NCBI GenBank assembly: GCA_027405735.1
Contig: JAPEHQ010000002.1
Span: forward strand, 2,294,001-2,358,000
Direction: 5' to 3'
DNA from: Mucor racemosus
Taxonomy: Eukaryota > Mucoromycota > Mucoromycetes > Mucorales > Mucoraceae
Length of the DNA: 64,000 nucleotides
How positions within the stretch are numbered: position 1 is the first letter of the stretch; each line of letters starts with the position of its first letter. Of the stretch, positions 1-64,000 are shown piece by piece. The position numbers and the translations under genes are program-made. The notes beneath the pieces are model-generated. The model had not been told where the DNA came from. It did not search any database and saw nothing but the letters and a program-made list of their open reading frames with translations.

Positions 1-476
1 AAAGAATGAGTGATTAATCAGTTCTTCAACTGTATAATAAAAACAAGATATCGTTTATTTAGATGTAAAAGTATGGCCTTTTATATTGATTAGACATTGA
101 GATCCTGAGATGTAATTTAAGGCACTATTGAACTATTGGATCTGTTTGATAGTAATCTATGGATTGAAATGGATCAATCATAATTTAACCGTTCTTGCAG
201 AGCTTGTGAGTTGTGTTGTTTCAATGCTGCGCTAAATATGCTTGGATGTTGATTTGATAACTACTTGATTGGTTAACTGCTGGGATGAAATAATGTGGTG
301 TCATAATTGAGGTCCAAGCGTTCTTGGTAATTACTGGATTAAACTTGGTACGCTAGGAGTTTCTTATATCCGATATCAAGACTTGCACTTCAATACATGT
401 CGTAGTCAATAGATTGTAAGATGTATTGATACTGTAGAAGGTGATAATGTATGATACTAGTAGGTGGAATACAACA
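1..476 (-). mobile_element. LTR copy 1 (solo or end LTR), cut by window start
   Basis: This is a copy of a roughly 530-bp repeat found five times in the window. On the minus strand it begins TGTTGTATTCCACC (ending at 476 on the plus strand). The other end, which in complete copies reads ATACGACA, lies outside the window. TG...CA termini, internal TATA-like motifs and 5-bp target duplications at two other copies identify the family as a retrotransposon LTR. The flank after 476 is TACAC; the same site is uninterrupted near 2090 and 54530. No gag or pol reading frame is adjacent. Whether the element was copia or gypsy cannot be decided from an LTR alone. Confidence 0.8.
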
Positions 477-665
477 TACACGACATGTATGGTTCAAAAA
501 GGGTATTTCATATTTTTAGCATGCGTTTGTTATTGTGTTCAATTGAAGCGTTTGTTTATTATCGTTGTTCACATTTCAAGTGGCATCATATTTTATGAGC
601 GACACTTGAAATTTAGGTTGTTTTATTTTTATCAAGCGTTTTTAGTATGTAATTCCACTGTAGTA
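477..665 (-). repeat. Repeat family X, partial copy
   Basis: About 190 bp that are the reverse complement of 1904-2095 and 54341-54530. The copy stops abruptly after the CCACTG motif that forms the family's left edge in the other copies. It lies directly against LTR copy 1. Confidence 0.75.
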
Positions 666-719
666 TTATCTATAATCTATATCAATAAAAGCAAATGTGG
701 TTAAAAATCCATTAGTCCA

Positions 720-1145
720 GTAAAAAATGCAATGGAATTTTGAGAACGGCACGATGCTCATGTACAAACCAATTTGTGCCCATACAATCAGCTCATTATG
801 CTGATGGTCCGATTTTATCGCTATGCATAAGTAGGAAGAATAATTATACGTTTATGGGCAATTCTGCTATTATGCACACATGGGATTAATGTCATGCACA
901 TGGACAGAATTTATAAATCTACACATACAGTCTTAGCGTTGTGCTCGTGTGCAGTTTCTTTTGTTGTGCCCATGTGCACCTTGTTATCTTTTTAGCCATT
1001 AATCAGTGGGCGCAACAACTCATCAGGCTATAGTGTGCAGCCCACCTGGGCACAACAAAAGCATCTTGTGTAGCACAGGTCGGCCGTAGTGCTTTTATAT
1101 ATAAATTCTTTAAATTTGTGATTTTATGAACTTTTTTTGGATCCG
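720..1145 (+). repeat. Repeat family Z with recurrent GGGCACAAC motifs
   Basis: A block of about 430 bp that recurs inverted at 55075-55490. It is studded with TTGTGCCCA / TGGGCACAA motifs in both orientations and ends near a GCACTACGGCCGACCTGT motif (seen here as its complement). Arrays of short motifs in both orientations are typical of the ends of non-autonomous DNA transposons. No transposase is present, so the class is unassigned. Confidence 0.7.
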
Positions 1146-1149
1146 GTTG

Positions 1150-1459
1150 TATCATATTATACTTTTCAAGTTAAACCCGTTATTAGTAGGCTAATAACGC
1201 TGTAGGTTGTATTTATGCTTTAATTAAAATAAGCCTTTGAATAATTAATAGCAATACAGTCGAACCGTAATTTTTGTAGGAAATTTCGATACCTGCCTCT
1301 TATAGCTGCTTGGGATATTTTAAACAACCGCGTCCGGGCTGTCCGGTAATTTTTTCTAAAAATCTAAAGCCTGGAAATATTATTAGATAGCCGCTTCCGG
1401 AGATTGTTCGGCATTTTTTGGAAGTGACCATTGGCAAAAATATGAATCATCATATATTA
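1150..1459 (-). repeat. Repeat family Y with a GC-rich core
   Basis: About 310 bp repeated inverted at 54029-54340. The core (about 1325-1425) is much richer in G+C than its surroundings, with CGTCCGGGCTGTCCGG and CTTCCGGAGATTGTTCGG motifs. It directly abuts LTR copy 2, in the same arrangement as the right-hand copy abuts LTR copy 5. Confidence 0.7.
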
Positions 1460-1903
1460 TGTTCTATGCCATCAAGTATCATATGTTATCACTTTCTACA
1501 GTATCAATACATCTTACAATCTATTGACTACGACGTGTATAGAAGCGCAAAATTTTGATATCGGATATAAGAAACTCCTAGCGTACCAAGTTTAATCCAG
1601 TAATTACCTAGAACGTTTGGACCTCAATTATGACACCATATTATTTCATCCTAGTTGTTAATCAATCAAATAGTTATCAAATCAACATCCAAGCACATTT
1701 AACGCAGTATTGTAACAAGGCAACTCACAAGCTCTGCAAGCACGGTTAAATTATGATTGATTCATTTCAATCCATGGATTGATATTAAACATATCGAATG
1801 GTTCAATAATACCTTAAATTACATCTCAGGATCTCAATGTCAAATCAATATAAAAAGCAATACTTTTATATCTAAATAGACGATATCTTGTTTTTATTAT
1901 ACC
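1460..1903 (+). mobile_element. LTR copy 2, 3'-truncated
   Basis: It begins TGTTCTATGCC, a diverged form of the family start, and follows the family consensus until about 1903, where it jumps to repeat X (TGCAGTGGAATTAC). The last 90 or so bases of the LTR are missing. Its left flank TATTA equals the flank of LTR copy 5 (54029-54033 read on the minus strand), so copies 2 and 5 descend from one insertion by duplication. Confidence 0.75.
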
Positions 1904-2620
1904 TGCAGTGGAATTACATACTAAAAACGCTTGATAAAAATAAAACAATCTAAATTCCAAGTGTCGCTCATAAGATATGATGCCACTTGAAATGTGAACA
2001 ACAATAATAAACAAACGCTTCAATTGAACACAATAACAAACGCATGCTAAAAATATGAAATACCCTTTTTGAACCATACATGTCGTGTAGATGATAGCAC
2101 CCTTGATCACGGCGCAATCAATTACACAAATGACATATATATCAAAACAGGATTCTATCCAAATCAATAATGATAATAAACAAAGATATCAATTTAGTTA
2201 ACTACTCATCTATATCGAAGTTGCACTATCAATATAAATAAGATTCAAGCACATAAAATTACCCCTTAAAAATCAAAGTTACATAAAATAGATATAATAG
2301 ACATAAACAAAACAACCATTTCCCAAAAGGTCGATATTGTCACACTTGACATCAAACCCTTATGGTTAATGCTCTACACAATTTACCTCCTAAAATATCA
2401 AATCAATAACAATGTACTCAAAACTGGAAGATTATTAAATATACATCCATTCAAGTCTGATGGTATTCAAGTTCTCCAAATCACTATAAATACCCTCATA
2501 CTTTTTCAATTATTTCAAATCTTCAGAAATCGTTTGTAATAAAAACTTTAGCTAATTATAATTGTATTTCTACTGCTTTTATTTTTATATTTTTTTATTT
2601 TATTAGTAAATAACTTCGTC
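1904..2620 (+). repeat. Repeat family X, long copy
   Basis: About 715 bp, closely repeated in the same orientation at 54341-55070. It contains a promoter-like CTATAAATACCCTCATAC motif near 2485-2510, so it could be the LTR or 5' part of a second retroelement. No coding region is preserved. An open frame read from its minus strand recurs in three copies but looks like a translated repeat, not a gene. Confidence 0.65.
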
Positions 2621-2624
2621 ATTT

Positions 2625-2863
2625 ACTGCAATGATATTTGATCCTAAAATGCGGTTAAATGAATATATCAGTCTCTAATATAATAACAACTGCTACCTAT
2701 ATTAAAAACATTAGTCCCTTATGTTCTTATGTTAGAATATCACTTCTTATTAGCTTATTATCAATTGATTTCACTAATAAATCAATTTTTACATGTCAAA
2801 AGTAAAGGCGTATTCAGTTTAAAACGCTTGAAGCAATCCAATCATGCTAATTTACATGGCTCA
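2625..2863 (+). repeat. Duplicated block V, left part
   Basis: Reverse complement of about 53270-53495. The block is split here by LTR copy 3 and continues at 3403. It is uninterrupted in the right-hand mosaic, which therefore shows the pre-insertion state. Confidence 0.65.
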
Positions 2864-3402
2864 TTGTTGTATGCCACCAACCCAAGTTCTATACTTTATC
2901 GCCGTCTACAATATCAATGCACCTTACAATTTATTTACTACGACATGCATTGAAGTGCAAAGGCTTGATGTCGGATATAAGAAACCCCTAGCGTACTAAG
3001 GTTATCCAGCAATTACCAAGAACGCTTTGACCTCAATTATGACACCACATTATTTCATCCCAGCAGTTAACCAATCAAGTAGTTATCAAATCAACATCCA
3101 AGCATATTTAGCGCAGCATTGAAACGAGGCAACTCATAAGCTCTGCAAGCACGGTTAAATCATGATTGACCCATTTCCATCCATAGATTACTATCAAAAA
3201 GATCAAATAGTAGTTCAATAGTGCCTTATTAAATTACATCTCAGGATCTCAATGTCAAATCAATATAAAAGGCCATACTTTTACATCTAAATAAACGATA
3301 TCTTGTTTTTATTATACAGACTGAAGAACTGATTAATTACTCATTCTTTTATAATTGTATTCTTTTTTAAGTAATATTTATCAATCCTGAAAATATACGA
3401 CA
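2864..3402 (+). mobile_element. Solo LTR copy 3 with 5-bp target duplication CTCAT
   Basis: A complete 539-bp LTR that starts TGTTGTATGCCACC and ends AATATACGACA. It is flanked on both sides by CTCAT (2859-2863 and 3403-3407), an exact target site duplication. Near the middle-right it has an ATATAAAAGGCC TATA-like motif. There is no second LTR or internal coding sequence, so this is a solo LTR. The unoccupied version of the site is in the inverted duplicate at about 53260-53275. Confidence 0.88.
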
Positions 3403-4597
3403 CTCATTATCTATTGTTTATTTAATTGCTATATTTGATTTTAATAGTATTTCGTTTATACGGCTACATCAACTCGTTCGTCTTCCATTAGAGTTAACTC
3501 ACCATCCTTGATTACAGTATCTATAATAATAACAGCTCATTATTAGCTGATGACATACAAAACTATCAAAAGAGGTTGCCTAATCTCAAATTTAACTGAT
3601 TCAACTGCTGATACTAGACTAGCATCAATTTAGTTGTGTTGACTCGCAATAAAGTAAGACGTTTTATCAAGCAGGATGTTGACGTTCAATGTATTTCAGT
3701 TAAATTGTTCAGATAGAGATACTGCATTAATTTATGATATGCAGAGATTGATGAATATAAGAGTGAGCTCAGATCTATGAACACAAAAGAATGGTCCAAA
3801 TTGTGATGCTTCGTCGACCTGTAATAGATTTTTTTTGTGGCGATACTTGATGGCTTAAGTGCAATTTAGGCATTTAATTATCAAATGTATCTACTAATTA
3901 AACAAAGCTTATTTTTGAATGAAAATACTAATTATTCTAATTAACATCAATAGGTTTAAAAAGCATGGTTAAGTGCAATCATTGCTACTAAATCGCATAA
4001 TTTGATATGCAGAAAACTCTTGAAGCATTTATCCTTTTTTTTTGGCAGTGTTACAAATCATCGTTCAATATGACTGAATATTAATTGTTTTACCAAAACT
4101 AATAAGAATTAGACAAGAGTAAAAGGTGTAGTTTTATTCAATGTAGAGAATGAGATTATATACAGAAGAGATTATCAAGTGATACAACAGCTATTACTAG
4201 TGTAACAATAACAATATCCTATCCTGATAATACGACTACTGTAGCGCTATATCTAGATTCTGATATAACATTAATGAATCAGAGAAAATGCAACTGGTAA
4301 AAAAATGATACCCAACGGTGTATATTGATGTCAAGATTGATAAAAAGTGCATTTATTGTGCCGTTGAAATCGCAACATTTTGATGGATAGAAATTACAGG
4401 ACCAAGATGCTGTGTTTGCCTCAGGATTTCTAAAAGGGTTTAAAAGCACCATACTTTATTAAACTTACTTGGAAGTTAAATACTCACCATTTGCTACTAG
4501 TATCATCTTGTTTTTTATTTGATTGGTGTATTATTAGAATTCAAGCTTTTCATAGCTTATAAAAATGACAATGGGATGTTTCTGATTTTATATTAAC
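3403..4597. repeat. Duplicated block V, right part, and degenerate sequence
   Basis: 3403-3600 is the reverse complement of about 53060-53260. The remainder up to the dynein fragment carries no intact reading frame. Short stretches (for example near 4450-4500) match the area around 53020-53060. No gene is recognised. Confidence 0.55.
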
Positions 4598-4820
4598 ATT
4601 TATCGTAAGGCGGGCTGATGATACATTTTATACTACTACTGTAGATGGAATTGCTCAATTTAATTTATGGAATTTAAATAAAAGTACCGAGGAGCCATTT
4701 ATAAGTACTTAAGTTGACTCTGGTAACGCATTGAATAAATTGGCTTGGGACAAAGAGGGTAAAAAGACGGCAATAGGTTCCAGTGATGGCCATGTTTGTT
4801 TATGTTTACGATGTTGGAGA
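4598..4820 (+). pseudogene. Dynein intermediate chain fragment, copy A
   Basis: The translated segment gives a degenerate last-WD-repeat region of cytoplasmic dynein intermediate chain, ending in the family-typical VYVYDVGE preceded by a SSDGH-type motif. Frameshifts and a stop codon interrupt it (AGTACTTAAG near 4704-4713). A GTAAGA splice donor directly follows the coding match at 4821, so the fragment derives from genomic DNA and not from a processed transcript. Only this exon remnant is present. Copies B and C lie at 50420-50642 and 51861-52065. Confidence 0.75.
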
Positions 4821-5820
4821 GGTAAGACTAAAACTCAATGTAAATCACCTCTAGTGCAATAATTATAAAGTAAGGTTATACCAACATCAAATAAACTACC
4901 ACACAATATTAACATGTATAAAGATTTACAGTAATAAGCTTGAATCAAGTGGGTATAGCATGATTAATTCTTGAAAAAGTTCTCGAGTATTATAAAATCT
5001 CTTATTTTTAAGACTTACAAGGCTTATACCCGGAATATTAATTTAGAAAATTATCCTTGTCCAGATCATCAATTTTGACATTTTTTAAATTTTTTTTTCT
5101 GAATTTGCAAATCTAGAGGTAATTATACTACCAATTATAAAAACAAAAAGCATACACATATACAGAATTTAGCGCTCTATTTGCTCTATAAAAAACGATA
5201 AACATTTTTATTGCAAAATATTACATGAAAATCCTTTAATCAAAAATCCGTTTTTGGGCCAAAAATGCTAATTTTCATTACTTAACATTTAATATTAAGT
5301 TTTTATAAAATGCGTATTAGCTATGGCTACAATTTTCTCTCATATTGTAGTATATTTAAACGTTGATTTTGGTATCAAAATTTGATTTTTCTGTTTTTTG
5401 ATGAAAATCATGAGTGTTGGTAAGGATAAAATGAGCCCCGAAAATGTCCGCTACAAAAACTGAATTTTCAGATTACACGTGGTTAAATATAAGAAAAGTT
5501 AAAAAAAAGCACCTTTTTATGTAAAATTTAGATATACTGTACCATAGTATAAAAGATTTAGCCGTTCAATCTTGCTATGCTCAATTACGGCGTCGTTCTA
5601 CGAACTTGCTTTCGCAATTTTTTAATAAATGTATGATAGGATAATAGATGGTTTTTCTGGTGACAAAAATGTATGTTTCTATGATAACAGATATTGGATA
5701 TTTTGTTTATTAATTTATGGTTTATGCGCTGTGATACTGCTTTTACATTGGCTGAAATGAGCAAATCAACAGGGCTTTAATTGCGCTAAATAATGTAAAA
5801 TCTTGAAAATCCTTTTCTAC
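4821..5820. repeat. Repeat block W downstream of the dynein fragment
   Basis: About 1 kb of AT-rich sequence that matches 50870-51860 in reverse complement, with moderate divergence throughout. It contains no gene. It forms one arm of the large inverted duplication between the two ends of the window. Confidence 0.75.
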
Positions 5821-7845
5821 GCGTGTTATTTCTGTGGAATAGTCAGAGATATTAACAGAAAAAAAATATAAAAAAACAATAGGAGTTCGACTAGATAACA
5901 TTACGGTTTTATTATCAAGTTAAATTCTACTTGAGGACTTTTGTAGTAAATAAATGTCCTCTTTATATAGTTTTCATAAAAATGTCAAAAAAATGAAAAA
6001 AGAATAAAAGTACTTAGAATTTTTTTATACTAAAGTATGTTATAAAGTGCTTTAAAACAAGTAAGTTTTATTATTAGAAAGTATTAGTATATCTTAATTT
6101 TTTGTAGAGATATGAAGGTTTAAAGTTTTTAATTTTTAGTGGTGAAATACCTGTAAAAATTTGAAACATTACCGCTGGAAAAGTTATATCAACTGCAAAA
6201 AATAGGATATTTCCGGATACTCATTTTGGATTAAAGTTGAACATCTCAGGTACATTGACATATAATTTTTTCTTGGTGTTACTTAGTGAAAAAAAAAAAG
6301 TAGAGCAGGGATGATAAATGAGGCCCAGTTTTCAATGGAAAAGGAGTAAACTTCATTGGTTTTGTAGTCTTTTGTGAGACGTAAAATATATTCAGAAGGC
6401 AATATATGACAACCAATCTATATCTATTTTGTAGTGTCTAAGGTATACCCTAAAACGTATGTAATAGAGATTAGTTATCAGAAAAATTAGGCGCTCCGAT
6501 TTTGAATTTTCTTCAAATAGGCTTATTATTGAGCGCTATAGGTACATATGTATATCTATGTTTTCTGTTATAAGTAAACATGCATAGGACCATATATTAC
6601 AGTATTAAATATAACATTCATATATATGATATAATACATTCCATTTTACACTATGTATGCATTTATTCATAAAAAAATTACAAAAAATTAAAATTATACT
6701 TAAGCTAAATGTGCATAAAGGAGAAGGCAATATTTGTTATTTGAATACTTTTACAGTAGAAAAACATAAAATTTATAAGGTTTTTGTCATAAACTTTACA
6801 GAAAAAAATTGCTGTACACTCCTGGATTTTGCACAAATTGCATACTGATGCCCTGAAAGTTTCAAATTGTTACGTGATATTCAATAAGCATTTTGGACGG
6901 AAAAATGTACAGGGCATCCCTTTTTTCGACCTGGTATCTCAACTAGCTATCGTGTAGTTGTTATCTAGTAAAATTAAAATGTGAAAGTATTCCAGAACTA
7001 ATGCATTTGACTAAGAGATAAGACTCTACCAAAATATTTTAGCGCTTTTGTAAATAGTATCTGCCTACAAATCTAGTATTTATATCAAAAAACCATCAAA
7101 CGTAAATATACTGTATTGTTGTGTTTTATTGTGTACATTGGGATTCGATGTTTATGATATCAATTTCTCCGGATACATTCTCAATAGCTTTTTGGCCTTT
7201 AATAAGAGACATAATAGATTAAATATAATATCATGTTGGTACCTGATTAAAGATGCTTTCAACTGAAACGATAATAATAATTGGTTTAAACTACGCAGCA
7301 TAGTTAATTTTATGCAAAAACTTAAAAATACGGCATAAGCTTCATCAAATATCCAAACTACAAATAGAAAAAATCAATGCATTTATATATCTCGCTTATT
7401 AAACATTACAATCAATTTATAGATATGTTTTTATTTCATAATTGTAAAAATTTAAAATAAAAAGAACCAGGAATGTTGTTATTATTATGCTGCACCATCT
7501 TTAAGCTCGAAACTTGAATCATTAAATGTTGTCAAATTTTAATAGAATATCCTGTAGTCAATCTTAACAAAAGAATATTTGATTGCTTCAGATAATACAT
7601 TAATGATAATAAAAACATGAAGTTTTTTTTGCTGTTTTTGACAACATTTCCCAATGGTATCAAATTTAACATTTTACAAGCGTAAATATATGCCAATCCA
7701 GGCATAATTTCAACATGAATACCCAGAAAATATGAATGGTTCAGTGTGAAATATCTCCCTTTTTCAGTTAAAATTTATTATTATTGCAAGCAAACATTTG
7801 GTATATTGAAATCTTTTTCTCTCTTTTTCTTTATTCACTTATATT
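5821..7845. other. Intergenic, AT-rich; contains a repeat at 5960-6540
   Basis: No convincing gene. About 5960-6540 is a diverged direct repeat of 29985-30560, sharing AGGATATTTCCGGA and GAACATCTCAGGTACATTG motifs. The 63-codon open frame at 6657-6848 is low-complexity and AT-driven. The pyrimidine-rich tract at about 7810-7835 probably belongs to the promoter of the gene starting at 7846. Confidence 0.6.
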
Positions 7846-9229
7846 ATGTCATTTAATCCAACCAGATCAACCTTGATTGATCGGTCGACTACTCTAGATC
7901 AACATAATTCATTACGTACCTTTGAACCATTATTTATTAATCCGATTGCTACAATAACACAAATTGATTATGTCACATCTACCATCATTGCATCTAATGT
8001 ACCTGAGCCAACAACAATTGTACCTGAAACAGAAACAAATATTTACGCTGAAGATGTTTGGGAGCATCGTATTCAGAGATACTTACCAGTAATCTTAGCC
8101 TTTGCTATCATTGGTATTTTAGCCGTTCTCGGAAGTCTTGTTTATTTGGTATATCGTTTTTATCAAGCTTCAAGTCAACGCCGCCGCCAAAATGCCGAGG
8201 AGAATGATAATAATATGGATGAGGAAAAGAAACCAATTAGCCCAATTTCGGCTACATTATCCAATATTATACCATGGTTAGCTATACCTTCACCAACAAG
8301 GCATCCAACTGATACAGAGGAGCATTATGTAGATTTTCAACCACAACAGCGTGAACCGATTCGATTTGAGAAATCAGATTTGAAGCGTATTATGGATGAT
8401 GATAGTTCTGTATCAACTAGACGACCTTCTTTAGCGCCTTCATGGTTGACAAAAATCCTTCCCAATAAATTTTCTACAACTCTCAATTTCTCAGGTCAAT
8501 CACGGCGACACATGTCTTTACCGATTCTATTCTCTGGAAATGATCGTCAGGCTATTGATAATTTAAATATTCCTATTTCATCTACATTTGTACCTATTGA
8601 TAAATCATCACTGACGTTAGTGCCTCGCTCTGAAATTTGGCTTGATCCTCATCGTAGAAGAGGTGTGGATGAATTAGACATGTGGGAGAGAAAAAATAGT
8701 GGAACCGAAATTCAAACCATTGCAGTGCCGGAACCACAGCCCATGTGGCGCTTTCCTTCGCAACAAAATGCATATCCAGATTCACCGGATTCATTTGAGC
8801 GAAGATATTCTTTGCCAGATAGAAGATCAATTCATATCGATAGTAGAAGACACTCTATCAGTCATCGCTCATCAACTACAACAATGCAAGAAACTAATCA
8901 ACCTAGCCGTAGTAGATCCGAAGTAAGTTGATGAGGTATACATGTGCTGCTATAAATAATTTTTACTAAAGCAAAAGGGATATTAATAGTCTACAAGATA
9001 TGTCATGGATGATTCAATACATCCTTCGTCCTCAAGCACATTTCATTATAATCAGCAGCCTACAAATGAAAATAATCCATTTTCAAAGTTTGCAATTACC
9101 GTAAAATTACCTAAATCCAAGCAAGATGGCTCAAATGATGTAAGACTTGTTAGACAAGCACTGGAAACAAGTCGATTAAAGAACAGTAGTAGTCAATGGT
9201 TACATTCCTCTGGAAGTAAAAGCTTTTAA
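7846..9229 (+). CDS. Single-pass membrane protein of unknown function
   Basis: Two exons, 7846-8922 and 8990-9229, give 438 residues. The intron has a GTAAGT donor, a TTTACTAA branch-like motif and a TAG acceptor, and joining keeps frame. Residues 1-78 are Ser/Thr-rich without a clear signal peptide. A hydrophobic segment spans about 79-104 and is followed by an Arg-rich stop-transfer stretch (SQRRRQ). The remaining 330 or so residues are hydrophilic, rich in Ser, Arg and Pro, with several RRxS-type sites, as expected of a cytoplasmic phosphorylated tail. The arrangement suggests an outside N-terminus and inside tail, as in fungal cell-surface adaptors, but no domain is recognised. Without splicing, the first exon would end six codons past the donor. 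Confidence 0.8.
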
Positions 9230-9718
9230 TATCTAATATATATATATTTCATCAATAATTCTTTGTAATTCTACTATTTTTTTTTTCTTTTTCTCAATAA
9301 AAGCTAAATTATATTGTACAGAAAAGCAACAGTTGTGTGTAACTGACACAACAGAATGAAGAAAGGCTTTTGATGATTTCAAATTTGAAATTCAGATACA
9401 TTTCCCAAGAATCATCATCATCTTTAAAGAGTTTTTACAGACAATGAAACAATAAAACAAGATATGAAAAAGTCTCAAGCTTAATCCTTGACATGCTGAG
9501 TACCTCATAATGTTTTCATTTTTGTAAAAAATAAGCAAATTCCATAAAATTTCAACCAAGAAAGGCCATTTTTTCTCATCACAATGCATTCCTCGAGGAG
9601 CTCTTCACAGAGCGGAAACGGAATAAGGTTGATTGCAAATTAAACCTTTGTAGTATATTATTTATTTACCTTTCTTGTAGTTTCATAATTTAGTTGTATT
9701 AAAGAGGAAAGCGATTAA
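9230..9718. other. Intergenic between two plus-strand genes
   Basis: Nothing recognised apart from the AT-rich 3' end of the upstream gene and the short promoter region of the next. The 65-codon minus-strand frame at 9392-9589 has no support. Confidence 0.5.
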
Positions 9719-12700
9719 ATGCCACCTACAAGCAAACCAACCACACCAACGCCAATACCAAGTGGTGTTCCAGATGTTTTTATTTTAGATGAACAAAAGA
9801 TTCAGGCTAGTGAAAATACAGAAAAGCAAGAACTATATGTGCTGCAATGGTTAGCACAAGTTGAACGCGAAAGCAAAACAATCAATGTAGTAAGTGTTTA
9901 AAAAGCATTTTATATGATTAATATTGATTTTGTTTTATAGGAAATTTTGAAAAAAGCACAACCTATTATAGAAAAGACATTATTTCGACTTATTTCTCTT
10001 GCAACAGCGAAGCCTAGAAGACCGATTCGCTTTTTAATAGGAAGATGTTATGTTATTCTTTACACTCGAGGTGATACTAGGACATTATTCGACTCGGTTA
10101 CAGCTTTGCATAGTTTGATAGGCGCAAATAAGAATATTGATAAAGAAACTAGAATGTAAATTCAATGAATTATACGCAAAAACTAAGAGACACTTACACA
10201 TATTTGATATTTACATAGTGCTGCTATATCCACAACTGGTGCAATTATGGGTACTTCTGGTGGAAAAGTAAGATTGAATATTTATTTGGATTGCAAAATA
10301 GCGTTACTCATTATTCATTGAATAGATTTTATCCTTATTTGCAGAAACAGCCTTGATATTTTTAAAAGTGATGAAGAGTAGCAGCGTATGTGAACATATT
10401 CAACATTTTGAGAAAGCAATGCACTAATTGCATAAACATAGAATCCATTATTGTTAAAATTAGAAACAATTACAGCATTTACACTATTACTAAAAGGTGC
10501 AGGAAAAGCTGCTACTGATCAAATTTTGAAGGATTTGATGAAACAGTTACGATATGGACTAGTAGATAAAGCACTAGTTGTTAGAATTGCATCTGCACAA
10601 GTGAGGATAATTAACACAATAATTCAAAATTGTTATAACTTATCCTTAATATATCTAGTGTATGCAAGCTGTCATTCAACATGCTACTCAAACATTTACA
10701 CAACATGATATCGAAGGATTATTACAACATTGTTTTAAAGCATTTGATAATTCAACATTTCCTGTCCGTAGAGCCATATCATCGTTATGTGCAACTTTAC
10801 TTGTATTCACTCAATCACAAGCAACTGTGGACCCCAATAAATCCAATATTAAACATGCATCAACAGGAGAGGGATCGAAAAAGACAGAGGAATCTCTTGG
10901 GAAAGGAGTAACATTAATGTCAATAGAGGAAATGCTTGGTCAATTATCATCATGTTATAATCGATTAAATGCTCCAAGAGAACTCAAGACTGGAATCATA
11001 GAGACATATGCTACTCTATTTGTGTTATTAGGTACAGAATTCGTGGAAGCAAATTATACAGTGATCACAAAGCATATATTATGCGAAATTTTGGATATAA
11101 GCAAGATAAACACTGCATCAGAAGGTGCTTATTTAAGATCTCAAGTCAATTTTTTACTTCATAATACGATTGGAAAAAGATTATTAAGTGAACAGGGTCA
11201 AGCAAACGCAATTCGATCGTTGGTCAGTAACTGGATCAAGAAATGGCCTCCACTCATGGCAAATCAAAGTGCTCCAAATAAAGATATCTTGATTTGTGTT
11301 ACAAATTTAGTTTCTGAATTAGTATGTGAACTTGAAGGGGCATCTAGCTCTGTGCAGGTAAATACAAATGTCAAATGTAATGTGTGTACAATTACTCATA
11401 TAAACTTTGAATACAGGATGTCTTGGTGGAGCCATTGTTTGTATTGCTGACACATACAAGTTTCTCTGTACAAATGGCAGCAGTTTGGTGTATTCGATGT
11501 GTTTGTAATGCTTTACCAACAAATTTGTTGTATTTATTACCCAAATCTCTCAATTTGCTGGAGAAAAACCTCGGAAATCTATCAAATCAAACTACTACTG
11601 TCAAAGTATTTCAACGCACAATTGCATATTCTTACACTGTTGCAGCAATTATGAGTGTTTTTCCAGCACATCCTATCTATACATCATTCGAATTGAGTGC
11701 TAGAGCAATGGCACTTGCTAATCAACTTATCAAACAGACCAACAAAGATCCCAAGATTGCTAGTGTTCAGGTTCAAGTTGCATGGACATTAATTGGATCA
11801 ATCATGTGTTTAGGCCCTAATCTAGTCAAAATTCATTTGCCACAACTATTATTGCTTTGGAAGAGTGCATTACCTAAACCCACTGGAAAGGAAGCAAATG
11901 CTATTCGATCAGAGCCAGAATGGTCGTTTTTGTTTCATACTCGTGAATGCGTAACTGGTTCGATATACAGTTTCTTGGCTCACAACAGTCAATCACTTGT
12001 AACATTGGATATAGCAAAGAGAATTGCTGCCTTATTGAACAATACACTAGCATTTTTGGCTACAGCACCTACTACTTTTACTGCAACAACAATGTCGCCT
12101 TGTACACCATATGAAACGAGATTAATTGATCAATTCTATTCTTTAAGAAGACGTATATTCCAATGTTTCATCACCATCAGACCTCTTTTATCAACCTACG
12201 AATCTTCACTCAGTAGTTTGCTTAGAAATTCATTATCTGTATTTACTGAACCCGACAGAATCTCACCATCATCAGGGGCTCATCATCAAGTAACAGCAAC
12301 CGTTCCTGGACAATACGTCAGTGTATGGAATACTGCTGATGGACATGGCTATGGTGTTACAAGTAAAATGCAAGGATATCATGTTGATGTAGCTTCTCAA
12401 AGCCAAGATAATAGTGAAGAATCAACAAATTCAGGTAAAGAATGGATGACAAAAGATAGATTTGAGCGTATTGAGGAACTTCTTGAGCGACCAATTATTG
12501 GATCTCTGGAACTTGATCCTTTTTATTCGTATACCAACATTGCCAATGATGGTAGTGGTACATCTCAACAGCTTTTGTCTCAACAACAAACACCACAAAA
12601 TAAGAAAAAGTACGTTATACCTCAACCTGTATCACCATCTACTTCCTACATCAATGCAAGTATTGAACTCTTTGCTACTTTGTTTGCTAACCAACCTGCT

Positions 12701-15700
12701 CCTATTCAAGAATCAACATTTGAACTCATGGTGAAGGTTATAAAGGATCCTAAATTAGAAAAGAATTCGCCTAAAAGAGCTGCAGTTTTGGTGAATATTG
12801 TAGTTGCATTATTGGGTGCATTCAAGAACATTGCAGCTTTTGCTAAAAAGAGAAAGGGTGAATCGATTGCTTTTAGCCCTCGTGCTACTCAGCTTGTCCA
12901 AGAGATTCTTATGGAGGTTGTTATTCATCCTGACCCTTACTTGAGAAATGCTGCTAGTGAAACTATCGGTCGCCTTACTTCTATTGTTGGTGGTTCATTT
13001 GTAGCTGCACAAATGCAACTTTTGGTTGATTTAGTTGTTTCAAATCGTGATCCTGATGTTCGTGCAGGCTGTGCTTTAGCTATTGGTTATATCTACACTC
13101 ATGTTGGTGGTATGGCAGCAGCAGCTCATTTAAAAACCATTGTAGGTATACTATTATCTTTGAGTAGTGATCCTCATCCTGTTGTTCATGCTTGGGCATT
13201 GGAGGCCATGGCAATGACAGTTAGTTCTGCTGGCCTCATGTTTTCTGGTTACGTTAATAGTACACTTGGTATGGTTGCTAAATTGTATTTGAGCGAGACA
13301 CATGAACCTGGAAGTGGATCTATTGCTGTTACTAATGCAGGCATGTCTGTGGGATTTACTGCTTATCAAGAATTTGGTCGTATCATTTACGAATTGATTG
13401 GTACACTTGGTCCTGAACTTCAGGCTTCGTCTAAAGTAAGAGAGCTCTGCCTTAACATGGTCGAGGAACTCAAATTAGAACCTGATGAACGAGTGAATGT
13501 AGAAGCTATTCGTTGTATTCAACACTTTTTGATGTTTGCACCTAAATATCTTGATACTCGTGAACTTGTTCCATATCTCCAAAACCAAATTACTAGTCTA
13601 CATTTGCCTCTTAAAAAAGCTGCTGTAACTTGCTTATATCAATTAGTCCAACGTGATTCAGAACTTGTATTCAAAGCAGCTCAACCTGGTTTAGATACTG
13701 AATTATTCAAAATGTTGGATACTGATCCTCAACTTTCAGACGTAAAAAATGTTGTTAGAAGTTGGTTACAAGAAACCGCAGTAGCAGAGCCTTCCATTTG
13801 GGTAAACATCACAAAACGTATAGTAACTGGATCTAGTGGTAGCGCAGGTAATGCAGATGGAACTGTTAAATCAGCACCAGCCGCTCGTGAGCGTACATCT
13901 GATGAAGGTGAAGACGAAGATTTTGGAGATGATGATGCTGATGGATTTGTAGATGATGAAGATAATGCAGATATTGCAACCACTGTTGCTGATGCTTCTG
14001 GAATAACAGCTAAATTATCTGTCAATGTTGAAATTCCACCTAGATGGAGAACACAATTATTCGCACTTGAATGCCTTCAACAAACTATTGAATTGATTTA
14101 TGCAAGTGGTATTCGTGAACATTTCGATTTGATCTTGGCTCGTAAACGTAGACAACAAGCTGGTTTAGGTGATTTCTTGGTTTTCAGAGTTCCTGATTTG
14201 ATTCGATTATCATTTACTGCTGCTACTGCTCATGTTAATGAATTGAGATTAGCAGGCATCAATTTGCTTAAATTGGTCATTGAGAAATTCTCTAATACAT
14301 TGGACGCTGATTTGGAAGACATGTTGCTTTTGGAACAATATTCTGCTCAAATTGGTGCTGCTCTTACACCTGCATTTGGTGCCGATTCTTCATCTGAAAT
14401 TGTATCTGCTGCTGTTCGAGTGTGTGCTATTTATGTTGGCAGTGGTATTGTAAAGGATTTGTATCAATTAGGCCGTGTTTTAAAGCTTTTGATCTCGGCC
14501 TTAGACAGATGTAAAGGTGAATCTAAATTAACTGGAGTGGGCGAAGTTAAAGATTTGAGTCCTCATGCTTCTGTTATGGTCAAATTGTCTGTTTTGAATG
14601 CCTGGGCTGAACTTCAGGTAGCAAGCCAAAAGCAAGCTTACCTGAAACAAGTATTGCAACCTAATTTAGCTGTTTTGAGTCCAATGTGGTTGCGTGCTCT
14701 TCAAGATTATGCTCGAATTCGTTTGGAATCTGATATTGTCGCATTATCAAGTCGTTCAACAGATCGTATTCAAGCTTCTTCCAATAGTGGAATTGATTCC
14801 ATGTATTCTGCTGCTACTAAAGATGTTGTGTTGCCTTATTATCGTCGATCTTGGTTAAAGATTATGGAAGCAGTGGCCACATTGATTGAAACAAAAGCTC
14901 CATCTATGACAGACGCCATCAATAGTAATCCTGATTCTGAACAATCAGACGATCATCCATCAAATCTATTCTACATCTTGTTTGGTTTATGTATAGAAAG
15001 TCTTTCTCGCATTTCAAGTTCTAGTAGCAACAAATACGACAACTCTACTATCCCAATCTGTCTTCGAGCTCTTCGAACATTTGTACAGCCCTCTCTTGCT
15101 GGAAAGCAATTTGTACCCAAATCAGTATTTTTGGAGTTGATGAATGTATTTGATCGATTGATTCAAACAGAAGGTTATCGTATCCAACTTATCATCATTG
15201 AGATTATACAACGATTGATTCAAAGTTATGGAACAGCCTACCTTTGTAATGATTTAGAAGGTGAAACTGATTATCACATTATGGATGTTACACTTGACCC
15301 AGATGCTTTCCCTGCAACAGCAAAGCTCTATTATTTGTTACGACTTTTGATCAATGTGTTCTTGCAAAGTGTTCCTAAACTTTCAAATAAGCCTGCTTCA
15401 TCTCGTCGTTCTGCTCATAGTTCAAGAGAGAATCTCCCATTACTACTTGGTCCTTCGTTGGATACACTCGCTCTTCTTGTGGGTATCACACCAAAGAGCT
15501 ATAAAGTGGATCTATTAGCCATTTGCTTTTACATTTTCTCTGAAATTTTGACGGAAAGCAAGTTTGAAACAACACTTGCACCAAGAGTTCTTGTTTCTCT
15601 CAAGACAGTATTCCATAATTTTGAATCTGATTTGACTAATGAGGATGTAAATTCCTTATCAAGAGTAACATGCGCAATAATTCATACTTTATTAGACGGT

Positions 15701-16603
15701 TTCTTTGAGTAAGTTTCTTTATGATATAAGCTGCGATTTTATAATAAGCTAACCTTCTTCAATAGGATAAAATCTGCTCCTTCTCAAAAGAATAGACTTT
15801 TAGCTGTAGTACTAATTATGATAGGTTGTCCTTCTGCTACACTGAGAGACGGAGAAGGAATCACTGTATTTGTAAATACACTCAAACAATCGTTAGCATC
15901 AGATAATGTAGAGGTAAATTTCAACATAAAGTTACTGTTTTGCATATATTAACGTATTTTGTTGCAATAGCTTTCAATTACTGCACATCAATGTCTTCGT
16001 AACTTTATCAGTCTTCCCGAAAAGAAGAGTAGCGTTCCTGCATTGGCTAGTCTGGGGCAAGCTATTGTTACCTCAACACTATCTTTTATCATTGAACGTA
16101 TACTTAGATTTAAGGATAATAAGGACAATCTAACTGATGTAAGGCTTACTGAGCTTGATGAAGACACCAAAACCCTTCTTACTCTATTAAACGGTGTTCC
16201 AGAGGAGCAAAGTAAGCTATTTACATTTCACAAACGATTAAATAAGTAACCAAACTAACTCAAAATTCAATCAGAACATTTAGTTTTAAGTGTTATTTTG
16301 CCAACTTTGACATGCTTACTGGATGAGCCACCATATAATGGTCATGAAACCAAGGTTCATGAAGCTACACTGACGCATTTACTAGCTATTGCAACTAGTA
16401 CTCCAGCTGTTTTCCGTGATACAGTATCAAAATTACCAAACAATGTAAGAACCAAATTAGAGTCCGCTATGCGTTATAGTATTTTAGCTAGCCAGGAACA
16501 ACAACAAAGGCAACAACAAAAGGAACAACAGTTAAAGGCAGCATATGAAGATAGTAAGCAGCCTACGATTGCCCTGAAAATGGACTTTAGTAATTTTGGA
16601 TAG
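9719..16603 (+). CDS. LAA1: HEATR5/LAA1-type HEAT-repeat trafficking protein
   Basis: Ten exons: 9719-9889, 9941-10155, 10219-10267, 10326-10385, 10442-10600, 10659-11357, 11417-15708, 15766-15913, 15971-16245, 16291-16603. They encode 2,126 residues, the usual size of HEATR5 proteins (about 2,000). Alignable family features include the N-terminal block with LYTRGDT, the AAWCLRC-like motif seen here as AAVWCIRCVCNALP, and HLPQLLLLWKSALP. HEAT repeats fill most of the length. An Asp/Glu loop lies near residue 1270, just after the central HEAT block. The family (yeast Laa1, animal HEATR5A/B) binds the AP-1 clathrin adaptor and acts in trans-Golgi/endosome sorting. The product should be a cytosolic peripheral Golgi protein. 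Splice sites are canonical; the last acceptor (TTTTAAG) is weakest but is fixed by frame. Confidence 0.93.
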
Positions 16604-18973
16604 ATGTATTACTTGATTTTTAATCAATAGAGGTGTACATTTCTTATATGCATGCGAAAAAAAAACCCCAATTAATATGCTTTATACGCCATCTACACTA
16701 AATTACCTTATCCATATTATGCTATCTATAAATATATAAATATATACTTGTTTCTATGTAATCCATACCAATAAATAATCCGTTAAACAAAAAGACAAAA
16801 AATGCGGGATTTTAAAGGTTGTATGCAGCGTAAGAATTGCAACAATGCATCCTTAAAGAACTGTTTTGAGCCGTTTATCTACATTAAAACCAATTTTTTT
16901 TTGTTGCAAGTATTTTTGAGAGTTCAACATATAGTATACAATTTTTTGTTCTCGCAGGCATCTGTAAAAATCATGCTGGATCATTCAATCAGTGCAAATT
17001 ACTAGTATTTTGAGCTACAACATTTATCCTTAAAACAACGCTTGTGGTAACTCAGAATAGCTCAAAATGTGTACAAACATGTTCCTGAATCATCGTTGGA
17101 TAGTTCTACGCAAATAATTGACATTTTTGAGATGATAAAAAAATCGACAATTTCGACCAGATTTCCATGAGGTATCCCTCATGGAAATTTTGTAAAATTA
17201 AATAATGCGCTTTTTCACCTCAAAAACGACATTTTTTCCTAAGGTATATATTAGTATGAAATGACCGCAAAAGCAATGTCCTTTATTTTCAAACGTTTTT
17301 TTGAAAAGTTACTAGTCTAAAAATAGAGTTTTGTAGAAAGAAATGATTTTAGGTTTTTTGTAATTCAAGCTTTACTGAGTGATCAAATTTAACTGAAACC
17401 TATTTCATCTGATAGAAAACAAAAATATGCATAAAAAATCTTAGAAAAGAAAAAAGAAATAACTACGTTTTTCTCATAAATTTATCGATAATCAATTTTT
17501 TATATCAAATTTTTCAAAACTGAAAAAAATCCGGATCAATGAATTTAAACGACCGCCAAGCGAGGGTTATGTATACTTTTGATAACTAAATGAATTGTTT
17601 CTCATCTATACTGCAAGATATGCCTTTTAAATTTTTTTATAAACGCTTTTTTAATGCTCAGTTACTGCCGTGAATTTTTTTCTATAGTAGTTATTATCAA
17701 AATACTGCGCATTTGAATTTTAAACATTGAACATCTCGTCATTTCTCTAAAAAAAACCCATGTTTGAAATGTCTGTACTAATCGCCAAAGGTAAATTGGA
17801 CAGTTTACAAGCTTCCAGTTTAAAAAATTAGTCTCGTGGTATGTAGCAGAGGTTAATTACTTAGTCTATTGTTTAGTATTAGTAGTTTATAGCTAATAAT
17901 AATGTTCTACTAAAAATTATAGCGATCCGTAAGATTAGTCGGCAGTCTATATTCAAATTGTGTTGTGTTGATTTATAACGTTTTTTACATCACAAATATT
18001 AATTCTAATTGTATTGCTTATCTGAAAAGGTCATTTGGTAGATCTTCTGAATAGTATTCTTTTTGATGTGACACACATAGCTAAATGTACCTGATTTATC
18101 AACTAAATGCCCTTCGACCGCGCCGCTCGTCTAAATGACAAGCTTACTGTTATTTTGCGTATACTCTTTGATTGGAAAATTTGATTTAATGTAACTAGTA
18201 AATAGAAACAAATATTTCACGGCAATACATCATTTAATTCGGTAATCGTAAAAAATTTTAAGCATGTGCATTCTTTGAAATGGATGATATATAGTAGTAC
18301 AGTACTTGATTTAATTCAGAAAAGAATCTCTGTAAAGGATATTACAGTTTATCCAATGCAACATACTATGATGAATATGTGCACCAGTAAGATATGCCCC
18401 TTTTTATCCTTTTTTTTTTTTTTTTTCATGACAGATCTGATTCAACGGGCCATGCCGATCGTCCGCGTCGGATAAATAATGCGAATAAGTTTCAGTTTTA
18501 AACATTTCCTCGGTTAATCAGATAAATCAAAGCTGTCCAAACAACTGAATATACATTGATTCAACATGCTAAAATGTATCGTTAATTTGAATTATTCTGG
18601 TTTGCTGATAATCAATTACTTTATCAGAGGAAAAGAAAATTAACAAATTTGATCTAGTAGAGTTCAAGGAAATATATCCCTATCAACCAAGGAAATATGC
18701 ATACAATTGACACATACTTATATACACAGTAGATGAGTACACATCTAGACGTAATTTATATATTGGTGAATTTATGCCATACATGCTTCTTGCGCGCCAT
18801 CACGGTAATGGGTAATAAGGCGCGGAGAAGACGGAACTAAATCCAGTGGACATGTGTGACTAAAACAAGATTTCCCCACTAAATAGTTATAACGACAAAT
18901 TGCATAAATATAGCGCAAGATTTTTTGTATCTCTCTCTTTTTTCTTATTCTTTAATATTTTTTTGTCTGAAAA
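16604..18973. other. Intergenic, 2.4 kb, AT-rich
   Basis: No gene recognised. The first 100 bases hold AT-rich 3' sequence of the LAA1-type gene. The middle (about 17030-17720) has the texture of the degenerate repeats at 27-30 kb and 36.7-37.5 kb (for example AGTTCTACGCAAATA near 17100 against AGTTCTACGTAAATA near 37510). Short open frames at 16802-17005 and 18266-18475 lack codon bias. A pyrimidine-rich stretch at 18930-18965 precedes the transporter start. Confidence 0.5.
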
Positions 18974-19168
18974 ATGTCTGAGAAATCAACTATTAAAGCA
19001 TTGCTTAAATCAAAATTATATCTTAGACCACCAGTAACTCAAGATCCAAGAACATTTAGTCGAACGACTAAAGGCATCATTTTGATGTGCATTGGATTAT
19101 GTGCTAGTACTTCTGGTTTTTCAAGTACAATTTACTTTCCAGGTATTATTATTTAAAAAAAGATAGAT

Positions 19169-19204
<36 letters not shown>

Positions 19205-20646
19205 AATGGTCAATTATAGGATTACCCGCTATCACCGAGGATTTACATGCACCCTCAATTGCTACAACATTGACAGCAGCATTATTCGTCTTATTGATGG
19301 GTATTGCCCCTGTATTTTGGGCTTCTTTCTCGGATAACTTCCATGTTAGACGAATTGTTTTGTTTATATCAATGATTATCTTTGCTGTTGCATCACTTGG
19401 ATGTGCTTTTATCAATAATATTTGGGGTCTTGTTGTACTCCGATGTGTGCAAGCTGTTGGCTCTTCTTGCGGACAATCTGTCGGCGCGGGTGTCATTGCT
19501 GTATGTTTGTGCATATATTTACTGAAAACGCATATATTTTTTGATCTGACATTTTTATTTATTATTTAGGATTGTTATCCATTGGAACAACGTGGTGCTG
19601 CATTTGGTAAATTCTTTTTCGGTGTATTCTTTGGCCCATTACTTGGTCCAATTATTGGTGGTTTCTTGATTATGAGTGCTCTATCATGGCGCGCTACATT
19701 TTGGTTTTGCGTTGCATTTGCATTGTTTATTGCATGTAACATTTTCTTTTTTTTCCCTGAAACTTATCGTGATAATGCTAAATGGGATATGCAGTTACCC
19801 ACTACAAAAGATGAAGATAACTCATCTTCAATTACAATTACAACTCTTGAGGATGATAATCAACCTAAAACAGAAAACATTCCTGAAAAGAGTCAAACTG
19901 ATTCAATTGAACAAAGCAATGGTGCTGTAGGATCAAACCCTACTACTACTGCTACAGTGCAACCACAAAATCGTCCTTCTAATCCTTTTGCTGCATTCAT
20001 TTTATTGAGACATCCATTTGTACTCTGTGCCGCACTTGTCTCTGGTATTGCCTTTGGTAGTATGTTTGCTGTTGAAACAATTATTCCTGATTTATACGAG
20101 GCTCATTATGGATTCAATTCTTGGCAAACAGGTTTATCTTATCTTGGTGCTGGTGTTGGTAATCTTTTTGGTTCAATGCTTGGTGGTATGACATCTGATA
20201 AGCTCTTGTTGCGTTCTCGTCGTCTTCGTGGCGGCCGTGCTGTTTGTGAAGATCGTTTAACTGCTAATCTTTGGTTTGCTTTCGTTTTTATTATCTTTGG
20301 TATCTTGCTCTTTGGCTGGGGTATTGAGAAGAACCTTAGTTATTGGTGTGGTATTGTTGCTTTCGGTATTCAAACATTTGGCATGAATCAAGTTATGACA
20401 GCTACATCTGCTTACATTGTTGACTCAATCCCAGGCTCAGGTGCATCTGCTACAGCTTCTGCTAATTTGATCCGTATGATAATGGCTTGCGTTTTGACCC
20501 TTGTTGCTAATCCTTTAGTGGCTAGTATTGGCCCTGGATATACATGTGTCTTTTTGGCCGGTTTATCGGTTCTTGGACTCATCATCTTGGCTATTCTTAA
20601 ATTCTGGGGTGAAAAGATGAGAATCAGAGCTGGATTCAAGGATTAA
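18974..20646 (+). CDS. Major facilitator superfamily transporter (DHA1 drug:H+ antiporter type)
   Basis: Exons 18974-19142, 19220-19500 and 19570-20646 encode 508 residues, a normal 12-helix MFS length. The loop between helices 2 and 3 reads ASFSDNFHVRR, a form of MFS motif A. Helix 4-5 carries RCVQAVGSSCGQSVGAG, and helix 5 the GPLLGPIIGG motif typical of 12-helix drug:proton antiporters (motif C). A hydrophilic Thr/Glu-rich loop of about 90 residues separates the two six-helix halves. Related fungal proteins export drugs, polyamines or organic acids at the plasma membrane; the substrate here cannot be inferred. Intron 1 contains an uninterrupted run of 33 A. The 3' end converges on the uroporphyrinogen decarboxylase gene. 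Confidence 0.88.
19170..19202. repeat. Poly(A) run of 33 in MFS intron 1
   Basis: A homopolymer on the sense strand lying between the donor and the ATTATAG acceptor. It more than doubles the possible length variation of a 77-nt intron and may be length-polymorphic or mis-sequenced. Confidence 0.95.
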
Positions 20647-20974
20647 ATATCATTGCAGTTACTCTTTATACATACATACTTACTACATTAATTTTGTTCA
20701 TCAAATCACCGCTTTAGACTATATCATATATAATAAACTAAATTTTAAGCTACATAGCGTCTTTTAGGAATTATTTCATGAACAAATCTTGCACTTTTAA
20801 TTAACTGTCAATTGACTTTATGAGTAATCAATATGCTCTACATGTCTATATTTTTTGTTTTGTGTTTTCATTGTTATCTTTATTAAAACTGATATGCTAC
20901 TTTATAATTATATATAATACAAAATTGCGCGCTAAATCATTACGCATTTTTTTTCTTCTATGTATACAACATGT
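20647..20974. other. Convergent 3' intergenic region
   Basis: AT-rich space shared by the 3' ends of the MFS gene (plus) and the uroporphyrinogen decarboxylase gene (minus). AATAAA-like signals occur on both strands (for example ATAATAAACT near 20732). No gene is seen. Confidence 0.5.
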
Positions 20975-22263
20975 TTACTTTCTGATCTCTGCAGAAACAG
21001 TTTGAACAGTTTCCAAGTAAACCTTCAATGCCTCAGGATCAACAGTTGGTAAAATACCATGACCCAAATTAGCAATATGCTTGGAATCTTTACCAAATGC
21101 ATGAACCATCTTGGTAGCAATTTCACGAATAGCATCAAAACCACCGTACAAAACGGTAGGATCCATATTACCTTGAAGAGCAACCTTATCATTGGTCATT
21201 TTACGAGCAAAAGCCGGATCAATAGTCCAATCAAGAGAAACAACTTCATAGTTTGATTCAGACAAATCAGAAAGAGCATACCAAGAACCCTTTGCAAAAA
21301 TGGTCATAGGGACAAGCTCTAATCCTTCACTAGTCAAACGTTCCTTAACTTTGTTGGAGATTTGTCTAATATAAGGAAGGGAGTATTCCTTGAAATCTTG
21401 AGGAGAAAGTTCACCACCCCATGATTCAAAAACTTGAAGCATCTAATAATAATTAAGGTTTAATATCCAATTGGCCAGGGGGGTAGGTAGAGAATAATGT
21501 AACAAACTTACTTGTGCACCAGCTTTAACTTGACCAACCAAGAATTCAATGGCAATATCTGTAATACGTTGCAATAAAGCATGAGATTCCTTGGGATACT
21601 TCCACAACCAACTCTTTGCCTTGGCTAATGTTTTACTTCCACCACCTTCAATCATATAAGCCATCAATGTCCAAGGAGCACCAATAAAACCAAATAAAGG
21701 TACACGACCATCAAGTTTATGGCGAGTCAATGTAATAGCCTCATAAACATAACCCAATTCCTTTTTAACATCTACGTTCTCAGTCAAACGAGCAAAACAT
21801 TCGGGAGTTTCAAGGGGAGCAGGGAATACGGGTCCCTTTCCAGTAACCATGAGTACTTCAAGACCCATAGCTTGAGGAATAACAAGAATATCTGAGAAAA
21901 TAATGGAAGCATCTAAAAGTTTACCATAACGATCAATTGGTTGCAAGGTCAATGCACAAGCAAGTTCAGGAGTACGACAAATTTCAAAGAAACTGTGATT
22001 CTTTCTCAAAGCTTGGAATTCTATATTTACAATGTTAATATCATGAGATTGATTGCTATATATTTTATATATTTACCTGGCAAATAACGACCAGCTTGTC
22101 TCATAATCCAGACCGGGGCGCGTTCAACCTTCTCACCTAAATTAAGTCTTTTTTCTTAGTACAAGGTCAGTGATGATATGCCACATTAATATTTACCACG
22201 AGAGGCACGAAGAATGAGATCATTCTTGAGTTCGGGAAAGTTTTCTGCCTTCAAGGAAGTCAT
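20975..22263 (-). CDS. HEM12: Uroporphyrinogen decarboxylase (heme biosynthesis)
   Basis: Four exons on the minus strand: 22263-22197, 22136-22077, 22020-21512, 21442-20975. The product has 367 residues, the standard length. The signature RQAGRYLPEF is at residues 35-44. The catalytic aspartate is in the FSDILVIPQAMG motif (about Asp86). FGFIGAPWTLMAYMIEGG and the C-terminal NLGHGILP motif are also intact. The enzyme removes four carboxyl groups from uroporphyrinogen III to give coproporphyrinogen III in the cytosol. All introns have GTAAAT/GTAAGT donors. The start is fixed by a short first exon whose N-terminus (MTSLKAENFPELKND) matches the family's spacing before the signature. It is transcribed away from the beta-glucosidase gene. 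Confidence 0.96.
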
Positions 22264-23708
22264 TGTATTATAAAAGAATAAAGGAAAAGAGGGATCTCTA
22301 TCAAAAAATTTTCAATTGTGTCTCTTTTTCAAGAGCAATTACAATGACCAACGGCAAAAGAAAATTGAAGCTCCATGGCCGTAAAGCCTGGAAACAAGCT
22401 TATACTGCTAGCCAATAAACGATACTTCTTGTTTTCGATCGGGGGGAGGATCGAGAGTTTGTGTGCGATCGAGTTCGATTGCTAGTTGAAATGAATCATG
22501 TAAGATATACAACAAATTATTAAATATAATAGACCGGGATTACACCACATTACTAACAAAAACTGATGCTTGCTTTTGTAAGCAAATCAGAAGGCAATAA
22601 TACCTCAAAATATAGTTGCGAAAGAAACGATCTCACTGGAAACCGAATCCATACACCTTCTTTGAAGGCTGATGCTTCCTCCAATTACCTTAGTGGTTAT
22701 TGACTTGTTGAATGATTGAGTGCCTATCCGTTTACCTCAGAACATTAGTGTAGAAGAAATATTGTGAAGAGATCAATAATAACTAAAAGACCTAACGAAA
22801 AATTTTCATGTTGTATGATTACCTGATTTTATTTATTACCAAAATAACGTCTTGTGTAGTGGTAGTTGGCATTTTCTACAATTTTTGAGGTTGGAAAGAA
22901 CAAATAGCTCATCGATTAGTATAGACTTGTGTGCCCTTGAATCATCATGCTTTATCTGATTGATTGGCAAGTTGAAGCATTTTACCTACCTTCAAGTCGA
23001 CGTATATTAGCAAATTTTGCTACAATCTTTTCTCTTGACCAAGTAACAATCCGAATAGCGTTTGGAAAGGACCAACGGCTTCAGTGCTCACCTTGAAATA
23101 AGCAAAACGGTTTTGATCTTACGATATATGGCTCACAATCTGCTGGATTTCTTCTCAACCATTATTTGAGATGCTAGGCAATCTAATAAGAGGCACGTAA
23201 AAAGGCTTTGCATTAGCTTAAAGATACTTCTCTTCATTTTGATCAAAGGGTAAAAGATATAGGCTTACTTCGCGTTGTCGCGACAACAAGGAACACTAGG
23301 GATATTAAACTGCCTATAGCTGCTTTTACATATACATGCATGCTGTCAAAGCATGAAAAAACTCTTTGGAGAGTGTAATTGTCCATGAATTGATTACAGT
23401 CGCAGATTTACTAATGGTACATTACAAACATATACACGATATGTATGCATGGTTTTCACTGAATGTTTGCTTTTAATAAATCTTTGTATTGAATATTTAA
23501 AGTTTTTTGTTTGTCCATCTCAAAATTCTGTATTAAATCTTTTGATTTTCTACATTTAACAAACAATTTATGACAAACAAGCAAACATAAACTATTTATT
23601 CTTTGACTATCGTAAAATTTACTAATGGAAAATCCTCCACTTTAGTGAGATTTATAAACACATAACAAGTTTTAATCTTGCTTTCTTATCAAAGAATATA
23701 TTAAAAAA
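22264..23708. other. Divergent intergenic region, 1.4 kb
   Basis: It separates the heme gene (minus) from the beta-glucosidase gene (plus) and should hold both promoters. It is less AT-biased than other spacers, with short GC-rich spots (GATCGGGGGGAGGATCG near 22440). No tRNA could be folded from it and no reading frame is convincing. Confidence 0.5.
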
Positions 23709-26513
23709 ATGAGACCCATTTTGATAACTTCGGCTATTTTAACAGCCTTTGTATGTCATTCTACAGCTAAACCATCTCCCAACTATTTGGATGAGGATTT
23801 CTCATATACTCACCAATTATTGTCTTCTGCTAATGAAGGTTTCAAAGAGCAAGAACAAAATCTTTTTGAGGCTAATGCTCAAATTCTCAGTTGGGATGAT
23901 GCATACAATAAAGCAAGAACATTAGTGCAATCAATGTCTATTGAACAAAAGGTCAATATTACTACAGGAGTAGGCTGGATGGCAGGTCCATGTGTTGGTA
24001 ATTCTGGTCGTACAACAGGCCCTGATTTCCCAGAATTGTGTCTTCAAGATTCTCCTTTAGGTGCTCGTTTTGCAGATGGTGTTAGTTCCGGTGTTGCTGG
24101 TATAAATGCTGCTGCTTCCTTTGATAAAGAGGCGATTCGTAGAAGAGGAGAGTATATGGGCTCTGAATTCCGCGCTAAAGGTATTAATGCTCAACTTGGT
24201 CCATCTATGAATATGATGCGAGCTCCTCAAGGTGGTAGAAATTGGGAAGCATTCGGAGAAGACCCTTATTTAGTAGGTGTCGCTGCTGTTGAGACAATTC
24301 AGGGTATTCAAAGTAAAGGCGTGGTAAGTATTTGTAATTTAATAGCATGAAAATGGTGATTCAAATAAATATATCTTTTATAGATGGCTGTAGCAAAGCA
24401 TTTAATCGGAAATGAGCAAGAAACAAACCGTCAATTGGTAAATTACCATACAACGTTTTATACACTTTTATTAACATATCCTACTTTAGCATTCGGTTAA
24501 TATTGATGAGCGAACAATGCAAGAAATTTATTTATGGCCGTTTGCTAGATCTGTAGAAGCTGATGTTGCATCAATCATGTGTTCATATAACAAAATTAAT
24601 GGTGTATACGCATGCGAAAGTGATTATGCTATCAACCAATTATTGAAAGGTCAATTAGGGTTCAGAGGCTATGTTCAAAGCGATTGGTCTGCTACTCATT
24701 CAACCGAAGACAGTGCAAATAATGGATTAGACATGACTATGCCAGGTAATTATATATTTAATAACAACTGATCTTTTGGTCGATTGACAATTGATTGCTT
24801 TAGGCGATGTTACATTCAATTCGGGCGATTCTTATTTTGGTAAAAACTTGACAAAGGCTGTCGAGATTGGTACTGTTCACGAAAACAGAGTAACTGACAT
24901 GGCAATGAGAATTGTAGCTGCTTGGTATAAGGTATGCAATACACACTGAAATATATGAAAATATTACTGACAATCATTGATATACATATTATAGTTGGGA
25001 CAAGATCAGGTAAATATGTCGTTGGTTTCTCATTTACTGATTTGAATACTAACATTTTCTCAATTAACAGGGCTTCCCTCAACCAAATTTCGATAGTTTC
25101 AAACCTGAAAGGGGTATGCATCTTGATGTACAAGGTGACCACAGAACAGAAATCAGGCAAATGGGAGCTGCATCAACAGTTTTATTGAAAAACGAAGACA
25201 ATATTTTACCTTTAAGTAGCTCACAAACAAAGAAACTGGCCATTCTTGGTTCAGATGCAGGCCCAAATCCCAAGTAAATACCTTACAGATGCAGTAAAAT
25301 GATCGAAATGACTAAATTTATTGTATTACAGGGGCTTGAATTGTGAAGATCATGGATGTAGCGAAGGTTCATTAGCACAAGGTTGGGGTTCAGGAACAGC
25401 AAACTATCCATATTTGATTACTGTAAGTGCAATTATCATATGTCTAAAGCGATCAAACGATTAACTCACACAATTTAAAATAGCCCATAGATGGAATCAA
25501 GCATAGAGCTGGTAATATGATGACCATTACAGAACTTCTCAGCGATACAGACACTGGAACTGCAAAGAAACTTGCCTCTGAAGCCGATATTGCCATCGTA
25601 TTTGTCAATGCAAATTCTGGAGAAGAATTTATTACTGTTGAGGGACACAAGGGTGATCGTAACCATCTCAATATTTGGCATGATGGTGATAAATTGGTAA
25701 GATTGCATTCTTAAAAAATCAAAAATATACACCTAAATCATTAAATTTTGTAGATCGAAGCAGTAGCTGATGCTAATAACAACACCATTGTAGTGGTTCA
25801 TTCTGTTGGTCCAGTGCTCATGCCATGGCTCGACCATCCTAATATCAAGGCTGTCGTTTGGCCAGGTTTACCCGGTCAAGAATCAGGAAACTCATTAGCT
25901 GATATTTTGTTTGGTGATGTTAATCCATCCGCAAGACTTCCTTATACAATTGCCAAAAAATTAGAAGATTATCCTGCTAAAATATCAAACGAAATGAGTG
26001 TAAAGTATATTCCAGAAACGAAGTAATGCATCAATTAACATTATATATCCCTAGTTCCACTATACTGAAGGTATTGATGTCGGCTATCGTTGGTTCGATA
26101 AGCATAGCATTGATCCTTTATTTGAATTTGGCTATGGTTTATCTTACACTAATTTCGAATATGTTGACGCTAAAGTTAATGTCATTCATGGTGATTCTCA
26201 AGACCCTAACGTCGAAGTAACTGCAAATGTGATGATTAGAAATGTTGGCCAATTTGATGGTGCTGAAATTCCTCAAGTTTACCTCTCATTTCCTTCTATC
26301 GCAGAAGAATCTCCTCAATTATTGCGAGGATTTGAGAAAGTTTTTGTACCAAAAGGAGGTCAAGCACCAGCAGTTTTTACTTTGAAAAAGACTGACTTGA
26401 GCTACTTTGATGTTGAAACTCATAAATGGGTTGTGCCCGAGGGCGAGTTCGTCTTACATTTAGGTTCTAGTAGTAGAAATATCAAATATTCTCAATCATT
26501 TACATTGGATTAA
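23709..26513 (+). CDS. Secreted beta-glucosidase, glycoside hydrolase family 3
   Basis: Ten exons: 23709-24323, 24384-24437, 24490-24745, 24804-24931, 24995-25009, 25071-25273, 25332-25422, 25484-25696, 25754-25999, 26055-26513; 759 residues. A signal peptide covers roughly residues 1-20. The catalytic nucleophile is the Asp of GYVQSDWSA (about Asp288). KHLIGNEQET, GWGSGTANYPYL, WPGLPGQESG and FEFGYGLSYT mark the family core, and a fibronectin III-like domain ends the protein. GH3 enzymes of this type hydrolyse cellobiose and other beta-glucosides outside the cell. Exon 5 is a 15-nt microexon (LGQDQ) required by the family's Y-LGQD-G-P alignment. The donor of intron 9 (GTAAAG at 26000) was chosen because the nearer GTAATG would leave a 32-nt intron and break frame. 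Confidence 0.92.
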
Positions 26514-28369
26514 TTATATATATAATAAAAAGATTATTACATATTATTACAGAAGACGATTATCTATTCAGAAATATGTTCTTTTATCTGTCCAAAATGA
26601 AAGCATTCATATATACTGTATATATACAATATAGTTTCATAAAAACCTAGATGTTATGAGCATTACGTTATAATAGTTCTACTTTTTTAGCGTGCGTCTC
26701 TTTGTAACCCTTTCAAGCAACCTACCAAAGATTCTATCATTCCTAGCGTTACCAAGTGTGTTGCTTGTGAACATGATGCTTTTATGTTGAAATGTTTTAT
26801 AAATACAGATTTTTTGCCCCACTCAGGTTTGCATTTAAGCCAATTATCTAACATGAAGCCATGTTTTATCAATAACTTCATCAGAAATTTACATTTTTGA
26901 AAACTTAAAAAGTATCCAGTAGTATACCTTTGCCGACTATATGTTTGACTATTAACTGCTGACCATTCGGTAAAACAAGTCATTCAGGAAACAAAGGGTT
27001 ATGATTTTCTAGTATTTTTTTTTTTGTTAATTATTTGCTTACAGTTATTTAAATCGATATTTGAAATCGGGCTATCATTCAAAAATAGATGTAGAATACA
27101 TTGCATTAAAAATTTGATTATACACAAACAGGATGTTTACTTATAAATTTCGGTAGTTGCCATTGCCATATATGTTGGTTTAGGCTGATTTGGCGCTAGT
27201 TCTGATTTGAATAGGTCTGCCGCCAAGGCATAAACCTCACTTGAAAAATGTGGGCGTTTGATCACTGCGATTTAACCAGCAAATCAATGGAATGATAAAA
27301 TATAGCCCTAGATACTGTTACAGCTGTAGTATATATTTTGAAATTTGTGACCCATTTTGATCAATATTCGATGATTACAAGCATTTTTCCAGTTGATTTA
27401 TTCTTTTTTAAGCAGAGAAAGAGAGGTTTCATTTGGAAAATTATGCAAAAATCCTTCAAAAACCGCTGTTAGCTTATGAAATCAAGATATGTTATTCGTA
27501 TATTTACTGCAGTGCATTAAGTGCAGCTTCAAAATTCAACTTCAAACCATTATTTGATTTTAATACAAAGTTTCACAGAATATCTGAAACAGCTCATACA
27601 AAATAGTAAAAAAAAGGTGCATAGTATTTTCATTTTCCCATTTCCACAGCAACTTGGGCTGAAAAATTGCAATTTTTCTGTATTGAATGAACACTAGACG
27701 TACCTACTATTGCAATGGGAGCTCATTTGGATTAGTATTTTTTATAGAGATCATATATATTTCTTTAATTGTTTCAATAAAAGTGTGCGGTAAGCTATAG
27801 GTGAATTTTAGTCATGGTTTTCTCAACAAACAATACGTTGTGAAAGTTGTCTTTTGAGATCATTAGGTCAAAGATGTGTATCTACTTTCAAGTAAAGTTG
27901 GAAGTTATTAGGGTTAAAATTCAACATCAAGACAGGGTTTTTGTTGTCGGTTTTTTACGGTTGTAAAAAAGTAAGTTTCAGATGGTTTTCAGATGATTTT
28001 CGAATTTTCTCGCCCAGTATTGAGTCGAATTATACCAAATCCTTAAAAAGGGTGTACTCTCCACCCATAGTGTTACGCCAGGAGATTATATCAATCTCAA
28101 AGCTAAAATAATATGTACTAAATCATTTTATAAAAATAAAGGAGAATTGTTATAAAATGAAAGAGCGCATTAAAACTAAAAAACTTTATTAAAAGATGGA
28201 AACATCCTCTTTCATATTTACATTCTCTAATTATAGTACTAATCTGAAATGAGTCTACATATATATACAGTATATTCAATCAAGTCTAGGTGACACACAC
28301 TAGTTCCATATTCCTTAATACATACAATATAAACTGAGCTTTATAGCATAATACTATTGACCGCAATCG

Positions 28370-28850
28370 AGCAGTGCGAGCATAATAAGCAAGCGAGCGA
28401 GCCCTATGCTTACTCGAAATGATTCAAATTGAAATAGGCTTGCTTGCATGTAAACCTGCTTGCTTGCCTGCTTTCAAATCAAGTAGACAAACATGTAACA
28501 CAGCGCAAATGTATTCACTTTACATAATTTTAGCTTTAAAAATAAATGTCAAAATGCGTCACATTTTGAACCAATATCAGGTTGAAAATATATAGTACAA
28601 TTCTTGCGTTTGCACTCGGATTTGCTAGCTTATTTATATGCTCGAGCTCGACTTGCTTGACTTTTTGAAAAATTAGATAATGCTTGATTTATGCTTGATT
28701 GTTTGCTTTCAAAACTAAGAATTCTTGATATACAACTGCTCGACGAGCTGTTGCTTAGGCTTGGGCTTACTTGACGAACTTTCAAGTATTTCAGACTCGG
28801 CAAATGCTTGTTGAAACTGCTTACACTCGCTTGGGCTCGGTTATTTTGCG
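28370..28850. repeat. GCTTG/CAAGC-rich element, possible DNA transposon remnant
   Basis: The left part is dense in CAAGC and GAGC motifs and then GCTTGCTTG. The right part (28620-28850) is dense in GCTTG and CTCG motifs in the opposite orientation, for example CTCGAGCTCGACTTGCTTG. Such inverted clusters of short motifs resemble the sub-terminal arrays of hAT- or Mutator-like elements. There is no transposase, and terminal inverted repeats could not be delimited exactly. Confidence 0.5.
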
Positions 28851-29984
28851 AACGCTACATAATACACAGCAACGTAGAGCTTACCACTACTTATCATATC
28901 AAACTGTACCATAATCGTAACCAAGGAGTGTACGCAGACCTGTGAACGCAACATATAGTTATTAATATCTGTCTGACAATAAAAGAATTGATACCAAAAT
29001 ATAAATGAACTGATCTAACATTAACCAAATAAAAATTGACCTAAAATTGATTGTAAAAATTGAACAGCTAAATGAGGTAACAATTTTTTTTATTCACAAG
29101 ATAGATTCAACTCGAAACTACTCTGCATTCTTTGTTTCAGCAAAAAATACTGATTTTTCATCAAGATAATCAAAATAATACTTCATATTACAGCTTAAAA
29201 CCCAATAATAACGGGATTCCAAAATTTATTTGAAAAAATGAACAAAAAATGATTCAAAAAACAAAATTGTTTAAATGTTCATCAACTGCAAAGTAAGTAG
29301 ATCCAGCGTATTAAATAATTTTTATACAGTTTTAAATTCTGCATCCATCCAAATAAAATTTAAAAAAATGTTTCACGTAAAATTTTGCCTAAAATGCAAT
29401 TGAAATTTTAAAGGTTTTTTGAAGATGTTATGTCAATACTCATCCTATGTCTCACATCCAAGGTCACAGTCTATAATTAGTGTTACAGTAAATCAATGTG
29501 GATCATTGACTTACATCATATTCTTAGATAGTAAAACCCTAGTAATAGTTATAATTAATGTATATAAATATATCCAAAGGATGTATTGTTAATAAAAGTG
29601 TAATATTCTGGCAAGATTATTTATATAGACTCTTTTGACATTTCAGAAGATACAGAACACTTTTTATAAACATATTTTAAATTTAAATAATGAAAATAAT
29701 GTGTAGAAAAATTATCTATTGATCGAGCTACTATTTAACCTTTTAGCTACATTTTTCGTAGAGAAAACAAGATTTTTATCCAAATTTTTTTGAATTTCAG
29801 AATTTGAAATGAGGGTATACAAGGGAAAAATCGAGGTTAGACATGATGGTATCTTTTTGTACACATTTTTGAGGATATCTCCATGAAAAATCAATATTTT
29901 GAAAAAAACTAAATTGGATCTGAGAGAACTTAACGAGCTTGATGACATAAATGTAAAAAGAACGTTGCTCAATTTAACTAATAT

Positions 29985-30560
29985 TTTGAAACCTACTATA
30001 GAAATGTCAAAAAAATGAAAAAAAAATAAAAGTGCTCAGAATTTTTTTATATTAAAATATGTTATAGAGTATTTTAAAACAAGCAAGTTTTATTATTAAA
30101 AAATGTTAGTATAGCTTAATTTTTTCTAGAGATATGAAGCCTCAAAGCTTTCAATCCATTAGCAGTGAAATACGCGTAAAAAAACTGAAACATTAGCACT
30201 GAAAAATTAATACCAACTACAAAAAATAGGATATTTCCGGACACTTGTTTTTGAATTAAAGCTGAACATCTCAGGTACATTGTCATATAATTTTTTCTTG
30301 GTATTATTTAGTGAAAACAAAAAGTAGAACAGGGATGAAAAATGAGACCCAGTTTTCAAGGAAAAAGCAGTAAATTTTACGCGTTTTTGAGTCTTTCATG
30401 AAATATAAAATAGATTTAGGGATAAGTAGAATAATGCGACAAATTAATGAGTATTTAGCAGTGTCTAAAGTACATCCTGAAAAATGGTTAGTATGAGTAT
30501 AATTATAGAAAATGCGGCACCCTGCGATTTTGGAGATTTGGCTTTCTTAAATTCAACTTT
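29985..30560 (+). repeat. Dispersed AT-rich repeat, copy 2
   Basis: It matches 5960-6540 in the same orientation over about 550 bp with scattered substitutions and small indels. Best-conserved motifs are ATAGGATATTTCCGGA and GCTGAACATCTCAGGTACA. It has no coding capacity. Confidence 0.75.
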
Positions 30561-31020
30561 TTTGAACAGGGCTTTTCATTTTTTATTTGATGGCTGAATT
30601 ATCTTTGTACTTTCTGCTTCGTATATATGCATGCAAGCATGGGTATACAGTACACAAGTGTTCAGTTGATATATGTACAATAATTTATTACGTTATTTAA
30701 ATTAATTTTGTTTGGTTTAATAGCTTGCGAATTGCACTATACGTCCGTATTAAATCATTAATTATTAAACATTACAAAAAAAAAAAAAAATTGAGCGAAA
30801 TGGACATACAACAAATACAATATATACTTTGTGTCACACACTTGCAGGATCTGATCACGATTACGACAGAAAAAAATAGAAAATGCTACAAATGATCTGG
30901 TAATAATTTTGTATTTTTTAAGTTATAATTTCAAAAAATCTTTGAAATAGGGAAACTATATATGGCGTGCCGCCATTATAAACATGAAAAAAAAAAAGGG
31001 TATGCACATGAAAAGGGTAT

Positions 31021-33091
31021 CTATGATAATCTTTTTGAATAGGTGGTAATGAAATCAACCATCCCAGGCCTTAATTTCTCAGCCTGTGTTAAAACAATTG
31101 TAAAATCAGACATATGATATAGAGCAAGTGCATTCATTATTCGAGTAGTCAGATCGTTGTCAGTTGGTTGACATAATATAACGGGTCTTGATGAAAAAGC
31201 TGTGTGAGTGAGATGATTAAAAATGTGCAACATAATTTCAATACTTACGTTTCATCCTCTACAAATTTTATCATAGCTAAAGCCCTTTTAATCAGCGATC
31301 TTCTCCATTGTCTAACAAAAGACTCTCTCATTCGTGTTGGTATTTTACGAGTTTCATCTAGTAAAGTTTGCACCATGGGAGCAATACAATCTGTTTTTTC
31401 AAATACATTTTGACGTTTACTCCAATCGTTCATATTATTTACAGTTGCGTTATTGTCATTGATGAAATTGACAAAGTTTTCTTCCAATTTGAGTGATGAA
31501 GCAGTGTGATATTGCGATTTTAATTCACCATAGCTATTGAATAACGGTGTTTTTCGTACAATCAATCGAGTCATATCCACAAGTGTAGTTGGTACAGTTG
31601 AATCTAGAACTGCAATTTCTACTTTTGTATCCATCTCTTCAGCATCTTGTATTAATAAACCTTGAAGGTATAAATCAGGCATATAATGATGGTGCTTTCT
31701 TGCATGGCTTGACCTACTTCTTTCTTCGAGAGATAAGAATAAAGCAAGTGTATTTATCACCATATTCATACTTGTTAGAGTATTACCAACTAATAAGGTT
31801 GAGCCAAATGTTTGCAAATGCGATGTGATTACTCTGTATGATAGTCAGTTAAGATTGTACAATAAATTTTCAACATGTGTATTTTACAAACTTGGCAATA
31901 AACGGAGATTCTAACATTTGCCTTGATTCATGATCTAAAATCGTGTGGCTCGTCTATTTGTATTTAGTTAATATTTATGCAATTATCAATCAATAGTACA
32001 TATTTAGGTACCTTGACACAATCAATTGGCAAAGAAACAGATTCCAAATCCATAACAGATTTTACAAATGGCATTAGATGATTTACTTTGAAATATTTCA
32101 AAGCCATCAACCAAGACTATCAAAGAAAGTAGATATATAGATTAGATATGATAGACTATCTTATCAAAGCAACACAGTATATTTACGACGGCATGACGTT
32201 TATAGACTTTGCGTAACTGTACTAATGGTTCAACCAGCTGTATTGGTATACGATCACACAAAACTTGGAAATACTGAGAGAAATTTCTTAAATACCGCAC
32301 AGGAACCACTAACACTAGTGCGCACAAAGATTCCAAAGTAGGATCATTAAATAAAAATGCAGTACAAATTATTGCTTGACGATGTAATACAATCCATTTA
32401 GGTTCTACGCCCTTCAATGTACGTCCCATTTCCCCGTTTAAAACTTGTCTTCCAATCATCATTTGTAACTTTTCTTCTAACGGCTCAACCGACCATATTT
32501 TTTCTACCTTGGGTCCTACAAGATTAGACCATTGAATCAACATGGCTGCCGAGAAAAACGATGATTCGAATAATTTTAGTTCAGCTAAACTGGCAGTACT
32601 CGACCCCTTTTTTATAGATTTCTTTGAATTTGTTGTAGTTGCTAAAGAGAATAAATCGGTGGGTTAATTAGACAACGAATACATGCAAAAGACTGTTAAT
32701 TACCATTTGCAGCATCTTGAAGCGCTACTATAGCTTCAGAGGGACCTTTTACAATGGGAGGTGGTAACATTAATTCTGCAGACACGGGTGTTGTATTCTC
32801 AGCAAATTGAGGGGAAGGCAATGGTGAAGCCATGTTTGAATGAGCTTCAAAAGCAGGTGATCTTATATGATGATGGTGGTGATGATGTGATTGTTTTCTT
32901 TGTATATCACTGGTAGTTTCTTCTTCAGTTGCTGTAGTAGTTGCTGGAGAAGGATCTAGATTATCATTATTGCTAGTTGTTGAACCTGTCACAACAGCAG
33001 TTGTTGTGATTTCCAATGTTTGTATGGCTGTTGTTGAAGCTGTGGCCTTTGACTTTGTTAGACGAGTACGTTGAGGTGCTTGGTCAGTCAT
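31021..33091 (-). CDS. C9orf72-type DENN-module protein
   Basis: Six exons on the minus strand: 33091-32704, 32641-32187, 32116-32012, 31953-31892, 31833-31249, 31186-31021; 586 residues. About 150 N-terminal residues are low-complexity (Thr/Ser-rich, a run of seven His). The rest aligns along its length with C9orf72. LVGPKVEKIW (about 170-179) and VLNGEMGR correspond to the longin/uDENN start. SHLQTFGSTLLVG, LYLQGLLIQD, MIKFVEDET and AEKLRPGMVDF correspond to cDENN/dDENN landmarks. In animals C9orf72 works with SMCR8 and WDR41 as a GTPase-activating complex and in autophagy and lysosome control. Here a role in small-GTPase regulation is inference. Two splice sites are non-typical (GTTTGT donor of intron 4, TCAAG acceptor of intron 5) but are forced by frame and alignment. 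Confidence 0.88.
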
Positions 33092-33535
33092 TTTTTTTCG
33101 ATGATATGAGAAGAAGAGAAAAAAGAATCAACGGAAAAACTCAAACCTTCAAAAGGATTATTGCATAGAAGCATCACATATAAGTCACAGTGTATTCTTT
33201 ACATTTGATAATTGAGGGATGTCCTATGCGTGCGTTCAAAAAGCGATGCAAATACGTAGTTCTATTCTTTGAAGGTTTTTTTCAAACCCTTATAGACAAA
33301 ATTTATTAAAATATATGTATATAAAAAATGACTATCAGATATTACTACACCGCTGTGTATTTTTTATTTAGACTTTTTTTTAATGTAAAAATGGAGTTTT
33401 GGGTATATATAAGATAAAATTATGTTTTTAAGTTTATCTCTCAATTGTATATGATGGTGGATATATTTGTAGAATTAGGTTATATGTAACGATTGATTTA
33501 TTATAAACAAAATGTGTTTCATGATGTGCGATATA
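33092..33535. other. Intergenic between two minus-strand genes
   Basis: Promoter side of the C9orf72-like gene and 3' side of the PFK-2/FBPase-2 gene. AT-rich; nothing else recognised. Confidence 0.5.
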
Positions 33536-35818
<2,283 letters not shown>

Positions 35819-37767
35819 TAAAATTTAAATGAAAAAAAGAAAAACGGAATCTGCAAGTTTTTTTTTTATTTTTTATTATTATTTTGACTAATTGAGCTAC
35901 GCTTGCTAAAAATTGGATAAGGTTTTGATGGTATGATGTATTCATTGTGTCACATGAAAAGCAGGATGTCTGTCATTGCACTAATTAAAAGCATAAATAA
36001 GCTTGCTTTTTATATTATCACCAATAGCTAATTATTACTTTGATTGGCAAGATCTTGCGTTTTGAAATATATGAGTATACCTGGTCAGTATCAGGCAATA
36101 TTATAATTCAATTACCTAGTTTAGCAGTTGCTTGCATGAATAGCACGTTTGAAAGAAATAATATTAGTTCCACAACGATTTTTTATTGGGGGGTTTTTTT
36201 TTTGGAAAAATTACTTACACAAACATATGCTCAATTATAAAAGAATGATATTTTAAAAAATGTATAAACTGCTAAAGCTATCAATCCAAATGAGCAATAA
36301 TCAGCAGCTTGTTAACCCGATGATTTTTCACATGAAAATGTGAATATTTTGTACTCTATCTCTTATTTCTTAGAAGGTTATATATTATTATTATATAATG
36401 TCTTTAGTTTCCATGAGTTCTGGATATGAGTTATACTATAACTTGAATGAAGCTTTCTGTTATTTCATATGTTACTGAGTGCATTTGAATTTAGGCAGTG
36501 TTTCGAATAGAAATATTCATCTTTAATGTTTAAATAGTTTTAACATTCTTTAATTAAACTAAAAAAAAAACAATTTAAAATTAATTTCATATTTTTCAAC
36601 ATATGGAAAATAGTTTTACATTTTTTAATTTTGCATTTTTTTATTGCAGTTATTGGTTTAAAGCATCTCTTTCGAAGGATACATAGTTTTCAGAAGAAAG
36701 AAGGCGGGGCTTGAATACGATTTGAAAAGGGAGCTTTCATTTTTGACGAAACCCATTTTTTGGAATTTCAAAAGTTTCTTTTTCAAAATTGACAACATAT
36801 CATATATTTAGTCACCATCTCTACATTAATAAAGTCTATATGAATTTTTTTTCTGAATCTAATGGTATAGCTTTTATGTGCCTTCTAGTATAATTTCATC
36901 CTCCAGATCGAAAAACTTGAAATTCAGTTTTTCGTAAAAAACGTTGCAATTCAAGTATACAATTGTGTAACAAACATTTGGAGATCATGAGAATTTTAAT
37001 TAGTTACATTTTGAGTACTTACTCGCGAAAATATTTTGATTTTTCGTGGAGATATCGCGAATATTCAAAATTTTCGAATTTTGGACGACCAAGTATAAGG
37101 GGAAAATGGTCGATTTTGATGAGAAAAAAAAGCTCCTTTTTTTTTACAAAAATGTATAGGTATGCATTCATATGATCAAAAGAACATGATTTGGCTTAGA
37201 AAGTAAGGTCCAAAAGCTATTATATCTCAAGTTATCGCCTATTTAATGTCAAATGTGTAACATTGGCGCTATTTGACATGTATCAGCTGAAAATCAGTGC
37301 AAATACGTTTGAAAAGGAAATAATCGGATTGAGGAGCATCGAAACAGTTAATTAAAAGCATAATTTGGCATCACTTTATTGAAAATTGTAAATAGTAAGG
37401 TTGGAAACCTTCAAAAGGTAAATGTTTGCCAATTAAGCTCAGAATTCGTTACTTATGGAATTTTTGTATTAATATGGTAAAGAATTGGTGCTGCAACATA
37501 ATTTTAGAAGAGTTCTACGTAAATATTAGACATTTAAATACACAATGCAAATTCTAAATGTTATAGAAACGGAAAGAATATATAATTCAATGGTAAAAAT
37601 ACTTTAGTGCTATATTACATTGTAAAAAACGTATACATAAAATGTAAGATCTATATTATATTAATTAGGAAATCTCAACCCATCTGCGCATACATGAATT
37701 TGGAGTAAGATCTAATATTCAATAGGTTAGTAAATATGAATCCTTGCATGCTATCCTTCTTCTTTTT
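35819..37767. other. Intergenic, 1.9 kb, AT-rich
   Basis: It holds the promoter of the PFK-2 gene and the 3' side of a GT15 gene. About 36650-37500 has the same degenerate repeat texture as 17.1-17.7 kb and 27-30 kb. Open frames at 36040-36240 and 36963-37175 show no coding bias. Confidence 0.5.
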
Positions 37768-39043
37768 TTATATACCAAAATTATCATCAGAATTGCAATG
37801 GCATTTCTTTTGTAATTCTCGAGCCACAGGACAATGCATGAAAGGGTCGTGTTTATAACCGACATCATTGAAGAAATGAACCTCTGATTTGTTTAAAAAG
37901 ATACCTACAGCAATTGAATGTACAGGTGCATCACCCCATCTAAACAGATAATAGCAGCAATGATTAGCACCAATTTCTACAATCCTAATGCTTTAAACAT
38001 ACCTTTCATAAAAGAAACCTCCAGATTTGTCAAGATAATCAAAGAATGCGGTATATTCTGGGCTTCTTAGAAACTTGAGATCAGCAATTTCAAAATTACT
38101 CCAAAAGTGACACAAGTTGTAATTCTTTCCATTATCATTTGAAACAAAATTCATCAAATTATTCTTTGGGATCATTTCAGGATTTTCTTTCATAAATGCT
38201 TTTGTGGTTTCCCATAAAGTAGGAATAGTAGCTTCAAATTCAATCAAAGATATTGTCCAACCATATTTTTTGTTGTTTTCCTTCATATATAAAAATGGAT
38301 CATAATCGATATCACAAGAAAATTCAACACTGGGTTCCACACGCCAATAAAATTCATATTCCTCCATTAAGGGATGTCTAAAAAAGAATCCACTTTCGAA
38401 TCTAGCCAATTTGTACAAATAATTTAAATGATTTTCGCCTCGATATATGTATACAAAGATTCCTTTGCTAATTACCTGCACATATGCCTATATGAAAGAT
38501 TATCACCATAAATAATACCCTCATCACCCATCTTTTTACGTAATCTATCTGCTTTTTCAACATCAACCCAATCTGGATAACTCCAATGTTCCTGTGGAAT
38601 AACACCTAATTATATGTTAAATTTAGTGGTACAATAGCAAATGATTATGATTTTACAATACCATATTTCGTTTCTGCATTGGTTAAACTCGAAGTCAAGT
38701 CTTTAAACTCTTGAGTAAATTCAACATCATTTAGAAATACATAGGGATAATTGAATTTATGATTAAATCTAGCTTCCAGTTGTTGAATAGTTTTTCTTAA
38801 AGCGTCTAATTCACTATTTCTAGTCAAGATAACGAAAGCTGCTTTCACACGAGTTGTATTATGCCAAGCAGGTGGTAAAGATGGGTCAGGTAAATTGGGA
38901 TGGTTGATTAAAGATGAATGCGAACTATATGCTTTTTCGTTATTTGGTGCTTTCAAAGGCCAGAAAAAGAAGAAAACACAGAATAAAAGACATCCTGCTG
39001 TTAGCAACAATGGTTTCCTTTGATTCGAGTTGATTACTATCAT
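37768..39043 (-). CDS. GT15 alpha-1,2-mannosyltransferase (Kre2/Mnt1/Ktr family), copy 1
   Basis: Four exons on the minus strand: 39043-38662, 38605-38476, 38401-38003, 37939-37768; 360 residues. A type II signal anchor (about residues 10-30) is followed by a short stem and the catalytic domain. The domain has [55 protein letters not shown] and [14 protein letters not shown]. The family adds mannose to N- and O-linked glycans in the Golgi using GDP-mannose. The start was placed at 39043 ([10 protein letters not shown]) because the upstream in-frame codons lie in a 5' pyrimidine/purine-rich leader. A paralogue lies 20 kb away in opposite orientation (59780-61033). At 360 residues it is slightly shorter than most members. 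Confidence 0.92.
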
Positions 39044-39197
39044 TTCAAAATGAATAAAAAAAAGAAAGAGAAAGAAAGAAAATGGAAGCAAGAAGAATGA
39101 AAAAATTTCAATTTATAACCCCTTCTAATCAGCATACTCCTCAACAAAAAAATTAATGAAACATATACCGTACTTGGCAGCATTACACAAAACTTTA

Positions 39198-40754
39198 TTA
39201 AGTAGATCCTTGGGCACTAGGATTTTGACTAGGATATTTCTGTGTATCTTTACCAGAAATACTTGGTGGGGCAGGTGGTTGCATTTTGTTTACATCTATA
39301 GGTTCTTTTTTTATATATGAAAATTTAGTCTTTTTCCAATTTATAACATGTGTTTTACAACTTACTGCTGTTATTGCTGTTGGATTGGGGTTTAGGCTTA
39401 GCCCAAACAACCTTGAGTGAATGTCCTTTTATTTTCAAACCAATTTCGGCCACTTTATCTGCTGCTAATTCTGCTGATGTTCTTGTAGAAAAATTAATGA
39501 ATGCACATTTTGTTTTATGTGCAACTATAATTGATTTGATATCACCAAAAACATAAAAGAAACCCCTAGTTAAATTGTTAACCAACTTTCTCCATCTCTT
39601 TTCCCCCTTTGGTTTCTCCCTATCCTTACTGTAAATCATCTTGAGTAATTTCAGAGTCGACACCAGTAACAAATAATGTAGTCTATTTAAACAATTTTAG
39701 AATATGATTTACCAAAATTACACTGTCATAACTTACCACATTCTTATCGGCAGGTGCTGCTAATGATGATCCATTGCTACCACGAACTCGGTTCAACATC
39801 TTGGTTGCAACTGGATCATTTACACCATTATAACGATCTGTAATATTTTGTTTCAAAGTAGAATGATTTTCTCCAGGAAGTTCATGTCTATACGGGCATC
39901 CTTCACCACGCTTACATTCTCCCTTGAGGAAAAATGAACATAAATGAGCTCTGTTACGCTTATAATAAGGTTCGCTTCTAGATAATTTGCTTAAAATATC
40001 ACGACTTTCAGGTGTCAATTTAGCAGCATCGTAAATTCCTTCTCCATCTCCTCCATCTTCAACCTAGCAACCAAAATAATTTCAATGTTTACATCCTAAA
40101 TTTGTAGATCAACGTAGTTTTTTCTTTACCTTTGAAGCGAGATTTTGGGCGAAATATTGTCTATTGATATCGGTGGAAGGTGCTTCTGATTTAAGATTTA
40201 ATGCTTTATCTCTCACTTCGACAGGCAAAGCTATATATAAAAAAATCACAATTAGTAATTGAAACTGACAGTTGTAAATCTATTTTTTCTATTATTATTT
40301 TTTTACCATATTGCAAATCTAAAACACAAGTTTGACAAACGTTCTTGACCTTGGCACAAGTCTGACAAATTTCTGTCTTTTTATATCTAGCATTGGTACC
40401 AGGTAACCAACGGAAAACAGTATAAGGACGTTGGCAAATCTACAATATAACAATGTTAGCAAACGCGCGTAGTCAAATCAGCATATCCAAAACATACCTT
40501 GCACTCTTTTCCAAATGGTTGTTTAGTCTACGAATATAAAATGTTGATAATGAATAAGTTGATGCATTTTTGTTGTATATATATAACAAGCATACCATGC
40601 GAACATAAGGATTATCACCTAAACAAGTTTCACATACAATAGGGAATTCCTAGATATTTTGTAAATTAAAAAGGCAATTGGGTTTGTATCGTTTTAAGCT
40701 ACTTACAGAATCTTCCCAGCCTTGCTTATTGGGATCTGCTTTAGTTAAACTCAT
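39198..40754 (-). CDS. ECM2: Pre-mRNA-splicing factor RBM22/ECM2 (SLT11)
   Basis: Nine exons on the minus strand: 40754-40707, 40649-40596, 40527-40498, 40439-40307, 40230-40130, 40063-39737, 39682-39630, 39565-39366, 39304-39198; 350 residues. The N-terminus has the family's Cys-rich zinc motifs ([40 protein letters not shown]). A CCCH zinc finger follows ([21 protein letters not shown]), then one RRM with TTLFVTGV and [10 protein letters not shown] Pro-rich tail ends the protein. RBM22/Ecm2 sits in the activated spliceosome near U6 and the catalytic RNA core. It is the most finely split gene in the window, with one exon of only 30 nt. The last acceptor (AAAAAAAG) is the weakest splice call. 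It is head-to-head with a tiny ORF at 41001. Confidence 0.95.
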
Positions 40755-42103
40755 TTTAAACTATGTTTAAAGTATAAAAGATGAAAGGGCCTACAGAATA
40801 AAACTTTTTTTTATATTCTTTCTTGAGTGTAAATTTGATAGCTATCCTTTTAAAGGATTCAATTGGAGCAAAAAGTGACAACCACGTCATTTGAAAGCAT
40901 ATTGTCTTGAGGTGCTTATTTTGCAATAAATTAGTTATTTTATACTATAACATCGAAATAGTAAAGACCAACTAAAGTTGAAACAGGTCAGATAATGAAA
41001 ATGGCACACATTGATAGAAAAACGCTTGATTTAAACGATACCATTGTTGCAAAAAGAAGAAGACGACTTCCTCAATCTATCTCCGATGCCTCAACTCCCT
41101 CTCTTCAAAGGATTTTTATATTACTATCTGTATAACAAAGACGTATTTAAAGTATCTAATACCATTTTATTAGGGTTTTATATATTTGTATAATTTTACT
41201 TTCACAAAATCCCTTATAAATTAAGCGATTTTGCTATTTGTTCTATAGGAAGTGAAGATGATAAAATGGCGGCGTTTCGAAATTCTTCAGAAGAGGCGCT
41301 ATTAATATGAAGCTTAGAATTTGCTTTTTTTGCTTTAAATTATCAAAATAAAAAAATTCGTAGTGTCTTTGATATACATTAAAATAACTTTATAATGCGT
41401 TCGAGTTTTTGGACCTTTTTCAAAATGGTTTAAAAACTCTTCAAAATTACAAATTGAAGATTCGGGATTTGAACAAATTTATGTTTCAAAAGCTACCATC
41501 AAGGGAATACTTTAACATTTTGCATGGAAGGTTGTATTTCTTGAATAATGAAACGATCCTGAACGAGCATCTCTTGGATTATGTAATAATATAGTTTAAT
41601 ACGTATATTAATTATAAGAAGAAGTCAAGAAACTACATTTAGCCTTGTTTTTCTGATGAAAAGAAATATGTATATTGCGTTACGATTGAGTATTTCATAT
41701 TAAAATCTTGCTGCTAATCTATCTACCGTATAAAAAACTGGTAATATGCTTGTCAATATATCTTGACAGTATATCTCGTAACATCTGAAGGATACAAAAC
41801 ACACTCGCTCCAACAAATTTCGTACCAAATGTTCATACCAAATAAACCTACACATGATATAAAATCACACTTTAAACCAACATCACTGCGCCTACAACCA
41901 TGACTATTGATCAGTCAAAGTTATACTCCTAGAGTTATTTTGCATATAAACAAACTTGCTACACAAAAAGGATTAAACAACTACCATTGCAAGTATTCTT
42001 CTGACTCATATTTTGTTCAAAATGTCATTAGAACCCAGTCATGGTGGTATAAAAAACTTTTTTCTTGTCAGGATTTGAAACTTCTTCCTTATACATACCC
42101 ATC
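40755..42103. other. Intergenic, 1.3 kb, with one small ORF
   Basis: Promoter of the ECM2 gene (minus), a possible small gene at 41001-41135 and the promoter of HTS1. The AT-rich part at 41140-41600 carries no supported frame. A GATGATAAAATGGCGG stretch near 41257 precedes a short in-frame segment that could be a further exon of the small gene, but phases do not join simply. Confidence 0.4.
41001..41135 (+). CDS. Small ORF, 44 codons, basic; possible first exon
   Basis: ATG at 41001 (another in-frame ATG at 40995) opens a frame encoding a KRRRRLPQS motif and an SDASTPSLQ stretch, with codon use closer to the genes than to spacer DNA. It ends GTATAA, which could be read as a splice donor at 41130 instead of a stop. 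A candidate downstream exon at 41251-41310 has acceptable codon use but the phase does not fit a single intron. Function unknown; it may be chance. Confidence 0.3.
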   Translation: MAHIDRKTLDLNDTIVAKRRRRLPQSISDASTPSLQRIFILLSV

Positions 42104-43878
42104 ATGGCTACTCAACAACAAGAAGCAGGTCTTAAAGAACAGCTTTCACAAAGCATTGAAGCTCAAGGCCTTAAAGTTCGTCAATTAAAGTCTGCCAAGG
42201 CTGATAAGGCTGAAATTGATCAAGAAGTTCAAAATTTACTTGGTCTCAAAAAGGAATTGGCTCTTCTTGAAGGTGCTGACCCTGCTAAGAAATCTAGCAA
42301 ACCTTCAAAGACCAGCTTTACATTAAAGACTGCCAAGGTATGTACATTTTGAGGACTTTTTTTTATAGTTTAATAGCTCATTTTTCTTTGCTTGATTTAG
42401 GGTACTAAAGATTATAATGATAAAGACATGGCTATTCGTGAAAAGGTTTTCAACACAATCACCAAAGTTTTCAAGAAGCATGGTGCTGTCACTATTGATA
42501 CACCTGTTTTCGAGCTCAAGGTAATAGAACTGCCTCTTCTTTTTTATATGCATGTGGCATATAATTTAACAACTTTATACAGGAAATTCTTGCTGGTAAA
42601 TACGGTGAAGACAGTAAATTGATTTACGATTTGGCCGATCAAGGTGGTGAAGAATGTTCTCTTCGTTATGATTTAACCGTTCCTTTTGCCCGTTTCTTGG
42701 CCATGAACGGTAAAGAATATCAAAACATCAAGCGTTATCAAATTGCCAAGGTTTACCGTCGTGATCAACCTGCTATGACCAAGGGTCGTATGAGAGAATT
42801 TTATCAATGTGATTTTGACATTGCTGGTACTTACGACAGCATGATTCCCGATTCTGAAATTTTAAGAATCTTGGTTGAGGCTCTTACTAACTTGGACGTT
42901 GGTAAATTCACTGTTAAATTGAACCATCGTAAGATTTTGGATGGTATCTTTGAAGTTTGTGGTGTTCCTGAAGATAACATTCGTCCTATTTCTTCTGCTG
43001 TTGATAAGCTCGATAAATTACCTTGGGCTGATGTCAAGAAGGAAATGGTCGAAGAGAAGGGATTAGCTGTTGAAGCTGCTGACAAGATTGGTGAATATGT
43101 CAAGCACAAGGGTGGTCGTGATTTATTAGACATGTTGAAGAAGGATGAGGTCTTGATGGCCAATGCTAGTGCCGCTGCTGGTATCAAGGATATGGAAACC
43201 TTATTTGATTATTTGGAGGTTTTCGAGGTTTTAGATAAAATGTCCTTTGATCTTAGTTTGGCTAGAGGTTTAGATTATTATACCGGTATTATTTACGAAG
43301 CTGTTACTGAAAAGTCTGCTCCTCCTAAGCTTGCTGAAGGTGTTTTACCCAAGAAGAAGGAAAACGGTGAATTAGATGAATCTACCGTTGGTGTTGGTTC
43401 CATCGCCGCTGGTGGTCGTTATGATAACTTGGTTGGTATGTTCTCTGGTAAAAACAAGAAGGGTCAACCTAATCTTCAAATCCCTTGTGTCGGTGTCTCT
43501 ATTGGTGTTGAGCGTGTGTTTTCCATCTTGATGTCCAAGCAAAAGGCTGAAGAAATTAAGAGTAATGAAACTGAAGTCTTTGTTATTGCTGTTGGTGATG
43601 GTCTTTTGAAGGAAAGAATGGCCATTGCTAAGCAACTTTGGGATGCAGGTGTCAAGGCATCTTACATGTTCAAGAACAAGCCTAGATTAGATAAACAATT
43701 TGATGTTTGTGAAAAAGATATGATTCCTTTAGCCATTATCATTGGTAAGGATGAATTAGAAAAGGGTGAGGTGCGTATCAAGGATATGAGATCCAAGAAC
43801 GAAGCTCAAGGTGGTGGTGTTACCATTCAACAAGTTGATATGATCAAGGAAGTCAAGTCAAGACTTGAACAATTGTAA
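42104..43878 (+). CDS. HTS1: Histidyl-tRNA synthetase
   Basis: Exons 42104-42337, 42401-42520 and 42583-43878 encode 549 residues. Residues 5-60 form a WHEP-type helical domain (Lys-rich, with [15 protein letters not shown]). The class II catalytic core carries motif 2 ([27 protein letters not shown]), the histidine-specific ARGLDYYTG and motif 3 ([11 protein letters not shown]). A C-terminal anticodon-binding domain ends it. The enzyme charges tRNA-His. Many fungi make cytosolic and mitochondrial forms from one gene with alternative starts. The region upstream of 42104 has an in-frame open stretch beginning near 42065 and a TTGTCAG acceptor at 42070, so a longer form spliced from an upstream exon is possible but was not resolved. 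Codon use is the most biased in the window, which suggests high expression. Confidence 0.96.
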
Positions 43879-44344
43879 ATTTTTTGAATAAATACGATAA
43901 CCATGTCATTTAGAAGAATATAGAAGTTTGTTTATCTTCATTTTAAGCTGTCGCCATTTGAAATCGAAGAATTATGGATCTTCTTTTTCAGTCTTAAAGA
44001 GTTGTTTTACATGGTTTAGAGATAGTAAAGCAATATTTATAATTTGAATATATTCTGTAACATCTCAAAATTGTGATGGTATTTTTTTTTTTACTTTTTT
44101 CTAACAGTATTCAGGTTTTCTTGGTTTGACAACATGATATACTATTTTTCCTTTTTTGATGAAAAAAGCGATTCTTTAACTTTTGAGCTTTTTTAGTACG
44201 ACATATTTGGAGTAAAAATGCATCATTTCCATACTGTTTTCGATTCTGTGTGACTCTAAACAACTAAACAAAAAGTTTTCTCTTTTTCTATTTAAATGTT
44301 TGTCTTTCTTTCCTCTTTCTCTCGGGTAATTTCAAGTATACAAT
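43879..44344. other. Intergenic between HTS1 and the stress protein gene
   Basis: AT-rich 3' sequence of HTS1 followed by a pyrimidine-rich promoter tract (44270-44325). No gene seen. Confidence 0.5.
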
Positions 44345-45984
44345 ATGATAGATATACCTACAGTCGCATTAAATGACGAAACTATAACGAATCACCCACT
44401 CACAACTGAGGATCCTGTCATTAATAACCCTGAACTCCTCCAAGGACTAAAAGACATAAATAAAGTAGATCCTATAGATAAGCAAGTGCCAGCCGCGATT
44501 ATCATTGATAAAGACGACCCTAACAAGATAGACATTCATCGTGAAGATTCATTTACTGCGGTAGAAGAATTTCAAAATGTAAAGCATGATACGATAGCAG
44601 AAGTAGATGAAGACAGCGATGATGATTATGGTGAAGAACAACAAATTATTATTGATGAAAGTCCATGTAAATCCCCTCCTAAAATTATCACTTTTAATCA
44701 CGCGCCTGCTGCGACTGTTACAACAACAACAACGGTAAAAGGAGCTTTAGATATCTCTCCTATTGTAAATCCTACCTCTATTCAAAGAGAAGTTGAAGAG
44801 GAGTCAGATACAGATGATGAGCTGATTCGAATTACCGAGGCTAATCGATTTATTCCCGCGAATACGCAGCCTACACAACAACAAAGACCTCGATCAAAGT
44901 CGCTAAGAAGCCAAAGTGTATCTACTCGTCGTCAGTTGTTAGTTTTTGCCGATACCCCAACTGTAACAAAAAAATCCGATCGCATAATAGTGTCAAATCG
45001 TTATGGTGCTGGACCAGAAGGATCATTGAGCAATGATTTAAAACCAACTAGGAAATGTAGATCTTATTTAGTAGCTTGCGATTTCAGTGATGAGAGCTTT
45101 CATGCAATTGAATGGACTATGGGTACCATGATGCGTGATGGTGACAAACTATATGTTGTTACGGCTGTTAATCGTGACGATAATCCTGAAGCTGTGAAAG
45201 AGGCTGGATTATCCTTAGCCAAGGAAGTATGTTTTGTTTTGTTTTTGTTTTTTTGAAAAAAAAAAAAAAAAAATGGAGCAAGAGTAATTAAATGATTTCA
45301 ATAGTTGAAAAAGGCCTCGGATACAGTAACGGAAGAAGCAAAAAAGACATTGGGACAAATGTTATTGTTTGATGTTGAACTAATAACATATGCCATCTGT
45401 GGAAGAGTAAAAGATGTCTTGTTCAATCTGGTATTTATATTCACATGATCCTTATTTGAATTTGTTGGCTAAGTTTCATTATTTAGATTGAAGAATTGCC
45501 ATTAACCATGGTTGTCTGCGGAAGTCGAGGTAGAGGCACTGTTAAAGGGTAAAAATTTTATCATGCGGTGGCACAAGATCTACTATTTTCATGCTAAAAA
45601 ATCATTGGGTTTTTTTAGATTACTTATGGGCTCCATCTCAACTTACCTTGTGCATAAGTCTTTAGTAAGTAAAAAGGTGTATTTCCCCTTATGATTCATT
45701 TGACTGATTGATTATTTGTTTCTTGTAGGTTCCTGTAACAGTTATTAGACCTCAGAAGAAAAAGAAGGCAGCACACAAGAGACCAGTTCATGCTGTACCT
45801 CTTAGCCAAAGTAAATATGATTTGGGAATTATTATTTTTTGATATTGTATAACTAAAAGAGTATACTTTAGGTGTTCAATCAGGCCAATTAGCTGTAGAT
45901 GAAGTTAGTAAAGTAGCATCTTCAACTAACCCGGATACAAAGACTACAACCGATACAACTACAAAAACTACTGATAAAAAGTAG
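44345..45984 (+). CDS. Universal stress protein (UspA) domain protein
   Basis: Six exons: 44345-45226, 45305-45430, 45487-45548, 45619-45664, 45729-45810, 45872-45984; 436 residues. The first 235 or so residues are acidic and disordered (DEDSDDDYGEE, Ser/Arg-rich patches). The C-terminal part is a UspA domain that starts SYLVACDFSDESFHAIEW. It contains the ATP-binding signature G-2x-G-9x-G-S (GSRGRGTVKGLLMGS) and ends SLVPVTVIRP. A Thr/Lys-rich tail follows. Fungal proteins of this build are poorly studied; nucleotide binding is predicted from the motif, function is not. The gene converges on CSN3 with 85 bp between stops. Confidence 0.88.
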
Positions 45985-46069
45985 TTTTCTTCTTTCTTTC
46001 ATATAAATAGATTTGTTCTTTAATTTCACCCCTTTATTTATATTATATTTCAAAGCAACTTTTGTATAC

Positions 46070-47829
46070 TCAAGAGAATATCTTACTATCATCATCTACT
46101 GCAATATCGAAATCTTCATCATAAGAAGCAGAAGCTAATTGTCCACCATTGGCACTAAGTGTCATGTACTATATATAAAAATTAGTTTCAAATAAAATAA
46201 ATGTCTAGAAAATAATTTAGTTTACCTTTGTTTGAAAATCTCTATTTAATCCTTCCAATTTATTCATCATAGACACACGTTCATTGATAGCAGCAATGTT
46301 AAATATACGATCTTCCAAGTTGATTTGATTATTATCTTCTTGATCAATAAAATGAACCATCTTGACGTGTTGTTCAGTAATCGACATTGTAGCTGATACT
46401 TGATTTTGATTAATCATTTCAATTAAAATCAATTCTAATTCCTGGGGCGTTACTCCACCAATTTTGTCTGACATTTCATTTAATCCAACTGTAATGTATA
46501 CTTTTGTTAATTCTTTGATTATTTTACGACGAAGAGATTGTAAACATTGCTTCACTAATCCAATATGTTTATCCTATCAAATGTAAAATATATTAATTTG
46601 AGATATATCATTCACACACTTACGCACACACACTTACTGATTCAAATATAGCTGAATTTTTTGTTGCTACATCATGAAACATGTTGATATCAGTTTCAGT
46701 AAAAGCCTTTACTAAACTTAAATAAGGAGTAGCTTGAGTTCTGCAAACTTTCTCTACACCTTGAGCTGTATATTTAGGAAGTGTACGCACTTGGCCTTCA
46801 ATAATCAATGAAGCAAGTACAAATTTTTTGTAGGCTGCCACTTGAATAGCACTAATAGCTTTTTGAGTAGGTACTGAAATTGCGATAGATAAAAAGTCCA
46901 ATGCACGATCGTAATTCAAGTTACCAATATATACAATAGCACCGTAGTAATAATACTCCAAAAAGCTTTGAATGCTAATGTCATTTTTCTATATATAAAA
47001 AATCAGGTAAATGTTGCATTGCCATTTTTGCATAAATATTTACTGTAGTGTCCAAGATTTCTACGTCTTGATTTAATAAATCAAGTGGGAATCTATATTG
47101 TTTAGCTGAAATACAAGCCTAATGCTATTCATTAAGTACATGTAATCGTGAGTGTATCAATATCTTTTTGTGCTTACTCGAATAAATGGTGCATGAAGAG
47201 ATGTCAATGTATGTTGATTTGATGAGAATCTTTCGATGGCAATTTTGAATGATTGAAGAGGTAAAAGAGGCTATAATAAAAATACACTTAGTAAAGAAGG
47301 AATTGAAAGTATTAAACATGATTTTACTTGTTTCAAGACTTTAGCAAGATGTAATAAGGCTTTTCCGATGATTGAAACTAGATAAAATCCAATTAAATCC
47401 ATGTCAATATTTAAATACTGCGTAAGACTTACAACGAGCAGGTGCAGCTTGAAGTTTTTCAGGATCAAACGTTTGAATGAAATGGCTAAGCATCTCGAAA
47501 AGATGTAAGCCGTTGCTTGCTGTTGCGTCCTGACTTCTTGCTCCACTATGAAAAAGATTGTAAATAAGGCAAATAAAAGCACAATAAAAAAGAGTATTGA
47601 TTTACATGAAATACAAGTAAGGTAAAGAGTGTGTTACTGGATTCAAAACAGTTAAAGGGTCAAGACCATCAGAAGTATATGCGAGTAATTGAGCTGATGT
47701 TAACGTGTCTAATGTAGTAGCATTTTCCGAGTTGCTTTGGCCAGAGATGATAAGAGCAATTGCTTCATCAATTGAAGGTTGCTCCTTTACCTTTGATTTT
47801 CTTTCTGTAGATGATTCTGCTCTTTGCAT
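46070..47829 (-). CDS. CSN3: COP9 signalosome subunit 3 (PCI domain)
   Basis: Eight exons on the minus strand: 47829-47606, 47545-47433, 47377-47328, 47270-47178, 47118-47044, 46988-46638, 46573-46226, 46168-46070; 450 residues, against about 420 in animals. Landmarks shared with CSN3 are LTSLHAPF, LEYYYYGAIVYIGN, KKFVLASLIIEGQV, LPKYTAQGV and HIGLVKQCLQSLRRK, which enters the PCI winged helix. It ends in an acidic tail (DEDFDIAVDDDS). The COP9 signalosome removes NEDD8 from cullins and so tunes SCF ubiquitin ligases. Presence of CSN3 implies a fuller complex than the reduced one of budding yeast. It is divergent from a second, PCI-like gene at 48254. Confidence 0.92.
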
Positions 47830-48253
47830 ACGAACGATTCAAGGTTGCTTATCGTGATCAAATAAACAGACAAAGAGTGGTTTATAGAAACAATCAATTC
47901 AAAGCATTGCGAAATGTCCTCCAATGTCGCGCTGAGAATGAAAGTTGCGCTATTATTATTATTCCTTACTGATAGACTTCTCTTGTTAAATCATCACTGA
48001 TCAATCAATTGAAGCTTCAATATTACACACAAGAAATATTCGCTCGAGCAGCAGCATATAGAGGTGCTACTCATAATAAAAAAATTGGAATTAGCTTGAC
48101 ATCTTGAAGCTATAGAACGCAGTAAGACTATCATATCCTTCAAAGCATTTCACGAGAAGCCAGTCCCCATGTTGCTTTGCATTTTTCGTTCTGGAAACTT
48201 TGATTGCAATCAAAAAACCTCTTTTGCTATCAAAAAATCAGTAAAGAATCAAT
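47830..48253. other. Divergent promoter region between CSN3 and a PCI-like gene
   Basis: A 424-bp spacer that must hold both promoters. AATGTCGCGCTGAGAATGAAAG near 47920 and CTCGAGCAGCAGC near 48042 are GC-richer islands. No gene is seen. Confidence 0.5.
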
Positions 48254-49563
48254 ATGTCAAGACAACCGTTGGAAGGTTTAACTGTCAGAATTTTCGATCC
48301 TCCTAAAAACAATGAAGAAAGTGCATCTGGAAGTAGAGGTTATCGAGAATACACAGAAGTAGTTGGTATGATTTAACTGTGTATTTGGTTGTTATGCAAA
48401 AAACTAAAAATATCGTTCATCTAAATAGGTTCTGATCAGTTGAGAAACAGAAATTACAACTGGAACAAACAGAGTAAATACATTGAATTAATTACTTAAG
48501 CATTATTTTATAACAATACTTAACTTTTTACATAGAAATGTCGGCTAATGGTATTAAACAATCAACAAAGGATTGGGAAAGTGATACCCAAAGCAAGAAA
48601 GGCGAAAAAGTGCAAGATTTGTCTCTTGTAAGTCGATCTGATGGCAACAGTCAAAAGAGGTGCGATAAAGAAGATACTTGTTAGATATAAGGTTGAATTT
48701 TTATTAATAAAATTGAATAATTTTTTAGCCTACGAAATGTAAAATTGCAGTATGAATTGTGGGAATATATACAGATAAAGATAGCAGAAATTCAAAACGT
48801 ACAAGACAAGAAGAAATGGGAATCAATCGTAGATCTTTTTCGTAAGCTTCGAGAAGGTATATTCGCAAGCAAATGGAGTAAAGGAAACTATGCATTTGCC
48901 ACTGAAGGTATTCAATTTATAATGATTGGTTGATAACAACAATAATTAACAGCAATAACTAGTTTATGAATCATCTGTCGATTGTTCCATTAAAGCATCA
49001 AATTATGGAGAACTTGTCAAAAGTTTATCTACTTTAATGCAATTATATGAGTTACAGGTAAAAAAAAAAAAAAAAATAGAAAAGGGTTAAATTTAAGAGT
49101 TTTCTCACTAATGCAATTTAATCTTTAGGATTACACAAAAGCGAAACCCTATTATACCGCCTTGGATATTATATATCATACTTGCTATAATCCAAACTTA
49201 AATTTGGCAAGAAAACGTATCACATGCCTAAAAGAAACATTTACAAATGAGTCTCGGTTTGTGAAAGATTTAGTTAAATCTGTTTCTACCCAAAATTCAA
49301 TCTTATATTTCAAGTTGTATCATAATAACCCTTATCCCGCATTTAGGTTTCTCATGGATAATCGTACAGATTATATGCGTATCAAAGCTATTGCTACATT
49401 ACGAAAGGCATATTTATCAGCTTCCATTTCTTGGGTTGGCAAATGGCTTGGTATTTACCATGATAACAATGCTGTAATACAAGAATTGGGACGATTGGTT
49501 AAGCCATCTTGCATAAAGTCTGTTGATAATGTGAGGAATATTGTATACTTTACTAAAAAATGA
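48254..49563 (+). CDS. Probable PCI/SAC3-like helical-repeat protein
   Basis: Six exons: 48254-48365, 48429-48473, 48536-48659, 48729-48907, 48963-49057, 49129-49563; 329 residues. The first 95 or so residues are hydrophilic and disordered. From residue 95 the chain is alpha-helical with a WESIVDLFRKLREG opening and paired helices (ASNYGELVKSLSTLMQLYEL). The C-terminal segment (RIKAIATLRKAYLSASISWV) looks like the winged-helix end of a CSN8/PSMD8/eIF3k- or SAC3-type PCI domain. I do not recognise the exact orthologue. PCI proteins are scaffolds in the proteasome lid, COP9 signalosome, eIF3 and mRNA-export complexes. Divergent pairing with CSN3 may be coincidental. The donor of intron 3 (GTGCGA) is weak; a canonical GTAAGT 32 nt upstream would break frame. 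Confidence 0.65.
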
Positions 49564-49733
49564 ATTCTAATTGGGTAAATCGAAATACTCACACTTTGCT
49601 ACATGAAAAACACATATGATATCCCAAATCCTCCTTTAAATACATATAAATATAAATACATTGACCTCAATAAACAAATTACTTTCTTTCTCTATATATA
49701 CTTTTTTTCTTTTATATTTAAATTACATACATT

Positions 49734-50026
49734 ATGCCTGGACCTGTTACTTTATTATCAACTATCGGAGCTGTAGGCGCCGCTGGTGCTGCAGTCTATG
49801 TGACAAAAGTGCATTCACTTCAGGATGCTCAACAGGTATATACAAGTACCTGAGTATGTTATATAATTACTAATGCTCAAATTATTAATCTTAGGACCCT
49901 TCAAGAAACCATGGGAATAATGTCAAAGTAGCAAATAAATATTCTTTATATTCAAGCAACAAAAAATTACGTATAGGCCACCGAAATGACATTCATGTCT
50001 TGATGTTTGTTGTTGGTAAAGATTGA
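49734..50026 (+). CDS. Small membrane-anchored protein
   Basis: Exons 49734-49835 and 49895-50026 give 77 residues. The N-terminus is a Gly/Ala-rich hydrophobic helix (TLLSTIGAVGAAGAAVYV), followed by KVHSLQDAQQDPSRNHG. This layout is common for short mitochondrial or ER inner-membrane proteins. No family is recognised. The first exon is convincing; the second rests on a single acceptor (TCTTAG), and its last 25 residues have weak codon bias. Other acceptors would change the tail. Confidence 0.5.
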
Positions 50027-50419
50027 TTTGATGTCTTTTTGGTTTACCTTTCCTTAATTGTAAAGTATAACATATATATATATATATATATTTATTTATT
50101 TATATATTTGTAAATTTAGTAAATCTCCGTTCATATTCTTCCTCAATTACAATGATTACATCTCATGTTGTCAATTATATTAATGCATATCAAATAAAAC
50201 AAAATATTACATCAAATTACTTGATTTACAATATCACCAAATGATAAAGGATCCTTTGAATTTTAAATACCATGGCAAAATAAAACAATGAGAAATTGTT
50301 GAGATTATTCTCGGAATTGGCTTATATATGCCAATATTATGATTCTTAAAGAATATCAAGGAAATTTGTCGTTTTTTTTGGCTTTGAAACGAAATGATAG
50401 ACATGTTTTAGTCTTATCT
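50027..50419. other. Spacer with a TA microsatellite
   Basis: About 50071-50092 is a run of TA repeats, followed by TTTATTTATT. The rest is AT-rich and leads into the right-hand repeat mosaic. Confidence 0.6.
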
Positions 50420-50642
50420 CTCCAACATCATAAACATAAACATGGCCATCACTGGAACTTATTATTGCCGCCGTTTTACCCCCTTTGTCCCAAGCCAATT
50501 TATTCAATGCTTTACTAGAACCAACATAAGTACTTACAAATGGCTCCTCGGTATTTGCATTAAAATTCCATAAATTAAATTGAGTGGCTCCATCTACAGT
50601 AGTATCAAACGTATCATTAGCCCCCCTTATGATAAATGTCAA
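50420..50642 (-). pseudogene. Dynein intermediate chain fragment, copy B
   Basis: This is the best-preserved of three fragments. The minus strand reads through a last-WD-repeat region (TTVDGATQFNLWNFN, ALNKLAWDKGGK, SSDGHVYVYDVGE) that matches the C-terminal part of cytoplasmic dynein intermediate chain. One exon only is present. The splice donor that follows VGE in copies A and C (GTAAGA) is changed to ATAAGA here. The rest of the gene is absent from the window. It is probably a duplicated gene fragment, not a working gene. Confidence 0.75.
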
Positions 50643-51860
50643 TGTCGGTTTTCGAGGATATTAAACAGCCAATTTTGAAGCCAATTCCATTTCTAACTCA
50701 TATTGAAATGTAATTCTCATAAATAGTCTTTTAAACAAGACCTTGAAGCTGTTGGTTCTTTCGTTTACCATTAGTTTTTCTAGTAATAAAGTCTACTACG
50801 TTCTCCATGATAAATGTTATTAGTCTTTATTATTATTCTTTCTATAAATAAGATTGTATGTATCCATAAAATCTCAAAGGCTTTACATTATTTAGCGCAA
50901 CTAAAACCTTGCTAAATTGCTCATTTCAGCAAATGTAAAAGCAGCATCACAGCGCATAAACCATAAACTAATAAACAAAATGGGTAATATCTGTTATCAT
51001 AAAAATATACATTTTTGTTACCAGAAAAACCATCTATTATCATATCATACATTCATTAAAAAATTGCAAAAGCAAGCACGTAGAACGACGCCGTAATTGA
51101 GCATAGTAAGATTGGATTCCTAAGCCTCTTATACTATGGTATATCTAAGTTTTAAATAAAAAGGCGTTTCTTTTTTTTTAACTTTTCTTATATTTAACCA
51201 CATACGGTTTGAAAATTCAGATTTTGTAGCAGACATTTTTGGTGACTCATTTTATCCTTACCAACACTCATGATTTTGATCAAAAAACAGAAAAATCAAA
51301 TTTTGATACCAAAATCAACGTTTAAATATACTACATTGTGAGAGAAAATTGTAGCCGTAGCTAATACGCATGTTATAAAAGCTTAATATTAAATGTTAAG
51401 TAATGAAACTTTGTACTTTTGTCCCAAAAACGGAATTTAGGTTAAAGGATTTTCATGTAATATTTTGCAATAAAAATATTTTTTATTTTTTATTGAGCAA
51501 ATAGAGAGTTAAATTTTTTATATGTGTATATTTTTTGTTTTTATAATTGGTAGTATAATTAACTCTAGATTTACAAAACCAGAAAAAAAAATTAAAAAAA
51601 TGTCAAAATTGATGATCTGGACAAGAATAATTTTTAAAATTAATATTCCGCTTATAAGCCCTGTAAGTCTTAAAAATAAGAGATTTTATAATACTTGAAA
51701 ACTTTTTCAAGAATTTACGATGCTGTATCCACTTGATTCAAGCTTATTACTGTAAATCTTTATACACGTTAATATTGTGTGGTAGTTTATTTGATGTTGA
51801 TATAACCTTACTTTATAATTATTGCACTAGAGGTGATTTACATTGAGTTTTAGTCTTACC
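50643..51860. repeat. Tandem-duplicated unit and repeat block W
   Basis: 50650-50870 is a direct copy of about 52067-52245 plus 52779-52840, including the site where LTR copy 4 is inserted, here uninterrupted. 50870-51860 is the inverted partner of 4821-5820. No intact gene lies here; the first part encodes a short conserved frame containing FITRKTNGKRKNQQL on the minus strand. Confidence 0.7.
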
Positions 51861-52065
51861 TCTCGAATATCATTATAAACATAAACATGGCCATCACTAG
51901 AACCTATTATTGCCGCCTTCTTACCCCCTTTTTCCCAAGCCAATTTATTCAACAATGCTTTACAAGAACCAACATAAGTACTTAAAAATGGCTCCTCGGT
52001 ATTTGCATTAAAATTCCATAAATTAAATTGAGTGGCTCCATCTACAGTAGTATCAAACGTATCAT
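51861..52065 (-). pseudogene. Dynein intermediate chain fragment, copy C
   Basis: Third copy of the last-WD-repeat exon, on the minus strand, in a direct duplication of copy B about 1.45 kb away. It retains the GTAAGA splice donor after the VGE position, but the reading frame is shifted by small indels (for example an extra base in the GCATTG region near 51955). Confidence 0.7.
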
Positions 52066-52249
52066 TTGTCGGTTTTCGAGGATATTAAACAGCCAATTTT
52101 GAAGCCAATTCCATTTCTAACTCATATTGAAATGTAATTCTTATAAATAGTCTTTTAAACAAACCAAGACCTAGAAGCTGTTGGTTCTTTCGTTTACCAT
52201 TAGTTTTTCTAGTAATAAAGTCTACGTTCTCATGATAAATGTTCCTTGT

Positions 52250-52778
52250 TGTTGTATTCCACCTACTAGTATCATACATTATCACCTTCTACAGTATCAA
52301 TACATCTTACAATCTATTGACTACGACATGTATTGAAGTGCAAGTCTTGATATCGGATATAAGAAACTCCTAGCGTACCAAGTTTAATCCAGTAATTACC
52401 AAGAACGCTTAGACCTCAATTATGACACCACATTATTTCATCCCAGCAGTTAACCAATCAAGTAGTTATCAAATCAACATCCAAGCATATTTAGCGCAGC
52501 ATTGAAACAAGACAACTCACAAGCTCTGCAAGAACGGTTAAATTATGATTGATCCATTTCAATCCATAGATTACTATCAAACAGATCCAATGGTTCAATA
52601 GTGCCTTAAACTACATCTCAGGATCTCAATGTCAAATCAATATAAAAGGCCATACTTTTACATCTAAATAAACGATATCTTGTTTTTATTATACAGTTGA
52701 AGAACTGATTAATTACTCATTCTTTTATAATTGTATTCTTTTTTAAGTACTATTTATCAATCCTGAAAATATACGACA
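52250..52778 (+). mobile_element. Solo LTR copy 4 with 5-bp target duplication CTTGT
   Basis: A complete 529-bp LTR that starts TGTTGTATTCCACC and ends AATATACGACA, flanked by CTTGT at 52245-52249 and 52779-52783. No internal retroelement region is present. The paralogous sequence near 50810-50830 lacks it and shows the pre-insertion state. The TATA-like ATATAAAAGGCC lies about 135 bases from the 3' end. Confidence 0.9.
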
Positions 52779-53511
52779 CTTGTCTTTATTATATAATAAT
52801 TCTTCCTATAAATAAGATTGTATGTATCCATATACTCTTAGTAATTTGGATAACTGTTAATAAATAAATAAAAGTAAAGGGAGTGTAACAAGGCAGATAA
52901 ATCTACAAGGGATTATGTAGTAATTTTTTTTGTAGTATTTATATAAGGAATAAGGAATGAGGCAAGATTTTGCATGAATGAAACTGAAATGTTTGACTCA
53001 TTAAACATACTTTATAAACTTACTTAGTAGATGTTAAATACTCACCAAGTGCTACGACTATCATCTTGGTTGAATCAGATAAATTTGAGATTAGGCAACC
53101 TCTTTTGATAATTTTGAATGTCATGAGTTAATAATGAGCCATTATTATGGATACTCTAATCAAGGATGGTGAGTTAACTCTAATGGAACACGAACGAGTT
53201 GATGTAGCCGTATAAACGAAATACTATTAAAATCAAATATAGCAATTAAATAAGCAAGAGATGATAATAAACCATGTAAATTAGCATGATTGAATTGTTT
53301 CAAGCGTTTTAAATTAAATACGCCTTTACTTTTGACATTTAATAATTGATTTATTAATAAAATCAATTAATAAGCTAACAAGTAAAGATATTCTAACATA
53401 AGCGGCTAATGTTTTTAATATAGGTAGCAGTCGTTATATTAGAGACTGATATATTCATTTAAGCGCATTTTAGGACCAAATATCATTATTTATTACTGTA
53501 TTGTTGGACGT
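52779..53511. repeat. Duplicated block V, uninterrupted copy
   Basis: From about 53020 on, the block is the reverse complement of 2625-2863 plus 3403-3600. It lacks the LTR that splits the left-hand copy. 52785-53020 is AT-rich without a recognised feature. Confidence 0.65.
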
Positions 53512-54028
53512 TGTCGTATATTTTCAGGTTTAATAAATAATACTTAAAAAAGAATACAATTAAAAAGAATGAGTAATGAATCAGTTATTCAACTGTATAA
53601 TAAAAACAAGATATCGTTAGTTTATTTAGATATAAAATATGGCCTTTTATATTGATTTGACATTGAGATCCTGAGATGTAATTTAAGGCACTATTGAACC
53701 ATTAGATCTGTTTAATAATAGTAATCTATGAATTGAAATGAATCAATCATAATTTAACCGTTCTTGCAGAGTTTATGATTTGCCTTGTTACAATGCTGCG
53801 TTAAATGTGCTTGGATGTTGATTTGATCGCTATTTGATTGATTAACAGCTGGGATGAAATAATGTGGTGTCATAATTGAGGTCCAAGCGTTCTAGGTAAT
53901 TACTGGATTAAACTTGGTACTCTAGGAGTTTCTTATATCCGATATCAATACACGTCGTAGTCAATAGATTGTAAGATGTATTGAAACTGTAGAAGGTGAT
54001 AACATATGGTGCTTGGTGGAATACAACA
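53512..54028 (-). mobile_element. LTR copy 5
   Basis: A 517-bp member of the LTR family in reverse orientation (TGTCGTATATTTTC on the plus strand, ending GGAATACAACA). The flanks GACGT and TAATA do not match, so no target duplication is visible. One flank matches that of LTR copy 2. This pattern fits recombination or duplication after insertion. Confidence 0.8.
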
Positions 54029-54340
54029 TAATATATGATTCATATTTTTGCCAATGGTCACTCTTCCAAAAAAAAAGCCGAACAATCTCCGGAAGCGGCC
54101 ATCTAATGATATTTCCAGGCTTTAAATTTTTAGAAAACATTACCGGACAGCCCGGACGCGGTTGTTTAAACATTCCAAACAGCTATAAGATGCAGGTATC
54201 GAAATTTCATACAAAAATTAAGGCTCGACTGTATTGCTATTAATTATTCAAAGGCTTATTTTAAGTAAAGCATAAATGCAACCTACAGCGTTATTAGCCT
54301 AATAACGGGTTTAACTTGAAAAGTATAATATGATACAACC
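54029..54340 (+). repeat. Repeat family Y, right copy
   Basis: Reverse complement of 1150-1459, including the GC-rich core with CCGGACAGCCCGGACGCGG. It abuts LTR copy 5 exactly as the left copy abuts LTR copy 2. Confidence 0.75.
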
Positions 54341-55070
54341 GTGCAGTGGAATTACATACTAAAAACGCTTGATAAAAATAAAACAACCTAAATTTCAAGT
54401 GTCGCTCATAAAATATGATGCCACTTGAAATGTGAACAACGATAATAAACAAACGCTTCAATTGAACACAATAACAAACGCATGCTAAAAATATGAAATA
54501 CCCTTTTTGAACCATACATGTCGTGTAGATGATAGCACCCTTGATCACGGCGCAATCAATTACACAAATGACATATATATCAAAACAGGATTCTATCCAA
54601 ATCAATAATGATAATAAACAAAGATATCAATTTAGTCAACTACTCATCTATATCGTAGTTGCACTATCAATATAAATAAGATTCAAGCATATAAAAACTA
54701 CCCCTTAAAAATCAAGGTTACATAAAATAGATATAACAGAAATAAACAAAAACAACCATTTCCCAAAAGGTCGATATTGTCACACTTGACATACAATCCC
54801 TTATGGTCAATGCTCTATACAATTTACCCCTTAAAATATCAAATCAATAACAATGTACTCAAAACTGGAAGATTACTAAATATACATCCATTCAAGTCTG
54901 ATGGTATCCAAGTTCTCCAAATCACTATAAATACCCTCATACTTTTCAATTATTTTAACTCTTCAGAAATCTTTTGTAATAAAAACTTTAGCTGATTATA
55001 ATTGTATTTCTACTGCTTTTATTTTTTTATATTTTTTTATTTTAGTAAATCACATCGTAATTTACTGCAA
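54341..55070 (+). repeat. Repeat family X, right copy
   Basis: It closely matches 1904-2620 in the same orientation. It keeps the CTATAAATACCCTCATAC promoter-like motif. Because its neighbours Y and Z are inverted relative to the left end while X is not, the two mosaics differ by more than one inversion. Confidence 0.75.
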
Positions 55071-55074
55071 ACCG

Positions 55075-55490
55075 GATTCAAAAAAAGTCCATAAAATCAC
55101 AAAAAATTTAAAGGATTTATATATAAAAGCACTACGGCCGACCTGTACTGCACAAGATAATTTTGTTGTGTCCAGGTGGCTACACCTATAGCCTGATGAG
55201 TTGTTGCGCCCACTGATTAATGGCTAAAAAGACAACAACAAGATGCACATGGGCACAACAAAAGAAGCTGCACAGGAGCATAACGAAAAGCCTGTATGTG
55301 TAGAATTATAGATTCTGTCCGTGTGCATGACATTAATCCTATGTGTGCATAATAGTAGAATTGCCCATAAGCATATCATTATCCCTATTTGTGCATAATA
55401 ATAAAATCTGACCATGAGCATAATGAGCTGATTGTATGGGCACAAATTGGTTTGTACATGAGCATCGTGCCGTTCTCAAAATTCCATTGC
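55075..55490 (-). repeat. Repeat family Z, right copy
   Basis: Reverse complement of 720-1145 with the same GGGCACAAC-type motifs in both orientations and the GCACTACGGCCGACCTGT motif near 55120. Confidence 0.7.
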
Positions 55491-56406
55491 ATTTTTTAAA
55501 TCTGAAAAGGTAGATATCTCGTTAATGTAGTAATGTATGTAGCAAAATTCATGCTGCTATGTGTTGATTTCCGTTGTCTTTTGGATTTTAGTTTGGTTTT
55601 GCCGACATACTGATAGTTATAAATAATTAATTTATGCAATTCCGAGAAAGATGAAAGTATCATGTCATATTTATATGTAAAGTAATATAAAGTCAAGTAT
55701 AAAGCAGCGATCTATAATACGATATTTTTCTCATTAAAGAACGTTTTCAATATTTAGGTAATTATGAATTATGGTAGATCTTGTTGATGCGATGACGATA
55801 TTTACAACGATTTCAATTTTATCGCATCCAAAATGGTATCATCAAGTAATAATAGAGCAATTGTTTGGTCAGCTTTTTATTTACTGAAGTTTGTTCGATA
55901 TAGCTACGGAGCCCGGTCTATTTTCGGACAACAGTACAGATTCGCTTTGATTATAAAACCTAAACATCAAGTGTAGGCGAGGTAGAGGTATAAAAATTCA
56001 AATTCATGTTGAGCAAGTATAATCAAGAGATCGGCTGATATTCTATAATGAACAATTGAGCTCATACATGACAAATTGAGTAGTATAACTGATATCAAGT
56101 ATATTTTTAGCGTTTACGGGCACGACTTTCTTTTTCAACCTTGATGTTGACATGCAATCAACATTTATACAAGCAAGTGAGATTCAAAATATCACTTCAA
56201 AACCGAAAAAACAATACGCCAATATACCCGTACACAAAAGCAAATTAGAACCATTTCCCTTCTTTGTAGATATAAAAAATTCGAGCGTGTTAATCCTCTC
56301 AAAATAAAATTATGTGTTTGTGATTTCGTGTTCTGTAACAGGAACGTATAAAACAGAGGATTTATTTGTAAACAAAGTATGATTAATCGATGGATAAGTT
56401 AATTGC
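55491..56406. other. Spacer between the repeat mosaic and the P2 gene
   Basis: No gene recognised. Its last part is the 3' flank of the P2 gene. A short cryptic match near 56110 reads TTTACGGGCACGACTTTC but gives no usable frame. Confidence 0.45.
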
Positions 56407-56874
56407 TTAATCGAAAAGACCGAAACCCATATCCTATTCAATTCGTAGAAAGAGAAAATCAATAAAATTGTACAGGTATTATACTCAAATGCCAAACTTA
56501 CATCATCAGATTCTTCCTTCTCCTCAGCAGCCTCTTCGGCAGCAGGGGCATCAGAAGTAGCAGCAGCAGCACCACCAGCGGCAGCGGCAGCACCACCAGT
56601 AGGGACGGAGGACATCTTCTCCAAACCTTCAGCAGTGAGCTACAGATAATCGTATTAAAATCCACCTATAACTTTTCTTTTTTTTTTTTCAAAAATTCTA
56701 CAAAAAAAAATTTACCTCATCAACGTTCTTACCCTCAAGGGCAGAGATCAAAGAGGTCAAACGTTCCTCCTCGGCTTCGACACCAACGGAGGCCATAAGG
56801 GCCTTGACATCAGCAGCAGTAGGGGCGGTCTTACCACCGGCAACGAGAAGAAGGTATGAGGCGAGGTACTTCAT
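56407..56874 (-). CDS. RPP2: 60S acidic ribosomal stalk protein P2
   Basis: Three exons on the minus strand: 56874-56716, 56639-56502, 56433-56407; 107 residues, the normal size. The N-terminus MKYLASYLLLVAGGKTAP, the Ala/Gly-rich hinge and the terminal DDMGFGLFD, used to contact elongation factors, are all present. The start at 56874 was preferred to an in-frame ATG six bases upstream because P2 proteins begin MKYLA. P1/P2 heterodimers form the GTPase-activating stalk of the large subunit. Codon bias is strong. Confidence 0.96.
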
Positions 56875-57830
56875 GGTCAAAAATAGACAGTATCTGAAAG
56901 AGAGAGAGCTATAAAGTACATCCTTTGATGAAATATATAAAAGTGAAAATTTTTTTGTGACTATTTTGCTTGCAAAAGTTCATTCAATGAGTGATGGCTG
57001 ATGCTGGTCTCAACCAGCAAGAGTATATGATCTTGATTGATGTAAATGTCGCAAATAATCAAATGTAGAAGAAAAAGATCATGTCACTTGCATTTTGGTA
57101 CTTGTATAGAAATAGATTTTTGTGTAATTTGTTTATAAACGATCCTATTACTGTTTGCTAAGAAGAAAATAAAATGAAATAGAATTTTGACAGGTGAAGC
57201 ACAATCTGAAAAACCGGCAGGGGAAATTCTCCGCAAGAAAAAAAAAAGCTTATATATAATCTTCAAAGAGTTTTATGGGGCACTTGGAAAAAATTTAAAA
57301 CTAATTTTAAATGTGCAAAATGTTTTTTATTTTACCTAAATTGTGTGGATATTTTTTATTTCAATTTTACTATATTGAATTTGGCTATATAGCGCATATA
57401 AAACCAAGAATACTAATGCTTAATTGCTAAAAAAAAACATACAAAATTGATCTCCGATTTTGTGGGTGATTTACTGTATCAAAACTGGACCGAATAGCTT
57501 CCATTTCTACATGAATACGTCCTATTCTGTCGATAAACATTTGTTTAAAAAGGATAATTTTACCATAAACCCTTTAAATTTATAAAAAAAATAAGGTTAA
57601 GATATAATTTGAGAATAATGCATAATAATTTCAGATTTCAAGCAAATATGAACTTTATTTTATTTTTGTAATGCATATCATTACATAACTCTTTTTTAGT
57701 GAGAAAGAAGTGCAGATAAGATATATTCACACATAAAAAAGAAAAGAAAAAGAAAAAGCATCTAAATATAGGTTCTTTAGATGATAAAAATGGATAAAAT
57801 AGTATACTTTATTGTTCTCGGTAAAAGAGA
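56875..57830. other. Spacer upstream of P2
   Basis: It carries the P2 promoter on its left. The remainder is AT-rich with no supported gene. Confidence 0.5.
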
Positions 57831-57995
57831 TTAATCATGATGGATTGCAGGAACTTTTTCAATTATATCATGTACACGATCTTTAGTAACATCTAATGCA
57901 TCAAGACCCAGTTCGGTATGTTCAGGAAGAAGTGCGTTCTGAATATGAATAATGTAAAACATAACAATGTAAAGTAATGATTTGATAATCAACAT
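57831..57995 (-). CDS. Small ORF, 54 codons, hydrophobic N-terminus
   Basis: On the minus strand the frame runs from ATG at 57995 to TAA at 57831. Residues 1-19 are hydrophobic (LLYIVMFYIIHI) and the remainder is acidic and helical (LLPEHTELGLDALDVTKD, IIEKVPAIHHD). Codon use in the second half looks genuine. An alternative is that the second half is the last exon of a gene: its first codon follows a TATTCAG acceptor-like site, and the upstream part would then be an intron. Function unknown. Confidence 0.45.
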   Translation of the reverse strand: MLIIKSLLYIVMFYIIHIQNALLPEHTELGLDALDVTKDRVHDIIEKVPAIHHD

Positions 57996-58226
57996 TTAGA
58001 AAGAGAAAGAAAAAAAAAAAGTAATATTTACTATTGATTTGTCATCTTTTTGTAGTATTTATAACATATAAACATGATAAATTATAGAACAAAAAGGAGG
58101 GAAAAGATATCCTGATTGGGTTATCGCTTTTTTTTTTTCCTTTTGCTGAAATAAAAAGGGTTTCCAAGTGATTTTTCATGTTTTTTCCTTTTTATACCTA
58201 TTTTCTCACACGCTCACTCATAAAAA

Positions 58227-59646
58227 ATGGCTGAAATTCAAGCACGCTATATTCAGTTGGTCAAAGATATCACTCAGTTACAATGGGTTAGAGAATCCTT
58301 ACCTTCTCACTCAAAATACTATGAAGGTTTAAAAAAGAAATTAGAAAAGCAAATGCATTTAAAGACATTTTCCGAGAAAGAATTGTAAGCCATGACCTTC
58401 TAACTTGTTTTACACCTGTTAATCTATTTATATATTAAAAAGAAAAAACTATCAAATGGAAAAAGATCATCATAGTTCAACACCAAAACGTGCTTTATTT
58501 AGCCAACAAAGCAATAATCACACTAAATCATTTAGTAATATCATTGAATCTGTAAAGTTTTATGAGAATGCCATACAACAGATACAAACCCAGATTGATC
58601 AAGCAAAGATAATGATGGATGATTTAAATGGAGAAAAGCAAAAATTAGATAATTTATGCATTCAACTGCATCAGCTATATGATCAAGTTATTATTCCTGA
58701 CCCTGAGGATTCTTCTTTTATATTTGAGCAACATTTAAAGAAAGATGTTGAGCAATTAGCAGCTGATATACCCAATATTAAAGAAAAGATTAAAATATAT
58801 ACATTAGCCCAAGCAAAATTATATCAAGCAAGAGAACTTATCGAAACAGCAATGAAATCACTTCCTGGTGCTTCTACATTTATGGATCGACAGGCTATTG
58901 TAGCAAGCCAAAATAACAACCATAGCAATAGCATCTTTGGAAAATCAGCTGTAGCCATATCTTCTACGGTAGCTGATCCTATTAAAAATGCGGAAAAAAT
59001 AGCTCAACAATCTTATCAGTTGGTGCAAGAAGCACATGATATTTGTGATGATGTACCAAATATACCAACTAGTAGTGTTCAAAAGGGCGAATCAAATGTA
59101 GTGTTTATTCTGACAAATTACAGAGGTTATCGTCTCAAGATTGAATACACATTACGTACTCAAGTTAACCCACGTTTGCATGGATTTGAAAATCAGTTAT
59201 CAACAACAAAGTATCACTATGAGCAAAGAGTGATTGAATGGATTGATCATCAAATTATTACATTAGAAGCATATTTACGTACAAACGGTTGTTTAGTAAA
59301 CGAGAGTTTAGATGTTGAAATTAGTAGGTTAAGAATGGGATCAAGAGCAGCTATTGCAGCAGTTGCATCCGAAGTGAGTGGAAGAGTTACTGTAGATGAT
59401 GTATTGGAAATAGCTTCAGCATCAGATCATGGTATTTTACCAGAATATGAGCAACACAGTGATAATTCCAGCACGACTAGTGATAGTAGCAGCAGCAGTA
59501 ATGCTAGTCATAGTCATGTACATCAACAAGATATACCCAATAATGCTATTAGTTGTGATATGATGAATTTACCATCTTATGCTACAACTACTACAGATGA
59601 ACAACAAACCACAACAGAATTACCACCACCTGCTTATTCTCGCTAA
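58227..59646 (+). CDS. Coiled-coil protein with C-terminal PPxY motif
   Basis: Exons 58227-58384 and 58443-59646 give 453 residues. Splicing uses a GTAAGC donor and a TAAAAAG acceptor and extends the frame upstream of the ATG at 58456. Residues 1-55 are basic and helical (KKKLEKQM). Residues 75-180 are strongly coiled-coil, with Gln/Asp/Lys heptads. A helical block follows with LRTQVNPRLHGFE and WIDHQIITLEAYLRTNG. The tail is Ser/His-rich and ends PPPAYSR, a PPxY motif that binds WW domains of Nedd4/Rsp5-type ubiquitin ligases. No family is recognised. A ubiquitin-ligase adaptor or trafficking role is only inference. Confidence 0.82.
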
Positions 59647-59779
59647 GCATTGCTGGTTAAAACTCCATTTCCCATCTATGATTTGAACCTTAAAATAAAT
59701 AAAAAGGGCCCTATTTATATTTGCCTAGTCTCTTTTTTTCTCTCTCTTTCTCTTCTTTTTTCTTTTTTCTTTTTTCAAA

Positions 59780-61033
59780 ATGATTACTGCAAGATATGGT
59801 AGGATTGGCTTACTTATTCTATTGCCATTCTGTATCCTTTTAATGGTATATTATGGATATTATAATAATCAACAAAGATATCCGCCTTATAAATATGATT
59901 ATAAAAGTCAAGATAAAAATGAAAGTCAACGAGAAAATGCTGCTTTTGTCGTTTTAGCTCGTAATTCAGACTTGAACGGTCTTCGTGAGTCTATGCAAAT
60001 GATGGAAGATAGATTCAATAAAAAATTCAATTATCCTTGGGTCTTTTTAAATAATGAACCATTTGATGACAAGTTCAAGGAATGGACTACTGGGTTAGCT
60101 TCTGGTAAAACCTATTACGGTGAATTAACAAAAGAAATGTGGGGATATCCTGATTGGATAGATCAACAAAAAGCAAAAGAATCAAGAGAGGCCATGCAAG
60201 CAGCAGAAGTTATTTATGGTGGTCTTGAATCCTATCGCCACATGTGTCGGTAATGCTTAATCTAAATCAAATGCCAAGTAAAAGTCATATACTAATATAG
60301 GTTTGATAGATTCCAAAGTGGTTTCTTTTTTAGACATCCTTTAATGGACCAATTTGATTACTATTGGCGTGTAGAACCTGATGTCAAATTTACTTGTGAT
60401 ATTGATTATGATCCATTTAAAGTTATGAAAGAAAAAGATTTGAAATATGGATTTGCTATTTCATTGCATGAATATGAAAATACGATTCCAACATTATGGG
60501 AAACAACAAAACAGTTTATGGCCAAATATCCTCAACATATTGTACCTGCAAATGATTCTGAAAGTTTAATGAGTTGGGTTACCAATGATGGCGGAAATAC
60601 ATATAATTTGTGTCACTTTTGGAGTAACTTTGAGATTGCTTCCTTGGCGTTCTTGAGATCTCAAGCTTATTTGGATTATTTCAATTATCTTGACAAGGCA
60701 GGTGGATTCTTTTATGAACGATGGGGTGATGCTCCTGTTCATAGCATTGCTGCTGCTTTAATGTTGAAGAAATCTGAAGTACATTTCTTTTATGATATGG
60801 GTTATTTCCATAATCCCTTCAAGAATTGTCCTAGTGAGCCTGGATGGCTTGCAGCAGAAAAATGTAGCTGTGATCCAGCAGATAGTATGGGTACGTTTAT
60901 TAGTATTTTTTTCTTGTAGTATATAACTGACAATTCATTTCTTATAGATAATAACGGATGGAGTTGTACACCTGAATTCTTGAACCTTGTAGGCAAGCAA
61001 AAGACTGATTTCGTTATAACAGAAAGATACTAG
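59780..61033 (+). CDS. GT15 alpha-1,2-mannosyltransferase (Kre2/Mnt1/Ktr family), copy 2
   Basis: Exons 59780-60249, 60310-60890 and 60948-61033 encode 378 residues. A signal anchor spans about residues 8-27. The catalytic domain shows [63 protein letters not shown] and [17 protein letters not shown], then a Cys-containing tail (CSCDP, GWSC). It is a paralogue of the gene at 37768-39043. The shared intron after HMC in both genes has the same position and phase; the other introns differ. The acceptor at 60309 was preferred to the one at 60300 because it gives RFQSGFFF, matching the paralogue's RFESGFFF. It converges on the Sec14-like gene with 28 bp between the stops. Confidence 0.92.
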
Positions 61034-61061
61034 ATTTGATTATTACAATAAAAAAAAAGGT

Positions 61062-62016
61062 TTATTTGGTAATAGTATTAGCGTAAATAGGTGGTAAATT
61101 TTGCTCATTGATATGAGCAAGTAGTGTAGTGCTTAATTCGTCACTGTTGAAAATATAATCAGTTACTAATCAACCAATACAAAGATCAAGTTTACTGTAC
61201 CTAGAGCAAATAACAAACTTGTTTAAAGTTGCCTCGGGGAGTAACGGACGAAGTAATTTGAAAATCATACTATTTTTTAAGGATATTAATACAGTATACT
61301 TGAAATTACTTTTTATTTTACCTTCCCCATTTCGGTACATTGACAAACAGCTTGCTAGACAAAAATTCTGGATAATTATCCTGCATCAGTTTGATCAACA
61401 AATTAGTAGCTTCTTTGGTATTTGCTGTACGACCCCAAATAGAAGCGCCATTATAATCATGTACTTGAACCATGGCATCTGTGTTAATAAAATCAATTTG
61501 CTTCACACCTTTTTCCATCAACTGAACTCTCCAACGAATGAATTTTTCAACATTTCCGAATACTTTATTTTGATCGAGTCCGCCATAAAAATTGTACGTA
61601 ACAGGTCGACCTTGATGATCAGTTTTATATAATAATCCAATACTATCATTATATATATTACTATCAAATTCCTCGTCTAGAATAGTATCAGTAGAAAACT
61701 TCCTTCTCCATTTCAGCATGTTGATGAGCATTTCTTTTGCAACGGGAATTTCCATATTTCTATTATGATAATCAAGCATTTAGACAGATGAAATAGTAAA
61801 AAAATTGTTTATGTCTTACCTTGCTCTCAAGAATTTTATTAAAACTACCTTGATACGTTCATCATTGGAGTCTTTATCCAATGGAACGCCCCATAGCCTA
61901 TATACATCACTTGTACCAAATGCTTCAGTTAGAATAGCAGGTAAATCATCTTTCATTTGCTGAACTGCAACTGATTCAGTAACTGTGAAATTTGCTACAA
62001 ACTTATTTTCAGACAT
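61062..62016 (-). CDS. Sec14/CRAL-TRIO domain lipid-transfer protein
   Basis: Four exons on the minus strand: 62016-61820, 61759-61322, 61269-61201, 61143-61062; 261 residues. The N-terminal CRAL-TRIO_N helices include IKFLRARNMEIPVAKEML and LKWRRKF. The lipid-binding lobe covers GRPVTYNFYGGLDQ to LFVNVPKW, FKLLRPLLPEATLNKF and the final LPPIYANT. All three introns are phase 2. The compact, single-domain build matches Sfh5-like phosphatidylinositol-transfer proteins that act between ER and plasma membrane; this subgroup assignment is tentative. Confidence 0.87.
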
Positions 62017-62542
62017 TATCTAGCGCGCACTAACAAGAAAAAAGAACAAAAAATATGAGCAATTTATGTTTGAGCTTAAATGTTTGGTATAAAAATAGTG
62101 CCGTGCTGTAAAAATTCATTCGCAAAAAAAAATCATGCAAGTTTTTACAGGATTGTTTTACCTTTTTCTTGGTATATAACATCAGAAAACACTATATCAA
62201 ATGAATGCTTGACATTTCAAAAGTGTAATATTAGTTTTTATATTGTGGTAAATCAAAAATTGAACTAAACTTGTAAAGGTTGATTTCATTGTATCCATTT
62301 TTTCTTAATTTTAACTACGCTTTATTTGAGCGGGCACTTTTTACGAAAGCTTGCATTTTCCTAAACTATTAGTTGATTGGCTTATCTCGAACGCTTGATT
62401 GTTTATTCCATGAATTTGCCATTTGAAACCTATCAGAAAAAAAATACTAGTATATAAATTTACCTCTCAACCATAAGGCATTAATACTCTTTTTTTTTTT
62501 TATAATTAATTTAATTTTTAATTTTAATTTTTCCTTCAAAAA
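62017..62542. promoter_or_regulatory. Divergent promoter region, Sec14-like / RNR2
   Basis: 526 bp between the two start codons. TATATAAATT at 62452-62460 is a TATA-box candidate for RNR2, followed by a T-rich stretch up to its ATG. ATTGG (CCAAT-box complement) is present near 62375. No MluI-type cell-cycle box (ACGCGT) was seen. Confidence 0.45.
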
Positions 62543-63613
62543 ATGACTGTATTCGATGCCCAATCCGAGCTTGCTGCTCAAGGTTTAAGACAAACCATTT
62601 TGAAGCGCTTGACAGAAATGAAGGTCGACATTGAACCTGGAGAGGAAATTATTCTCAAAGAAAATCCTCGTCGTTTCTGTCTTTTCCCTATCAAGTATCA
62701 TGAAATTTGGGAGTTTTACAAGAAGGCTGAAGCTTCTTTCTGGACAGCAGAAGAAGTTGATTTATCTAAAGATATACTGGATTGGGAAGAAAGGTTAAAC
62801 AAGGATGAGCGTCATTTCATCGGTCGCGTATTGGCTTTCTTTGCAACTTCTGATGGCATTGTCAACGAGAATTTAGTAGCCAACTTTTGTGACGAAGTAA
62901 AGATTGGTGAGGCTAAATGCTTTTATGGTTTTCAAATCATGATTGAAAATATTCACTCTGAAATGTATTCTCTTTTAATCGATACCTATATCAAGGATCC
63001 TGTTGAAAAGGAATTTTTGTTTAATGCTATCGAGACTATTCCTCAAATCAAGACTAAAGCTGATTGGGCTTTCAAGTGGATTGCCAACGAATCCAAGCAA
63101 CCTTTTGCTGTTCGTATTTGTGCTTTTGCTATTATTGAAGGCGTCTTTTTTTCTGGTTCATTTGCTTCCATATTTTGGCTCAAAAAGCGAGGTTTGATGC
63201 CCGGTTTGACTCTTTCTAATGAATTTATTACTCGTGATGAAGGTCTTCATGCTGATTTTGGCTGTCTTTTATTCCACCACATGATTAACCAACCTCCTCA
63301 TGAAACTGTCCTTCAAATCTTGACCGAAGCTGTTGCAATTGAGCAAAGTTTTTTTAAAGAAGCATTGCCAGTAAGGTTGATTGGTATGAACGATGATTTG
63401 ATGTGTCAATATGTCGAATTTGTGGCTGATCGTTTGATGGTTTCCCTCGGTTTCCCCAAACATTACAATGTATCTAATCCTTTTGATTTCATGGATTTGA
63501 TTTCTCTTCAAGGCAAGACTAATTTCTTTGAAAAGCGTGTTTCGGATTATCAACGTGCTGGTGTTATGAATGCAAAGGAAGATCGTAGCTTTACTCTTGA
63601 TGCTGATTTCTAA
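62543..63613 (+). CDS. RNR2: Ribonucleoside-diphosphate reductase small subunit (R2)
   Basis: A single uninterrupted exon of 356 residues, in contrast with its intron-rich neighbours. Iron ligands and the radical site are all visible: Asp73 (WTAEEVDLS), Glu104 region, Glu135 and His138 (ENIHSEMY), radical Tyr142, Glu199 ([10 protein letters not shown]), Glu233 and His236 (RDEGLHAD). The C-terminal FTLDADF is the tail that docks on the large subunit. The protein makes the di-iron tyrosyl radical needed to reduce ribonucleotides to deoxyribonucleotides. Because all metal ligands are present it is the catalytic R2, not a yeast Rnr4-like partner. Its N-terminus is short compared with other R2 proteins. 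Confidence 0.97.
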
Positions 63614-64000
63614 GCTTCGGCTTCATGTTATTTTAAATTGTTTATTTATTCACCTAATCTACTCTATCATTAATAATTTATTTCATATTTTATATTTGTC
63701 AATAAACCACTTTTTTATTCGTGTATTACAATACTTATCATTTGAAATGTGTTTGTGTAGCATAAATGTCTTGCAATTTGTACAACATGAACTGCGTAAA
63801 ATGTAAAAATCAGGCAATTCGTCGTCATTAGCTTCGGATATGATCATCGAGATACATCATGTTTGCGCGACTTTTTTCATGTATTTATTTGCTGTGTTTA
63901 ACCCACATTATCCAATATCAACTGCAGTTCTCCCCTCAGTTATTCAAATAAAGATCAGAAAGCTCTAAATTTGAAACGATGATCGATGATTGCTCAGTTT
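63614..64000. other. 3' flank of RNR2 to the window end
   Basis: AT-rich 3' sequence with AATAAACC near 63700. An open frame at 63570-63806 overlaps RNR2 and is a shadow. Nothing else is recognised. Confidence 0.5.

Follow-up and report, generated by a model that had tools for sequence, protein, structure and literature searches.

The gene described here is a C9orf72 orthologue of the fungus Mucor racemosus, present in one copy as far as was found, and its place in the family is supported by a profile, by the sequences of solved structures and by the predicted fold of an orthologue. With moderate confidence, we infer that it encodes one half of a two-subunit C9orf72-SMCR8 GTPase-activating complex without WDR41, probably with an Arf-family target and with a fungal tail that would serve in docking. 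C9orf72 is the gene behind the commonest inherited form of ALS, and SMCR8 is its working partner; to our knowledge, C9orf72 has been studied almost wholly in animals.

In the window (the whole stretch of 64,000 nucleotides that was analysed), the gene runs from 33091 to 31021 on the minus strand, and its six exons join into 1761 nt encoding 586 residues and a stop. The six-exon C9orf72-type gene observed in an earlier, sequence-only reading is confirmed, with its coordinates and length correct, and the landmarks LVGPKVEKIW, AEKLRPGMVDF and seven consecutive His were all found in the product. The two atypical splice sites that it claimed are not needed: all five introns (58-70 nt each) are bounded by GT-AG. 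The features are as follows:

32704..33091, minus strand: exon 1, with the start codon and the N-terminal extension (residues 1-129 and the first base of codon 130); its N-terminus matches the annotated Mucor orthologues P0001 and P0002
32984..33067, minus strand: block B1 (residues 9-36), alignment well above shuffles in 26/29 other Mucorales rows
32867..32887, minus strand: seven-His run (residues 69-75) inside block B2, flanked by RK.S and (R/K)SP
32705..32752, minus strand: block B3, GPSEAIVALQDAAN (residues 114-129), a predicted short helix upstream of the longin domain
32187..32641, minus strand: exon 2, with the longin (uDENN) domain starting near residue 154; PF15019 at 49.3 bits for the frame by itself
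32529..32531, minus strand: codon of Trp167, the equivalent of human C9orf72 Trp33 (ARF1 contact) by alignment to the solved-structure sequences
32012..32116, minus strand: exon 3, longin end/linker to DENN, from the joined gene model
31892..31953, minus strand: exon 4, whose donor GTTTGT preserves the frame into exon 5; the product agrees with the orthologues
31249..31833, minus strand: exon 5, the central DENN domain and the larger part of dDENN; PF15019 at 107.6 bits for the frame by itself
31021..31186, minus strand: exon 6, the end of dDENN (AEKLRPGMVDF) and the stop

Just downstream of the gene, at 29720-30560, lies a dispersed high-copy repeat of about 820 bp, for which a first look gave 3097 candidates in the 53.2-Mb genome; among the 40 that were scored, 39 other places had 86-90% identity. 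The adjoining gene (33536-35824, minus strand) looks like a 6-phosphofructo-2-kinase/fructose-2,6-bisphosphatase, with PF01591 on 34849-35154, its bisphosphatase activity and extent being read from the frames.

The joined 586-residue protein scored 183.8 bits against PF15019 (cut-off 27), the sole Pfam family at E<=1. Since exons 2 and 5 each exceed this cut-off when their frames are scanned singly, the C9orf72 match is independent of splicing choices; exons 3 and 6, likewise scanned as single frames against Pfam, gave no family. C9orf72 was also the closest solved structure, with a longin-DENN-dDENN arrangement over the full length, both in the PDB sequence search and in the fold comparison of P0002, the 92%-identical M. 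circinelloides orthologue from which the predicted fold was taken. The C9orf72-type DENN identity proposed from the letters is borne out by the Pfam profile, the PDB sequences and this predicted fold; structure prediction of the 586-residue model itself had been suggested, and the C9orf72 fold was obtained on P0002 in its place. A profile scan of the genome found a single C9orf72 (PF15019) gene. The longin fold is common to all members of the FLCN/FNIP/NPR group, but that the gene belongs elsewhere in this group, or is a chimera of separate genes, has in our estimate next to no probability. The best profile hit was the C9orf72-like PF15019 and not FLCN, FNIP, NPRL2/3 or another DENN protein; neither Pfam nor the PDB sequence search gave any match to FLCN, FNIP, NPR2 or NPR3 at E<=1, and in the latter the window protein matched no FLCN, FNIP, NPRL or other DENN protein at that threshold. 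FNIP2 ranked far below C9orf72 in the fold comparison of P0002, FLCN, FNIP and NPR2 have loci of their own, and the annotated orthologues contain the same continuous product, which argues against a chimera. Similarity of the P0002 fold to DENND1A/B and DENND10 was present but weaker. It is consistent, as is the DENN module predicted in the accessible text of PMC3521125 and PMC3570213, with the first proposal, made from homology, that C9orf72 is a Rab exchange factor (GEF) of the DENN type; we regard this role as improbable.

Residues 150-586 gave 63 matches in the protein collection, assigned by source name to Mucorales (29), Umbelopsis (2), Mortierellales (27) and animals (5); two nameless rows (P0035, P0037) were placed in Mortierellales by sequence, and the orders are those to which we take the genera to belong. 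The nearest annotated proteins over these residues are P0001 of M. bainieri (587 aa, 93% identity) and P0002 of M. circinelloides (585 aa, 92%), both of which open with the same N-terminus as the window protein; P0007 of Rhizopus microsporus has 63% identity. These Mucoromycota proteins have N-terminal blocks in common with the window protein and differ from it at the species level only; the orthologues are already public, several records under the name C9orf72-like. Mucorales, Umbelopsis and Mortierellales are present among the homologues of both C9orf72 and SMCR8. The protein searches score only candidates that share words with the query, two of them (including that for the SMCR8 homologue list) being limited to the 7988 and 7983 sharing most words, and the occurrence counts say nothing on absence in fungi beyond Mucoromycota.

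The genome also encodes the partner. With human SMCR8 as the query, the genome gave a single match within E<=10, at E 2.3e-6 and 45% identity, and it lies on C24; an animal C9orf72 served as the positive control for this search method. The gene model at this place has ten exons, all GT-AG, and encodes 1006 aa (L009:3607-7186, G000:C24), and the PDB matches of its first 740 residues at E<=0.01 are exclusively SMCR8 entries (1.4e-29). A long acidic/Ser-rich insert (residues ~740-965) stands ahead of its last helices, and the corresponding part of P0064 is below pLDDT 50. The profile PF11704 was rejected as a detector of SMCR8: its genome scan gave FLCN only, and the first 740 residues of the Mucor SMCR8 reached 11.6 bits, under the cut-off of 23.3. 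The PF11704 gene matches solely folliculin among PDB sequences (1.6e-38). The first large exon frame of this folliculin gene (L002; G000:C6:2005114-2005539) has long low-complexity inserts, including a glutamine run, between longin pieces, and an arginine is kept at the catalytic place.

The searches for SMCR8 and FLCN that the sequence-only reading had proposed thus each yielded a separate gene, the former with its catalytic Arg, and FNIP and NPR2 were found in addition, each of the latter three at its own locus apart from the C9orf72 gene. The idea that this lineage kept an ancestral module is strengthened by the presence of all four. FNIP/Lst4 of the FLCN complex shares the longin-DENN fold with C9orf72, and FNIP partners an arginine-bearing subunit, as C9orf72 does SMCR8. 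FLCN was separated from SMCR8 with support of 100/99 in a small longin tree (2 FLCN, 12 SMCR8). Because the two are separate in a fungus, their split dates from the animal-fungus divergence or before, which narrows the date of 'early metazoan or pre-metazoan' given in the accessible part of PMC3570213.

The ARG motif with the catalytic arginine was found in 48 of the 52 SMCR8 rows (51 search matches and the gene found here), the remaining four being gene models without that region; in this species the residue is R171. On the C9orf72 side (64 rows, the 63 matches and the window), the Trp33 equivalent is Trp in all 62 rows that span the position, and the position of Asp34 is occupied by Ser in 57/57 spanning fungal rows and by Asp in 5/5 animals; as all of these rows include close relatives, the residue counts do not stand for independent events. 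For the human complex with ARF1, the accessible portion of PMC8213707 gives Arg147 of SMCR8 as the finger and reports that the C9orf72 double mutant W33G/D34K has nearly lost activity. As judged from the alignments, the catalytic side is conserved and the C9orf72 contact is conserved in part only.

By analogy with the human complex, the longin-DENN-dDENN protein would most likely pair with the product of the separate SMCR8 gene, and a small GTPase would sit in a cradle made by their longin domains; for this GTPase the Arf family is the likeliest, and Rab or Rag are possible. On the C9orf72 side, the GTPase would be held by the longin surface that has the conserved tryptophan, and SMCR8 would insert R171 and speed GTP hydrolysis; FLCN-FNIP would be a parallel, Rag-directed complex. 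It is also conceivable, though we consider it unlikely, that the retained pair is a GAP or effector chiefly of Rab (Rab8/Rab11-like) or vacuolar Rag GTPases and not of Arf. The Ser in place of Asp34 in the fungal rows is in line with this, and so is the activity of the human complex on RAB8A, which in the accessible text of PMC8213707 takes at least about 10-fold more complex than ARF1; the Arg finger of the ARF1 complex and its Trp contact are both conserved, which argues against it. For the C9orf72-SMCR8 complex, a nutrient- or vacuole-related role may be supposed, and the autophagy function of the gene stays presumptive.

No WDR41 was recognised in the genome, by the human sequence or by the PF25178 profile. 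Human WDR41 as the query gave 57 listed matches at E<=1, the strongest with E 3.3e-5 and every one within residues 19-204, and the profile gave 64 listed matches at E<=0.01, all in positions 3-216 of 440; the same first repeats were matched every time, as is expected of canonical WD40 repeats. When summed with neighbours, 13 of the 64 rows, in nine frames, passed the PF25178 cut-off. Eight of these nine were scanned and reached 47.5-78.3 bits for WDR41, yet many other propeller families scored higher in each; six of the nine have F-box domains inside or just upstream. Four further loci were read and two of these scanned. Loci met in this search read as TAF5-, LIS1-, Notchless- and WDR26-like, the two similar loci L024 and L027 presumably being paralogous TAF5-type genes. 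A very divergent WDR41 may be present in the genome. The accessible text of PMC8336837 describes a human C9orf72-SMCR8 structure solved without WDR41, and WDR41 as required for placement at the lysosome. With WDR41 not recognised, the fungal complex would be targeted to the vacuole or another membrane by another route, perhaps through the conserved N-terminal tail.

This tail of about 150 residues had been described as a low-complexity addition. It is indeed mostly low complexity, and the model of P0002 predicts disorder there (pLDDT mostly < 50), with a short low-confidence helix at 118-130 as the lone exception; the description fails in that the tail holds conserved blocks. The B1 core, LE[IV]T[TM][TK]A[VI], was found in 26/30 Mucorales (window included), 1/2 Umbelopsis, 0/27 Mortierellales and 0/5 animals. 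Among the 26 aligned Mucorales rows, similarity over the 28 residues of B1 exceeds that of the longin core in 20, as in Halteromyces (25/28 vs 69%), Cunninghamella (26/28 vs 68%) and Apophysomyces (24/28 vs 74%), and falls below it in six (P0014, P0019, P0022, P0023, P0026 and P0054), examples being Fennellomyces (17/28 vs 69%) and Hesseltinella (11/28 vs 66%). The Mucorales rows without B1 (P0005, P0008 and P0012) are gene models with short N-termini. Residues 1-58, which include B1, have a single matching place in the genome. The B3 motif, S[ED]A[IMV].AL, occurs in 30/30 Mucorales and 2/2 Umbelopsis rows; a Mortierellales counterpart (GAEAGRKALLALQSVAAEE) is alike by eye, but its z against shuffles was 1.0-2.0 in the nine rows tested, and it was not accepted. 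A role of the tail in docking or targeting may be proposed.

The accessible text of Levine et al. 2013 (PMC3570213) has C9orf72 absent from most fungi, and fungal C9orf72 is not a new claim (Zhang et al., as far as its text is accessible); the window gene is a plain orthologue, and its lineage was already known to have one. In a literature search that left most subscription papers outside, nothing was found that joins C9orf72 with Mucor or SMCR8 with Mortierella, and PMC3521125 was the only paper found on C9orf72 with Rhizopus, and likewise on SMCR8/folliculin phylogeny with fungi; the text of PMC5822839 has no word beginning 'fung'. Added to earlier knowledge are an SMCR8 partner that has the catalytic arginine, the absence of a recognisable WDR41 and the conserved N-terminal tail.

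Human C9orf72 (PF15019; PDB 6lt0, 7mge, 7o2w) has 24% identity to the fungal protein in structural alignment; the latter adds the N-terminal extension and has Ser at Asp34. The genes for C9orf72 and SMCR8 and the catalytic Arg of the human C9orf72-SMCR8-WDR41 Arf-GAP complex are also found in the fungus, in contrast to WDR41, which was not recognised, and to the added tail. Tentatively, at somewhat less than an even chance, Mucoromycota would have a two-subunit C9orf72-SMCR8 GAP that dispenses with WDR41 and has shifted its targeting to the conserved C9orf72 tail, along with an FLCN/SMCR8 split that predates the divergence of animals and fungi. With a single C9orf72, a single SMCR8 that can be recognised and WDR41 unrecognised, the fungus is a simple setting in which to ask about the function of the core pair, its target GTPase and the degree of dependence on WDR41, and it may give a pared-down version of the human C9orf72 complex.
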